From: Myxococcota bacterium
Lineage (GTDB): Bacteria > Myxococcota_C > UBA6777
Direction: 5' to 3'
Assembly (NCBI GenBank): GCA_023150835.1
Contig: JAKLKB010000108.1
Span: 1 to 46,850 of the forward strand
DNA: 46,850 nucleotides
Every line of letters starts with the position of its first letter. Positions within the stretch are counted from its first letter, which is position 1. This document shows positions 1 to 46,850 of this stretch, one piece after another. A program made the position numbers and the translations under genes. Under the pieces are notes generated by a model. That model worked only from the letters and a program-made list of their open reading frames with translations. It had not been told where the DNA came from and made no database searches.

Positions 1-62
1 CCTGCCAGCCCGGCCCGAACTATGATCCCCGCTATGGAACGGGTTTGATCTACAAAGAATAG
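1..62 (+). CDS. C-terminal fragment of an unidentified protein
   Basis: One frame is open from the window edge to a TAG at 60-62 and reads CQPGPNYDPRYGTGLIYKE. It would end 5 bp before the convergent end of the OmpA-like gene. Only about 20 residues are visible. The composition (Cys, Pro, Tyr, Gly) looks like a real secreted-protein tail, but a chance frame cannot be excluded. Function unknown. Confidence 0.3.
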   Translation, partial: CQPGPNYDPRYGTGLIYKE

Positions 63-67
63 GCGGT

Positions 68-922
68 TTAGCGTGCAGCCGTACAGACTTGGAGAGGGGC
101 GGGGGCTTGGGCGAGTTGGAGTTCTTGGAGGTTGGGGACCAAGACGATCTCGGTGCGTCGGTTGCGTGCGCGATCTTCTTTGCTTTCGTTGGAGGCGGTG
201 GGTTGGTATTGCCCGAAGCCAGCGGCGGATATCAGTTCGGGGGGCATTCCAGCTTTGAGCATGACACGCAAGACGGCGAGTGCGCGTTGAACGGAAAGCG
301 ACCAGTTGACGGCGGGTTTGCCGACGCTGTCGGTGTGTCCGGCGACTTGCCAACGGCGTTGCATACCTTTGAGGATATCGGTCAACTGAGCGATGGCTTC
401 GGAGCCTTCGCCTTTGACGGTGGATTGTCCGCTGGCAAATAGGATGCTTTCTTCGAGTTGAACGATTAACATTCCGTTGACCATGCGCACACGCAACTTT
501 CCTGCATCGGTCATCGCTTTGAAGGAGTTTTTCAGCCGATCAAACAGGGCTTTTCGGCGGTTTGCGATATCTTGCAAGCGTTGGATCTGTTCGAGGGCTT
601 GTTGGAGCTTGCGGGTTTTTTCGTCGCCTTTGTCGGCGAGAGCGCGAACGCGGTCTTCGCATTGTTGGCGGGCGAGTTTGAGTTGGTCGATCCGCGACTG
701 TAGCCGCTCGCTCAGCCTTCGGAGCTTGTTTCGATCGAGGGTCATCGCACGCAGTGCTTGGTTGCGCGCTTTCAACCGCGCAGTCAGATCGCTTTTGTCT
801 TTTTCCAGTCCTGCGATCTGTTGGTCTTTTTCTCCCATCAGCTTGAGGTGCTCACTCTTCCAAATACATCCCCACTGCCCCATCGCCACGACACCGATCA
901 TACACCATCGAATCCATCGCAT
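68..922 (-). CDS. OmpA-family lipoprotein with coiled coil
   Basis: Predicted envelope protein of 284 residues. An upstream ATG at 1006 is possible, but the ATG at 922 has GGAG 8-9 nt before it and puts a hydrophobic segment at the N-terminus, so I use 922. That segment ends in GQWGC (Cys19), an atypical lipobox with Gln at -3. Residues about 30-130 are a Lys/Arg/Glu/Gln-rich coiled coil (KDQQIAGLEKDKSDLTARLK). Residues about 160-270 form an OmpA-like peptidoglycan-binding domain with AGHTDSVG and the closing DRARNRRTEIVL. This architecture (lipid anchor, coiled-coil spacer, OmpA domain) would tie the outer membrane to the wall. The 1698-residue lipoprotein gene lies upstream on the same strand, 450 bp away across repeats, so co-transcription is uncertain. 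Confidence 0.85.
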   Translation of the reverse strand: MRWIRWCMIGVVAMGQWGCIWKSEHLKLMGEKDQQIAGLEKDKSDLTARLKARNQALRAMTLDRNKLRRLSERLQSRIDQLKLARQQCEDRVRALADKGDEKTRKLQQALEQIQRLQDIANRRKALFDRLKNSFKAMTDAGKLRVRMVNGMLIVQLEESILFASGQSTVKGEGSEAIAQLTDILKGMQRRWQVAGHTDSVGKPAVNWSLSVQRALAVLRVMLKAGMPPELISAAGFGQYQPTASNESKEDRARNRRTEIVLVPNLQELQLAQAPAPLQVCTAAR

Positions 923-1120
923 TCTTCTTCTCCACCGTTGTTTGGGCGCTCTTGCTTCTTGTGATATCGCGTTGTTCGCGCTCGCTTTGCGCCACGTCTT
1001 TCTCAATGATCAACCCAAACATAGACATACGCGCAGAAGGCATACCACGATCCGCGAGCCGATGGGAAGAGGGAAGGGGAAGCTTGGTGGATGGGTGAGG
1101 AAAAGCTGGTGAGATGGATA

Positions 1121-1236
1121 TAGGACTTACGCAGTTGAAAAGGGAAACCGTGAAGAATCAACCCGTTGTAGTGGCGGTTCGCGAACCGCCCGCGCCCGAA
1201 CATGGGCCTTTTTCGTATCGAACTGCGTAAGTCCTA
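1121..1236. mobile_element. MITE-like element with 16-bp terminal inverted repeats
   Basis: The element begins TAGGACTTACGCAGTT and ends with its exact reverse complement AACTGCGTAAGTCCTA. Both sides are flanked by TGGATA (1115-1120 and 1237-1242), which reads as a 6-bp target duplication. The 116-bp interior has no coding capacity. It contains a smaller palindrome (GCGGTTCGCGAACCGC, about 1175-1190). It looks like a non-autonomous element moved by a transposase in trans. The same end sequence recurs at 7268-7279 and 28489-28498. Confidence 0.75.
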
Positions 1237-1244
1237 TGGATAAA

Positions 1245-1364
1245 AGAAGAAAAGCCGATAGGATGGGGATAACGAACGATCTATAGCAGAAAAGCCGATA
1301 GGATGGGGAGAGCGGATGGTTGAGAGCAGAAAAGCCGATAGGATGGGGAGAGCGGATGGTTGTA
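1245..1364. repeat. 40-bp tandem repeat, three copies
   Basis: The segment AAAGCCGATAGGATGGGG starts at 1251, 1291 and 1331, an exact period of 40 bp. Copies 2 and 3 are nearly identical (AGAGCGGATGGTTG follows); copy 1 has diverged. It lies between the MITE-like element and the end of the giant lipoprotein gene. No gene is seen in 923-1374. Confidence 0.9.
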
Positions 1365-1374
1365 GACGGAGGGG

Positions 1375-4300
1375 TTAGGGTTGGACGATCGCAAAGCCCG
1401 TACCACCCGAGGATTCGAGGCTTGTTTTGTGGCGGATGTGGAAGGAGAACACGCCGACCTGCCATCCCGTCGTATCGATCGAGATCTTGCAACGTCGAGG
1501 ATCGGTGGTGGAGCTTGTGCCTGTGCAGCTTATGAAGTTGTAGACTTTGGGGGTCGTGATACCCGGGCCTTTGACGATCACTTCGTAGCTTTTCCAGTTT
1601 TGGTTGGTGTATTGTTCGCCAAAAGGCTGATTGTACGAGGTACTCCAAGGCATGACGTTGATTTCGACGTCAAGGGTTTTGCTTGGATAAGACCAGAAGG
1701 GATTCAACGCGACCGAACGAGCGCGCTCTCCGAGATGCAGTCCTGTTTGTAGGTTGAGGTAGACGGTGTTGGTGGAGTCGGTTCCAACGACGGCTTTGAT
1801 CGGGATGCGGCCTGATTTTCCTGCGAGGCTATAAGGAGCGGCGAGGTAGAGATAAGCGCTCGAACTGTAACGTGTGGGAACTTCGACTCCATCGATATGG
1901 ATCTTGGAGGTGGAGGTAAAGCCGCTGCCGTAGACATACCAGTCGCCTGTGGTGCTGATGGCGTTGCCATTGAGTTTTTGGACGCCGTGGCTGACATATT
2001 CGTCGTACGAAGAAGAGATATAGGGGCCAGAGGACGGGAGGACGGTGAATTTGGCGGAGTCCGTTGCGCCGTTGGGGTTTTTGACTTCGAGGGTGTACTC
2101 GGTGGGGACGGAGACGGTGGGGGCGGTGTATCCGCTGCTTGCGGTGCGGATATACGTGGTGGAGAGATAGGGGTTGGCTTGTAAGACCCCGTTGATGCGG
2201 ATCTCCACGCCCGAGGCTGCAAGTCCCGAAGCATAGGCATACAACGTCGTGGCGGCTCCTGTTCGGACGTACCGAGGGCTGAGATAGCGGATATGGGGTT
2301 TGCCTTCGTTGTTTGCGATCTCAAAGACATTGGATTTTGTGCCGTCGGCTTTGGTGATCTGGAGCAGGTAGGGGCCTGTTTTGATGGGGAAGTTGTAAGA
2401 AGCGATGTAGAAGTTGTCTTCGGTGCCTGTGCGGAAAGTAGCGCTGACAGTTTGGCCGTCGATGGAGAGGGTATCTGTGGCCGCGATGCCGAGGCCATAG
2501 ATCGTGAGAGATTGTGCGCCAGAGCCGAGGACATCGGGGCTTGTGTAGGTGATCATAGGGGGGATCTTGGGGATGACGCTAAAGTTGAAGGGGGCGGATT
2601 GTTGGCCGTCTGGGTTGGACAGCACCATCTGGTTGAGTCCGGGGTTGAGTCCCGCAGTATTGACGAGCATGGTGAGTTCGGAGGCGGATTTGTAGAGGGT
2701 GGGGATCACTTGGAGGTTGGAGGTCAGGACATAAGCACCACTTGCGAGGTTGGAGCCTTTGATGGTGACGGTCACTTGGGAGCCTTGGCTGCCGACGTTG
2801 GGGGTGATGGAAGTGACGGTAGGTGGGGGCGGGGTGTTCAGGGTGAAGGAAAAGAGCGGAGAGGCCCACACTTTGCCGTTGATCGTGGTTTTGTATTGGA
2901 TGGTGTGGTTTCCTGCGGTCAGCCCGGCTGTACTAAAGTTATAGAGGTAGCAATAGGTGTTGGTGGGACTGGACATATAACAGGTGGGAGGCTTGGGCGG
3001 ATCGGAGAGGTAGGGTTTTCCATCCACGAGGAATTCGGGGTCGGGAGGAAGGGCGCGATAATACTTTCCATAGACAGTCACAGAAGAGAAGACGCGGTCG
3101 GGATAGATCGTGGTGCTTGGAGACCACGAGAGTCGGTCGATCACGGGATCGGGGAGTTCGTTGAGTTGGAGGACAGCGGGGTTGCTGCGCTCGCCTGTGG
3201 GAAGCTCAAAATAGACCTTGTAGGCTTCGCCGTTCATGCCGGAAGTGTTGAGCGTTCCATAGACATAAGCGTAAGAAGAACCGAGATAAGAACTGGTGAC
3301 GTTGTATTTTTTGTTGGTGCTGTGGGTTCCGTAGTCGTTGCCTTGAGCGTCAAGGATGCGAACGATCGGGAGGGTTTGGCAGCTTGAACCTTGGGCAGTA
3401 CAGAAGCGGCTACCGTAAACGTAAAAGCTGAAGCTACGGCCTACAAACTCCGTTGCGGGGCTGAGGCGATCCATGATGGGGGGCGGCTCGGCTTCTGCAA
3501 AGAGCGGATACTCGTTGCTTTTGTCGGTTCCGTCTTGGACGTAAAGATAGTAAACGCCTGCGGGGATCTTGAAATCGAGACCATCGACCGTCACTTGGGA
3601 GGCGGAGATGTACTTGAGGGCGACTTTTTGGCCGTTGAAGTAGGCTTCGGAGTTTTGGGTGAAGCCGTTGCCTGTGAGGGTGACGCCGTTGTAGACGATA
3701 CCGCGTTTGTAGCTGCTTTGTGAGACGTTGGCGATGCGCAGTTTGGGGTTGGTGGCGAGGATCGAAAACTTGAGTTTGTCGGTTTTTTGGCCATTTTGGT
3801 TATCGACGTAGACATCGACAGTTCCGGGAGTTTTGCCTGTGAGATCGATGCGATCTTTGGTGATGATCTCTTTGTCGCTGCGATGGACGATATCGAGCTT
3901 GGAGGTGCCAAAGTAGATGGCGGAGGTGGGAAGGAAGTTGGAGCCTTGGATGCTGAGGAAAAACTGTTCGCCCACAAGAGCGCTGGTAGGGGTGACTTGG
4001 GCGAGGGTGGGTGCGGGTGGATCGAGGACAACAAACTTCACGGGTGTACTCAAGGCCCCGCAAGGATTGGCGGCTTGAACGTTGTATTCGCCAGCCTTGA
4101 GGCCGGTGAGATCGACTTCGCCCGTGAGGCTGTAGCAAGAAGAAGTGCTACTGCACACGGAAGGAACAGGCTTTCCATTGAAGTAGACGACGGCCCCGAG
4201 TTGAAACGAAGTGCCGGAATAAGAGAGTAGGATATTGACTTTGGTGTCAGCGGGGGCGGCGTTGGGTTGGAGGGTGCTGATGGTTGGTGTGGTGGTGGTG

Positions 4301-6471
4301 GTGCCGGACTGAAGGGAGAAATCGGTGGTTGCAGAAGTTGCGTTTGCGCCGTTTTGAACGGAGACCTTGTAGGTTCCGGCGGTCATGCCTTGTTTGAGAG
4401 TGAGTTTGAGGGTGCGTGCATCCACGAAGGTAAGGGGGTTGCTGCCGAGTCCACCGGCTTGTTGGAAGAGGGTGGTGGTGGTGCCGAGGGCGAAGCGGAC
4501 TTCGGACTTGTTTTGAAGGAAGTTGACACCACGGATCAGGATCTCGGCATCACAAGAATTTCGCCATGTGGACGGAGTGATCGAGGAGATGGAGGGTAGG
4601 CGGTAGGTGATATCGACGGGGATGGGGTTGGAGCGCTTGTTTCCGGGATTGATGACGTAGGCGTTGGCTTTGACTTTGGGGCCCCAAGTGCCTTTGGTGG
4701 TGTCGACGGTGGCCTCGATAAAAGTGCTGCTTTGGAAGCGAACATCGCTGGTGGGTAGCATCTTTCCGTCGACTTCGACTTGTGCGCCTTGTCGGAAAGA
4801 GTCGCCGTAGACGGCGAGTTTGTTGGTGCTGTCGTCAAGGTACACAAAGAAGGGCAAGATGCGGTCGAGTTTGGGGGTGGGGTCGATGCCTTCGACCACA
4901 AAGTCGAGCTTGGCGGAGCTTTGGCCGTCGAGGTTTTGTACCCAGACTTTGTAGGTGCCTGCGGGGATGGAGGTGAGATCGAGTTCAGGTTTGGCTTGGA
5001 TCTCGTCGCGTCGGACGCGATCCGACGGGATGGCTTTGCCGTCGAACATGATCACCGCGCCTTGCGAAAAGCCCGAACCATGAACGCTAAAGGGGATTTT
5101 TTGTTGGGTGATCGCACGAGGGGGGTTCAAGACGACCAACACGGGGGGAGGTAGAGAGTCCGAGACAAGAAATTCGGCGGTGGAAGAGGTGCGCCCGCCG
5201 ACGTTACGGATGCGAAGAGTGTATTTGCCGGGATTGACGCCTGCGAGATCCAGTTTGCAGGTGATCTCTGTCGTAGAAACAAAGGTGGTGGGCATGGGGA
5301 CAGATTCAAACAGGACTTCGCTTTTTTCGACGAAGCCTTTGCCGAGGATGCGTACTTTATCGAGTTTGGCGCCTGTGGGGGCTGCGGGTGGATCGACGCT
5401 GGTGATCTCGGGTGTAGGGAGATCTTTGACGTCAAACTCCAGTTCGTTGGACTCTTTGCGGTTGGGGTTGATGGCTTTGACTTTGTATTTTCCCGGCCCG
5501 CGTGCTGCGAGGCTAAGGGTCCATTCGACCTCTGTAGCCGAGAGGAATCGGACATTTTCGACGGGTTGGATGCGGCCATCGAAGAACATCCGCACTTGAG
5601 CGGAAAAAGCGTTGCCTTTGACTTTTAATTTAACGGTGGTGTCTGCGAATCCTTCGGCAGGATCGAGTGCTGTGAGGGCAGGTTGTAGGTCGAAGTCCGA
5701 AAGAGCGTTGATGTTGACGAGTGCGGGGGGACTGGATTCGAGGCCATCATTGACGATCAACTCAAGCGTGTATTTTCCTGCAACATCGGGCGTGAAGGAG
5801 GGCTTGGCCGTATCGGCGGCTTCGATCTGGGCTTGGCTGCCGTCGGGCTTGGTTTTGAAGGTCCACGCAAAAGTCAGTGGGTCGCCATCTGGATCGGAGG
5901 ACGCGCTGCCGTCAAGCAGGACTTTGACACCCACACCAGAGATCTGATCTTGTCCTGCGTTGGCGATGGGATCGCCGTTTGCGTCTTTGCCAAAGACTTC
6001 GACCGTCACTTGACGTGGCTGACTGGGCTGATCTTTGTCATCTTTGACGATGAGTTGGAGGATGAAGTCGCCCGCTGCATCGGCAACAAAGCTTGGCTTG
6101 GCGGTGTTGGCGGCTTCGAGTTGCGCTTGGCTGCCCTCGGGTTTTTTGGCAAAGGTCCAAGCGAAGGTGACAGGGCCTGCTTCGGGATCGCGTGACTTGC
6201 TGCCGTCGAAGATGACCTTGCTGTTTTGACGAACGCGCTGAAACGCACCCGGATCGGCGATGGGGGGATCGTTATTGATTTGATACTTTCGGCATTTTCC
6301 TGCGGTACACAGATAGCCGGGGCCAAACAGATCGATACAGTCCGATGCTTGGGAACAAGAATCTTCTTTGTTGGTGCCGGGATTACATTGAACAAGAAAA
6401 AAGCTGAAACTTGCCAGCAACCAAAACGCTGGCCAAGGCATCCGCTTTTTGTGGGGGGTGGGGTGGAACAT
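1375..6471 (-). CDS. Giant surface lipoprotein with PKD and about 14 IPT/TIG modules
   Basis: 1698 residues. The ATG at 6471 is preceded by GAGGAGG at good spacing and starts a lipoprotein signal ending LVQC (Cys29); the extra 61 upstream codons lack this support. After the lipid anchor comes a short Cys-rich segment (CSQASDCIDLFGPGYLC), then two PKD-like domains with the pattern FDGSKSRDPEAGPVTFAW and LDGSASSDPDGDPLTFAW (about residues 65-245). About 14 IPT/TIG immunoglobulin-like modules follow, each opening with a P-x-I/L-x-x-x-x-P strand and a GxxF turn (for example PTVTSITPNVGSQGS). IPT/TIG and PKD repeats are extracellular binding or spacer domains, so a long rod-like adhesin or polymer-binding surface protein is likely. 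The ligand cannot be inferred. No catalytic domain is visible. Confidence 0.88.
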   Translation of the reverse strand: MFHPTPHKKRMPWPAFWLLASFSFFLVQCNPGTNKEDSCSQASDCIDLFGPGYLCTAGKCRKYQINNDPPIADPGAFQRVRQNSKVIFDGSKSRDPEAGPVTFAWTFAKKPEGSQAQLEAANTAKPSFVADAAGDFILQLIVKDDKDQPSQPRQVTVEVFGKDANGDPIANAGQDQISGVGVKVLLDGSASSDPDGDPLTFAWTFKTKPDGSQAQIEAADTAKPSFTPDVAGKYTLELIVNDGLESSPPALVNINALSDFDLQPALTALDPAEGFADTTVKLKVKGNAFSAQVRMFFDGRIQPVENVRFLSATEVEWTLSLAARGPGKYKVKAINPNRKESNELEFDVKDLPTPEITSVDPPAAPTGAKLDKVRILGKGFVEKSEVLFESVPMPTTFVSTTEITCKLDLAGVNPGKYTLRIRNVGGRTSSTAEFLVSDSLPPPVLVVLNPPRAITQQKIPFSVHGSGFSQGAVIMFDGKAIPSDRVRRDEIQAKPELDLTSIPAGTYKVWVQNLDGQSSAKLDFVVEGIDPTPKLDRILPFFVYLDDSTNKLAVYGDSFRQGAQVEVDGKMLPTSDVRFQSSTFIEATVDTTKGTWGPKVKANAYVINPGNKRSNPIPVDITYRLPSISSITPSTWRNSCDAEILIRGVNFLQNKSEVRFALGTTTTLFQQAGGLGSNPLTFVDARTLKLTLKQGMTAGTYKVSVQNGANATSATTDFSLQSGTTTTTPTISTLQPNAAPADTKVNILLSYSGTSFQLGAVVYFNGKPVPSVCSSTSSCYSLTGEVDLTGLKAGEYNVQAANPCGALSTPVKFVVLDPPAPTLAQVTPTSALVGEQFFLSIQGSNFLPTSAIYFGTSKLDIVHRSDKEIITKDRIDLTGKTPGTVDVYVDNQNGQKTDKLKFSILATNPKLRIANVSQSSYKRGIVYNGVTLTGNGFTQNSEAYFNGQKVALKYISASQVTVDGLDFKIPAGVYYLYVQDGTDKSNEYPLFAEAEPPPIMDRLSPATEFVGRSFSFYVYGSRFCTAQGSSCQTLPIVRILDAQGNDYGTHSTNKKYNVTSSYLGSSYAYVYGTLNTSGMNGEAYKVYFELPTGERSNPAVLQLNELPDPVIDRLSWSPSTTIYPDRVFSSVTVYGKYYRALPPDPEFLVDGKPYLSDPPKPPTCYMSSPTNTYCYLYNFSTAGLTAGNHTIQYKTTINGKVWASPLFSFTLNTPPPPTVTSITPNVGSQGSQVTVTIKGSNLASGAYVLTSNLQVIPTLYKSASELTMLVNTAGLNPGLNQMVLSNPDGQQSAPFNFSVIPKIPPMITYTSPDVLGSGAQSLTIYGLGIAATDTLSIDGQTVSATFRTGTEDNFYIASYNFPIKTGPYLLQITKADGTKSNVFEIANNEGKPHIRYLSPRYVRTGAATTLYAYASGLAASGVEIRINGVLQANPYLSTTYIRTASSGYTAPTVSVPTEYTLEVKNPNGATDSAKFTVLPSSGPYISSSYDEYVSHGVQKLNGNAISTTGDWYVYGSGFTSTSKIHIDGVEVPTRYSSSAYLYLAAPYSLAGKSGRIPIKAVVGTDSTNTVYLNLQTGLHLGERARSVALNPFWSYPSKTLDVEINVMPWSTSYNQPFGEQYTNQNWKSYEVIVKGPGITTPKVYNFISCTGTSSTTDPRRCKISIDTTGWQVGVFSFHIRHKTSLESSGGTGFAIVQP

Positions 6472-6816
6472 CAAGTCCTCCTCAGGACAACGAATGAAGG
6501 GAGTCGCCTCAACGGGCGAAACAATACAACTCTTTCGTTTGGATACAATCGCGCCGTCAACGCAGCGCACAAAGAGCAAAAATGACGCACAAGATCGTCT
6601 GTTCTTTTCAAGAAAATCTTGGCAAGATGCCAAGGCGAACCAAGAGCGGGTCACGGACCGTCAAGAACCACAACGAAACAAAAAAAGTCAAGAAGCGAAG
6701 GCTGTTGCCTGTTGTGTGGCCGAGGTGCGTGAGCGATGTGATACGTAGCAACGGCTCTTCCGCGCTAGACCTCGCTGGTGGGCTTGCAATCCCGAGAAGA
6801 GGCCTTGCGGTACATC
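6472..6816. other. Intergenic region upstream of the giant lipoprotein, no gene seen
   Basis: This stretch holds the ribosome-binding site of the lipoprotein gene (GAGGAGG read on the minus strand at about 6478-6484) and presumably its promoter. I found no convincing -35/-10 pair. Open frames here have no recognisable domain and no ribosome-binding site. Confidence 0.5.
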
Positions 6817-6954
6817 GCGATGGTCTACCTTTCGTGCTAGACCCCGCGATGGTCTACCTTTCGTGCTGGACCTCGCGATGGTCTACCTTTCGTGCTAGAC
6901 CCCGCGTGCTAGACCCCACACAAGGTCTACCTTTCGCGCTAGACCTTGTGTGGG
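6817..6954. repeat. 29-bp tandem repeat array, each unit a small hairpin
   Basis: GCGATGGTCTACC starts at 6817, 6846 and 6875 (period 29). Each unit contains GGTCTA, a 10-base loop and TAGACC (TGGACC in unit 2), so each can fold alone. The array ends in a larger perfect hairpin: CCCACACAAGGTCTA (6915-6929), a 10-base loop, and the exact complement at 6940-6954. No run of T follows, so an ordinary intrinsic terminator is unlikely. Confidence 0.85.
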
Positions 6955-7043
6955 TGGCGAGCGTCTCGTTTTTTGATCCGCTGTTCGGAGAGGACTTCGG
7001 CGAAATCTTAGAGAAGTGTGCTTGAAGGGTAGGTGCGATCCGC

Positions 7044-7123
7044 TGTAGACGCCCTGTGGTTGGGCAGCCACAGGGGGCTGCCCTTACATATCGGCGCACA
7101 CGATGGGCGGATTTCGTACGATA
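7044..7123. repeat. Dispersed repeat family C, copy 1
   Basis: Contains GGGCAGCCACAGGGGGCTGC (a hairpin of GGGCAG with CTGCCC) followed by a segment ending CGATGGGCGGATT and TACGATAC. The same order of elements is seen at 13513-13667 and 28621-28686. Confidence 0.7.
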
Positions 7124-7195
7124 CTATTGCCAAAAAAACTGTGTTCGCTCAAGCGAAAGAGCCGAGTAGTTCACCAACCTGTGATCTCTTCGCTT

Positions 7196-7279
7196 CCGCG
7201 GGGTCAAGGGAGCCGCGCTAAGGGCGCGGGGCGTGGTGCGTGGGTGGAACCCCACAAAACCATCCATGCGTAAGTCCTA
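7196..7279 (-). repeat. Dispersed repeat family B, copy 1 (reverse)
   Basis: Read on the minus strand it begins TAGGACTTACGCATGG, continues with GTGGGGTTCCACCCACGC and ends near GCGCGGCTCCCTTGACCCCG. Parts match copies at 28489, 32739 and 38433. Its first three bases on the minus strand are the TAG stop codon of nadD. Confidence 0.7.
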
Positions 7280-7897
7280 CAGTGATGAGGAATCGGAGGA
7301 CGCAGAAGAAGGGTTGTGATAGAGGCGGTGTGTTTGGATGTAGGCGAGTACAGGTCCGGGGAGATATTCGGTGACGTCATCGCCCGAAGCAAGGCGCTTT
7401 CGGATGTGTGTGGAGGAGAGCGGCGGGAGCTGGATCTCACCTTGTTCGACGCCTGTGACGCCGACGCGTCCGATCACAAGCAAGGGGGCGATCGCGATAA
7501 CGCGATCAAACTCACGCCAAGCGTGCGTTTCGTGAAGGATATCGGCCCCCACAAGCAAGCGGAATCGGTGGTTGGGGTGTTGGTCTTGAAGGTGTTGGAG
7601 CGTGTGGAGGGTGTAATTGGGTGGAGGCAGACGGGACTCGATATCAGAAACTTTGATGCGGCGAGAAAGTGCGGAGGCTCCGCGCTTGCACATCTGGATC
7701 CGATCGAGGAAAGGGGCCAACGATTTTCCAAAAGCATGCTCGGCGCAAGGGACCATCCACACTTCGTTCACTTCACCGCTGCATAACGCCCATGCTGCTG
7801 CAAAAAAGTGACTGTAGTGGGGAGGGTTAAAGCTGCCTCCGTAAAAGGCGATCCGCTTGGTTTTTGGTGGGCGGGCTGGGGTGGCTTGTGAGGGCAT
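7277..7897 (-). CDS. nadD: Nicotinate-nucleotide adenylyltransferase
   Basis: NadD joins ATP and nicotinate mononucleotide to make deamido-NAD in cytosolic NAD synthesis. The protein is 206 residues, normal for the family. Residues 20-30 are the nucleotide-binding GGSFNPPHYSH; the SSTHIR motif near the C-terminus is the second ATP-binding signature, and LVGADILHETHAW lies between. I start at the ATG at 7897; a TTG three codons upstream is also open but sits too close to its AAAGG. The last codons (SSASSDSSSL) are low complexity, and the stop codon lies in a dispersed repeat, so the natural C-terminus may have been altered by repeat insertion. The gene is divergent from the kinase gene. Confidence 0.93.
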   Translation of the reverse strand: MPSQATPARPPKTKRIAFYGGSFNPPHYSHFFAAAWALCSGEVNEVWMVPCAEHAFGKSLAPFLDRIQMCKRGASALSRRIKVSDIESRLPPPNYTLHTLQHLQDQHPNHRFRLLVGADILHETHAWREFDRVIAIAPLLVIGRVGVTGVEQGEIQLPPLSSTHIRKRLASGDDVTEYLPGPVLAYIQTHRLYHNPSSASSDSSSL

Positions 7898-8077
7898 GTT
7901 GGGCAAAACCTTTCGTAGAAAAATTGCCCCATGAGGGAGGGGCTGCTAGGTTCGCGTGGTGCGGCGGTTTTGTGCGAGGGGTTCTTTTCTTGTAAGAGGG
8001 CCGAAGCGTCGGCCTTTTTGGGGGCGATATCCTCGCATACGACTGTTCGGACAAATCAGACGAGGAGGATCGGTCGG

Positions 8078-9490
8078 ATGCAAACAAGCTCACAGCCCCT
8101 ACCCAACCCCAAACGGAACGCAAAAGAATTCCAAAAGCCCCGTAGCGGTGACGTGATCGATCAACGCTTTCAGATTGTTGGCCGACCCTTGGGCAAAGGC
8201 GGGATGGGGACGGTGTATCGTGTTGTGGACGCTCACGGCGCGGAGTACGCGATCAAGCGCCTCGATCCTGCGCTGCGCGAAGAAAAGCGATTTGAGAAGC
8301 GTTTTCGTTTGGAGTACGAAGCCGCAGCCGACCTAAAACATCCGAATATCACGGCCTATTTAGAGCTTTTTGAAGCGCATGGCGCACTGCATATTTTGAT
8401 GGAGTTGGTGGAAGGCGTCAATCTGCGGGAGTTGATGAAAGATCAAAAAGTGTTTTCTGTTGAGGTTGCGACGGGGATCGGGCGAGCTTTGGCTCGTGCG
8501 TTGGAACATCTCCACGCGCATCGCGTGGTTCATCGCGATCTCAAACCAGAGAACGTCTTGCTCGGTCTAGACGGCACGATCAAACTCACCGACTTTGGGA
8601 TCAGCCGCGTTGAATTTGCGGGATTGACACGGACAGGAACGTTGCTTGGAACACCGCGTTATATGTCTCCTGAGCAACTGGCCGGCAAAAAAGGCGAAGA
8701 GATCGGCCCTGAAAGCGATATCTATTCTTTGGGGATCTTGTTGTATGAGCTGCTGACAGGGAAAGATCCCTATCGCCTTCGCAAAAAAGCCGAGATATTG
8801 GAAGTGATCAACATCCGCCACAACTTCGCGCCCAAACCTTTGCCCGAAGAATTGGACCCCGAGTTGCGCAAGCTGATCTTGATGATGCTTGAACGCGATC
8901 CGCAAAAACGCCCTTCTGATGCCCGTTGGATCGGCCAAGAACTTGGACGGTGGGCCAGCGATCGCAAAGATCTCAAACATGCCCTATGCCAAGAGCTTTC
9001 GCGATTTGGAAGCGTGAAAAGCCCCGCACGTCCGATGCTTTCGCCCAAACGAAAAGAAGACCCGCTGTTTCGCTGCGAAGAACCCACCGAAGCCTATCCC
9101 GAAGAAACAGCCCTCGAAGAACCCACACAAGGGCGAGAGCTATTGCCTGCTTTTTTGTTGACGCTGTCGTTTCTGTTGATCTTGTGGGGGGTTGGACTCT
9201 GGTCTGAACGCCCCCGTGTATCGGCATCTTCCGCGTCATTGGTGGGAGCTTCTACAGAAACAACGATTTCTCCCCCCCAAAAAACCGCTGCCCCGATCCC
9301 GACACCGCAAGGAAGCCCCGCACAACGCTCGGCGGCAGCACCTCCCTCGATAGGGGCCACCAAGAAACCTGCTTCTCCACCCCAAAATCGAAGATCCCAA
9401 CAACGGCGGACTCGGAGACATCGACGTCTTCGTCGTTCTCGCCAGCCTCAACGACAAGTCAAGCGGCGCAAACCAAGACGCAGCCCTTGA
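8078..9490 (+). CDS. Hanks-type Ser/Thr protein kinase, one transmembrane segment
   Basis: 470 residues from the ATG at 8078, chosen over 7931 because GAGGAGG precedes it at about 9 nt and upstream residues have no domain character. The kinase domain spans about residues 30-300: GKGGMGTVY (40-47), AIK with Lys60, HRDLKPEN (152-159), DFG (172-174) and GTPRYMSPEQ. All catalytic residues are present, so it should be active. A linker precedes one membrane helix (LLPAFLLTLSFLLILWGVGL). The outside part is short: Ser/Pro-rich, then a very basic Arg-rich tail with no sensor domain. A PP2C phosphatase gene follows 156 bp downstream, the usual kinase/phosphatase pairing. Confidence 0.93.
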   Translation: MQTSSQPLPNPKRNAKEFQKPRSGDVIDQRFQIVGRPLGKGGMGTVYRVVDAHGAEYAIKRLDPALREEKRFEKRFRLEYEAAADLKHPNITAYLELFEAHGALHILMELVEGVNLRELMKDQKVFSVEVATGIGRALARALEHLHAHRVVHRDLKPENVLLGLDGTIKLTDFGISRVEFAGLTRTGTLLGTPRYMSPEQLAGKKGEEIGPESDIYSLGILLYELLTGKDPYRLRKKAEILEVINIRHNFAPKPLPEELDPELRKLILMMLERDPQKRPSDARWIGQELGRWASDRKDLKHALCQELSRFGSVKSPARPMLSPKRKEDPLFRCEEPTEAYPEETALEEPTQGRELLPAFLLTLSFLLILWGVGLWSERPRVSASSASLVGASTETTISPPQKTAAPIPTPQGSPAQRSAAAPPSIGATKKPASPPQNRRSQQRRTRRHRRLRRSRQPQRQVKRRKPRRSP

Positions 9491-9646
9491 ACGTGGGGCT
9501 TGTCCTAGAGCAAACAACATGGCATAGACTGTTATTTGATTGAGACCACGACACGCGACAAAGAGGAAGAGCGCTTTTTGAGCTTCCATTTCCGCCGCGT
9601 ACAAACAAGACGTAGGTACCCGCCTCAGCAGCACGGAGAGTTACGG

Positions 9647-10783
9647 ATGAAGGCGTCGGACAAAAACAGACCCTTGGTTGGCCGTTGCACAGATGTCGGT
9701 AAGATCCGATCCGCCAACGAAGACAGTATGGGCGATCTGCCCATCGATCAGGGGCATGTCCTGATCGTCGCCGATGGGATGGGTGGTTACCGAGGTGGCG
9801 CCCTCGCAAGTCACCTTGTGGTCGAAGCGATCGAAGAATACTTCCGTGATGCACGTGTGGATTCTCCCGCCAAAGCCATGCGTCAAGCCATCTGCCTTGC
9901 CAACGAACGCATCTATCTGCGCGGCCAACAGGAAGAAGAACTTTCTCGGATGGGGTCGACGTGTGTCCTTGCGCTGGTGCGTAGCGGCCTCGCTTACCTC
10001 GCGCATGTGGGCGATAGTCGGATCTATCTGTTGCGCAAAAGCGGGAAACTTCAACAACTCACCCGCGATCACACCGTCGTTCAGCACTTTGTCGATGTGG
10101 GGTTGCTGAGCCCCGAAGAAGCCGATGGACACCCGGACAGCCACATCCTGAGCCGCGCTCTCGGCCCTCGCGCCCACGTCGAACCCGAACTCAGCGAATA
10201 TCCCTTGCGCCTCAAGCCCGGAGATCGGCTGCTTTTGTGCAGCGATGGTCTGACCAAGATGCTCCGTGACAAAGATATCGAAGAATTTTTACTCTTCGAG
10301 CAACACCCCCAAGGACTCTCCGAACACTTTGTGCAAGTCGCCAACGATCGCGGTGGTGAGGACAACGTCACAGTCCTGATCTATGAGTACTATCCGACAA
10401 CACAAGACGAACTTGATGCTCTCGCCAAAGCAGACGACAACCCGCCCGATGCCGTACCTTCTTCTTACGAAGAAGAAGATCTCGCCAACCTGCCAACCGC
10501 CGCCATCGATCGCGCTACCAAAAACCAACTGATGGGCGAACAGCACGAACTCGATCCTCTTCCCGAAGACGCTGCTTCTGAAGCAACTCGCCCCACCTCT
10601 GCTCTCCCAGAAGCCTCGGTGCTCTCTGACGAAACCACCGATGACTCGCCCCCTCATGAACTTCAAGCCCCTACCCAATCGTCCAAAACCTCCGATGAAC
10701 ATACCGATACGCCGTCTCCAACAACGGCTCCTCTTGACACAAACTCGCCAGCATCACCCTCGGCTTCTTCAGAAAAAAGCTAA
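9647..10783 (+). CDS. PP2C-family Ser/Thr phosphatase with acidic C-terminal tail
   Basis: 378 residues from the ATG at 9647, which has GGAG 8 nt upstream. The PP2C domain fills about residues 8-250 with the metal-binding signatures in order: ANED, VADGMGG, GSTCVLAL, HVGDSRIYLL, LLCSDGLTKML and RGGEDNVTVLI. All the acidic residues needed for the binuclear metal site are visible, so it should be an active Mn/Mg phosphatase, probably reversing phosphorylation by the kinase just upstream. The last 120 residues are an acidic Ser/Thr/Pro-rich tail without a domain or membrane helix. It is cytosolic as predicted. A promoter-like sequence lies between it and the next gene. Confidence 0.93.
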   Translation: MKASDKNRPLVGRCTDVGKIRSANEDSMGDLPIDQGHVLIVADGMGGYRGGALASHLVVEAIEEYFRDARVDSPAKAMRQAICLANERIYLRGQQEEELSRMGSTCVLALVRSGLAYLAHVGDSRIYLLRKSGKLQQLTRDHTVVQHFVDVGLLSPEEADGHPDSHILSRALGPRAHVEPELSEYPLRLKPGDRLLLCSDGLTKMLRDKDIEEFLLFEQHPQGLSEHFVQVANDRGGEDNVTVLIYEYYPTTQDELDALAKADDNPPDAVPSSYEEEDLANLPTAAIDRATKNQLMGEQHELDPLPEDAASEATRPTSALPEASVLSDETTDDSPPHELQAPTQSSKTSDEHTDTPSPTTAPLDTNSPASPSASSEKS

Positions 10784-10857
10784 CTGCATATCACAAAAAG
10801 ACCCTTGCGCTCAGCCTTTTGGCGCTTTTGTGCAACGCGCCCCACACAAGGAAGGTG

Positions 10858-10886
10858 TTGACGGATGCCGCGCAAAAAGTTAGACT
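10858..10886 (+). promoter_or_regulatory. Sigma-70-like promoter for the multidomain response protein
   Basis: TTGACG (10858-10863), a 17-bp spacer and TAGACT (10881-10886). It starts transcription near 10893, about 85 nt before the ATG at 10978, and so argues against the longer open frame beginning at 10819. Confidence 0.5.
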
Positions 10887-10977
10887 GGGTAAGTTTTCGC
10901 GACTTTCTCGCGCCGAAACATTTCTTCGTCACGGCCTGTGTTTCTATCGGTGGAAACCCAAGCAATGGGATAAATGG

Positions 10978-13473
10978 ATGCTTGACAATCAAAAGTTTGG
11001 GAAGCGTCTGGTGCAAGCGGGTGTGATCAACCAAGCCCAGCTTGACGAAGCGTTACGCCAGCAGCAAGTCCAAGAAGGACGCCTTGGAGAGATCCTTGTC
11101 CGCCTTGGATATGTTTCCGAATCCACGGTGCTTCAGTTCCTCGCTGCCGAGTTCCGCACACGCTACGTCTCGACCGAGCGTCTCGCGAAAGCTCGTATCC
11201 CCCAACAAGTCCTCGACCTGTTGCCCCTTAGCATCGCGGAACATTACCATCTCATCCCCGTCCTCTACGATCCAGAAAACAGCACCCTTTCGATCGTGAC
11301 CTCGGACCCACAAAACGAAGCCAGTCTCCGCGAAGTCCACATGATCACTCGCGTTCGCGAACTGCGCGTCTACGTCGCCCTCCAATCGGCTGTCCAAGCA
11401 GCTATCCGAAAACATTACCGAGGCGATATCAACGCTTTCGCACCGCTCCTCCAAGCCCAAGGAGGCGTTTATGCGGAAAGCCACGAGACCAATTCTCAAG
11501 CTCCCGAATACAACAATAGCCCTTACCCTGAAAGCTATAACAACGTATCTGGCGGATACAGCGGTTATTACGACGATAACCCCAACCCCCAATTTGGCGG
11601 CGCGCCCGGCACCCCTTCCCCCTATGGTCGTGGAGCCGGAGCCTACTATGATCCCTACCAACCCATCGACACCAGCAACATGCCCAGCAATATGCCCAGC
11701 ATGGGCGGGTACTCCAACACACCAAACGCTTATCCTGCCGCCGATCCTTACGCCGACAACGACGACGATGTCACGCGCATCCACGCCAATTTCCATGAAG
11801 CGCTGTATGATCCTGCCACCCAACCACCCGGACCTGCCGCTGCTCCCGTCTATCCGCCAAGCGATCCTTATGCGCAGCCTTTTGCTCCTGTTGTCCAACC
11901 CTCCACCAACCTCCTCGCGCTAACCAAGCTCTTTACCCAACGCATTCAACGCGAAAGCGCCGTGTACCGCCGCCACTTGAACCTCCAAGAACCCATCCTC
12001 CGCCTTTTGCTCAAGCGGATGAACGCAACACAATCTGAAAAAGATGCGGTATGGATGGCCTTTTATCTCCATCACATCGATAGCGAGCTACCCAAAGCCT
12101 CCCTTCTGTCGATCGCTCAAAGCGAGTCGCTCCGCACAGAAGCACTTCGGCAACACGCCGCCCACATCGAAAACTTGCGCAGTATGCGCCTCCCCACCGA
12201 AGTTCTCGATATCCTTCAGAGCGTGTATGAACGCATCGATGGGAAGGGATTCCCCCAAGGCATCAAAGGAAACGCGATCCCGATCGGTTCGCGGATTCTC
12301 GCTATCCTCGATACCTACGAACATTTGCGACTCGAACGTGATCTCAAAGGCGACGAACTCACCGAACAGATCGGCGCGCATCAAGGCTCCCTTTTTGATG
12401 TTGAACTCCTTCCTCTTGTTGGACGCGAAGTACAACGCATCCAAGACTACGAAAAAGGGACCATCCCCAACGTACTTTTGCTCGATCCAGACACGCAATT
12501 AACCACGCAACTCGAAAAAAGCCTACTCGACAAAGGGTGGTGGGTCCAAGTATGCGCCGATGCCCACGAAGCCGAAACGCTGATCCAAAAACATCGCCCT
12601 GATCTGGTGGTTTTGGATATCAAACTCCCCGATGGCGTCGATGGGTTTTCGTTCATTGAATCGATCCATAAACAATCCAGCACACCACCCGATTTCGTCT
12701 TTCTCGCTTCGCAACAGGACGAAGTTGATCGCGCAATGAGCGTAGCGCTTGATTTCTTAGCCAAATCGACAGGACTCAACCTTATCGTCGCACGCATCAA
12801 CCGCCTGATGGAGCAAGTGCGCGAACAAAAACGCCGAAAAGCCAAAAGCCAAGGCAACAAAGGTCTGACAGGCTCACTCGAACAATTGGGCCTTCCTGAT
12901 CTGCTTCAAGTCCTTTCGCAAAGCCGACGAACAGGCCGCCTGATCATCACTGCAGAAGAAGAAACAGGAATTATCTTCCTCGAAGACGGCCACATCTTCG
13001 ATGCTTCACTCAACGAGATCCAAGGCGAACACGCCGTGTATCGGTTGCTTGCGTGGGAAAAAGGCGAGTTTAGCCTTGACCCCTCGATTCGGCCTGAAAG
13101 GCGCGTGATCCACAAGTCTCTGGACGGTTTGATCCTCGACGGCTTGCGGATGATCGACGAAGCCCGTCGCGATGGAAACGATGATATCTCCTTTGGCAGC
13201 GGATTTGACGACGAATTCGCCGAAGAGGGTAGCGAAACAGGAGGCAATGAAAACGATTTTTTTGATTTATCCTCCTTCGATGAAGGCGAAGGAGGAAAGA
13301 GCGCCCACAAAGAGATCACACCCCCTCCTGTCCCAACACCCGCTCCTCCCACAAAGCGCAGCGGCGAATTCCAAGGTCTCTTCCAAGACCTCCAAGAAGG
13401 CGACTTGGAAGACGCTTTCTCCTCGACCTTCGCTGGCGACGAATCCAAAAAAACCGAATCTTCAAGCCGCTAA
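10978..13473 (+). CDS. MshEN / HD-GYP-like / receiver / PATAN signalling protein
   Basis: 831 residues. Residues 1-150 match the N-terminal domain of GspE/PilB-type ATPases (MshEN, a c-di-GMP-binding fold): FGKRLVQAGVINQAQLDEAL and GRLGEILVRLGYVSESTV. Residues 150-310 are a disordered Pro/Gly/Tyr/Asn linker. Residues 311-494 resemble HD-GYP: DGKGFPQGIKGNAIPIGSRI matches the GYP part, but the tyrosine is Phe and the HD metal-binding residues are not recognisable, so it is probably catalytically dead. Residues 498-620 are a receiver with acceptor Asp547 (VVLDIKLPDG). Residues 628-732 are a PATAN/DUF4388 domain (GLTGSLEQLGLPDLLQVL). The tail is acidic. It has no ATPase domain, so it is probably a c-di-GMP/phosphorylation-responsive scaffold. 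It follows the kinase and phosphatase genes. Confidence 0.85.
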   Translation: MLDNQKFGKRLVQAGVINQAQLDEALRQQQVQEGRLGEILVRLGYVSESTVLQFLAAEFRTRYVSTERLAKARIPQQVLDLLPLSIAEHYHLIPVLYDPENSTLSIVTSDPQNEASLREVHMITRVRELRVYVALQSAVQAAIRKHYRGDINAFAPLLQAQGGVYAESHETNSQAPEYNNSPYPESYNNVSGGYSGYYDDNPNPQFGGAPGTPSPYGRGAGAYYDPYQPIDTSNMPSNMPSMGGYSNTPNAYPAADPYADNDDDVTRIHANFHEALYDPATQPPGPAAAPVYPPSDPYAQPFAPVVQPSTNLLALTKLFTQRIQRESAVYRRHLNLQEPILRLLLKRMNATQSEKDAVWMAFYLHHIDSELPKASLLSIAQSESLRTEALRQHAAHIENLRSMRLPTEVLDILQSVYERIDGKGFPQGIKGNAIPIGSRILAILDTYEHLRLERDLKGDELTEQIGAHQGSLFDVELLPLVGREVQRIQDYEKGTIPNVLLLDPDTQLTTQLEKSLLDKGWWVQVCADAHEAETLIQKHRPDLVVLDIKLPDGVDGFSFIESIHKQSSTPPDFVFLASQQDEVDRAMSVALDFLAKSTGLNLIVARINRLMEQVREQKRRKAKSQGNKGLTGSLEQLGLPDLLQVLSQSRRTGRLIITAEEETGIIFLEDGHIFDASLNEIQGEHAVYRLLAWEKGEFSLDPSIRPERRVIHKSLDGLILDGLRMIDEARRDGNDDISFGSGFDDEFAEEGSETGGNENDFFDLSSFDEGEGGKSAHKEITPPPVPTPAPPTKRSGEFQGLFQDLQEGDLEDAFSSTFAGDESKKTESSSR

Positions 13474-13512
13474 GACGAAATCCGAGCGATGTGTACACAA
13501 AGGAGAGTACGT

Positions 13513-13667
13513 AGACGCTCGATTATAGGGCAGCCACAGGGGGCCTGCCCCCAGACGCTCGATTATAGGGCAGCCACAGGGGGCCTGCCCCTAGACGCTC
13601 GATTATAGGGCAGCCACAGGGGCCTGCCCCTACGTTTTGCGATCACGCTATGGGCGGATTCCTCATC
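13513..13667. repeat. Three 40-bp tandem repeats ending in dispersed family C
   Basis: AGACGCTCGATTATAGGGCA starts at 13513, 13553 and 13593 (exact 40-bp period). Each unit contains the GGGCAG / CTGCCC hairpin. The third runs into TACGTTTTGCGATCACGC and ATGGGCGGATT, the same continuation as at 28645. Units abut with no spacers, so this is not a CRISPR array. No gene is seen in 13474-13766. Confidence 0.9.
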
Positions 13668-13766
13668 AAATCGCGGGGCGACAAAAGCTGTTGTGGAAAC
13701 TCACCCCTGCGCGCCATCCGAAGCGGCGCATGATTCCCCCTCCAATCGTACTATCCGCCCTTTCGG

Positions 13767-15344
13767 CTATTTTCCGTCACAAACAGCACGACAGTTTTGC
13801 AACTTTTGTCGATCGCAAGCTGCCGATTCCATGCACGCCATACACTTGCCAAGAACTTCTTCGCTCAAAGGCGGTGTATTGGCTGCTTTGCGCTTGGCTT
13901 GCTCTTCTTCGTACTTTTTCACGCACTGCCCGATGATCTCCGCTTTGTTCTTTTCCACACGATCGATCATCACCTGAAAGAACCCCAATACAGAGGCTTG
14001 TTTGGGATCTTTTTTCGCAGCTTCGTATTGCGCCAAGAGGCACTGGCGTTGGTAGTCGGTGGCTTTGTTACAAAATGCCTGAATCCCCAACACTCCCGAA
14101 CCTGCGGCCACAGGAGCGGGTTCATCGCGGCGAACAGGAGCGGGTTCATCGCGGCGAACAGGAGCGGGTTCATCGCGGCGAACAGGAGCGGGTTCATCGC
14201 GGCGAACAGGAGCAGGTTCATCGCGGCGAACAGGAGCAGGTTCGACGGGAGCCGTTTTGGGAGGTGCGCAGGCTTGCGCGCAAGATGCTCGGAATTGGGG
14301 AAGGGTGGGGCATCCAAGCTGCACAAGGCAATCCAGACAGGAGCGCGAGCCGACAAAGTTGTCCGTCAGCATGGCTTTTTGGCACTGGGCTTCGATCTGT
14401 GGGTCTTGGCTGCGGAGGCTCGACTCCACGCGCTTGATCAACGCCGAAAGGAATTGTGCTGTGGCTTGGTTCTTTTTGTCTGCGCTGGTTGCGTAGGCAT
14501 GATACTGCTTTTGCATACAGAAAAGAGTGTGGCGTTGCACCGCGTAACAAAATTGTTTGGTGCTGATATCGCCCGCAGCAGCGAGACCTTCGTAAGCACT
14601 TGTCTTTTCGGGGGCTGTGACACGCGGAACGGGCGGGATCTCGACGGGGCGGCCTGCGGGTTTGGAAGGTTCAACAGGGCGTTCGACAGGAGCAACAGGG
14701 CGCTCAACGGGGCGTTCGACAGGAACAACAGGGCGCTCAACGGGGCGTTCGACAGGCACAACAGGCCGCTCAATGGGGCGTTCGACAGGCACAACAGGCC
14801 GCTCAATGGGGCGTTCGACAGGCACAACAGGCCGCTCAATGGGGCGTTCGACAGGCACAACAGGCCGCTCAACAGGTTCCGTTGCGCGAACGTCAGGCTG
14901 TTCGAGGCGTGTTACTTTGATCTGGAGCATCTCGACTTTGCCGAAAGTCAAGGAGAGACCTTTTTCGAGTTGTTCGAAGCTAAGTTCGATTTTTCCGATC
15001 AGATCGTTGCTACGCAGATCTTTGTCGTACACGGAGAGATAGACGCGCTCGTTGCCTTTGAGAACAAAGAGTCGAGAAGCATTCCATCGCGGGTTGAGAT
15101 CGTTTTGGACCACTTTTGTCGTCAAGCGCTCGCCTGCGATCTCCATCACAACGAAAGGATCGGGAAGTGTCATCTTGCCAAAGCCCGTGTCCCACCGAGC
15201 GAATCGCGATTTCTTGGGGGCGATCCGCGCTTCGACTACCGTGATCAAATAACGACCTGCGAAAGCGTCTGTGGACCAACCGAGAAAGAAGCCAAGCACC
15301 GCGACCCAACCTAGGGCGCTTTTGAATCGTCGCTTGCACTGCAT
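13767..15344 (-). CDS. Secreted C2-domain protein with duplicated Cys-rich domain
   Basis: 525 residues from the ATG at 15344, which has GGAG 8 nt before it; the 59 upstream codons lack support. A signal peptide ends AFA at residue 29. Residues 30-155 look like a C2 domain (DPFVVMEIAGERLTTKVVQN, RVYLSVYDKDLRSNDLIGKI), a Ca/lipid or protein-binding fold. Residues 156-235 are a PVVPVERPIER tandem repeat. Residues about 248-361 and 420-525 are two copies of a Cys-rich module with the order FC, C, Q..A, RVE, QC, CxxC, C, C, C. They are separated by about six DEPAPVRR repeats. Two Pro-rich linkers joining three folded units suggests an extended periplasmic or surface protein. No enzyme motif. The gene stands alone between repeats and ccmC. 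Confidence 0.82.
   Translation of the reverse strand: MQCKRRFKSALGWVAVLGFFLGWSTDAFAGRYLITVVEARIAPKKSRFARWDTGFGKMTLPDPFVVMEIAGERLTTKVVQNDLNPRWNASRLFVLKGNERVYLSVYDKDLRSNDLIGKIELSFEQLEKGLSLTFGKVEMLQIKVTRLEQPDVRATEPVERPVVPVERPIERPVVPVERPIERPVVPVERPIERPVVPVERPVERPVVPVERPVERPVAPVERPVEPSKPAGRPVEIPPVPRVTAPEKTSAYEGLAAAGDISTKQFCYAVQRHTLFCMQKQYHAYATSADKKNQATAQFLSALIKRVESSLRSQDPQIEAQCQKAMLTDNFVGSRSCLDCLVQLGCPTLPQFRASCAQACAPPKTAPVEPAPVRRDEPAPVRRDEPAPVRRDEPAPVRRDEPAPVRRDEPAPVAAGSGVLGIQAFCNKATDYQRQCLLAQYEAAKKDPKQASVLGFFQVMIDRVEKNKAEIIGQCVKKYEEEQAKRKAANTPPLSEEVLGKCMACMESAACDRQKLQNCRAVCDGK
14112..14240. repeat. 24-bp coding tandem repeat (PAPVRRDE units)
   Basis: About five near-identical 24-bp units with GGTTCATCGCGGCGAACAGG encode PAPVRRDE. 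Units differ by single bases (GAGCGGG against GAGCAGG), a sign of recent expansion. They lie between the two Cys-rich modules of the C2 protein. Confidence 0.9.
14685..14875. repeat. 33-bp coding tandem repeat (PVVPVERPIER units)
   Basis: About six 33-bp units containing GGGGCGTTCGACAGG encode PVVPVERP(I/V)ER. Three central units are nearly identical at the DNA level, so copy number is probably variable between strains. Confidence 0.9.
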
Positions 15345-15447
15345 CAATGCGTCTCCTTTGCATGAAAAGAACGATAACAAACCCCTCTCTATTTCGGGAT
15401 GCGCGTGGAGTGTGCCAGCCTCAACACCAAAGATCAAGCCCTCTTCA

Positions 15448-15537
15448 TTTTGCACGAGGGTCTTCTTTGGCGGTGTTTGTTGGCACTGCTTCTGTGGTCG
15501 CGATCGTCTCTTCTTTTGCACGAGGGTCTTCTTTGGC
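15448..15537. repeat. 24-bp direct repeat upstream of ccmC
   Basis: A 24-bp sequence containing TGCACGAGGGTCTTCTTTGG occurs at 15448-15471 and 15514-15537, period 66 bp. It lies in the 297-bp divergent region between the C2 protein and ccmC. No other structure was recognised there. Confidence 0.85.
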
Positions 15538-15641
15538 TCGCATCAAACGCTTGTTTTGGTGGATGCCTCCTTGACAGATCGGGCTTTTGCAGCCAAATAC
15601 ACCCACTGATCGAATCTGTCCTTTTTGGTATGGAGTCGCCG

Positions 15642-16352
15642 ATGCCTTCGCGTCCTTCTTGGTCTTCCTTGCTTGATCCATTGCTTTTGTTGTTGAGCGT
15701 TGTGTGTTTGAGTCTTGGTTTATGGATGGCGTTTTTTTATGCGCCATTGCTTCGGCACACAGGGCTTCCGTGGTGGTCACAAAAGATTTTTTATATCCAT
15801 TTACCCGCTGCATGGGGTGGATTGTCGGGGATGTTGCTTGTTTTGATCGGCTCCATCGCTTATCTCAATACCCGCAACGAGCGATGGGATGCTTTTGCGG
15901 TCGGATCTGCCGAAGTTTGCTTCTTGTACGGGACCATCGTCATGTCTACAGGCCCACTATGGGCGCGGCCCAGTTGGAATACCTATTGGAAATGGGAAGA
16001 TCCCCGATTGATGAGCTTTTTGGCGCTTTGGTTGGTGCTTGCCGCATACTTTGTCTTCCGCCGCTATGGTGGCCGAGGCCATCAAGTCCGTGTGGCTGCT
16101 GCTGCGCTCGGTATCGTGGGAGCGATCTCCGTCCCGTTTGTTTATCTCTCCGTCAAATTGGGCCGCTCTCTTCACCCCATGCTGAAAGTCGACGAGATCG
16201 ATCCTCGCGTCCGATTGACCCTCTGGGTCTGCAACTTTGCCTTCTTCTTCCTCTTTGTCTTTTTGATGCGTTGGCGTCGCCAACTCGAACTCCAACGCAA
16301 TCAGATCGACTACCTCCATCGCCAGATCGATGAGGCCCAATACCCCGCCTGA
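15642..16352 (+). CDS. ccmC: CcmC-like haem exporter / cytochrome c maturation membrane protein
   Basis: 236 residues from the ATG at 15642, preceded by GGAG at 6 nt; the frame is open further upstream without support. The length fits CcmC. There are about six hydrophobic helices. The tryptophan-rich periplasmic haem-handling signature of the CcmC/CcmF/CcsA family appears as SWNTYWKWEDPRLMSFL, with external His residues in YIHLPAAW and SLHPML. CcmC presents haem to CcmE for attachment to c-type cytochromes. No other ccm gene is in the window, so this copy stands apart. Two CxxCH proteins encoded at 23-26 kb would be natural clients. The C-terminus is basic and cytosolic. Confidence 0.88.
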   Translation: MPSRPSWSSLLDPLLLLLSVVCLSLGLWMAFFYAPLLRHTGLPWWSQKIFYIHLPAAWGGLSGMLLVLIGSIAYLNTRNERWDAFAVGSAEVCFLYGTIVMSTGPLWARPSWNTYWKWEDPRLMSFLALWLVLAAYFVFRRYGGRGHQVRVAAAALGIVGAISVPFVYLSVKLGRSLHPMLKVDEIDPRVRLTLWVCNFAFFFLFVFLMRWRRQLELQRNQIDYLHRQIDEAQYPA

Positions 16353-16441
16353 AACCCCTCCCCGCAAAACCACCTTCGCACAAAACAGCAAAACTCTCTT
16401 CCCGCCCAACATCCTGCTTCACGTACCACGCAAAAAAAGTC

Positions 16442-16470
16442 TTGACAAAGGAAATCGCAACGCTTATAAA
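16442..16470 (+). promoter_or_regulatory. Consensus sigma-70 promoter upstream of rho
   Basis: TTGACA (16442-16447), a 17-bp spacer and TATAAA (16465-16470). Predicted start near 16477, giving a leader of about 400 nt before rho. Confidence 0.75.
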
Positions 16471-16477
16471 CCAACCC

Positions 16478-16879
16478 ATCTCTATGCGTGGTTTTTTGAC
16501 TTTCATCAAACCAATCCCTTTCACTCTTCTCAACCTACCCAGCAATCTCGTCCATGTCCGCTAAGCCTTTATCCCCCTAATCATCCTTTCGGCACATACA
16601 GCGCGACACGAACGAAACAAACCGAGAAGCCATTTCCCAACAAAAAAGTATCATCCGTCACTTCCATAGACGTTCCCTGTGCGTGTCTTCTCGACGTTCC
16701 CAACGTCGAACCCTTTCCTACCAACGACCCGCAATCCTAACGCAACATGGCAAAATTCTTGTCATGGCATGCCTTCGCTGTGAAGCGCAAAAGACTTTGT
16801 TTCTTCATGACTTCACTCTTTCCATGTCGTAGCATCCGCCCTGTCTGCGGATCAGCCTCGAAACCTAGGAGCCATCTGT
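16478..16879 (+). other. Long untranslated leader of rho
   Basis: About 400 nt between the promoter and the rho start codon. It is C-rich and G-poor in its first two thirds (for example ACCCAGCAATCTCGTCCATG), the composition favoured by Rho utilisation sites. In many bacteria rho is autoregulated by termination within its leader. AGGAG precedes the start by 8 nt. No convincing leader peptide or riboswitch was recognised. Confidence 0.5.
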
Positions 16880-18133
16880 ATGATCCTGAACCTCAACGAA
16901 CTCAAAACCAAAAAAATCACCGACCTGCACAGCATGGCACGCGAGATGGGCATCGAAAATGCGCCCGGTCTGCGTTTGCAAGAGTTGATCTTCGCGATCC
17001 TCCAAGCACAAACCGATCGCGAAGGCCAGATCTTCGGTGAAGGCGTCTTGGAAGTCCTTCCTGACGGCTTTGGTTTCCTGCGTTCCCCCGACTACAACTA
17101 TCTCCCCGGCCCCGACGATATCTATGTCTCCCCCTCCCAAATCCGCCGCTTTAATCTCCGTACAGGTGACACCATCTCGGGCCAGATCCGCCCCCCCAAA
17201 GAGTCGGAACGCTACTTCGCGCTCCTCAAAGTCGAACACATCAACTTTGAAGAACCCGAAGTCGCCCGCGAAAAAATCCTCTTCGACAACCTGACCCCTC
17301 TCTACCCCACTGAACGGCTCAATCTCGAACATTCTACGACTCAGTACGATATGCGTATCATCAACTTGCTTGCGCCGATCGGAAAAGGCCAGCGCGCTTT
17401 GATCGTTTCCCCTCCCCGCGCCGGAAAAACGGTCTTGATGCAGCACGTCGCCAACGCCATCACCACCAACAACCCCGAAGTCGCTTTGATCGTGTTGTTG
17501 ATCGACGAGCGTCCTGAAGAAGTGACCGATATGCAACGCTCTGTGAAGGGCGAAGTTGTCTCCTCGACCTTCGATGAACCCGCCGCCCGCCACGTCCAAG
17601 TCGCCGAGATGGTGATCGAAAAAGCCAAGCGCCTCGTCGAGCACAAACGTGATGTCGTGATCTTGCTTGACTCCATCACCCGCCTTGCTCGCGCCTACAA
17701 CGCTGTTGTCCCTCCCTCGGGCAAGATCCTCTCGGGTGGTGTCGACTCCAACGCACTTCACAAACCCAAGCGCTTCTTTGGCGCTGCCCGTAATATCGAA
17801 GAAGGCGGCTCCTTGACCATCATCGCAACCGCCTTGATCGATACAGGCTCGCGTATGGACGAAGTGATCTTTGAAGAATTCAAAGGTACGGGTAACTGCG
17901 AACTTCACCTCGATCGCAAGCTCATGGAAAAGCGTATCTTCCCCTGTCTCGATATCAACAAGTCGGGTACGCGAAAAGAAGAACTCTTGCTCTCTGACCT
18001 CGAACTCAACCGCGTTTGGGTTCTCCGTCAACTCCTCCACCCCCTCAACGTGATCGATTCGATGGAGTTCTTGCTTGATAAGGTCAGCCGCACCTCAAGC
18101 AACCAAGAATTCTTGGAGTCGATGAGTCAATAA
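16880..18133 (+). CDS. rho: Transcription termination factor Rho
   Basis: 417 residues, the standard size. It is a hexameric RNA-dependent ATPase that ends transcription at C-rich RNA. The N-terminal Rho domain is at residues 1-45 ([20 protein letters not shown]), followed by the cold-shock-like RNA-binding domain ([20 protein letters not shown]). The ATPase core has Walker A ([11 protein letters not shown]), Walker B ([16 protein letters not shown]), the Q-loop/R-loop region and the [12 protein letters not shown] segment. All are intact. The primary RNA-binding domain has no large insertion, unlike some high-GC groups. The gene appears monocistronic or is followed after 21 bp by the unknown membrane protein. 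Confidence 0.98.
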
Positions 18134-18154
18134 TTCCCTTTCGCTTTGCCCGCG

Positions 18155-19255
18155 ATGGAGAACAGATTGCACCTCCCGTCTACCCGATGGTCGGAACGCT
18201 TGTTTTTGTGGCTCGCTCTTGCTGCTTCGGTGTTTGCGCTGTTTATGCACGTCGGTATCTACGCAACACGCCTTGACCGCAACGATTGGGCCGCTCCCAC
18301 AAGCTACATCCGTTCGCAATACCAACATGGCGATGCTGTCGCTTTGATCCCCCGTTGGGCCTTGATGGGCGCAGAGCCTCTGCGCGGACTGCCCGTTTTG
18401 TATGCCGAGCAGATCGCGCAAGAAGACCTCAGCCGTTACAAGCGGCTGTGGGTCTTGCGCGCTCCTTCGCTCGGCAAGTGGTGGTTTCAGCGGTCTTTTC
18501 AACATGATCTCGACGCTTTACAACGATTGTACTGGCGTCGAACGCACAAGCGTTTTGGCCCCATAGACGTTTCCCTCTTTCAGCTTCCTGCCTCTCCACG
18601 CCTTTTGTACGACTTTCTCTCTCTTGATACGCTTCGTAGGGCCGAAGTGGGCCTTGAGATGCCTCCTGACGCTCAACGCGTGCAAGGATGTCCGGCCTCT
18701 TCGCCTGTCGGACAAGTCGACTGGTTTCATCATTGGCGTGAACGACCCGGCTGGCATCATGGACCGCAACACTACTTTTTCGGACGTATCCTCCAAGAGA
18801 TCCAAGACACGCCCCGAGATTGTTTGTGGGCGATGCCCAAACGCTGCCAGATCTTGCATGTTCATTACCGCGATGTCCCGCTGGAGGGAGCGCTGGTCGT
18901 CGAACATGGCATCGGCACGCCTACCCCAAGCAATCTCGCGCCGACCATCCAGCCTTCTGGCACAGACGTGGAGATCGCGGTGTACGCTGAACATCGCTTG
19001 TTGCGCCGCTTTGTGGTGTCTCAAAAACAAGGCTGGCGACGTCATCACCTCGATCTTTCGGCGCATCTCTGGAAACAAAAACGTGGAAGTCTGGCCTTTG
19101 CGATCCGTCCCCTCGCCCCTTCGGATCGCCCGGGATACTGCTTTCGCGCAACCCTTCGCGAGATCCCCGTTCATCCTCGTAACGCCTTCCCTCCAAAACA
19201 TCGCAGTATCCGCCCTCACAACACTTCACACAAACAACCCAAACGCCCATCATAA
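18155..19255 (+). CDS. Unknown protein with one N-terminal membrane anchor
   Basis: 366 residues from the ATG at 18155 (a TTG three codons earlier is also open; neither has a clear ribosome-binding site). A basic start is followed by one membrane helix at about residues 17-40 (LFLWLALAASVFALFMHVGI). The remaining 320 residues should be periplasmic. They are rich in Trp, His, Arg and Pro, with segments such as YKRLWVLRAPSLGKWWFQ and VDWFHHWRERPGWHHGPQHY. I recognise no domain. The ADLxPRW-like stretch after the helix (GDAVALIPRWALMG) recalls periplasmic segments of some polysaccharide-related membrane proteins, but this is weak. It starts 21 bp after rho. Its last 17 codons lie in a tandem repeat, so the C-terminus may be an extension acquired by repeat growth. 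Confidence 0.7.
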   Translation: MENRLHLPSTRWSERLFLWLALAASVFALFMHVGIYATRLDRNDWAAPTSYIRSQYQHGDAVALIPRWALMGAEPLRGLPVLYAEQIAQEDLSRYKRLWVLRAPSLGKWWFQRSFQHDLDALQRLYWRRTHKRFGPIDVSLFQLPASPRLLYDFLSLDTLRRAEVGLEMPPDAQRVQGCPASSPVGQVDWFHHWRERPGWHHGPQHYFFGRILQEIQDTPRDCLWAMPKRCQILHVHYRDVPLEGALVVEHGIGTPTPSNLAPTIQPSGTDVEIAVYAEHRLLRRFVVSQKQGWRRHHLDLSAHLWKQKRGSLAFAIRPLAPSDRPGYCFRATLREIPVHPRNAFPPKHRSIRPHNTSHKQPKRPS

Positions 19256-19376
19256 CGCTGTCGCCCCATCACCACTACAGCATCCGCCCTCACAAAGCAT
19301 CACACAAACAAAACGCAGCAACGCCCCCACCCCGCAACGAACGCAGCATCCGCCCTCACAAAGCATCACACAAACA
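19203..19376. repeat. 35-bp direct repeats overlapping a gene end
   Basis: ATCCGCCCTCACAA followed by TCACACAAACAA occurs at 19208, 19282 and 19348 (spacing 74 and 66 bp). The first copy encodes the C-terminus of the upstream protein, the third overlaps the end of the convergent DUF457-like gene. Confidence 0.85.
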
Positions 19377-20187
19377 AGCAAAATGCCAACAACAACGCTG
19401 CCACCACGTAGATCCCGATCATCTCGTTGGCAAAGTCTTTCTTCCAAAAGCTAAAGGCTGTGCCAAAGGAGCGTTTGACTTTGATCGCCTTGCCATCGAA
19501 GTCTACAGAATAGATCTCGTCGAGGATCAAGTGCGAAAGCGCACCAAGCATCGCACAAGCCGCAAGCGCCAGCCGATCAGGCCAAGAGAATCGGTACATA
19601 AAGAGGTAGACCAGTTCGGCGTACACAAGGGCCACAGGCACGCTGTGGATCGCCCCTCGGTGGACTGTGATCGTCCGAAATATCGGCAGGCTGACTTGAA
19701 CCAAGATCGCGATCCCAACCATCAGCAGCCACGTTTGTACCCACGGCATCGGAAGCTGCTTAAAGAAAAACAGCGCAGGGATGGCGCAGATCGCCGCCAC
19801 AAGGATCGCTCGAAACGCCTCTCGAATGTACGTTCGCGTCACATGCTTTTTGCTGTAATCCCAAGGATAGAGCTGCTTGAAACCGAGATGCAGCAGCGAG
19901 TGGCAAGGGAATAACACGGCCAGACTCCAGAGTGTCCAACTTTCCCTTGCTTGGCCGTACACCGTGAGCGTGAGGACGGGGATAAAGGTAGAAAGCATCG
20001 CCGCGATGGTGTCGAGCGCGTGCCCTGTGTCGTGATCGACGTCTGGGATCATCCCCCCCACAAATCCCAAAAAAGCGCCTAGCGGTAAAACTTGCCATCC
20101 CACAACTGGATAAGCCATCTTGGCCGTTGCTGCGGCACTTACGCCGATCACTGTACCCCATGCGATATGTGTTTGATAATTCGCCAT
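19366..20187 (-). CDS. DUF457/YdjM-like membrane-bound metal-dependent hydrolase
   Basis: 273 residues from the ATG at 20187, which has GGAGG 4-5 nt upstream; 88 further upstream codons are unsupported. It has about six membrane helices. Conserved polar motifs of the family are present: His7 after the start (THIAWG), PDVDHD in the first loop, HRGAIHSVP, and HLILDEIYSVDFDG near the end, probably ligands of a metal. Family members are annotated as inner-membrane hydrolases, but the substrate is unknown. It lies 145 bp downstream of the lipoprotein at 20333 and could be the last gene of the sigma-factor operon. Confidence 0.8.
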   Translation of the reverse strand: MANYQTHIAWGTVIGVSAAATAKMAYPVVGWQVLPLGAFLGFVGGMIPDVDHDTGHALDTIAAMLSTFIPVLTLTVYGQARESWTLWSLAVLFPCHSLLHLGFKQLYPWDYSKKHVTRTYIREAFRAILVAAICAIPALFFFKQLPMPWVQTWLLMVGIAILVQVSLPIFRTITVHRGAIHSVPVALVYAELVYLFMYRFSWPDRLALAACAMLGALSHLILDEIYSVDFDGKAIKVKRSFGTAFSFWKKDFANEMIGIYVVAALLLAFCLFV

Positions 20188-20332
20188 CTGCCCTCCAAAG
20201 CCCGTTCGTGGTTGGGTGGTGCTTGTCTCGTGGTTGTGCGAACATGCACACAAAAGTTTCAGCGTGAGATCTTGGCGGTCTTGCCTTGGATCTTCAACCC
20301 CCCCATCTGCTTTCCATCCCCCGTCGTGTGCG

Positions 20333-21064
20333 CTAGTTGGCTGCTTTGCACCGCTTTTGAGCGTCGAGACAATCTTTTTGTGCGTTGACGCAGCTTGTTT
20401 GAAACGTGGGGCGTTCGGGATGTCGTGCTGCGATCTTGCAGATCCGCTCACTGATGCGGCAGATCATCTGCGCAGACCGACAGATCCGCTCTTTTGGGGT
20501 CAGTTGGCGATAAGCCATCGTGCGCGGCGGTGGTGGAGCCCACCAAGGCCGCGTACGAGTAATCTGTACGGCTTCTCGCCTTCTTTGTGGCTCGTCCTCC
20601 GTTTGAGGATGGCTCGGTTGTGCGCGGGGGGTGAGATCTTGTTGCTTGGCTGTGGTGGGGCGAGATTGCGATTGCTGCGAGCCGTTTGTCGCGCCCGCCC
20701 TAACGAGAGTCTCTTGATCTTTGGTGCCTTGTCTTTGGACCACCTTTCGGCCTTGGATCTCGTTGATCCATCCGCTCAGTTGGGCGATCTCGGTTTTTGC
20801 TTTTTCGATCTCGCTGGGGAGTCCTTCGTCCATTTTCTTGGAGACTCGGTAGTCCAATGCGCTCGGTGCATCCGAACGCATCGACTGTTTTGAGATCGAG
20901 CAACCCGCTAAACCCCACACGCTCAACACGATCACACACCATTCCCCGAACATTCTAAGAAGATGGCTCCCGCGTCTCGTAACGACTGTTCTGGGGCCGC
21001 TGGTGTCGTTTGCCTTCCATGATGCCATCCAACGGCCCGAGGGTTCGTACTTGTGGGCGATCAT
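20333..21064 (-). CDS. Lipoprotein with long N-region and Cys-rich C-terminus
   Basis: 243 residues. The ATG at 21064 has AAGGAG 6 nt upstream and overlaps the previous stop codon as ATGA, so coupling is likely. The hydrophobic segment and lipobox (VWGLAGC, Cys55) lie unusually far from this start; an internal ATG at codon 38 would give a compact signal but lacks a ribosome-binding site. After the anchor come a helical segment, a Gln/Ser/Thr/Pro-rich linker (residues about 110-170) and a C-terminal module with the pattern RICRSAQMICRISERICKIA then CVNAQKDCLDAQKRC. The regular Cys spacing suggests helices paired by disulphides. I do not recognise the family. It is the fourth gene of the sigma-factor cluster. 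Confidence 0.75.
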   Translation of the reverse strand: MIAHKYEPSGRWMASWKANDTSGPRTVVTRRGSHLLRMFGEWCVIVLSVWGLAGCSISKQSMRSDAPSALDYRVSKKMDEGLPSEIEKAKTEIAQLSGWINEIQGRKVVQRQGTKDQETLVRAGATNGSQQSQSRPTTAKQQDLTPRAQPSHPQTEDEPQRRREAVQITRTRPWWAPPPPRTMAYRQLTPKERICRSAQMICRISERICKIAARHPERPTFQTSCVNAQKDCLDAQKRCKAAN

Positions 21065-21684
21065 GGCTGTCTCCTTTGCGTCGCATCTTGCGGCGTACTC
21101 GGGCGAAGCACACCCGCTCCTTGTCTCGCTTGTTGCACGCGGCGGATCACTTCTTTGTTGATCTCGATCGATCGTTGGTACGCAACCAAAGCCGCTTCGA
21201 GTTTTTTTCGCTGCTCCAAGATCTGCCCTTGGATGTGATAAAGCTGCGCAAGATAAAATGATGCGGTCTCGTTGCCATAACGCTGTAGCGCCCGTTGGAT
21301 CACTTCTTCGGCCTGTTGCCCTCTCCCCAAACGAAGCAACACCGAAGCCTTGCGGCCCCACGCATCCAAGATCGCCTCTTGCCCTGCCTCAAACGTCCGA
21401 TCGATCGGTAGATCCAACACCGCATCCAGTTCTCTTAGTCCGCGCTCGACTTGTTTTTGCTCGAAAAGCACCGAAGCGCGGCGGTGATGGCTTCGTGCGA
21501 TCAACAATACCGATAATTCCGCCTCTTGGCGTTTGCGCTGTTCTTTGCGGATCTGTTGCTGCCGCACTCCGTCGCTCGCTTCCTCGTGGCCCTTGGTGGT
21601 GCAGCCCCATCCCAAGGCCAAGACCGCGACCCAGCACCAAATGCCCCAGCGCTCCAAACGCAAACTCCCGTATTTAGCGCACAT
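21061..21684 (-). CDS. TPR-type lipoprotein
   Basis: 207 residues from the ATG at 21684, which overlaps the end of the upstream gene by 11 bp. The signal segment ends LALGWGC (Cys28), an atypical lipobox with Trp at -2. The rest is helical with tetratricopeptide-like repeats: RRASVLFEQKQVERGLRELD, GRKASVLLRLGRGQQAEEVI and YHIQGQILEQRKKLEAALVA. TPR lipoproteins serve as scaffolds in the outer membrane. Its place behind an ECF sigma factor and a one-TM protein suggests an envelope function under that regulator. Confidence 0.8.
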   Translation of the reverse strand: MCAKYGSLRLERWGIWCWVAVLALGWGCTTKGHEEASDGVRQQQIRKEQRKRQEAELSVLLIARSHHRRASVLFEQKQVERGLRELDAVLDLPIDRTFEAGQEAILDAWGRKASVLLRLGRGQQAEEVIQRALQRYGNETASFYLAQLYHIQGQILEQRKKLEAALVAYQRSIEINKEVIRRVQQARQGAGVLRPSTPQDATQRRQP

Positions 21685-22372
21685 TCGATGCCCCCAGATC
21701 TTCAATCCATTGATCTTGGCGCTGCTCTCGATAATAGCGCAACACATGACCCAAACGCTCCGAAGCATCCCGAGTCACCGCAAACGGATCCACTCCATTC
21801 GGCCACGGACCCTGTGCCGCCGCTGAGATCTCAACCTTCGTAAGCCTCGATGATGGCGGCTTTTCGATGTTCCATACACCCGCTACCACCCACATCACGC
21901 AGCCCAACGCCGCCAAACCCCACACGGGCCGCCATGCCGACACAGGCCGCCACACCGAGGCTTGCTGCAACCATGACACCCAACGCGACCACCACCACTC
22001 TGCTCGGTTCTCGGTATCCGCTTTTTTCTCGACATAGGCGGCCTCGACGACCCTCAAGCGATCCGCCGAAGAAACCGAAGACTCAAGGATGCGCTCGATC
22101 GGGATCGCAAGCGCCGAACCAAACAGCGCATCTCCGATCCTTGCAAAAGCCTCTTTCGATAAGGTCGCAGGGAGCGCGCTGTGACGCAGCAAGCCAGCCA
22201 TCTCGCCTGCTTTCTCTGCGTCGATCTCTGCCTCGATCCCTGCGCCGATCTCTTCGTAGCCTTCGCCTTTTTCTATCTCCCACAACGCCTCTTCCTCCCA
22301 CATCGCATCCATCGTACGCAACGCGGTCTTGCTTGGCTTCTCTTGTTTTTCTTTCGGATCACTCGCCGTCAT
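21674..22372 (-). CDS. One-TM protein, putative anti-sigma factor
   Basis: 232 residues from the ATG at 22372, preceded by GGAGGAG at good spacing, overlapping the sigma-factor gene by 14 bp. The acidic N-terminal cytosolic part (about 1-130) includes EEEALWEIEKGEGYEEIGAG and a segment resembling zf-HC2-type anti-sigma domains in position, but with no zinc-binding HxxxCxxC. One membrane helix lies at about 155-178 (LAALGCVMWVVAGVW), followed by about 50 external residues. Gene order, overlap and topology match ECF sigma/anti-sigma pairs; sequence alone does not prove it. Confidence 0.65.
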   Translation of the reverse strand: MTASDPKEKQEKPSKTALRTMDAMWEEEALWEIEKGEGYEEIGAGIEAEIDAEKAGEMAGLLRHSALPATLSKEAFARIGDALFGSALAIPIERILESSVSSADRLRVVEAAYVEKKADTENRAEWWWSRWVSWLQQASVWRPVSAWRPVWGLAALGCVMWVVAGVWNIEKPPSSRLTKVEISAAAQGPWPNGVDPFAVTRDASERLGHVLRYYREQRQDQWIEDLGASNVR

Positions 22373-22973
22373 GGCGCTCCTCCTCTTCTTCCCAACACCG
22401 ACGAAACGACAACAACGCCCGATGCAACAGCACATCAAAGGTTCCTAGCTTGATATCGAGCGCCGAGGCACAGTCTTCGCGGCTCTTTTCTTCAAACAAA
22501 CGCATCTTCAACGCCAGACGATAGCGCGGATTCAGCCGTTCCATCAGGCGATGCACCCGCTCTTTTAACAAACGCTGCTCTTGATCCTCACTCAACAACC
22601 GCTCCGCCGTGTCCGAAGGTGTAAGCTGATCGAGCATCTCACGATAAGCCCCTTGACCTCGCGCTTCCCTCTGGCGTCTTCGATGCACATCCAACGCCCG
22701 ATTCCGTGCGATCCGCGCCAACCACGGAAAGATCCCGTACGCTGGATTCCACGCATACGTCCCGATCTTTTCCATCGCCGTCGCAAAAGTCTCTTTCAAA
22801 AGATCCTCCGCCATTCCTACATCCGCCACCGACGGGTAGATCACTTGACGATACAACCGCTCCGCAAAGGCCCGATAAAGCGCTGCCATCGCCGCACGAT
22901 CTCCTTGCTGTGCAACCCTCACCAGCGCCTCTTCGGTCTCTCTTGATAACGTCTTCTCTGCTTCGCTACGCAT
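22359..22973 (-). CDS. ECF-type RNA polymerase sigma factor
   Basis: 204 residues, the size of an ECF sigma factor. Region 2 spans about residues 20-100 (DRAAMAALYRAFAERLYRQV, AEDLLKETFATAMEKI, IFPWLARIARNRALDVHRRR), region 4 about 135-190 (LNPRYRLALKMRLFEEKSRE then LDIKLGTFDVLLHRALLSFR). The region 2 motif DLLKETF is close to the common DLxQETF. It is the first gene of an overlapping four-gene set and probably autoregulates it. No strong ribosome-binding site precedes the ATG. Confidence 0.9.
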   Translation of the reverse strand: MRSEAEKTLSRETEEALVRVAQQGDRAAMAALYRAFAERLYRQVIYPSVADVGMAEDLLKETFATAMEKIGTYAWNPAYGIFPWLARIARNRALDVHRRRQREARGQGAYREMLDQLTPSDTAERLLSEDQEQRLLKERVHRLMERLNPRYRLALKMRLFEEKSREDCASALDIKLGTFDVLLHRALLSFRRCWEEEEERHDGE

Positions 22974-23181
22974 CGCTCTTGCTAACTTCTACGCCCGATC
23001 TCACAGCCATCCTGCCGCCTTAACGCTCACCGTTTGTTTTCCTTACATCGGATTTGGGTTCGCCGTTTGTTGTTCTTCTCAAAGCATCGTTTTCAACTAG
23101 ACTTCGTTGGGAGTATCACTCCTGCTTGTTTTTTTCTCGGCAGGACGGGCTTTTTAAACTCTACTAAAAAGTAGGAGAATT

Positions 23182-24558
23182 GTGCTCAACTTCGCTTTCT
23201 GCCAAAACGATAATGGTTTGGAAAGAGCCATCTCAGCTTTTTGGCAAGAAAAGGGCAGAATACACTTGAACACAAGATTGTCGACAACACATCGGAGATA
23301 TCGGGCTTGGCTCTCGTGGATGACGAGCTTGTTTTTCTTGGGAAGCGGGATTTGGGGGGCGGGCTTTGGATGCACAACGCCTACATCGACCGAACCATCC
23401 GCCGAAACCGCCCAAGAATCCGAAACCACCGACGGCGCACCCGCAGACGTCTCCCCTGAGAACAACCCCGACCAAATCGCGATCCTCAAACCCAAAGTCA
23501 TCGCCACGATCTCGCCCGAAGTGACGGTCTTTCCGTTGCCTGAAAAACTCAAGGGCAAAGAGGTGTTGCGCTTTGCCAGCGTTTCGGGCGGAGACACCTT
23601 GATCGGCGGAGTCGGTGGCTTTTTTGTTCTCAAAGAAAAGACTTTTACTCTCGCAAGCGATCAAGTCGATGTGATCGGCATCGCTCCTTGGTTGCAGGGC
23701 GGGTTTGCCGTCGCAACTTCCGATCGCATCTACCTTTGGGACAGCCAACTCCAGACCACGCTTTTGCATCAACAACTCGCAAACAGCCCGATCACCGCGT
23801 TGGCGGCTTATCGCGAAGGCTCTCTTTGGATCGGAACCCGCGACAAGCTCTGGCGCTATGAAAATGAGCGTCTTGTTTCTTTCGATGATATCAAAGGTGT
23901 GCGCTCTCTTTTGTGGATCGCCTCTCTCAAAACGTTGATCGTCAAAAACCTCGATGGGATGGACGTGATCCTCCGACAAGACGATCTTGGACGATGGCAA
24001 CAACGCAGCTTTGAAAGCGAAGGCGTTGCGTTGCGCGAAACCACCGCTGCATGGTGGCCTTATCGCATCCAACCCAACGAAAAAAACGAGGAGACGCTGG
24101 CGTTGCAACAGATCGCCCTCGAAGCCACTTCGGGCTTTGCGTGGGTCTTCACTCCGACTGAGCTTTTCCGCATCGAAGGAGATGACGCCTCCAAGATGCC
24201 CCGACCTTCCGCCATATCCGCTGATATCTCGTTGATCCACAGCGCAAGTGACGGAACGCTTTGGGTTGCCGATCGCCAAAACCTCGTTCGCATCGGACAA
24301 GCCACCTCTTCTATCACTTACAGCCAACATATCGCACCGTTTCTCTCGAAGACGCGATGCACCAACTGCCACGCAAGTGTGGGTGGTCAAGCTTTCCCCC
24401 TCGAAACGTACGAACAAGTCAAGCCACGCGCACAAAAGATCGTGGATGCACTCAGCGCCGCGCCCGGTGTCCTCGCCATGCCCCCCGCAGGTTATCCCCT
24501 TGTGGGCGGAGACGCCGCCTTGATCGAGCGCTGGATCAAAGATGGTTCGAAAGAATAA
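23182..24558 (+). CDS. Lipoprotein with beta-propeller-like body and C-terminal CxxCH
   Basis: 458 residues if translation begins at the GTG at 23182, which follows AGGAG at 4 nt. The lipobox-like GAGFGC (Cys64) is then far from the start; TTG 23266 or ATG 23320 would give ordinary signals but have weaker ribosome-binding sites. The middle (about 100-370) has repeated strand patterns (TALAAYREGSLWIGTRDKLW, DGTLWVADRQNLVRIG), like a two-component-sensor or WD-type propeller. The C-terminus carries a haem-attachment motif CTNCH (393-397) with a downstream MPPAGYPL, as in cytochrome c domains with a Met ligand. First gene of the operon with the DUF1549/DUF1501 proteins. Confidence 0.8.
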   Translation: MLNFAFCQNDNGLERAISAFWQEKGRIHLNTRLSTTHRRYRAWLSWMTSLFFLGSGIWGAGFGCTTPTSTEPSAETAQESETTDGAPADVSPENNPDQIAILKPKVIATISPEVTVFPLPEKLKGKEVLRFASVSGGDTLIGGVGGFFVLKEKTFTLASDQVDVIGIAPWLQGGFAVATSDRIYLWDSQLQTTLLHQQLANSPITALAAYREGSLWIGTRDKLWRYENERLVSFDDIKGVRSLLWIASLKTLIVKNLDGMDVILRQDDLGRWQQRSFESEGVALRETTAAWWPYRIQPNEKNEETLALQQIALEATSGFAWVFTPTELFRIEGDDASKMPRPSAISADISLIHSASDGTLWVADRQNLVRIGQATSSITYSQHIAPFLSKTRCTNCHASVGGQAFPLETYEQVKPRAQKIVDALSAAPGVLAMPPAGYPLVGGDAALIERWIKDGSKE

Positions 24559-24629
24559 CTCGCTTTTGCTGGCGAAGACATCGTGTGCCGCCCCACGATC
24601 TTCGCGTCCTTTGGGCGTTGGAGTCCGAG

Positions 24630-26264
24630 ATGAGAACCCGCACCCTCTTGTTCTCTTTGCTGTGCGTCGGAGGACTGGCCTTGTTTGGCTTGGCCTCTTC
24701 TCAAGCACAGGTCTGCGAGGCGGTTGAACCCCAGATCGCCTTGCAATACCTTCGTCGCCTCAGTTTGGATCTTCGCGGTCGTTTGCCTTCGTATGAAGAG
24801 TTAGAAAAAGTCTCCAAGGACAAACAAGTCCCTGACGAGATGATCGACAAGATGATCCAATCCCCCGAGATCTTGGAGCAGTTGCACGCTTATCACCGCG
24901 ATCTGTTGTGGGCCAACTTTGAAAACCTCCGCATCTCTAACCAAAACTGGCGACTCGATCCGATGTCTGGCAGCATCTATCGCACCACCAGCACCACGCG
25001 GCGCCTTTATTATCGTGGAACCGACCGCACCGAATGTCTCAATGAACCCGCCAAATACGACACTTCGGGCAACCTACTCTGCAAAAAAGCCGATGGTTCC
25101 TATGAGTCCTGCAAAGCCATCCAGATCCGACGCAACCTCGCCCTCGGCGAAGTCGGCCAAGAAGGCTACGTCATGGTCGCGCCCTATTGGGATCCCACGA
25201 TCAAAGTCAAAGTCTGCGCGCTCGATGCCCAAGACGCTACACAAGCCGATTGGGGCGGTCGTACCTTCAATTGCGAAACCGACGTCCGTCCCACTTGTGG
25301 GTGCGGCCCTGATCTGCGTTGGTGCTTTAACAGCAGCGTCTCTGAACGCGAAGTCAACGGCGCTCTCGTCGATCAAATGCTCCGATTCACCGAAGATATC
25401 GTCCGAAACAACCGCCCTTACACCGAGATCATGCTCGGAAACCAAGTCGAAGTGAACGGGCCGATCTCTCACTTCCTCCGCTATCAGTCCAAGACCAGCA
25501 CCGTCTTTGGCTCTCCCGAAGTCGACTACACCATCCCCGAGATCCCTTACGCTCAAAAAGAAACATGGGTCAAAGTCCGACGCAGCGGCCTTCATGCAGG
25601 CATCCTGACGCTCCCCGGATTCCTTCTCAAATTCGGCTCCAACCGTGGACGCGCCAACCGCTTTTACAACGCTTTTCTCTGCCAGTTCTTTCAAGCTCCC
25701 CCCGGCGGACTTCCCGCTGCCAACGACAACTGCCACGTCGAACCCAACCTGATGAAGCGTTGCGGATGCAACTTTTGCCACCAAGCCGTCGAACCCGCAG
25801 CCGCCCATTGGGGGCGCTTTGCAGAAGCTGGTTTCTCCCCACTCACCGACCTTTCCAAGTATCCCAAGTTTGATCCCAACTGCGCCAAGCCCAGCGCCAG
25901 CGGAAACGCCAATTGCCGCCGACTCTACTTTATTTCCCCCAATCACCCAGACGAAGAGCGTTATCGCGGGATGCTGTTGTCGTATTTGTTTGCCGATGCC
26001 CATCCCGCCGGCAAACACTTTGAGCAAAATATCGAGCAAGGCCCGCGCCTTATCGCCAACGAAGCCATCCAAAGCGGCAAGTTTGCCGCCTGCACCACCC
26101 GCAAGATGTGGGGATGGTTTGTGGGGACGGAACTCCAACCCCAACAAGAACAGCGCATCTCCCAATACGCCGAACGTTTCAAACAATCGGGTTACAACTT
26201 GCTCACCTTGGTCAAAGCGCTGGTCTCCAGCGAAGAATACCGCCAAGGCCGTCTGACGAAATAA
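24630..26264 (+). CDS. Secreted DUF1549-like protein with CxxCH motif
   Basis: 544 residues from the ATG at 24630 (GGAG 6 nt upstream). A signal peptide ends about SSQA at residue 25. YLRRLSLDLRGRLPSYEELE matches the start of DUF1549 domains, found in planctomycete and myxobacterial secreted proteins together with DUF1501/DUF1553/DUF1585. A CNFCH motif at 380-384 is a possible covalent haem site, and a second Cys-rich stretch (TCGCGPDLRWC) precedes it. The C-terminal SEEYRQGRLTK is like the end of DUF1585 proteins. Function unknown; the family is thought to act with DUF1501 partners outside the inner membrane. The stop lies 11 bp before the next gene. Confidence 0.82.
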   Translation: MRTRTLLFSLLCVGGLALFGLASSQAQVCEAVEPQIALQYLRRLSLDLRGRLPSYEELEKVSKDKQVPDEMIDKMIQSPEILEQLHAYHRDLLWANFENLRISNQNWRLDPMSGSIYRTTSTTRRLYYRGTDRTECLNEPAKYDTSGNLLCKKADGSYESCKAIQIRRNLALGEVGQEGYVMVAPYWDPTIKVKVCALDAQDATQADWGGRTFNCETDVRPTCGCGPDLRWCFNSSVSEREVNGALVDQMLRFTEDIVRNNRPYTEIMLGNQVEVNGPISHFLRYQSKTSTVFGSPEVDYTIPEIPYAQKETWVKVRRSGLHAGILTLPGFLLKFGSNRGRANRFYNAFLCQFFQAPPGGLPAANDNCHVEPNLMKRCGCNFCHQAVEPAAAHWGRFAEAGFSPLTDLSKYPKFDPNCAKPSASGNANCRRLYFISPNHPDEERYRGMLLSYLFADAHPAGKHFEQNIEQGPRLIANEAIQSGKFAACTTRKMWGWFVGTELQPQQEQRISQYAERFKQSGYNLLTLVKALVSSEEYRQGRLTK

Positions 26265-26275
26265 GGAGGACTCTC

Positions 26276-27016
26276 ATGCGGTATCTTGCTCGCCTTTTTG
26301 CGACTCTGGCGCTCGCGACCACGCTGATCGCTTGTCAACAATCGACGCCAAACAACCCCAACAATCCGAACAATCCGAACAATCCGAACAGTCCGAACAA
26401 AACACCCTCCCCCACCGATCCGCGCAGCAACAAGACCTTTCCTACACCCACAAGCGGCACAGAACCCAAGCACTTTGATGACCATTGGAAAAGCGCGACC
26501 ACCCAAGACGGAAACCATGCGCAGATCACGCCTTATCATGGCCGCCATGCCCGCCGTTTGAGCATCGAGCAGATCAAAAAATCCATCCCTCAACTGTTCA
26601 ACGGGCTGACGTGGACGGATAGCGCAAATGCCAATATGTTCGACAAATACGCTCTGACGCTCGGAAAAGCCGACTACATCGAAGTGACCGAAAACAATCG
26701 CGAAGCTTCCTCGTTGTTTATGAAGTTTATGGACGACATGGCGAGCTATGTTTGTTCAAAAGCGGTCGAAGCCGATCTCAAAAACCCCGATCTGATGAAA
26801 CGCAGCGTGATCCGCCACCCCGATGATGTCGATCAAACCTTACGCTTTTTGCGGCTCAAGTTTCATGCGGTGTTTGTTCCCAACACCTCGACCAAAGGCA
26901 TCGAAAAGCTGCGCAAGCTGCACGACGCTATCCGCACCAAAACCAACAGCGAAACCAAAGCGTGGACGGGCGTCTGTATCGCCATCGTCGCTTCTCCCGA
27001 CTTTTTCGCTTATTGA
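26276..27016 (+). CDS. Small lipoprotein of the DUF1549/DUF1501 operon
   Basis: 246 residues, AAGGAGG 6 nt before the ATG. A standard lipoprotein signal ends LIAC (Cys20), then an Asn/Pro repeat (NPNNPNNPN) acts as a tether. The body (about 80-246) has no recognised domain; YHGRHARRLSIEQIKKSIPQ and ADYIEVTENNREASSLFMKF are its clearest segments, and VCIAIVASPDFFAY ends it much as SSEEYR ends the preceding protein, which suggests a distant relation to DUF1585-type C-termini. It lies 35 bp upstream of the DUF1501 gene and is certainly in the same operon. Confidence 0.8.
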   Translation: MRYLARLFATLALATTLIACQQSTPNNPNNPNNPNNPNSPNKTPSPTDPRSNKTFPTPTSGTEPKHFDDHWKSATTQDGNHAQITPYHGRHARRLSIEQIKKSIPQLFNGLTWTDSANANMFDKYALTLGKADYIEVTENNREASSLFMKFMDDMASYVCSKAVEADLKNPDLMKRSVIRHPDDVDQTLRFLRLKFHAVFVPNTSTKGIEKLRKLHDAIRTKTNSETKAWTGVCIAIVASPDFFAY

Positions 27017-27051
27017 TCCGCCCTTGACCTTCAGGACGTTAGGAGTCAGCT

Positions 27052-28434
27052 ATGTTTTTGTCACGTCGCTTTTTCCTTCAATCGCTTGGGCTTGGCGCGG
27101 CTGGATCGTTTTTTTTGGGCCCGTGGAAAGCCCCCAATCTGTATGCTGCCAGTGATCTGGATCGCCGCTTTGTGTTTTGTTATTTCAACGGAGGTTGGGA
27201 TACACTTTTGAGCTTGGACCCCCGTGAATACGGCTTTTCAGACACCGACAATGGAAAAGCTCGCGATCTGCGCGTGGAACCCGCCTATTATCGCTTGCGC
27301 ACCACCTTTACCGACGGAACAACCGTCAAGCGCGAGCTGCTTCAACCCAAAGGGTCAACGATCCTCTACGGACCTGCGATGGAGCCGATGACCCGTCACT
27401 TTGATCAGACTTGCATCGTGCGCGGCATCTCAATGGACACCGTCACGCACGAAGTGGGCCGTCGTTACTTCATTACCGGCTTGCCCCCGCGTGGCTTGCT
27501 TGCCAACGGCTCTTCCGCTGGAACGCGGATCGTCGCCCAACAAGGCAAAAAACGCCCGATCCCCAACCTTGCGGTGCGCGTCGAAAGTTACAACCAAGGG
27601 CTTCCCGCTTACGCAAGCGGTCTCAAAGTGACAACGGTGGATGATCTGTTGCGTATGCTTCGCGATGGCGAACGCGCTCCCGATGCAGAGGTGCGCACGC
27701 TGCTCGAAGCCTACCGCAAAGAAGCCGAGATCTGCGACCCTGTGGCATTGAACACTGACGGCTTGTTGACTTTGTTGCGCGGCGCACAAACCGATGCTCG
27801 CACACTAATCGAAGAAAAATTGACGGATCACTTCAGTTTTCTTGATGCCACAAAGCCAGAGATGGTCGCGATCAAAAACCGCTACGGCATCACCTCAATG
27901 GCTTCGCCCCAAGCCCAAGCCGCTCTGGCTTTTCAAACCCTCAAGTTCGATGTGGCACAAACCATCTCGATCGAACTTGCAAGCGGACTCGACACCCACT
28001 TTGAAAACTGGGAGACCGATCAACCCGAACGCCAGTACCAAGGTTGGAAAGCCCTTGCGCAGCTTGTGGATGATCTCAAAGCAGAACCCCACCCACGCGA
28101 TCCCTCTAAAAAGCTGATCGATACGACCACCGTCGTGGTGTTCAGCGAATTCGCCCGCACGCCCATGATCAACAACCGTGAAGGCCGAGACCATTGGCTC
28201 GTCAACAGCGCTCTGTTGCTTGGAGCAGGTGTCCCCCATAACAAAGTCGTGGGGGCCTCCACCGAACAAGGCATGAACGCGCTTGCCGTCGATCCGATCT
28301 CGGGACAACCCACCAAGTCAGGCGGCACCGTGATCAACCCCCGCTTGATCCTCGCCTCTTTGATGGAAGGCGCAGGATTCAGCACCGAAGATCTCCGTGT
28401 ATCGGGACTTCCTTGTCTAATGGACAAAGTCTGA
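27052..28434 (+). CDS. Tat-exported DUF1501 protein
   Basis: 460 residues, GGAG 6 nt before the ATG. The N-terminus has a twin-arginine signal (SRRFFLQSLGLGAAG), so it is exported folded, possibly with a metal. FVFCYFNGGWDTLLSLDPRE is the opening of DUF1501 domains, and VVVFSEFARTPMINNREGRD HW (split here) is the conserved sulfatase/alkaline-phosphatase-like core with metal-ligand candidates. DUF1501 proteins are distant relatives of the alkaline phosphatase superfamily; their substrates are unknown. Last gene of the four-gene set. Confidence 0.9.
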   Translation: MFLSRRFFLQSLGLGAAGSFFLGPWKAPNLYAASDLDRRFVFCYFNGGWDTLLSLDPREYGFSDTDNGKARDLRVEPAYYRLRTTFTDGTTVKRELLQPKGSTILYGPAMEPMTRHFDQTCIVRGISMDTVTHEVGRRYFITGLPPRGLLANGSSAGTRIVAQQGKKRPIPNLAVRVESYNQGLPAYASGLKVTTVDDLLRMLRDGERAPDAEVRTLLEAYRKEAEICDPVALNTDGLLTLLRGAQTDARTLIEEKLTDHFSFLDATKPEMVAIKNRYGITSMASPQAQAALAFQTLKFDVAQTISIELASGLDTHFENWETDQPERQYQGWKALAQLVDDLKAEPHPRDPSKKLIDTTTVVVFSEFARTPMINNREGRDHWLVNSALLLGAGVPHNKVVGASTEQGMNALAVDPISGQPTKSGGTVINPRLILASLMEGAGFSTEDLRVSGLPCLMDKV

Positions 28435-28488
28435 GCGGCTTCGAATTGCGTGGTGCCGTTGGTTTGTTTTTTTGGTTTCGCTTGGATC

Positions 28489-28570
28489 GGACTTACGCGG
28501 TTCGATGGTTTTGGTGGGGGGTCACCCCATACCCCGCCATACGGTGTTGCTTGAAGTGCCGCGAACGCGG
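28489..28570 (+). repeat. Dispersed repeat family B, copy 2
   Basis: Begins GGACTTACGCGGTTCGATGG, followed by GGTGGGGGGTCACCCCATAC and ending GCCGCGAACGCGG. It is the best forward match to the element at 7196-7279. Confidence 0.65.
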
Positions 28571-28620
28571 GGGGTTTTGCCAACCGCGTGATCGCAATGT
28601 CGATGCGATCCTCTACCATC

Positions 28621-28686
28621 GCCCTGTCCTTGGGCGGCCACTGCCCCTACGTTTTGCGATCACGCTGTGGGTGGATTTTGTATGAT
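28621..28686 (+). repeat. Dispersed repeat family C, copy 3
   Basis: Contains GGGCGGCCACTGCCCCTACG, TTTTGCGATCACGCTGTGGG and a final TATGAT. The continuation matches 13632-13660. Its end may supply a -10-like TATGAT for the glycosyltransferase gene 51 bp downstream. With family B copy 2 it fills the 302-bp gap after the DUF1501 gene. Confidence 0.65.
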
Positions 28687-28736
28687 ACCTGTGCTAGAGA
28701 GACTTTTGTTTTGTCTTGTGGCACAGGGGGAATTTG

Positions 28737-30167
28737 ATGAGTCAGATCGCCTTTCTAAACCAGCCTTCTATCGGACATTTGAATACGCTTTTGAGCATCG
28801 CCAATCAGATGAAAGCGGAGGGGCATTCGACACGTTTCTTGGTTCCGGGGGGACGGGGCGTCAAGACAGGCATCCAGATCTTGGATACAGGGTTTGCGAT
28901 CCACCAAAAGATCGAACAAAGCGGACACGCCTTTTCGGCATTGCCGCCGGCATGGTCACCGTTGTGGAAAGCGTTGTTTTTGCCGCTCAAGTCGGGCTAT
29001 GCAGAGATCGAGCATGCGTTGGATATCTTTTCTTCGGGCCTTGACCACTACACACGCCACGTCCTCAAACAGATCGAGCGCGAGCGCCCGGATATCTTGG
29101 TGACGGACTTTGGTTTTCCTGCATCAAGCCTTGCTGCGGATATCGCGCAGATCCCGTTTGTGACGGTGTATCACAGCGGCTTGCCGTTTCGCGGAGAAGG
29201 GATCCCTGCGTTTGGAAGCGGCCTTCCCATCGGAGAAAGCGATGAGGCAGAAGCCAAAGCCTACGAGGCCCGTGAGGCCCGACTGTTGGAGCGGATCGAT
29301 GCACGCATCAATCAGGCCAGACGGGCGTTTGGGTTGCCTCCGATCGAGGCCGAGTTTTTGCGTCGTCCTTATTCGCCTTGGCTCAATGTGGTGACCAGCG
29401 CCACCGTGATGGAAGCGCCACGCCAAGATCTCGGAGAGCACACTTTTTTCGTGGGGCCTTGTATCGGAAAGCGGCTCGAATCTTCGGAGGTTTCATTCGA
29501 TTTTTTGCGAAAAGATGCCTACAAGATCTACGTCTCCCTTGGGACCGTGTTTAACCGCAAGCCAGAGGTCTTTCGCAAGATCTTGCGCAGCCTCGATCAA
29601 GAGGCGTATCAGGTGATCGTCAGCGCGGGCGGGGCGTATCCCGCGTTGAGCAAAGGCCCCCTCCCGTCCAATGCCAAGATCTTTCCGAGCGTTCCGCAGA
29701 TCCGATTGCTTTCCGAGATCGACTTGTTTGTTTCTCACGGCGGAAACAACAGCACCAACGAATCGCTTGCGGCGGGCAAGCCTCTGATCGTGCTGCCTGT
29801 GGGCGGAGAACAGGCGGACAATGGCAGCCGCGTGGTGTATCTGGGAGTTGGAAAAAAACTGGATATCCAGCATTTTGAGGAGGCGCAATTGCGTCTTGCT
29901 GTCGAAGAGATCCGCACCACGCCACGTTATCAAGAGCGAGCATCGCAGGTGAGGGAAGGGCTGCGCGAAACCGACGGAGTGGCCGCAGCTTCACGTTGCA
30001 TCGCATGGGTGGCTGCGCATCAAAAGCCCCTACAACGCCCAAAAGATATCCCTCTCACCCTCACACCTGCGGATCTCGACCGATGGTTGGGTTCATTCCC
30101 TGACCCTGCCACGAATCAACCCTCACCCCTGCCCTTCGGGCAGCCCCTCTCCCTGCGACGCTCGTAA
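28737..30167 (+). CDS. GT1-family (UGT/MGT-like) glycosyltransferase
   Basis: 476 residues from the ATG at 28737 (GGGGG 6 nt upstream). The GT-B fold is apparent: N-terminal half begins IAFLNQPSIGHLNTLLSIAN, the C-terminal half has IYVSLGTVF and the sugar-nucleotide-binding FVSHGGNNSTNESLAAGKPL with GGEQADNG after it. These are the conserved donor-site motifs of macrolide/UDP-glucuronosyl transferases. The acceptor is unknown (natural product, lipid or carotenoid). The last 35 residues are Pro-rich, encoded by a hairpin-forming sequence (CTGCCC, 3-base loop, GGGCAG), and are probably an added tail. The gene stands alone, convergent with the HEAT-repeat gene. Confidence 0.9.
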   Translation: MSQIAFLNQPSIGHLNTLLSIANQMKAEGHSTRFLVPGGRGVKTGIQILDTGFAIHQKIEQSGHAFSALPPAWSPLWKALFLPLKSGYAEIEHALDIFSSGLDHYTRHVLKQIERERPDILVTDFGFPASSLAADIAQIPFVTVYHSGLPFRGEGIPAFGSGLPIGESDEAEAKAYEAREARLLERIDARINQARRAFGLPPIEAEFLRRPYSPWLNVVTSATVMEAPRQDLGEHTFFVGPCIGKRLESSEVSFDFLRKDAYKIYVSLGTVFNRKPEVFRKILRSLDQEAYQVIVSAGGAYPALSKGPLPSNAKIFPSVPQIRLLSEIDLFVSHGGNNSTNESLAAGKPLIVLPVGGEQADNGSRVVYLGVGKKLDIQHFEEAQLRLAVEEIRTTPRYQERASQVREGLRETDGVAAASRCIAWVAAHQKPLQRPKDIPLTLTPADLDRWLGSFPDPATNQPSPLPFGQPLSLRRS

Positions 30168-30378
30168 AGCCTCGCTGCAAGGCGAGGGGAAACCAGAGAG
30201 CCGCGATTTTGGCCGCATGGAGCAGCGAACCAGCTTTTGTTTCCATCTGTGTCAAGGCTGACGCCAAGCCTGATCCACTCGATCCCTTCAGCTTTTTACA
30301 GCGAGCTTCGCTCTTCTTCCCCTTGCCTCCGCAGCACAGCAAGCGATCCGTCATGTACGTTTCTCTTGGATATCGTAT

Positions 30379-32694
30379 TTACGGATGGATGGGGAGAAAA
30401 GGGTGGAACGGGATCTCTTCGGAGAAGCGAAGAAAAGGATGGGGCGCGGTGGGAGGAGGGAGGGGTTCGAGCATCTCGATCTGGGTTTGGAGGATCAAGG
30501 AAAAGCGGTTGCGGTCGGGAAACCCCGAAGGGTTCAGGCGAAGGGCCATGACGCGATCGGCGCGGGAGTGTTCGGCCAGCTTGGAGAGGACGCGCAACAA
30601 AGCGTGGGGATCGCGGAGTTTGAGGTGCAGAGAAATTCGATGCAGCGAAAAGAAGCGACAGATCCGACGGGGGCTTGGAGAGGACTCGATGCGGCACAGG
30701 GGGAGCTTTCGTCGTGGTGTTTGCCATGAGAGATGGCGGATCGAGATCGTCGGATGTGTCAAAGCCGTGTGGAGAGCGGAGAGCAAGGGAAAGGCGGGGT
30801 CAAAGCGCCGTGAGGCGTTGGTGCCAAGCGGGATCAGCAGGCGTCGCATATCAAAGATCGCTTGTTCGATCTTGTCGGTGGATAGGTAAGAAACAGAGAT
30901 CCCGTTGACTTTGACATCGCGCAGGCGTTGTGCGCGCTCGAAACCGTTGAGGGTCAAGCGGCTGAGTTCGCGTGTTCCAAAAAGCAGCGTGGTGGCGCGG
31001 ACTTTTTCATTTTGGATATCGACGGACGCAAGGCGCGTGCGTGAGGGCATATAGCGAAACATCGCACGCAGGGCGGAGAAGACGCTTTCGAGATCAGCTT
31101 TTCCACGCCACGCTTCGGGATCGGTCCAACGGGCCGAAGGGAGGCGGTCGGAGGTGCGCCAAGCCCACAAGCCGAGGATACCGTCGTCCGTGATATCGGC
31201 TTCATCGCGGCGTTCGAACAGATCGCGAAAGATCAAACCAACGCGAGCACGCCGAGCCAATGCGCGCATGGAAGCCTCGATCTGTTCAAAGGCGATGTAT
31301 CGGGCGTCTCCAGCGCGTACGGTGTGTTGTTTTCCGTCGATGGAGACGGTGATCTCGCGTCGATAGCCTGTGTTGGGATAGAGTTGAAAAAAGCCCTTGT
31401 GTTGGAGAGAGCGCAGGAGATCCGCGAATTCTTGGGGGGGGAGTGCGATCTTCCAGATCTTTCCTGAGACAGGGGCCGGTTTGGCGTCCCATCGTGCATC
31501 GTGGATCAGCAAAGGCATCCAACCGACCCCAAAGACGGGATGGATCAGTCGGTACAAGATCCAGCTTTTTGGGGGTGGGTAAGTGGACGGGATCGCGGAG
31601 AGGGCGGTTGATGGGGCGGCTTGGTGTTGTTTCCATGCTTTGGCCGAGCGGATCTGCCAGATCCGCCAGAGCGGATAAGCGGGGCGTCGAGGAGGGAGAG
31701 GGAAGAGATGGGGGGATTGTTGATGAAGCTGCTGCGCAAGATCTGCGAGTAGAATGCGCGAAAGAAAGCGCAGCGAGCCGTTTTTGTGTCGACGAAAGTG
31801 CATCAGGCGGTCGACCGTTTGGGCATCGGGAAAGTTGGGCAGCAAGCGCAACAGGCTTGCGGTGGCGTTGATGGACATCGCGGTCGATTCGAGTCCTCGG
31901 AGGATGAGATGTCGTTGCATCGAAGAAGGCAACCGCGTGAGGGCATTGAGCGCGTGTTCGTGCAGCGTCGGGTCATGGTGTTGAAGGTAGCGCAAAAGGA
32001 TATCCGCGCAGCGTGTGATCTGGAGCATCCCCAAAGCGCGCAAGAGCAATCTTGGGCGGGTCGTGGTTGCAAAAGCTCGGCATATCGGGGCTTCTGCTTG
32101 TTGGCCGTAGGACAGCAGCCCTCCAAGGATCAACATCCCAGCTTGATCGTCGTATTCTTGGGCCATCTTGATTAACACCGATAATGCGGCTGGAGCTTTC
32201 CATTGAGCGAGGGCGATGGATGCAAGAAGTCGAACGCGAGGGCTTTTGTGTTCGAGGGCTTGTTCGAGCATGGGTTTGTGAGCGGGGCCACGCCGTGTCC
32301 ATTCGCCCAAGAGTGCGCGTTGTTGATCCCAGTTTCGGCGCTGGAACAAGGCGATCAGTTCGGTAGGCGTTTGGGTTTCTAGCGTGGGGAGCGGTAGATA
32401 GGGACTTTTGGGGCGCGAACGTCGAGGCTGTGGCTTGGGCAGCGCAAATGGCAGAGAAGTGGGGAGGCCTTGAGAAAGATCCACCGAGCGAAAGCTCTCG
32501 TCAGGTTCGGGTTTTTTGGGCAGAGGCTGATTTTGGGAAGGCGGCGACACACGCAAGGGCGGCGATATCCTCAAGGGTAGCGATATACGTAGTGGGCGCG
32601 ATGTAGGCCGAACATTCGGCTTTTCAGGTGTTGCCAAGGACGGAAGGCTGTGAAGTGCGACACACAGCCAGAGAGCCAACAAACAAAAACGCAT
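30379..32694 (-). CDS. Secreted HEAT-repeat-like protein
   Basis: 771 residues from the ATG at 32694, giving a clean signal peptide ending SLA at residue 21; 19 upstream codons are open. After it come a Pro/Arg/Ser-rich linker (RPLRISLPLRISPPLRVSPP), then from about residue 105 a helical-repeat region with HEAT-type units (KSPRVRLLASIALAQWKAPA, HDPTLHEHALNALTRL, KNGSLRFLSRILLADLA). The last 400 residues are mixed and unassigned, with several Trp/Arg-rich stretches. HEAT arrays bind partner proteins; the partner is unknown. The gene is alone on its strand. Confidence 0.75.
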   Translation of the reverse strand: MRFCLLALWLCVALHSLPSLATPEKPNVRPTSRPLRISLPLRISPPLRVSPPSQNQPLPKKPEPDESFRSVDLSQGLPTSLPFALPKPQPRRSRPKSPYLPLPTLETQTPTELIALFQRRNWDQQRALLGEWTRRGPAHKPMLEQALEHKSPRVRLLASIALAQWKAPAALSVLIKMAQEYDDQAGMLILGGLLSYGQQAEAPICRAFATTTRPRLLLRALGMLQITRCADILLRYLQHHDPTLHEHALNALTRLPSSMQRHLILRGLESTAMSINATASLLRLLPNFPDAQTVDRLMHFRRHKNGSLRFLSRILLADLAQQLHQQSPHLFPLPPRRPAYPLWRIWQIRSAKAWKQHQAAPSTALSAIPSTYPPPKSWILYRLIHPVFGVGWMPLLIHDARWDAKPAPVSGKIWKIALPPQEFADLLRSLQHKGFFQLYPNTGYRREITVSIDGKQHTVRAGDARYIAFEQIEASMRALARRARVGLIFRDLFERRDEADITDDGILGLWAWRTSDRLPSARWTDPEAWRGKADLESVFSALRAMFRYMPSRTRLASVDIQNEKVRATTLLFGTRELSRLTLNGFERAQRLRDVKVNGISVSYLSTDKIEQAIFDMRRLLIPLGTNASRRFDPAFPLLSALHTALTHPTISIRHLSWQTPRRKLPLCRIESSPSPRRICRFFSLHRISLHLKLRDPHALLRVLSKLAEHSRADRVMALRLNPSGFPDRNRFSLILQTQIEMLEPLPPPTAPHPFLRFSEEIPFHPFLPIHP

Positions 32695-32738
32695 CGGGAT
32701 CTTTTCTCCATGAGGACTGGCGCGGTTGGATTCGGTTG

Positions 32739-32855
32739 TGTGGGGTTTCACCCCACGCCCCGCAAGGGAGCGCGGCTCTATGGACCCCGTATTGGCGAAG
32801 AGACCGCAGGTTTTTCAACACAACGACCCTGTCGCTTGGGTGTTCGCGAACACGG
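32739..32855 (+). repeat. Dispersed repeat family B, copy 3
   Basis: TGTGGGGTTTCACCCCACGC, then GCGCGGCTC, GACCCCGTATTGGC, TTTTTCAACACAACGACCC, and a final TGTTCGCGAACAC. It is collinear with copy 4 at 38433. The start forms a strong hairpin (GTGGGG with CCCCAC). Its left edge lies close to the start of the HEAT-repeat gene. In 32856-33082 I see nothing further. Confidence 0.85.
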
Positions 32856-33082
32856 CTTTTTTGGCCACAAGTCACTCTTCTCTCCGTTTGAAAAACGCTG
32901 TTCGCCCCGAAAGCGACCAAGGCCGCCTTGCGAAGCAGGCGAAGCGAAGTTTGGGCCGCGCCCCACAACACAAATCAACAGACTTCTTATCCGCGATTGA
33001 ACACAGCGACAAGTGTGTCCTGTCTTGAGGACATGGCGACAAAGACGCCGAATGGCCGCTTGTTTGGGAAGAAAAAGCGGTG

Positions 33083-33112
33083 TTGACAAGTGGGGGGAGG
33101 GATCTGTACATA
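33083..33112 (+). promoter_or_regulatory. Sigma-70-like promoter of the nucleotidyltransferase operon
   Basis: TTGACA (33083-33088), an 18-bp spacer and TACATA (33107-33112), 54 bp before the first start codon. Confidence 0.6.
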
Positions 33113-33165
33113 CCAAGGGCGCGTTCGATGGCGGGGCAACAAATATTGTGTTGGAAAGGATCAGT

Positions 33166-33891
33166 ATGCAAGCGATCTTACTTTGTGGCGGATTATCGAC
33201 TCGTTTGGGAGACATTACAAAAGAGACCCCCAAGATCTTGTTGGAGATCGGCGGAAAGACGGTGTTGCAGCACCAAGTTGAATTGTTGGTAGAAGCTGGC
33301 GTTGAAGAAGTGGTGTTGGCGAGCGGCCATTTGCACGATATCTTGCAAGAGCGCGTGGGTTCGAGTCTTGGGGGGACGCCGATCCGTTATGTTCGCGAAG
33401 AAAAGCGCCTCGGCACAGGGGGCGCGATCAAAAATGCGATGAAGGCGATCACACGGTTTCCGGCCTTTGTACTCAACGGCGATATCTTGTTGGATGCTTC
33501 GTTGCGCAAGATGGCTTTGGCCTTGCGTCCAGAGATGGATGGGATCTTGTTGGGGGTTGAAGTCGAAGATGCCCGTAGCTACGGAAGGCTGGTGTTTGAG
33601 CCAGACACCCTGCATATCCAACAATTCGTGGAAAAAGATCCCAACCACCAAGGCGCAGGCCATATCAACGGCGGTGTGTATTTGTTCCAATCGTCGATCC
33701 AGTCATATTTTCCAGATAGAGAGAGTTTTTCGGTCGAGTACGATGTTTTTCCGTACGTCAAGAGCCTGTATATCCACCCGTACAAGGGGACATGGATCGA
33801 TATCGGAACGCCCGAAAGACTGGCCTTTGCGCGAGAAAACTTGACCCATCTGATCCAAGTTCAACGCGGCGAGGGGAATTCGCATGGGTGA
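33166..33891 (+). CDS. Sugar-1-phosphate nucleotidyltransferase
   Basis: 241 residues from the ATG at 33166 (AAGGA 5 nt upstream). The N-terminal LCGGLSTRLGDITKETPKIL is the nucleotide-binding signature of the NTP_transferase family (usual form GGxGTRLxxxTxxxPKxL); FVLNGDILLD contains the metal-binding Asp, and GHINGGVYLF and GTWIDIGTPE are further conserved segments. It makes an NDP-sugar from NTP and a sugar 1-phosphate. The short length resembles mannose- or heptose-1-phosphate guanylyltransferases (HddC/RmlA-like), but the sugar is not determinable. It overlaps the SAM hydrolase gene by 8 bp. Confidence 0.9.
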   Translation: MQAILLCGGLSTRLGDITKETPKILLEIGGKTVLQHQVELLVEAGVEEVVLASGHLHDILQERVGSSLGGTPIRYVREEKRLGTGGAIKNAMKAITRFPAFVLNGDILLDASLRKMALALRPEMDGILLGVEVEDARSYGRLVFEPDTLHIQQFVEKDPNHQGAGHINGGVYLFQSSIQSYFPDRESFSVEYDVFPYVKSLYIHPYKGTWIDIGTPERLAFARENLTHLIQVQRGEGNSHG

Positions 33892-34693
33892 GCGGCGACC
33901 GATCATCACGATGACAACGGACTTTGGGACGCAAGATGCGTACGTGGGGATCATGAAAGGCGTGATCGCGGGTATCGCCTCAGAGGTCGGTGTGATCGAC
34001 TTGAGCCACCAAGTCCCCCCCCAAGATATCCAAAAAGCAGCCTTTTTGTTGTGGTCAGCGGTGGAAGCGTTTCCTGCGGGGACGGTGCATCTGGTGGTGG
34101 TGGACCCGGGGGTGGGCAGTGCGCGCCGAGCGATCGCAGCGAGCGCGGGTGGGCACTTTTTTGTGGCCCCAGACAACGGTGTGTTATGGCCGTCATTGCA
34201 GCGTTTCCCAAAGATCCGCGTCGCTCATCTCGATAAGTCCGCTTTTTGGCGCAACGAAGTTTCGCACACCTTTCATGGCCGCGATATCTTTTCACCTGTA
34301 GCCGCGCATCTGGCGATGGGTACGCCGTTGTCGGAGCTGGGGACGATGATCGATGATCCTGCGGAGTTCGAGCTGTTTGACCTTGAGGGCGATGGTGAAC
34401 GGATCTGGGGGCGGGTGATCGAGGTGGATCGCTTTGGCAATCTTTGTACGAATATCTCGCGGGGGACGCTGCGGATGTTTGAAGAGCTTTCGGGGATCGC
34501 GTTGCATATCGGTTCGCACCGTGTGACGGGCGGAATCCATCGCACCTTCTCGGATGTCGAGGTCGGGGAGATCGTCGCTTATTTTAACAGCTTCGGTCTG
34601 CTCGAAGTGGCGGCGCGAAACGGCTACGCAGCGCGGATCTTGGATGTCGAGGTCAACGCACCCGTTTGGCTCACCACACAAGAGGGCATGTAA
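33884..34693 (+). CDS. SAM hydroxide adenosyltransferase (DUF62 family)
   Basis: 269 residues, GAGGGG 7 nt before the ATG. Family members hydrolyse S-adenosylmethionine to adenosine and methionine. Conserved segments: TDFGTQDAYVGIMKGVI (Asp/Tyr of the active site), VDPGVGSARR, APDNGVLWP, HGRDIFSPVAAHL and DRFGNLCTNI. All match the DUF62/SAM-hydrolase pattern rather than the fluorinase loop. It lies between a nucleotidyltransferase and an RNA methyltransferase that uses the same cofactor; the link may be only positional. Confidence 0.92.
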   Translation: MGERRPIITMTTDFGTQDAYVGIMKGVIAGIASEVGVIDLSHQVPPQDIQKAAFLLWSAVEAFPAGTVHLVVVDPGVGSARRAIAASAGGHFFVAPDNGVLWPSLQRFPKIRVAHLDKSAFWRNEVSHTFHGRDIFSPVAAHLAMGTPLSELGTMIDDPAEFELFDLEGDGERIWGRVIEVDRFGNLCTNISRGTLRMFEELSGIALHIGSHRVTGGIHRTFSDVEVGEIVAYFNSFGLLEVAARNGYAARILDVEVNAPVWLTTQEGM

Positions 34694-34695
34694 CT

Positions 34696-36615
34696 GTGCG
34701 AAAAGCCCAGCGAAAAATACAAACCAAGCGAGACGCACAACCCACACAAACCAAGCGAGACGCACAACCCACACAACCAACGCAAGCCAAAACCAAGCGA
34801 GACGCACAACCCACACAACCAACGCAAGCCAAAACCAAGCGAGACGCACCGCCAACGCAAGCCAAAACCAAGCGAGACGCACCGCCAACACCATCCAACA
34901 CCAAGCAAGAGGCGCAACTCACGCCAACCAAGCGAGATGTGCAGCGTGTTGTTGAGATGGAGAAAAAAGGGGACAGACGGAACGGAAAAGCGGGTGATCC
35001 TCAAGAGATAGGTCAGCTTTACGAGGTGTTGATCCACGATGTAAGCGCCCAAGGATACGGGGTTGGGCGCGATCCGCTTGGGCGTGCGGTCTTTGTTCCG
35101 TTGTCGGCCCCGGGTGACACGGTGCGCGCAAAAGTCGTACAACAACAACCGCGTTACTGGCAAGGCGAGATCGTCGAAGTGTTGCAAGCCTCGGCACAGC
35201 GGGTCGAACCGCGATGCCGTCATTTTGGTGTGTGTGGCGGGTGTGATTGGCAACACCTCGATCCAAAGACACAGACATCTGCGAAGCAGCAGATCTTGTT
35301 TGAAACCCTCCGTCGTGTCGGAAAGATCGATCTTGCAGAAGTGCCACGTATCTCTTCTTCTGCGCAGGTTTGGGGATGCCGCGATCGTGCGCGCTTTCAT
35401 GTCGATGAACATGGTCGATTGGGATTTTTTGCGCGTGGTTCTCGCCAACACGTCGCGATCTCTCGCTGTCCTGTCTTGCACCCCGCTTTGCAGCGTCTCG
35501 TATCGATCTTGCGCGAATATACCCCCAAATTGTTGTTGCCGTTGCATGAGATCTGTGTCTTGGCTGAAGATTCGTGCGAAACGATGGAAGGTTCGGTCGT
35601 TTCGGAAGGTTCGGTTGTTTCGGAAGGCTCGGCTGTTTCGGAAGGCTCGGCTGTTTCGGAAGATTCAGTCGTTTCGGAAGGTTCGGCTGTTGTTGTTGGG
35701 GCGGCTGTTTCGGAAGATTCGGCTATTTTGGAAGATTCGGCTGTTTCCAAGGGCGAACAGCACTTATTTATGGATATCTGTACGGTATCTTCGGAGGGAT
35801 GGTTGTCAGCGCGTGCAGAGGCGGGTGTTTTGCTGTCTTTTCATTTGGATCATGCGGCGCAGTCGTGGAATGCTGCGAAGTGGAAAGATGCAAAAGCCGA
35901 GTACTTGGGCTGGTTCGAGAGATTGAGAGCGGAGGCGGTGGATATCCGAGGGGCTTCGTTGTGGTGCGAGACGAAACGGATCGCGCAGTGGGGCGAAGAG
36001 GTGCTGCGGGTAGGAGAAGAAGGCGTTCGTTATCGAGCCGAAGGGTTTGCACAGGCGAACTTTCGACAGAATCAAGTGTTGCGGGAGGCGGTGCGTTCGG
36101 TGGTTGCGCGTGTTTCGCCTCGTCATCTGGTGGAGATCTATGCGGGCAGCGGGAATCTGAGTTTTGCGGTTGTCAAAGAGTGCGAGCGGCTGTTGGCTTT
36201 GGAAGGAAACCCCCAAGCGGTTGAAGACGCGCAAGAAACGCTGCGGAGGCTCAGGGAGGAGCGGCGTCTGCCTTCGGTGGGGATAGATATCCTGCGTTTT
36301 GATGATCGCTTCGATCGATTGGAGGATATCTGCGCAAAGATGGCGATGAAGGTGGACTTGTTGTTGGTGGACCCACCGCGTCGAGGGATCGCCAAAGAGA
36401 TGATGCAGCAGATCAACTTGTTGCGTCCGCCAGCGATCGTGTACGTTTCTTGTGATCCCGCGACGTTGGCGCGAGATCTTCACGGATGGATCGGTCTGGG
36501 TTACCAACTCGAACACCTTGAGATCGTGGATCTGATGCCGCAAACGGCCCACCTCGAAGCCGTGTCGTTGTTGCGCCTGTCCCATCCGCGCCCAGCGACT
36601 CGGTGGCAGTCATAA
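34696..36615 (+). CDS. RlmD/TrmA-family RNA (uracil-C5) methyltransferase with two repeat insertions
   Basis: About 639 residues from the GTG at 34696 (AGAGGG 9 nt upstream, 2 bp after the previous stop); the ATG near residue 86 is an alternative. The family is usually 430-460 residues. Residues 5-80 are a basic tandem repeat (KTKRDAQPTQPTQA). Residues 105-162 are a TRAM RNA-binding domain. The iron-sulphur cysteines are in CRHFGVCGGCDWQH (about 173-182) and SRCPVL (256). Residues about 294-354 are a second repeat insert (VSEGSAVSEDS). The SAM domain follows: LVEIYAGSGNLSF (478), DPPRRG (559), SCDPATLARD with the catalytic Cys (586), PQTAHLEAV (615). All catalytic motifs are intact. Predicted target is a uridine in rRNA or tRNA. 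Confidence 0.9.
   Translation: MRKAQRKIQTKRDAQPTQTKRDAQPTQPTQAKTKRDAQPTQPTQAKTKRDAPPTQAKTKRDAPPTPSNTKQEAQLTPTKRDVQRVVEMEKKGDRRNGKAGDPQEIGQLYEVLIHDVSAQGYGVGRDPLGRAVFVPLSAPGDTVRAKVVQQQPRYWQGEIVEVLQASAQRVEPRCRHFGVCGGCDWQHLDPKTQTSAKQQILFETLRRVGKIDLAEVPRISSSAQVWGCRDRARFHVDEHGRLGFFARGSRQHVAISRCPVLHPALQRLVSILREYTPKLLLPLHEICVLAEDSCETMEGSVVSEGSVVSEGSAVSEGSAVSEDSVVSEGSAVVVGAAVSEDSAILEDSAVSKGEQHLFMDICTVSSEGWLSARAEAGVLLSFHLDHAAQSWNAAKWKDAKAEYLGWFERLRAEAVDIRGASLWCETKRIAQWGEEVLRVGEEGVRYRAEGFAQANFRQNQVLREAVRSVVARVSPRHLVEIYAGSGNLSFAVVKECERLLALEGNPQAVEDAQETLRRLREERRLPSVGIDILRFDDRFDRLEDICAKMAMKVDLLLVDPPRRGIAKEMMQQINLLRPPAIVYVSCDPATLARDLHGWIGLGYQLEHLEIVDLMPQTAHLEAVSLLRLSHPRPATRWQS
34706..34925. repeat. Coding minisatellite in the methyltransferase N-terminus
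   Basis: ACCAAGCGAGACGCAC recurs about seven times in units of about 27-39 bp, joined by CAACCCACACAACCAACGCA. It encodes (QA)KTKRDAQPTQ. The composition differs from the rest of the gene. Confidence 0.9.
35585..35757. repeat. Coding 15-bp minisatellite inside the methyltransferase
   Basis: About ten units of GGTTCGGYTGTTTCGGAA type, encoding GSVVSE / GSAVSE / DSVVSE. It interrupts the region between the iron-sulphur and SAM domains. Confidence 0.9.
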
Positions 36616-36640
36616 CGCTGTGTGTGGCAGGCTGAGAGCA

Positions 36641-36799
36641 GGGCGAAAGACCCCGAAGGGTATCCTCCGAGAGCTGACGGGAGTCCTTGATGCTGCGCGG
36701 AGGCATACAAGACAGGAGAGACACCCAAGTTGTATCCTCCGAGATCTGACGGGAGACGGTGATGCTGTGGCTGTGAGACGGGCGAAAAGCCCCGAAGGG
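36641..36799. repeat. Paired repeats in the gap before the small membrane protein
   Basis: GGGCGAAAGACCCCGAAGGG (36641) recurs as GGGCGAAAAGCCCCGAAGGG (36780), and TATCCTCCGAGAGCTGACGG (36661) recurs at 36733 with one change. The two pairs are nested, so the block resembles a duplicated 70-bp unit. The second copy sits against the ribosome-binding site of the following gene. Confidence 0.8.
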
Positions 36800-36808
36800 A
36801 GGGCTGAG

Positions 36809-37204
36809 ATGATCGAGACGTGGGCAGCGCTGGTGGGGATGGTGTTGGGGGCAGCATGGTTGGGGCGATGGTATGCGGTGCGGGTGTTGCGCCCGCGTTA
36901 TCAGGGGATCGTGGAGCGGGCTTGTGGGCGTTTGATGGCGCAGATGTGCGATGCGAAGCCTCCGTTGTTGCGAGCAGAAGGGCTGGGTTCGCCCGAAGAA
37001 GGGGGGCAATGCCAGCGGGTGTTGTTGGTGTTTGCGGGAGAAGCGGAGCTTGCGCAGATCGAAGAAGACGGACAGTCCGCTGTGTACGATCAGCGCTTGC
37101 GTGAGGCGTTGCTTGCAGAAGGGTATCCGATGAGCTTGGTGGGGGCTGTGCAGATCGAGCGGTGGACCGAACGTGGTCGAAAGCAAGCTGAAAAAGCCCT
37201 TTGA
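36809..37204 (+). CDS. Small membrane-anchored protein, unknown
   Basis: 131 residues from the ATG at 36809, preceded by GGGAGGG 5 nt away; the upstream open frame is repeat DNA. One helix at residues 4-22 (WAALVGMVLGAAWLGRWYAV) is followed by a cytosolic part with CQRVLLVFAGEAELAQIEED and LLAEGYPMSLVGAVQIERWT. No family recognised. Its stop codon overlaps the -35 box of ychF, so it and ychF are likely separate units. Confidence 0.7.
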   Translation: MIETWAALVGMVLGAAWLGRWYAVRVLRPRYQGIVERACGRLMAQMCDAKPPLLRAEGLGSPEEGGQCQRVLLVFAGEAELAQIEEDGQSAVYDQRLREALLAEGYPMSLVGAVQIERWTERGRKQAEKAL

Positions 37205-37229
37205 CCTTCGGGGTGAGATTTGCTATATG
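37201..37229 (+). promoter_or_regulatory. Sigma-70-like promoter of ychF
   Basis: TTGACC (37201-37206), a 17-bp spacer and TATATG (37224-37229), about 78 bp before the start codon. Confidence 0.6.
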
Positions 37230-37306
37230 CCACCCTCTTTTGAGGAGACAAGCAAAGATCGAAGGGATCGTGTTTGTTGTGTTTCTCCACCAAGATGAGG
37301 CGTGTC

Positions 37307-38407
37307 ATGTCCCTGAGTATCGGTATTGTGGGTTTGCCCAACGTCGGAAAAAGTACAACCTTTAACGCGCTCACCAAAGCGCAAAATGCGGAAGCTGCGA
37401 ACTATCCGTTTTGCACCATCGAGCCGAACAAAGCGATCGTGGTGGTTCCCGACGTGCGTGTGGACAAGCTCGTCGAGATGGCAAAGCCTCAACGCACGTT
37501 GTATGCAACGGTGGAGTTTGTGGATATCGCGGGCTTGGTCAAAGGGGCGAGCCGAGGCGAGGGGTTGGGCAACCAGTTTTTGGCCAACATCCGCGAGACC
37601 GCTGCGATCGTGCATGTCGTCCGTTGTTTCGAGGATGACAACATCTTGCACGTCAACAACAAGCCCAATCCAGCCGACGATATCGAGGTGATCAACACGG
37701 AACTGATCCTCGCCGATATCCAACAGCTAGAGCGTAAGATCGAACGCACGCAACGCCAAGCCAAGGCCGACCGCAAGCTCCAGCCCTTGATGGACGAAGC
37801 CACCCGCCTCAAAGGGTATCTCGATGCCGGAAATATGGTGATCACCTATCAACCCGCCCACCAAGAAAGCTACGACGCGCTCTTACAAGAGATGCGCTTT
37901 ATTACCCAAAAGAAGGTGATCTTTGCTGCCAACGTCGACGAGGCCGGTCTTACCGAAGACAACGCGATGGTCAAACAAGTCCGCGCTATCGCCGCCGCCC
38001 AAGGTGCCGAAGTCGTCAAGCTGTGTGCCAAGCTCGAAGAAGAGATGGGCGGCCTGAGCGATGAAGAACGTGATGAATTTCTCGCCTCTGCGGGTGTCAA
38101 AGAAAGCGGTCTTTCGCAAGTCATCCAAAAAAGCTTTCGAGCGCTTGGCCTGATCAACTACTTTACGGTGGGTGTGAAAGAAGTGCGGGCGTGGACGATC
38201 CACGAAGGTTGGACAGCCCCCCAAGCTGCGGGCGTGATCCACTCCGACTTTGAACGCGGATTTATCCGCGCACAAGTCATCGCGTATGACGACTTTGTCC
38301 GTTGTAAGGGCGAAGCGGGTGCCAAGGCCGCTGGTGTGATGCGCGTCGAAGGCAAAGAATACGTCGTCAAAGACGGCGATATCATGCACTTCCTCTTCAA
38401 CGTGTAG
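37307..38407 (+). CDS. ychF: Redox-responsive ATPase/GTPase YchF
   Basis: 366 residues from the ATG at 37307 (GAGG 6 nt upstream), the standard size. A translation-associated Obg-family P-loop protein that prefers ATP. Residues 9-17 are GLPNVGKST (the P-loop); [20 protein letters not shown] is the switch II region, and NVDEAG replaces the GTP-specifying NKxD motif, as in YchF. The TGS-like C-terminus includes [20 protein letters not shown] and [18 protein letters not shown]. All features are typical. It is the last chromosomal housekeeping gene before the integron. Confidence 0.98.
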
Positions 38408-38432
38408 TGTCCATACGTTCTTGTTTTCGGAT

Positions 38433-38550
38433 GTGTGGGGTTTCACCCCACGCCCTACTGCCTTAGCGCGGCTCCCTTGACCCCGTATCGGCGGGGTGAG
38501 CGTTCCTTTTTCAAACCAACGACTCTGCCGCTTGGCATGTCGCGAACGCG
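38433..38550 (+). repeat. Dispersed repeat family B, copy 4
   Basis: TGTGGGGTTTCACCCCACGC, GCGCGGCTCCCTTGACCCCG, TTTTTCAAACCAACGACTC and TGTCGCGAACGCG, in the same order as copy 3. It fills the 178-bp gap between ychF and the integrase. Confidence 0.85.
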
Positions 38551-38585
38551 TCTGCTTTTTCTTCTCCACTGCGCGATGATCTCGT

Positions 38586-39554
38586 TCAAAAAAGCTTATC
38601 GAGCGGGCTGTGTACGGAAATTCTGCTTTGTTGCAAAACATGCGTATAGATCATCGTCGTGCTTACATCTTTGTGTCCCAAAAGTTCTTGAATTGTACGG
38701 ATATCGTAGCCCGCATCCAGCAGATGGGTTGCGAAGCTGTGCCGAAAAACATGTGTGCTTACACGTTTTTGGATGCGTGTATCTTTGCATGCCTTATGAA
38801 TCGCACGTTGTAATGTGTCTGGGCTCATGTAGAATCGGCGTGTTTTCCCTGTTTCTCGACAGATGCTTCGCGTTGTTGAGGGAAAGACATACTGCCAGAG
38901 CCATTCTTTCGGGGCGTTGGGCAGTTTTCTTGCCAAAGCAAACGGTAGAAACACTTCGCCGTAGCCTTCTGCACAATCTTTCTGATGAATCTCGTTAACC
39001 TTTCGTAAGTGCTCTTGTAGCGGTTCCACTAGAGAACCGGGCAACATCGTTCTGCGTGCTTTCCCACCTTTGCCGTCTTGCACCAAGATGATCCGCTGCC
39101 CGAAGTCGATGTCTTTGATTCGTAAAGATAAGCATTCTTGGGCTCTTAGCCCTCCACCGTACAATATCTGCGTTGCGAGTTTCGTTGCTCCTGTCATCTG
39201 AGATAAAATATGCTGTACTTCTTCTTTTGTCAGCACTGTCGGAAGATAACGGGATTCTCGTGCTCGCAGCGCGTCGATCTTCCCCTTGAGATCGACTTTG
39301 AGAACTTGTTTGTAAAGAAACAAAAGTGCGTGAAATGCTTGGTTTTGTGTCGAAGCAGACACGTTCTCTTTCGCTGCAAGGTGGGTCAGAAAGGCTTCGA
39401 TTTCCATGTCTCCCATCTCTCTGGGATGTCGTTTGTTGTGGAAGAGGATGTAGCGGCGGATCCAGTTTGTGTAGCTCTTTTCTGTTCGGTATGCGTAACG
39501 CTGCAACCGCATCGTCTCTCTCACTTGCTCAAGCAATTTCGGCGATTTTTCCAT
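38586..39554 (-). CDS. intI: Integron integrase (IntI-type tyrosine recombinase)
   Basis: 322 residues, AGGAGG about 10 nt before the ATG. It recombines attI with attC sites in single-stranded cassette DNA. N-terminal SAM-like DNA-binding domain at residues 1-95. The catalytic set of tyrosine recombinases is complete: Arg137 (GGGLRAQE), His268 and Arg271 (HVFRH), His294 (LLGHKD) and Tyr303 (MIYTHV). The diagnostic IntI insertion that sets it apart from XerC/D is at about 202-224: LPFALARKLPNAPKEWLWQY. The gene reads away from the cassettes, as in all integrons. It is intact and should be active. GC is lower than in ychF next to it. Confidence 0.96.
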   Translation of the reverse strand: MEKSPKLLEQVRETMRLQRYAYRTEKSYTNWIRRYILFHNKRHPREMGDMEIEAFLTHLAAKENVSASTQNQAFHALLFLYKQVLKVDLKGKIDALRARESRYLPTVLTKEEVQHILSQMTGATKLATQILYGGGLRAQECLSLRIKDIDFGQRIILVQDGKGGKARRTMLPGSLVEPLQEHLRKVNEIHQKDCAEGYGEVFLPFALARKLPNAPKEWLWQYVFPSTTRSICRETGKTRRFYMSPDTLQRAIHKACKDTRIQKRVSTHVFRHSFATHLLDAGYDIRTIQELLGHKDVSTTMIYTHVLQQSRISVHSPLDKLF

Positions 39555-39895
39555 CTTTTTGGTTCCTCCTGTGGTGGTTCGGGTGATTTGTCGGCTTTGT
39601 CAAAAATCATGCCGATGCGTTGCCTTTGCTCTTTTTCGTTGCTTTCCGTGTGTAAGTTCTTGAATAAGTGAGGTATGCGCATATTGTGCGTGATATCTGT
39701 GCAGCACGAGCGTTATCCCACACGGAGCGACGAAAAGACAGGCGATCCTGCGTGATAATCTTTTATCTGGTGGATATCGAGGCAGAATGTGCTTGACTTT
39801 GTCTATTTCGTCGGTTATACCTGACACCTATGCGGTGATAACTGGCGAAATCCTGTATTATCATGCAAGTCTGCTGGATAATGATATCGTTCGGC
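39555..39895. other. attI region between integrase and first cassette
   Basis: This 335-bp region should hold the integrase promoter, the cassette promoter and attI. The crossover core GTTCGGC is at 39889-39895, cut between G39889 and T39890. The 150 bp before it contain several GATAA-type motifs (for example GATAAT near 39754 and 39878), possible integrase-binding repeats. No LexA-like site was recognised, so SOS control is not evident. No gene seen. Confidence 0.7.
39794..39822 (+). promoter_or_regulatory. Cassette promoter Pc candidate
   Basis: TTGACT (39794-39799), a 17-bp spacer and TATACC (39817-39822), pointing into the array with start near 39829, 60 bp before the attI junction. Position and orientation match integron Pc promoters. 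Confidence 0.75.
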
Positions 39896-39907
39896 AAAAA
39901 AATTTTC

Positions 39908-39934
39908 TTGACACGGTTATATAAATGGTAACCT
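39908..39934 (+). promoter_or_regulatory. Possible promoter inside cassette 1
   Basis: A perfect TTGACA (39908-39913) with TAACCT (39929-39934) at a short 15-bp spacing, or TAAATA (39934-39939) at 20 bp. Neither spacing is ideal. It would let the cassette be expressed without Pc. Confidence 0.4.
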
Positions 39935-39966
39935 AAATACTTTATTTGACTTGCAAGGAGAAAACT

Positions 39967-40359
39967 ATGTTTGAATTTCTTAAGAACTTAAGCGCAATCT
40001 TTCAAAGCAAACCTTCTTTGTCGGACCTGCAAACTTTGCAATCTGCGGCGCGGAAGATCAATGATTGGCTCGCATCCATTCTCCCTATCAGCCCAGAAAT
40101 AGTTTCCCAAATGTCTTATGCAGACGCCATTCGCTATTTCGTCGAAGATAAGCCTAATGATTCAAGCATTGTTAAGGGCGCAATGTTATTGCAAGAACAT
40201 CCTCAAGGAAAACTTTTTGTACAGGTGTTCTTGAATGGTGACAATGAATTGGTGTGCAAGTCTGATGGGAAACCATACGGTCGGCGTCTCATTGTACGCA
40301 GTTTGGATTCGGAGTTAAAAGAAACATTTGGAAACGAAGAACTGGTGGTAGTTGAATAA
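39967..40359 (+). CDS. Cassette 1 protein A: small soluble protein
   Basis: 130 residues, AAGGAG 6 nt before the ATG. No membrane helix; N-terminal 75 residues are helical (FEFLKNLSAIFQSKPSLSDL, QMSYADAIRYFVEDKP). The C-terminal 45 residues (KLFVQVFLNGDNELV then RRLIVRSLDSELKETFGNEE LVVVE, split) resemble the ends of the next two proteins: a KxxxVQxxF strand, a RxIxxxxLDxEL helix and an EELVVxE tail. No known domain recognised. First gene of the cassette operon, 17 bp from the next. Confidence 0.75.
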   Translation: MFEFLKNLSAIFQSKPSLSDLQTLQSAARKINDWLASILPISPEIVSQMSYADAIRYFVEDKPNDSSIVKGAMLLQEHPQGKLFVQVFLNGDNELVCKSDGKPYGRRLIVRSLDSELKETFGNEELVVVE

Positions 40360-40376
40360 TTCAAAAGGAGTTCCCG

Positions 40377-40685
40377 ATGCCATTTCCAATTATAGGGATT
40401 ATCTTGGCTGCAGTTGCTACTGTTGCCGTCACAGTGCTGCTTATTGTTTATTGGAACGACATTGTTGATTGGTTTCGTTCAAGAAACGATATTAAGGTTG
40501 AGGACAGAGACAACATAGCCTTCACCCTTCAAGAAAAACTGGCCAACGGAAATTACAAAACAGTGCAAGGCATATTCAATACCAGAACGAATACTCTCAA
40601 AGATGGCAGAGCAATAGAATCAAAACAAGTAGATGAAGAGTTACACCAACTGCATAAGGAAGAAGAGTTGGTTGTTTACGAATAA
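40377..40685 (+). CDS. Cassette 1 protein B: small one-TM protein
   Basis: 102 residues, GGAG 6 nt before the ATG. It starts MPFPIIGIILAAVATVAVTV, a membrane helix with almost no N-terminal tail, then WNDIVDWFRSRNDIKVEDRD. The C-terminal half (LANGNYKTVQGIFNTRTN, GRAIESKQVDEELHQL, EEELVVYE) is the shared segment. It is a clear paralogue of protein C (both start MPFPII and share W-D-I-V-x-W-F and LANGxYK). Not a recognised family. 10 bp before the next gene. Confidence 0.8.
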   Translation: MPFPIIGIILAAVATVAVTVLLIVYWNDIVDWFRSRNDIKVEDRDNIAFTLQEKLANGNYKTVQGIFNTRTNTLKDGRAIESKQVDEELHQLHKEEELVVYE

Positions 40686-40695
40686 GGAGAAAAAG

Positions 40696-40986
40696 ATGCC
40701 TTTTCCAATTATACCGATAATAATCGGTGCGTTGACCGCAGTGGCAGCAACTACTTTGATTGTCGCTTGCTGGGATGAGATTGTGGGATGGTTTTCCGAA
40801 AAGAAAACGGATATTAACGACTACGGAGAATTGATCAAACACAGGCTGGCAAACGGAAAATATAAGCTTGTTGGCGGTGTTTTTTCTTCTAGGGGAATGA
40901 AAAAAGCCGAAAACGTGTGGGAAACAGAGCAACTCGATGATGAACTTCAAAAGAAATTTGCTTACTCTAACCAGATAAGGATTTGA
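40696..40986 (+). CDS. Cassette 1 protein C: small one-TM paralogue of B
   Basis: 96 residues, AAGGAG 6 nt before the ATG. MPFPIIPIIIGALTAVAATT gives a membrane helix, then CWDEIVGWFSEKKTDINDYG. The C-terminal part (LANGKYKLVGGVFSSRGMKK, ETEQLDDELQKKF) aligns with protein B but ends NQIRI in place of ELVVYE. Its TGA is followed 6 nt later, in the same frame, by the TTG where the AAA+ gene begins. Confidence 0.8.
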   Translation: MPFPIIPIIIGALTAVAATTLIVACWDEIVGWFSEKKTDINDYGELIKHRLANGKYKLVGGVFSSRGMKKAENVWETEQLDDELQKKFAYSNQIRI

Positions 40987-40992
40987 TTTATC

Positions 40993-42183
40993 TTGAAAAG
41001 CTCCGATGGAAAATCCGGTATAAATTGGCAGATACATGGAATTCCAACCGATATTCCAAGCGCAGAGGCGGCTATATGCCGTTCAAGACTACTACGAGCA
41101 GTTACAGAACTTGAACCTTGGATAGACCGATTGAATTCGGACTTTGCAATTTCTATTGGCGAAGAAGCAACCTTAACAAAATTATATAACCGACCTGAAT
41201 CAAAAAAAAACGAAAACGAAGAGCTGTTTGATACCTCCAAACGTGCGGAGCAATACCAATCGTACCCGCCGTTTTATACTTTTGATCACTTGATTGTTCC
41301 GACAGAAGTAAAAGAAAACTTGTTATCTGCTGTTGAATTGCTTAAAGTAGAAAAAATTGTATTTGATGATTGGGGATTAAGAGAAATTGAACCTTTTCCT
41401 AGAACCGCTCTCAATTTTTATGGGCCACCAGGAACAGGTAAAACTTTAGCTGCGCATGCTTTAGCGCATTTTTTGAATCGCCCAATCCTTGTTGCGAGTT
41501 ACGCAGAGATAGAAAGTAAATTTCATGGCGATGGTCCAAAAAATGTTAAAGCCATCTTTCACGCCGCAGAGCGCGACAAAGCTGTTTTGTTTATAGATGA
41601 GGCAGACTCTCTACTTTCCAAAAGGCTTTTAAATGTTACTCAAGGCTCAGAGCAGGCAATTAATTCAATGAGAAGCCAATTACTTATTTGCTTAGAGCAG
41701 TTTACAGGTATTTCTATTTTTTCTACAAATTTGGTTGAAAATTATGACAAAGCTTTTGAGACACGAATTCGCCACGTTTGCTTTTCTATGCCAGATAAAG
41801 AGTGCCGGTATAGAATTTGGAGGCGCCATTTAGTCGAAAAACTGCCTTTGTCTGAAGATATCAATTTGGAACAGTTGGCTTCGGATGTGGAGAATGTCTG
41901 CGGAAGGGATATCAAAAATGCAGTCATCGATGCGGCTGTGAGAGCCGCCAGAGAAGAGAGAACTCATGTCACTATGAACGACTTACTATGCTCGATCACT
42001 AGAATTACACAAGAAAGAAGTTCTGTGTCGGAAGGATATAGGCCACTAAACCAAGATGAATTTATTGAAGTACAAGGAAAAGTTCAGCGAATGTTACGAG
42101 ATAACGATGATGCCGAACAAATCGCAGCAGCGGACCGGCAGGGCATAGTTAACCAAGCAGAACAATCCACTGAAACGCCATAA
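40993..42183 (+). CDS. Cassette 1 protein D: AAA+ ATPase
   Basis: 396 residues from the TTG at 40993 (AAGGA about 11 nt upstream); no in-frame ATG is near. Residues 1-95 are an unassigned N-domain. The classical AAA module has Walker A GPPGTGKT (144-151), Walker B VLFIDEAD (198-205), a pore-loop-like SKFHGDGPKN (175-184, compare SKYVGESEKN in Vps4/katanin types), sensor 1 STN (244-246), arginine finger in FETRIRH (Arg258), and sensor 2 GRDIKN (Arg305). All are intact, so it should form an active hexamer that threads or remodels a partner. The last 24 residues are encoded by the attC site and read as a low-complexity Gln/Ala tail. Partners are presumably proteins A-C. Confidence 0.9.
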   Translation: MKSSDGKSGINWQIHGIPTDIPSAEAAICRSRLLRAVTELEPWIDRLNSDFAISIGEEATLTKLYNRPESKKNENEELFDTSKRAEQYQSYPPFYTFDHLIVPTEVKENLLSAVELLKVEKIVFDDWGLREIEPFPRTALNFYGPPGTGKTLAAHALAHFLNRPILVASYAEIESKFHGDGPKNVKAIFHAAERDKAVLFIDEADSLLSKRLLNVTQGSEQAINSMRSQLLICLEQFTGISIFSTNLVENYDKAFETRIRHVCFSMPDKECRYRIWRRHLVEKLPLSEDINLEQLASDVENVCGRDIKNAVIDAAVRAAREERTHVTMNDLLCSITRITQERSSVSEGYRPLNQDEFIEVQGKVQRMLRDNDDAEQIAAADRQGIVNQAEQSTETP

Positions 42184-42236
42184 AGATAGACATTTCAATA
42201 ATTTCCCTGCCAGCCCGCTGTGCTCAGGCGTTGGGC
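42112..42236 (+). other. attC of cassette 1
   Basis: R'' GCCGAAC (42112-42118), then AAATCGCAGCAGCGGACCGG; the stem CAGCGGACCGGCAGGG (about 42127-42142) pairs with CCCTGCCAGCCCGCTG (42205-42220) with two mismatches. The apex is about 60 nt. It closes TGCTCAGGC and core GTTGGGC (42230-42236), cut after G42230. AACAAATCGC and CTCAGGCG are shared with the second attC. Confidence 0.88.
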
Positions 42237-42240
42237 ATCA

Positions 42241-42270
42241 TGTCAAATTGTGGGTGTATCCAATTTGACA
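42241..42270. promoter_or_regulatory. Perfect operator-like dyad overlapping a -35 box
   Basis: TGTCAAATTG (42241-42250) and its exact reverse complement CAATTTGACA (42261-42270) are separated by 10 bp. The right arm contains the TTGACA of the first promoter. It is well placed for a repressor or for autoregulation by the methyltransferase or HNH protein. No helix-turn-helix C protein is encoded in the cassette. Confidence 0.7.
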
Positions 42271-42310
42271 CAATCTCGTTGTTGACATACATATTTGCGT
42301 CTGATAAGGT
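42265..42310 (+). promoter_or_regulatory. Two overlapping promoters of the restriction-modification cassette
   Basis: TTGACA (42265-42270), 17 bp, TACATA (42288-42293); and TTGACA (42282-42287), 17 bp, TAAGGT (42305-42310). Both -35 boxes are perfect. The first start codon is 40 bp beyond the second. Confidence 0.7.
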
Positions 42311-42349
42311 TGTTCTTGTTCATAGATTCGACATGGCAAGGAGCGTGAA

Positions 42350-42634
42350 ATGTCGTATAATAATGATGAACTCAACTGGGTTTATGACCGAACAGGTGGT
42401 TATTGTTTCTATTGCGGTATAAAGCTGGCTTTTGTTAATTATGGTAAAGTTGGTAACCGAGGATGTTGGGAAGTGGATCATTTTATCCCTTTAGCAAGCA
42501 ACGGAGCCCATCAACCCTATAATTGGGTTCCCGCTTGTGTTGATTGTAATACTCGCAAAAGTAACCTGTTGCCTTGGCATTTCATGCCCGATAGATTTTC
42601 TCAAGGTGAACGAGATCCTGAGAATTATTTATAA
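42350..42634 (+). CDS. HNH-family endonuclease-like protein
   Basis: 94 residues, AAGGAG 6 nt before the ATG. A complete small HNH fold: CFYCG (zinc), WEVDHFIPLASNGAHQPYNW (His of the first strand and Asn of the helix) and ACVDCNTRKSN (second CxxC and closing His/Asn region). The family includes free-standing nicking or restriction endonucleases. It precedes the Eco29kI-like endonuclease by 72 bp. It might be a second restriction enzyme, a nickase, or a repair factor (Vsr-like role, not Vsr sequence). Alternatively it is an independent passenger. Confidence 0.88.
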   Translation: MSYNNDELNWVYDRTGGYCFYCGIKLAFVNYGKVGNRGCWEVDHFIPLASNGAHQPYNWVPACVDCNTRKSNLLPWHFMPDRFSQGERDPENYL

Positions 42635-42705
42635 AAAAATGGCTGTGGTATGTTTCAATGAGTTATTTGGTCGATAATCTTCTGGACTGAGGGAATATTC
42701 AATTC

Positions 42706-43353
42706 ATGGTGCAGTTTGATCGCAACGAACACGTCTTTCATTCTCCTGATTTTGAAGAAATTGTTAAGGATACAATTCGTTTCTTTAATGGTACACCTGT
42801 TCTTTCCATCCCAGTTCCTGAGAGATTTCATGGAACAGGCGTTTATGCAATATATTGCATCACTAAGGTCGGTTTGTACAAAGATTTTCACGAGATCAAT
42901 CGAACCTCTTATCGCGTCCCGATTTACATAGGAAAAGCAGTTCCTAAAGGCTGGAGGCAGGCTCGTACTTTAAGTTCAGAAGATGAACTAAGTTATGAGT
43001 TGCATAACCGTATTAGAGAACATGGAAGAAGTTTGGACGCAAGTGAGCTAAATCGAGCGAATTTTCGCTGTCGTTTTATGATACTAGAAGGAGCAGAGAG
43101 TGATCTTATTGGCACAGTTGAAGCAGCTTTGATCAGAAATTATCTTCCTCTATGGAATACACTCATTGATGGATTTGGAAATCATGATCCAGGAAGTGGT
43201 CGATATGAACAGGCAAAATCTGACTGGGATGTCTGTCACCCTGGTAGACCGTGGGCAGAAAGATGTCAAGGAAAACATAATGATAAAGATGAGTTAATAG
43301 AGAAAATAAATTCTTTTATGAAAAATCTTCGGGAGAAATATAGTGATGCCTAA
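42706..43353 (+). CDS. Eco29kI-like GIY-YIG restriction endonuclease
   Basis: 215 residues, the size of Eco29kI. No strong ribosome-binding site. GIY-YIG motifs appear as GVYAIYC (Tyr47) and IYIGKA (Tyr74); further conserved positions include Arg102/Arg104 and His106 (NRIREHGRS) and Glu139 (GTVEAALIRNY). The segment WNTLIDGFGNHDPGSGRYEQ and the closing CHPGRPWAERC are characteristic of the Eco29kI/NgoMIII group, which cut CCGCGG. The same target is likely, not shown. Catalytic residues all appear present. It overlaps the methyltransferase gene by about 8-11 bp, unusual for a nuclease placed before its protecting enzyme. Confidence 0.9.
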   Translation: MVQFDRNEHVFHSPDFEEIVKDTIRFFNGTPVLSIPVPERFHGTGVYAIYCITKVGLYKDFHEINRTSYRVPIYIGKAVPKGWRQARTLSSEDELSYELHNRIREHGRSLDASELNRANFRCRFMILEGAESDLIGTVEAALIRNYLPLWNTLIDGFGNHDPGSGRYEQAKSDWDVCHPGRPWAERCQGKHNDKDELIEKINSFMKNLREKYSDA

Positions 43354-44551
43354 CATCTCTAGCCTAGAAATTTTTTCAGGTGCTGGTGGATTAGCAACGG
43401 GTATAGCTCAAAATAATGTCAAACATCATGCTCTAGTTGAATGGAATAAGGATGCTTGTCGAACACTAATGGAAAATTTCGATCCAAAAATTGTTCATAA
43501 TGTTGATATTCGCGATTTTGAATTCATTAAATACGGTCATGTTGATATTGTCGCTGGTGGGCCACCATGCCAGCCTTTTTCATTAGGTGGAAAACATAAA
43601 GGAAGCATAGATACTAGAGATATGTTTCCTTATGCCTGTAAGGCGATTTCGCAATGCAAACCATTAGCCTTTATTTTTGAAAACGTGAAAGGATTGCTAA
43701 GAAAGTCTTTCTCTACTTATTTCGAATATATTATATTGCGGTTAACTTATCCAGAAATTGAGATTGAAGATTCGGAACCCTGGGAAAAACATTTGAATAG
43801 ACTCGAAAAAATTCATACTTCTCAAAACTATAATGGTATTCGATATAATGTTCTATTTCGCTTGATTGATGCCGCAGATTACGGAATCCCACAACGTAGA
43901 GAACGTGTAATTATTGTTGGAATAAGAGAAGATTTAGGTATTGAGTGGTCTTTTCCCCCCCAAACTCATTCTCTTGAAGCGTTAATTTGGTCACAATTTG
44001 TAAGTCATGAATATTGGGAGAGACACAATATAATCCCTGTAAATGTTAACTGCTATGATGAGCGAACTCAAACTCTCATAGCAAAAGCACAACAGCAGGT
44101 AAGGATGTTTCCACCTGGAACAAAACCTTGGAGAACGATTAGAGATCAACTTAAAGATATACCTCAACCTGATGAACATGGAACCTTTCATTCAGAGCAT
44201 ATTCTTCGAGATGGGGCTCGGGTTTATCCTGGTCACACGGGGAGTTTTATTGATTTTCCATCGAAAACACTAAAGGCTGGAGATCATGGTGTTCCGGGTG
44301 GTGAAAACATGATTAGGTATGACGATGGTCGTGTCAGATATTACACTACTTATGAGGCAAAGTTAATACAGACTTTTCCGTCAAATTATAAAATATGTGG
44401 TTCGTGGACTGAAAGTATGAGACAAATTGGAAATGCTGTACCAGTCAAATTGGCCCAAATTATTTCTAATTCAATTATTAAGCAAATTGCGAAGTGTATG
44501 GATGCCCAACAAATCGCTGCACGCCGACTGCCGAACGCGGGCGTTGCTTGA
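43346..44551 (+). CDS. DNA (cytosine-C5) methyltransferase
   Basis: 401 residues from the ATG at 43346 (GGAG 10 nt upstream; the adjoining GTG at 43343 is the alternative). Motif I EIFSGAGGLATG, motif IV GGPPCQPFS with catalytic Cys75, motif VI FENVKG, motif VIII RRERVIIVG and motif X IGNAVPVKL are all intact. It forms 5-methylcytosine at the endonuclease target. The region between motifs VIII and IX holds the target-recognition domain. The last 17 residues (DAQQIAARRLPNAGVA) come from the attC stem. Confidence 0.95.
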   Translation: MPNISSLEIFSGAGGLATGIAQNNVKHHALVEWNKDACRTLMENFDPKIVHNVDIRDFEFIKYGHVDIVAGGPPCQPFSLGGKHKGSIDTRDMFPYACKAISQCKPLAFIFENVKGLLRKSFSTYFEYIILRLTYPEIEIEDSEPWEKHLNRLEKIHTSQNYNGIRYNVLFRLIDAADYGIPQRRERVIIVGIREDLGIEWSFPPQTHSLEALIWSQFVSHEYWERHNIIPVNVNCYDERTQTLIAKAQQQVRMFPPGTKPWRTIRDQLKDIPQPDEHGTFHSEHILRDGARVYPGHTGSFIDFPSKTLKAGDHGVPGGENMIRYDDGRVRYYTTYEAKLIQTFPSNYKICGSWTESMRQIGNAVPVKLAQIISNSIIKQIAKCMDAQQIAARRLPNAGVA

Positions 44552-44605
44552 TCTCACGTGTACACATATCCCGCGTTCGTCAGCGGGTGAGCTCAGGCGT
44601 TGGCC
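44504..44605 (+). other. attC of cassette 2
   Basis: R'' GCCCAAC (44504-44510), AAATCGCTGCACGCCGAC; stem CGAACGCGGG (about 44532-44541) pairs perfectly with CCCGCGTTCG (44570-44579); then TCAGCGGGTGAGCTCAGGC and core GTTGGCC (44599-44605), cut after G44599. The stem bulges are those typical of attC. It overlaps the methyltransferase C-terminus. Confidence 0.9.
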
Positions 44606-45043
44606 TTGAAACATCAACAAAAACATGACTTTGCTGTGCTTGCAAAAAACAAAAACATCTGGAACAAAATTTTCCTTTGACTAAACTTGCAAAAATCCGT
44701 TTGCTTACAACTACCGAAAGAACAACATTTGATAGCAAGGTTCGGTTGAAAGTGTGATAAAGAGTGAAAAGGAAACCCTGTTCTATCCGATATTTTTGAT
44801 GGCCACTCGAACACCATTTTTCTCGAAACATGCTATGAAAAGTGGTTTTCTTGCCGCTGATTTTTGGAAACAAGGCAAAGTTCTACGGAGCAGGTAAATA
44901 TTTCTCTTGCCATGGTTCTTTATCATGAGTAAGCTGGGAACTCTCAATGTAGAAGTATCAGAAGGTGAAGTTTGAAATATTAAGTGAAATCAGTTGAGTA
45001 ATTTATTTTGTACTTTCTGAAAAAAACAAGATGGAATATAAAA
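44606..45043. other. Gene-free AT-rich stretch at the start of the third insert
   Basis: Begins at the third cassette core TTGGCC. No supported gene; a minus-strand frame of 97 codons crosses the attC and lacks a ribosome-binding site. The sequence is A-rich. No clear promoter was found for the PLD gene. Confidence 0.5.
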
Positions 45044-46327
45044 ATGAGTGAACAAATACCTCTATTCCTCTTTGATGGTCCAACAAACCTAACACTCATA
45101 CCAGATCCCAGTTCTACACTATCCGTCACTGACACGTTCAACACACTCTTAAAAAAATGCATTTCCCTACGTTCATCCATAGCATTTTGCGTATCCCCTC
45201 CATCCACAAACGAAAAGCTCCTCGCATTAAAGCTATCCCGTGGATTCCTTTGTACAGACATACATCTACCAACAAACATAGACTGGCTAACAAAAATGCA
45301 CAAAAAAGAAGCTAATATACTGCTACATCTAAGAAAACCCGTAGCCGAGAACATCTTAAAAGAACCAACCTCAGACATGCCTCAACATCTACTACACCAA
45401 AAAATAAGCTTATTTGATAACGAAGACAACTCCGCCACTATATGGATAGGCAGCCATAACTGGACTAGACGTGCATTCAATGGACCGAACGTTGAAACAT
45501 CAGTGATGATAAACACAAACAAAGACTCTGGGATATATAAGCAAGTATCCCTACAACTAGAAAACACTAAATCTCTGTGTGACAAATTCGAGCCCCAAAT
45601 GGCCGATTGGTATAAGTATTTACAAGGAGATAGGTTGTATGTTCATGTAGTGCAAGTACCCCGTGCAAAAACCACCATACACCGCTCGTTACTACCCACG
45701 ATTCATGAGAACGTCCAAGAAAGCGATGCTCTGCATATAATCAGCCTCTCAGACGAAGATATGCAGCAAATAAAAGTAAAAACAAATGAAGTCGTATATG
45801 TAGAAAGCGATGAAGAAAATGGCGAAGCAATTGCGTTCAGGGGTTACATACAGCAAGAAGGACTATCCCACAACATTCAGAACATCGCAAGTTCACCCAA
45901 AGATCTCATAATACTAAAACTAGACGATGGTAATTTTGAACTGCATACTAAACAAACAATAAATATCGGGACCCGCTTCTACTATATGACGCTCGGAGAA
46001 ATCCAAAAAACAGACGCCGAGTTAATCGACAACCAAAATGTACAATCATGGAACCTAAAAACACAAGACATGTTGCTAGAAAGAATGAGGCTATGTGATC
46101 GAATTGTTGACCAAGGTCAACACCTCACAAAAAAAGAGAGGGAAAGCCTATCATTCAAGCCATCCAAAGAACACCAGATAACAATAAAAAAGCCCAACAC
46201 GGAGCTTTGTGAACTCATAAAAAACAATGGAAAAACTAAATTTCAACACTCCCAAACAAGTCATTTAGTTCATAAACGACTGTTGCTACAGCTGGCTAGC
46301 CAATCTGCCGGACCTGTGCCAAAGTGA
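45044..46327 (+). CDS. PLD-family phosphodiesterase-like protein
   Basis: 427 residues from the ATG at 45044 (weak GGAA about 7 nt upstream; a TTG 12 codons earlier is open). One HKD motif, HQKISLFD (118-125), is followed by IGSHNW (135-140), the HxKx4D...GSxN signature of phospholipase D-type nucleases and phosphodiesterases. A single motif means it should act as a homodimer, as in Nuc/BfiI-type nucleases. The C-terminal 250 residues are unassigned, lysine/asparagine-rich, with segment GDRLYVHVVQVPRAKTTIHR. Codon use is strongly A-biased (many ATA and AGA codons), unlike the chromosome. It follows the second attC and a restriction system, so a DNA-cutting defence role is plausible. Confidence 0.8.
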   Translation: MSEQIPLFLFDGPTNLTLIPDPSSTLSVTDTFNTLLKKCISLRSSIAFCVSPPSTNEKLLALKLSRGFLCTDIHLPTNIDWLTKMHKKEANILLHLRKPVAENILKEPTSDMPQHLLHQKISLFDNEDNSATIWIGSHNWTRRAFNGPNVETSVMINTNKDSGIYKQVSLQLENTKSLCDKFEPQMADWYKYLQGDRLYVHVVQVPRAKTTIHRSLLPTIHENVQESDALHIISLSDEDMQQIKVKTNEVVYVESDEENGEAIAFRGYIQQEGLSHNIQNIASSPKDLIILKLDDGNFELHTKQTINIGTRFYYMTLGEIQKTDAELIDNQNVQSWNLKTQDMLLERMRLCDRIVDQGQHLTKKERESLSFKPSKEHQITIKKPNTELCELIKNNGKTKFQHSQTSHLVHKRLLLQLASQSAGPVPK

Positions 46328-46850
46328 TATATCCATTTAGTCGCGACTTTTTCGGGGCATCCGAGATATGCTCTTGTTTTCAATCATTGAACATAAAAAC
46401 AAAGAAGATTCGTTTTTGAGTGCCGCAGCAAAACTTTGTAGGTGCAGAACATTGGAAAACATGTGTTCCTTCAAGGAGACTTCGCAAAGTTCGGTTGCTA
46501 CTTCAGTTTGAAGACATCTCGAACATTTGTTTCCTCGCACTTTTTGATGTAAAGGTCGGTTGCTACTACGATTTGAAGGCATCTTTTGTAGAAGAACATG
46601 GTTGAACACGCTTTCCTTCTACTTTTGCATCTAAACATTGATTGCTGCATCGTTTCGAGAACATGTTCTTCGCTTCACTCATTTAGCCCACGATCCCTTC
46701 CGTGATAAACCTGACTCTAACGGATTTTGTGTAAAGGGCGTTGGCCCTTGAGAGAAGCGGCGCAGAGTAGGTTTGGCAGCCAACCCTCTTCATAGACGAA
46801 ACCGTTCAGTTGCTCAAAGGGAGAACGTGCGCTATGGCCCTCTTTTGTGT
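46328..46850. other. Gene-free end of window with local repeats
   Basis: CGGTTGCTACTTCAGTTTGA (46491) is partly repeated at 46558 (CGGTTGCTAC then TTTGAAGGCATCT), period 67 bp. A perfect 12-bp palindrome AGAACATGTTCT is at 46658-46669. GTTGGCC occurs at 46740-46746 and could be another cassette core (same as at 44599), but no matching GGCCAAC was found upstream. No supported gene. Confidence 0.45.

Follow-up and report, generated by a model that had tools for sequence, protein, structure and literature searches.

A chromosomal integron in a Myxococcota genome and loaded copies of its Pc-attI module at loci without an integrase gene

Integrons are described with a single attI next to a single intI, and a passage of PMC9668308 places attI immediately adjacent to intI. 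Sedentary chromosomal integrons, such as those of Vibrio and Xanthomonas, are like the locus described here in having intI, attI and attC sites of one family, an orthologous locus in a genus-mate, and defence-type cargo, which titles cited in PMC12444791 report both in Vibrio parahaemolyticus and in mobile integrons. They are unlike it in that the stretch analysed here shows only two complete, large, multigene cassettes, and in that its attI is repeated at other loci. Two of these loci, on contigs C121 and C48 of the same genome, are like CALINs in having attC but no intI; what sets them apart from CALINs is a complete Pc-attI module, a homologue of the one at the intI locus. The usual definition of a CALIN (attC only, no attI) fits neither of them, and the threshold of two attC sites stated in a part of PMC12444791 is reached by C121 only. 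We call them orphan docks because a Pc-attI copy is present.

A class 1 integron is brought to mind by the blaIMP-1 cassette of C121, which is identical to one found there. However, the IntI described here is only 49% identical to IntI1 and not a near-identical protein, its attI has another sequence, and it is chromosomal in Myxococcota. For this phylum, a passage of PMC12772301 describes integrase-linked sul4 in wastewater. In the open PMC literature, a scope with subscription papers largely outside it, we found no genome described as having several copies of attI; four papers there contain the words 'two attI sites' once each. Provisionally, then, the integron by itself is of a known type, and what is new is the orphan Pc-attI docks together with the identical blaIMP-1 cassette.

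The window, that is, the whole stretch of DNA analysed, is an entire 46,850-bp contig (C47) of a Myxococcota metagenome-assembled genome, G000 (7.56 Mb, 239 contigs, 93% complete, 2% contaminated). We compared it with two further assemblies of this kind, G001 from a genus-mate and G003 from another genus of the same family. All data are contigs of such assemblies, and the docks sit close to contig ends. An Rfam scan gave no matches, and a viral_contigs pattern search gave 0 matches.

The integron of the window

The window holds a true chromosomal integron (Table 1), as the sequence-only reading had observed. That reading had described an intact IntI with its specific insert, and the TIGR02249 score and an alignment with IntI1 agree: the insert around LPFALARKLPNAPKEWLWQYVFPS is present, and the invariant residues R137, H268, R271, H294 and Y303, which we take to be catalytic, are all kept. 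The nearest solved structure is that of IntI4 (2a3v, E 7.6e-85). The attI site adjoins intI and has a G|TT crossover. A consensus scan for a promoter facing the array was not above chance; the candidate TTGACT-N17-TATACC is conserved among the attI copies, and Pc presumably drives cassette expression. The integron is predicted to be active in recombination: IntI would recombine circular cassettes at attI (39889) by way of folded bottom-strand attC sites.

Table 1. Features of the integron in the window (positions in the 46,850-bp contig)
Feature	Position	Strand	Evidence or remark
intI, integron integrase, 322 aa	38586..39554	-	TIGR02249 445 bits (cut-off 265); IntI1 alignment
Pc-attI module	39584..39889	+	crossover after G at 39889; copies in G000 and genus-mate
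Candidate cassette promoter TTGACT-N17-TATACC	39793..39821	+	kept in attI copies
Cassette 1, 2341 bp	39890..42230	+	start = attI crossover; end = G of attC1 R'
Small ORF, 130 aa	39967..40359	+	44-45% identical to two Planktothrix plasmid proteins
Small ORF, 102 aa, hydrophobic N-terminus	40377..40685	+	41% identical to Planktothrix small ORF
Small ORF, 96 aa, paralogue of 102-aa ORF	40696..40986	+	38-40% identical to 102-aa ORF
AAA+ ATPase, 396 aa	40993..42183	+	PF00004 84.7 bits; PADLOC IetA 85.3 bits
attC1, 125 nt	42112..42236	+	R2 21.4 bits, E 0.0045
Cassette 2, 2369 bp	42231..44599	+	first bases complementary to attC2 R''
HNH endonuclease, 94 aa	42350..42634	+	PF01844 42.6 bits
Eco29kI-type restriction endonuclease, 215 aa	42706..43353	+	PF09517 218.6 bits; PADLOC REase_II 302 bits
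C5 cytosine methyltransferase, 402 aa	43343..44551	+	PF00145 191.8 bits; PADLOC MTase_II 493.6 bits
attC2, 102 nt	44504..44605	+	R2 28.2 bits, E 1e-4
Third unit, cut by contig end	44600..46850	+	starts GTTGGCCTTGAAA
PLD-family nuclease-like protein, 439 aa	45008..46327	+	PF13091 30.6 bits; PADLOC ZacB 36.9 bits

An attC covariance model had been proposed as a check on the two attC sites, and the model R2, trained on 12 plasmid attC sites of other organisms and none from G000, accepted both. They are its best two matches in the window, with exact ends, followed by a third at 12.3 bits (E 0.75). Our first model, R1, reported neither site in the window, its best match (13.2 bits) lying elsewhere; we read this miss as a length limit because R1 also failed to recover its own 131-nt training site. 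A Thiodictyon attC candidate, whose L box did not line up, was excluded from both models. The hairpin of an attC site is expected to be more stable on the bottom strand, and this was the case for attC1 (bottom -21.9 vs top -16.0) and attC2 (-27.6 vs -22.7). In both sites, L'' has a G as its extra base in third position; in alignment A1, which comprises 11 sites, this base is C in seven, G in three and T in one. A home-made R/L-box scan of the + strand ranked the two sites first and fifth of 47, which is supportive, not decisive. In the whole of G000, an early pattern search, which allowed a gap too small even for the window sites, found nothing, and a later scan, in which 150 of 1,763 candidates were scored and the window sites were missed, is therefore no census.

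The 7-mer pairs taken to mark the cassette boundaries lie where they had been placed, GTTCGGC at 39889 with GCCGAAC at 42112, and GTTGGGC at 42230 with GCCCAAC at 44504, the next R' being GTTGGCC at 44599. By itself this relation is not unusual in 47 kb and not significant: chains of two such cassettes number 532 and 476 on the two strands (mean of 20 block shuffles, 111), or 35 and 28 when loose L-box pairing is added (shuffle mean, 3.25). It counts as evidence because the positions of attI and attC were fixed independently. Four free bases must then match per cassette, and they do so in all five complete cassettes of G000 (two in the window, two in C121 and one in C48), each with an R'' complementary to its own start.

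Both window cassettes exceed 2.3 kb and carry several ORFs each, as had been noted, and the families of their genes point to an anti-phage-type role. In cassette 1, the ATPase matches IetA models (85 bits) and is 52% identical to a Planktothrix protein over 365 aa; the longer reading of the 130-aa ORF, from 39946, had no match in Pfam or NCBIfam. A similar operon on a Planktothrix agardhii plasmid encodes an Hsp70/TPR-like protein (TPR in the record annotation, Hsp70 from our reading of the sequence), five small ORFs, the ATPase and a DUF87 protein. The IetAS system is a pair of IetA and IetS, the latter a protease. Only the IetA-like ATPase was found in cassette 1 and not the second protein; unlike IetAS, the cassette has three small membrane ORFs, where the Planktothrix relative has five of this kind. 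Cassette 2 carries an Eco29kI-type type II restriction-modification system, with endonuclease and C5 methyltransferase adjacent, and is 67-75% identical in DNA to Eco29kI plasmids in parts. The third unit begins like the sequence joined to attI at a locus of the genus-mate, G001:C145 (72% over 116 bp); it runs off the contig with the array, and no attC was found up to the contig end, so that the array, called complete in the sequence-only reading, may extend further.

Orphan docks in the same genome

C121 and C48 came up when G000 was searched with the first attC model. Each carries a copy of the Pc-attI module found upstream of the window intI (C121:9106-9413 and C48:1479-1796), with no intI adjoining and no IntI piece at either dock. 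The attI core pattern has three zero-mismatch copies over 21 nt in G000 and five copies with at most 2 mismatches in G001; the reversed-pattern control gave none. Seven G000 and G001 copies, C154 being omitted from the comparison, share 86% mean pairwise identity over the 57 nt before GTT and only 30% over the 40 nt after it. Attention must be paid to attG-type secondary insertion of cassettes, named in a part of PMC12444791, which could place cassettes at sites that are not attI copies. However, the sites found here are module copies of about 100-300 bp that include the promoter, at 82-93% identity, and two species have the module in orthologous positions, so that we give this explanation hardly any credence. 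We did not include among the docks the attI-like matches on C157 (3 mismatches) and C154 (2 mismatches). On C111 the module is present as its first half only, and on C135 there is no more than a weak match to its promoter part.

Both orphan docks are loaded. The C121 cassette is identical, at 888 of 888 bases, to the blaIMP-1 cassette of a class 1 integron plasmid of Pseudomonas aeruginosa. The identity starts right at the crossover and extends a single base beyond R', and the encoded protein is identical to IMP-1. In a megablast search of plasmids, the best 12 records listed are all blaIMP-1 cassettes, at 99.3-99.8% over joined pieces. C121 has two attC sites, and its second cassette, downstream of blaIMP-1, encodes a 113-aa ORF without a Pfam family. 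In C48, which has one attC, attI lies directly 3' of a host gene; the cassette behind it, for which no near plasmid match was found, encodes a MerC-domain protein. Thus an exact clinical carbapenemase cassette is placed at a chromosomal dock of a Myxococcota genome.

An exact clinical cassette in a metagenome-assembled genome, at a dock near a contig end, invites the suspicion that C121 and C48 are chimeric or were binned from other organisms. Yet their host parts match the window in composition, with GC of 0.561 (C121) and 0.557 (C48) vs 0.554 and tetranucleotide correlations with the window of r 0.937 and 0.971, and their flanks have 94-95% orthologs in G001 (95% over 2.9 kb between the C121 host part and G001:C224). 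The join in C121 falls exactly at the crossover, upstream of which the sequences of the dock and of the class 1 integron differ, and dispersed sites also occur in the two other assemblies. We consider an artefact very improbable.

Two integrases are available in G000, that of the window and a longer IntI on C51. A home-made R/L-box scan of the surroundings of the long IntI (on C51 and on G001:C144), with a second search on C51, gave no convincing attC. We consider it likely that several docks of this chromosome are loaded in trans by one or two IntI; at C121 and C48 the probable agent is either that of the window or the long one of C51. One or two integrases would then serve several Pc-attI expression sites. 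If this is true, promoter-bearing docks served in trans would allow several first-position cassettes to be expressed at once, and some 'CALINs' would be active sites.

Orthologous loci and loss of the integrase gene

The locus of the window is orthologous to G001:C258 (91% over 1,928 bp in the ychF-side flank, 93% in attI), so that the integron is chromosomal and passed on with its locus. In G001, intI is broken: the part corresponding to 38635-38958 is absent and about 98 extra bases are present. There, attI is followed by GTTGGCGCCGC and differs from the window directly after GTT. Junctions in close relatives had been named in the sequence-only reading as a point at which its integron could fail; the ortholog keeps the flank and attI and has other sequence after GTT, as an integron predicts. 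An element with GTTGGCGCC is found after the attI of G001:C258; it also follows the last attC of C121 and, in C51, the junction next to the long IntI (97% over 141 bp, C121 against C51). It behaves like a movable unit because it is present at these separate junctions; no attC was found for it before the contigs end.

C48 has an ortholog in G001:C145 (94% over 2,408 bp). The position of attI is shared, the sequence after GTT differs, and tblastn finds no intI piece in either. Of all our evidence for loading in trans we rate this pair highest because neither species has intI there and the contents differ. The orphan docks could instead be inert remains of full integrons whose intI was lost after loading, with nothing acting in trans today. 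The broken intI in G001:C258 speaks for such losses, as do three copies in G003 (C4, C177 and the second C77 copy, C77b) that keep the intI 3' flank with intI mostly or wholly deleted. But C48 and G001:C145 are intI-less in both species and still differ in content, so their turnover most simply came after the loss of intI. Likewise, the blaIMP-1 cassette of C121 is recent, because it is identical to the clinical copy over 888 bp, yet tblastn (E<1) found no intI remnant in the 10.8-kb C121 contig. These data make the relic explanation unlikely. A point against loading in trans is that at five G001 sites we found no convincing match of R'' to the cassette start, three of the contigs ending within 0.2-1.5 kb; C32 has a single 7-mer match with a poor attC.

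Copies of the platform in another genus

The IntI of G003 is 57% identical to that of the window, and the region upstream of its intI recurs at five places (C4, the second copy on C77, C177, C64 and C143). Four of these five extra copies reach the AACAAG|TT crossover (AGCAAG in C177); C64 has the promoter part only and does not reach it. At least three copies are intI-deleted platforms. On the left, C4, C177 and both C77 copies have GTGACACGGTGTCAC in common. There the likeness of C4 and C177 to the other copies ends, while that between the two C77 copies continues further left. The limits of copies at different loci agree, with the palindrome-containing GTTCAGTGACACGGTGTCACCCC on the left and the attI crossover on the right. 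It is conceivable, and we propose it tentatively, that it is the integron platform as such that spreads within the chromosome in this family of Myxococcota. Most copies, having lost intI, would be non-autonomous sites for docking and expression; one or two integrases would load them in trans with defence cassettes and, recently in the species of the window, with blaIMP-1.

At five G003 sites, again counting against loading in trans, no match of R'' to the cassette start was found, and in the only attC adjoining a dock, that of C4 (21.5 bits), R'' is at odds with the junction; the G003 contents are candidate cassettes only. The first gene after the intI-side attI encodes a DRT5 reverse transcriptase (559 bits), and C4 carries a STAND/AAA-type ATPase and an EcsC protein.

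Cassette contents at attI sites

We compared the blaIMP-1 cassette in the MAG that holds the window with a clinical plasmid copy and found that 888 of 888 bases were identical. This cassette is carried by an attI that lacks intI. In the window, one operon encodes small membrane ORFs, alike at their C-termini (..EELVVYE), together with an AAA ATPase; a Planktothrix plasmid operon is a relative of it, and we consider the window operon a candidate new defence or stress system.

The closest plasmid IntI (58% identical) was found on Kovacikia minuta plasmid pB, where its first cassette, of about 2 kb, has one gene for a DNA cytosine methyltransferase and another for a hypothetical protein. The first gene past attI in G003:C77 encodes a DRT5 defence reverse transcriptase; its host belongs to the family of the window's bacterium and to a different genus.

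Long integrase and repeats

The second integron integrase carries about 270 extra N-terminal residues and has an orthologue in the other species, the genus-mate MAG (G001:C144). At this locus, GTTGGCGCC is joined to a different junction sequence.

The first look for the abundant repeat of about 125 bp gave 589 candidates in G000 (the window's MAG) and 519 in G001; 40 matches were scored per genome, and the intergenic repeat accounted for all or nearly all of them in each. The degenerate repeats sit in units beyond the last attC or attI, and contig ends tend to fall in units bearing them.

Coordinates of the features
Feature	Locus	Position
blaIMP-1 cassette	L050 (G000:C121)	9411-10298
Membrane ORF and ATPase operon	window	39967-42183
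Closest plasmid IntI with its first cassette	L040 (plasmid pB)	17723-20963
DRT5 gene	L016 (G003:C77)	6400-7710
Second integron integrase, 596 aa	L010 (G000:C51)	896-2686
Intergenic repeat, about 125 bp	window	32736-32861; 38426-38560
Degenerate repeats, about 64 bp	window	46486-46666
Degenerate repeats, about 64 bp	L050	10688-10847
Degenerate repeats, about 64 bp	L080	6862-7055
Degenerate repeats, about 64 bp	L082	1-548

Follow-up and report, generated by a model that had tools for sequence, protein, structure and literature searches.

Several described systems pair an AAA+ ATPase with partner proteins, and the four-gene set reported here (genes A to D) resembles each of them in part. The anti-phage system IetAS, consisting of the AAA ATPase IetA (IteA) and the subtilase IetS, resembles the A–D set in being a small mobile operon with one classical AAA ATPase, but the cassette that carries A–D has no subtilase and has three additional proteins, whose family is unnamed; identity with IetAS was rejected, as ATPase D reaches 78 bits where the IteA cut-off is 510, and there is no peptidase match in A, B or C. 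The Vps4–ESCRT-III system, and bacterial PspA with its AAA ATPases (PMC11237479), likewise combine a classical AAA ATPase with several paralogous, membrane-proximal small proteins, but with Pfam there is neither an MIT domain on D nor a Snf7-type or PspA match among its partners, whose shared domain is predicted to be compact alpha/beta, and identity with Vps4–ESCRT-III was also rejected. In the TRIP13–HORMA and ternary MoxR–vWA chaperone/co-chaperone conflict systems (PMC7159879) an AAA+ ATPase is paired with a small adaptor partner, and HTH/NB-ARC, CHAT or Hsp70 proteins near some relatives of the A–D set are a further likeness. However, D is a classical AAA ATPase and neither MoxR nor TRIP13 (the TRIP13 models match it at 2.5e-9, below those for IetA), and there is no HORMA match in A to C and no vWA match in the set. 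FtsH was rejected because D lacks an M41 zinc-protease domain, has only AAA and AAA_lid_3 above cut-off, and reaches 64.9–94.7 bits where cut-offs of at least 600 apply. Unnamed plasmid operons in Moraxella osloensis and Comamonas resistens (L081:3953-6374 and L083:2866-5145) contain a distant AAA ATPase relative, whose AAA domain is 36–38% identical to that of D, beside a transmembrane (TM) protein that aligns to the B profile (hhalign 90%), together with two further uncharacterised proteins; they differ in having a reversed gene order, other partners, and no detected A domain. Integrons themselves are reported, in 2025 Science papers that appear among the references of PMC13092281, as carriers of phage-defence systems, and the likeness to the present case lies in the integron as a carrier of accessory genes, which are often defensive. 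The A–D set, however, is no named defence system, and such carriage is context and no proof of a defence role here. We place the set with the AAA+ remodellers that act with adaptors, on a domain family missing from the libraries searched, and it may still work like such adaptor-remodelling systems. A literature search, with bioRxiv preprints and most subscription journals outside its coverage, found no description of the four-gene set.

The window analysed is a stretch of 46,850 nucleotides from a Myxococcota bacterium, and an integron occupies its last 8 kb (Table 1). An earlier note on this DNA had given the four-gene set exact cassette boundaries, and we reproduced these to the base by applying the G^TT cut to the motifs GTTCGGC, which begins at 39889, and GTTGGGC, which begins at 42230. 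Cassette 1 opens with GTTCGGC, seven bases that match the reverse complement of its own attC R'' arm without a mismatch, such that the arms would pair at 7/7 positions in the excised circle, and the same is true for cassette 2. No RNA family was found in the region with Rfam, after which the attC sites were examined by hand; in excised form they fold, as attC sites should, into bottom-strand hairpins of -62.9 and -50.7 kcal/mol for cassettes 1 and 2 respectively, with the bottom strand being the one that folds better. The G+C content of the first cassette (40.5%; 39–41% for cassette DNA overall) differs from that of the flanking host DNA (55.4%). Because each cassette start matches its own R'' arm, the attC sites fold on the bottom strand, and there is this contrast in G+C content, the cassette boundaries are no guess, and the four-gene unit is an integron cassette on every feature examined. 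Elsewhere in the host genome there is a second integrase-like gene (G000:C51:1751-2668), which lies in a 598-aa frame and shares 41% identity with the window's IntI, and the host part of the window contains two tandem-repeat arrays at 34703-34939 and 35568-35765, with units of about 42 bases and 18 bases.

The second cassette is also multi-gene, and its earlier assignment as a restriction-modification system was borne out by an Eco29kI-family restriction enzyme, a C5 cytosine methylase and an HNH protein; its position next door is weak evidence for a defence role of A–D. Past the second attC, the segment 44599-46850 has a low G+C content and a 439-aa open reading frame (45008-46327) with no NCBIfam match, and a closing attC bearing the expected GGCCAAC arm was not found within it.

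Table 1. Features of the integron in the window, with positions numbered from the first base of the window.
Feature	Position	Strand	Basis and remarks
Integron integrase IntI	38586..39554	-	NCBIfam TIGR02249, 445 bits (cut-off 265); Pfam Phage_integrase
Putative attI-side region, intI to first cassette	39555..39889	.	Position only; its final base is the G of G^TT
First gene cassette (genes A to D and attC)	39890..42230	+	Start GTTCGGC and own R'' arm GCCGAAC fully complementary; 40.5% G+C
Protein A, 130 aa, soluble, with the domain shared by A, B and C	39967..40359	+	No library match; profile comparison shows homology to B
Protein B, 102 aa, N-terminal TM helix and C-terminal shared domain	40377..40685	+	TM hydropathy 2.95
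Protein C, 96 aa, B paralogue, one TM helix	40696..40986	+	39.6% identity with B across 91 aa
Protein D, 396 aa, single-domain classical AAA ATPase, TTG start	40993..42183	+	Pfam AAA (9.6e-24) and AAA_lid_3
attC of cassette 1	42112..42236	.	R'' 42112-42118 to R' 42230-42236; overlaps the end of gene D
Second cassette (HNH, Eco29kI-family restriction enzyme, C5 cytosine methylase)	42231..44599	+	Library matches; own exact attC
HNH protein gene, cassette 2	42350-42634	+	Library match
Eco29kI-family restriction enzyme gene, cassette 2	42706-43353	+	Library match
C5 cytosine methylase gene, cassette 2	43343-44551	+	Library match
attC of cassette 2	44504..44605	.	R'' GCCCAAC (44504) is the reverse complement of the cassette 2 start GTTGGGC

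The gene calls agree with the earlier description of four plus-strand genes with gaps of 17, 10 and 6 bp (A–B, B–C and C–D), and they have ribosome-binding sites of the AGGAG type for A, B and C, and AAGGA for D. The attC starts within the 3' end of gene D, so that the recombination site encodes its last ~23 residues, and in an alignment most D relatives end before this tail. Hydropathy predicts one strong N-terminal TM segment in each of B and C, and none in A or D. Protein A had been described as soluble, and B and C as paralogous one-TM proteins, all of which stands; but A is not unrelated to the other two, and profile comparison identifies it as a third paralogue, with A, B and C having one ~80-aa domain in common. 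A model seeded from B alone picks up A upon iteration, and comparison of an A-only with a B-only profile (hhalign) gives a score of 41.2 over the whole domain (probability 92%, P 7e-7), against a maximum of 17.2 with 40 column-shuffled B profiles, which rules out A as an unrelated soluble protein. In a quick tree (branch supports unread) the C protein of the window groups with the third gene of a Synergistaceae operon.

The AlphaFold2 model of A (pLDDT 84.9, with the core above 90) predicts a compact beta-alpha-beta-beta-beta-alpha-beta domain. Because the model of B is poor (pLDDT 61), its fold rests on the profile alignment; the model does suggest the same order of elements as in A, with the TM helix replacing the first strand. 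Searches of PDB and BFVD with the A model gave no clear relative (best Foldseek E 0.013 with a TM-score of 0.30, and best VIA-align Z 3.3), and the A-family sequence profile matched nothing significantly in PDB. The predicted fold is thus without a clear match among solved or viral structures, from which its novelty does not follow. Pfam, NCBIfam, PADLOC and PHROGs contain no family that matches A, B or C, and the domain family common to these three proteins is apparently unrecorded in those libraries.

That D is an intact classical AAA ATPase, as first proposed, is upheld by its Pfam matches and by the retention of all its catalytic motifs: Walker A (G144..GTGKT151), Walker B (D202E203), sensor 1 (N246) and the arginine finger (R258), which are mostly invariant in an alignment with about 22–23 relatives. 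An aromatic motif resembling a pore loop (ESxF/YHGxG) is conserved in every aligned relative except that on a Planktothrix plasmid (L037), and the relatives have a private N-terminal domain opening with I-x-G-I-P. One cyanobacterial relative adjoining A and B (L088:1776-3020) has an altered Walker B (LLHIEEAES) and is possibly inactive. The AAA domain of D resembles PAN, FtsH and Cdc48, and its best PADLOC matches are the IetA models (1.3e-24), although it matches defence-library models solely through this generic domain. With Pfam, D shows no protease domain, and none of the cassette genes encodes a protease.

The four genes had been expected to have a joint function because they travel together, and to belong to no described system. 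The first of these is supported by conserved co-occurrence in other phyla, and for the second, A–D match no named system in the four libraries searched. A search seeded with the ATPase recovered 28 loci and one Planktothrix plasmid, the hosts being cyanobacteria, Synergistaceae, Riflebacteria, Planctomycetota, Victivallales, Thiomargarita and Ktedonobacteraceae, and relatives of A and/or B/C are directly upstream of a well-preserved ATPase in 21 of 22 loci (the exception being L011). As this sample was chosen by the ATPase, the search was repeated with A as the seed, and the ATPase is within about 2.5 kb of a stand-alone A in 10 of 11 new genomes, with the remaining one ending at a contig end. 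These separately seeded searches rule out chance linkage, and homologues of A to C are repeatedly found beside the ATPase. One Synergistaceae genome has the identical A-B-C-D order, and on the Planktothrix plasmid five small A/B relatives precede the ATPase. Viral contigs yielded only distant ATPase relatives (34–40%), in phage gene neighbourhoods where A and B were not found beside them.

The set is rare in the genomes surveyed: B is present in 2 of 242 cyanobacteria, and 24 of the 291 genomes from one cyanobacterial order have A, as do 2/188 and 1/343 genomes of two other phyla. Within the phylum to which the window belongs, one of five genomes has the ATPase and the remaining four lack it. 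The rarity and patchiness of this distribution indicate a mobile accessory system, and we conclude that the set moves between bacteria as an accessory unit, which here is an integron cassette.

The genes around related loci are varied. In 13 of 17 cyanobacterial loci A has a divergently oriented neighbour that encodes an NTPase of NB-ARC type (AAA_35 type in one case), NB-ARC genes being common in these genomes generally, and the N-terminus of this NTPase looks like a helix-turn-helix, which would suit a dedicated regulator. TerB is encoded just downstream in both planctomycete loci, one of which also encodes a GTPase of the dynamin family that is weakly similar to LeoA/LeoBC, and there is a DnaJ-domain gene in the Riflebacteria locus. 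On the Planktothrix plasmid an Hsp70, TPR repeats and an A domain are joined in one protein (L037:4071-6170), encoded upstream of the five-copy A/B cluster and the ATPase; in a Planktothrix locus a HerA-like ATPase follows. The TerB, dynamin, DnaJ and Hsp70 neighbours fit with remodelling close to a membrane. On a Streptomyces plasmid (L086:2892-8385) a more distant ATPase relative, a CHAT-domain protein and two small proteins are encoded in a single gene run.

Several cyanobacteria encode a fusion protein of ~450 aa that starts with the A domain and also has a TM segment, an extended helical part and additional hydrophobic stretches. In all five loci compared (L163, L164, L165, L166 and L167) the fusion gene is divergent from the same NB-ARC gene and has no ATPase nearby, and at least six cyanobacterial genomes have such a fusion without any close ATPase. 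The A domain is therefore able to work without D, and looks like a general adaptor and more than a client of D-type ATPases; judged by gene arrangement, the fusion and its NB-ARC NTPase may be a related but separate two-gene system.

The reading we favour, though tentatively, is that A–D form a self-contained, mobile, membrane-associated AAA+ remodelling system in which D acts on a complex of A, B and C, most likely in stress or conflict. Proteins B and C would be anchored in the inner membrane by their single N-terminal helix, with the small domain facing the cytoplasm, and A would be a soluble version of this domain, through which all three probably join into a mixed membrane complex. D, a probable hexamer with an aromatic pore-loop motif, a private N-terminal domain and no protease, may dock on this complex through its N-terminal domain and remodel it through the pore, with the use of ATP leading to assembly, disassembly or extraction of complex members and presumably turning some membrane activity on or off. 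Co-occurrence of D with A, B and C is not interaction, and the ATPase-free A fusions count against this reading. A use in stress or conflict is most likely in view of the mobility, patchiness and neighbours of the set, with phage defence as the leading and a plausible candidate, although no defence-library model matches A, B or C. With less confidence, we also consider it possible that the wider family defines an undescribed class of immune or stress systems, with soluble, membrane-anchored, ATPase-coupled, Hsp70-fused and membrane-effector-fused forms, under the control of an HTH/NB-ARC NTPase in cyanobacteria and linked elsewhere to TerB, dynamin or DnaJ.

The foremost alternative, which we consider unlikely, is membrane-protein quality control, with D as a protease-less extractor like Msp1 or FtsH to which A, B and C deliver damaged membrane proteins, giving tolerance of envelope stress and not defence. 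The resemblance of its AAA domain to PAN, FtsH and Cdc48, the DnaJ and Hsp70-TPR neighbours, and the TerB and dynamin genes, which suit membrane stress, are all in keeping with such a function, but the very patchy spread and the carriage on an integron and plasmids are unlike housekeeping, and neither D nor the rest of the cassette provides a protease. It is more doubtful still that the set is a toxin–antitoxin or addiction module, in which B and/or C would be small membrane toxins kept inactive by A and D so as to stabilise the cassette array. The operon is tight and mobile, small one-TM proteins are a common form of toxin, and the fusion of the A domain to a protein with TM and further hydrophobic stretches is also compatible with this, but two to five paralogues plus an ATPase is an elaborate design, and the small membrane toxins that are known tend to be much shorter and to have no conserved ~80-aa domain in the cytoplasm. 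Polymerisation of A, B and C at the membrane and depolymerisation by D, as by Vps4 with ESCRT-III, would account for several small membrane-proximal paralogues beside one classical AAA ATPase, and for the dynamin gene in one locus, but we think it improbable, given that the predicted compact domain of A is unlike the long-helix ESCRT-III fold and that MIT and Snf7 matches are missing with Pfam. Least probable is a distant IetAS variant in which A, B and C replace or recruit the protease partner, as the IetA models, although the best PADLOC matches of D, leave it well below the IteA cut-off, and a subtilase is neither in the cassette nor seen among the neighbours examined.

The A–D set is a recurrent four-part module, now defined, in which three proteins come from a family absent from the four libraries, and it is complete in 2.3 kb and thus directly testable. 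If it is defensive, bacterial immunity would gain a strategy based on membrane-anchored AAA+ remodelling, and if it is not, it would be a new bacterial machine for membrane remodelling or quality control. The A domain beside HTH/NB-ARC NTPases also offers an entry point to little-studied cyanobacterial signalling genes.
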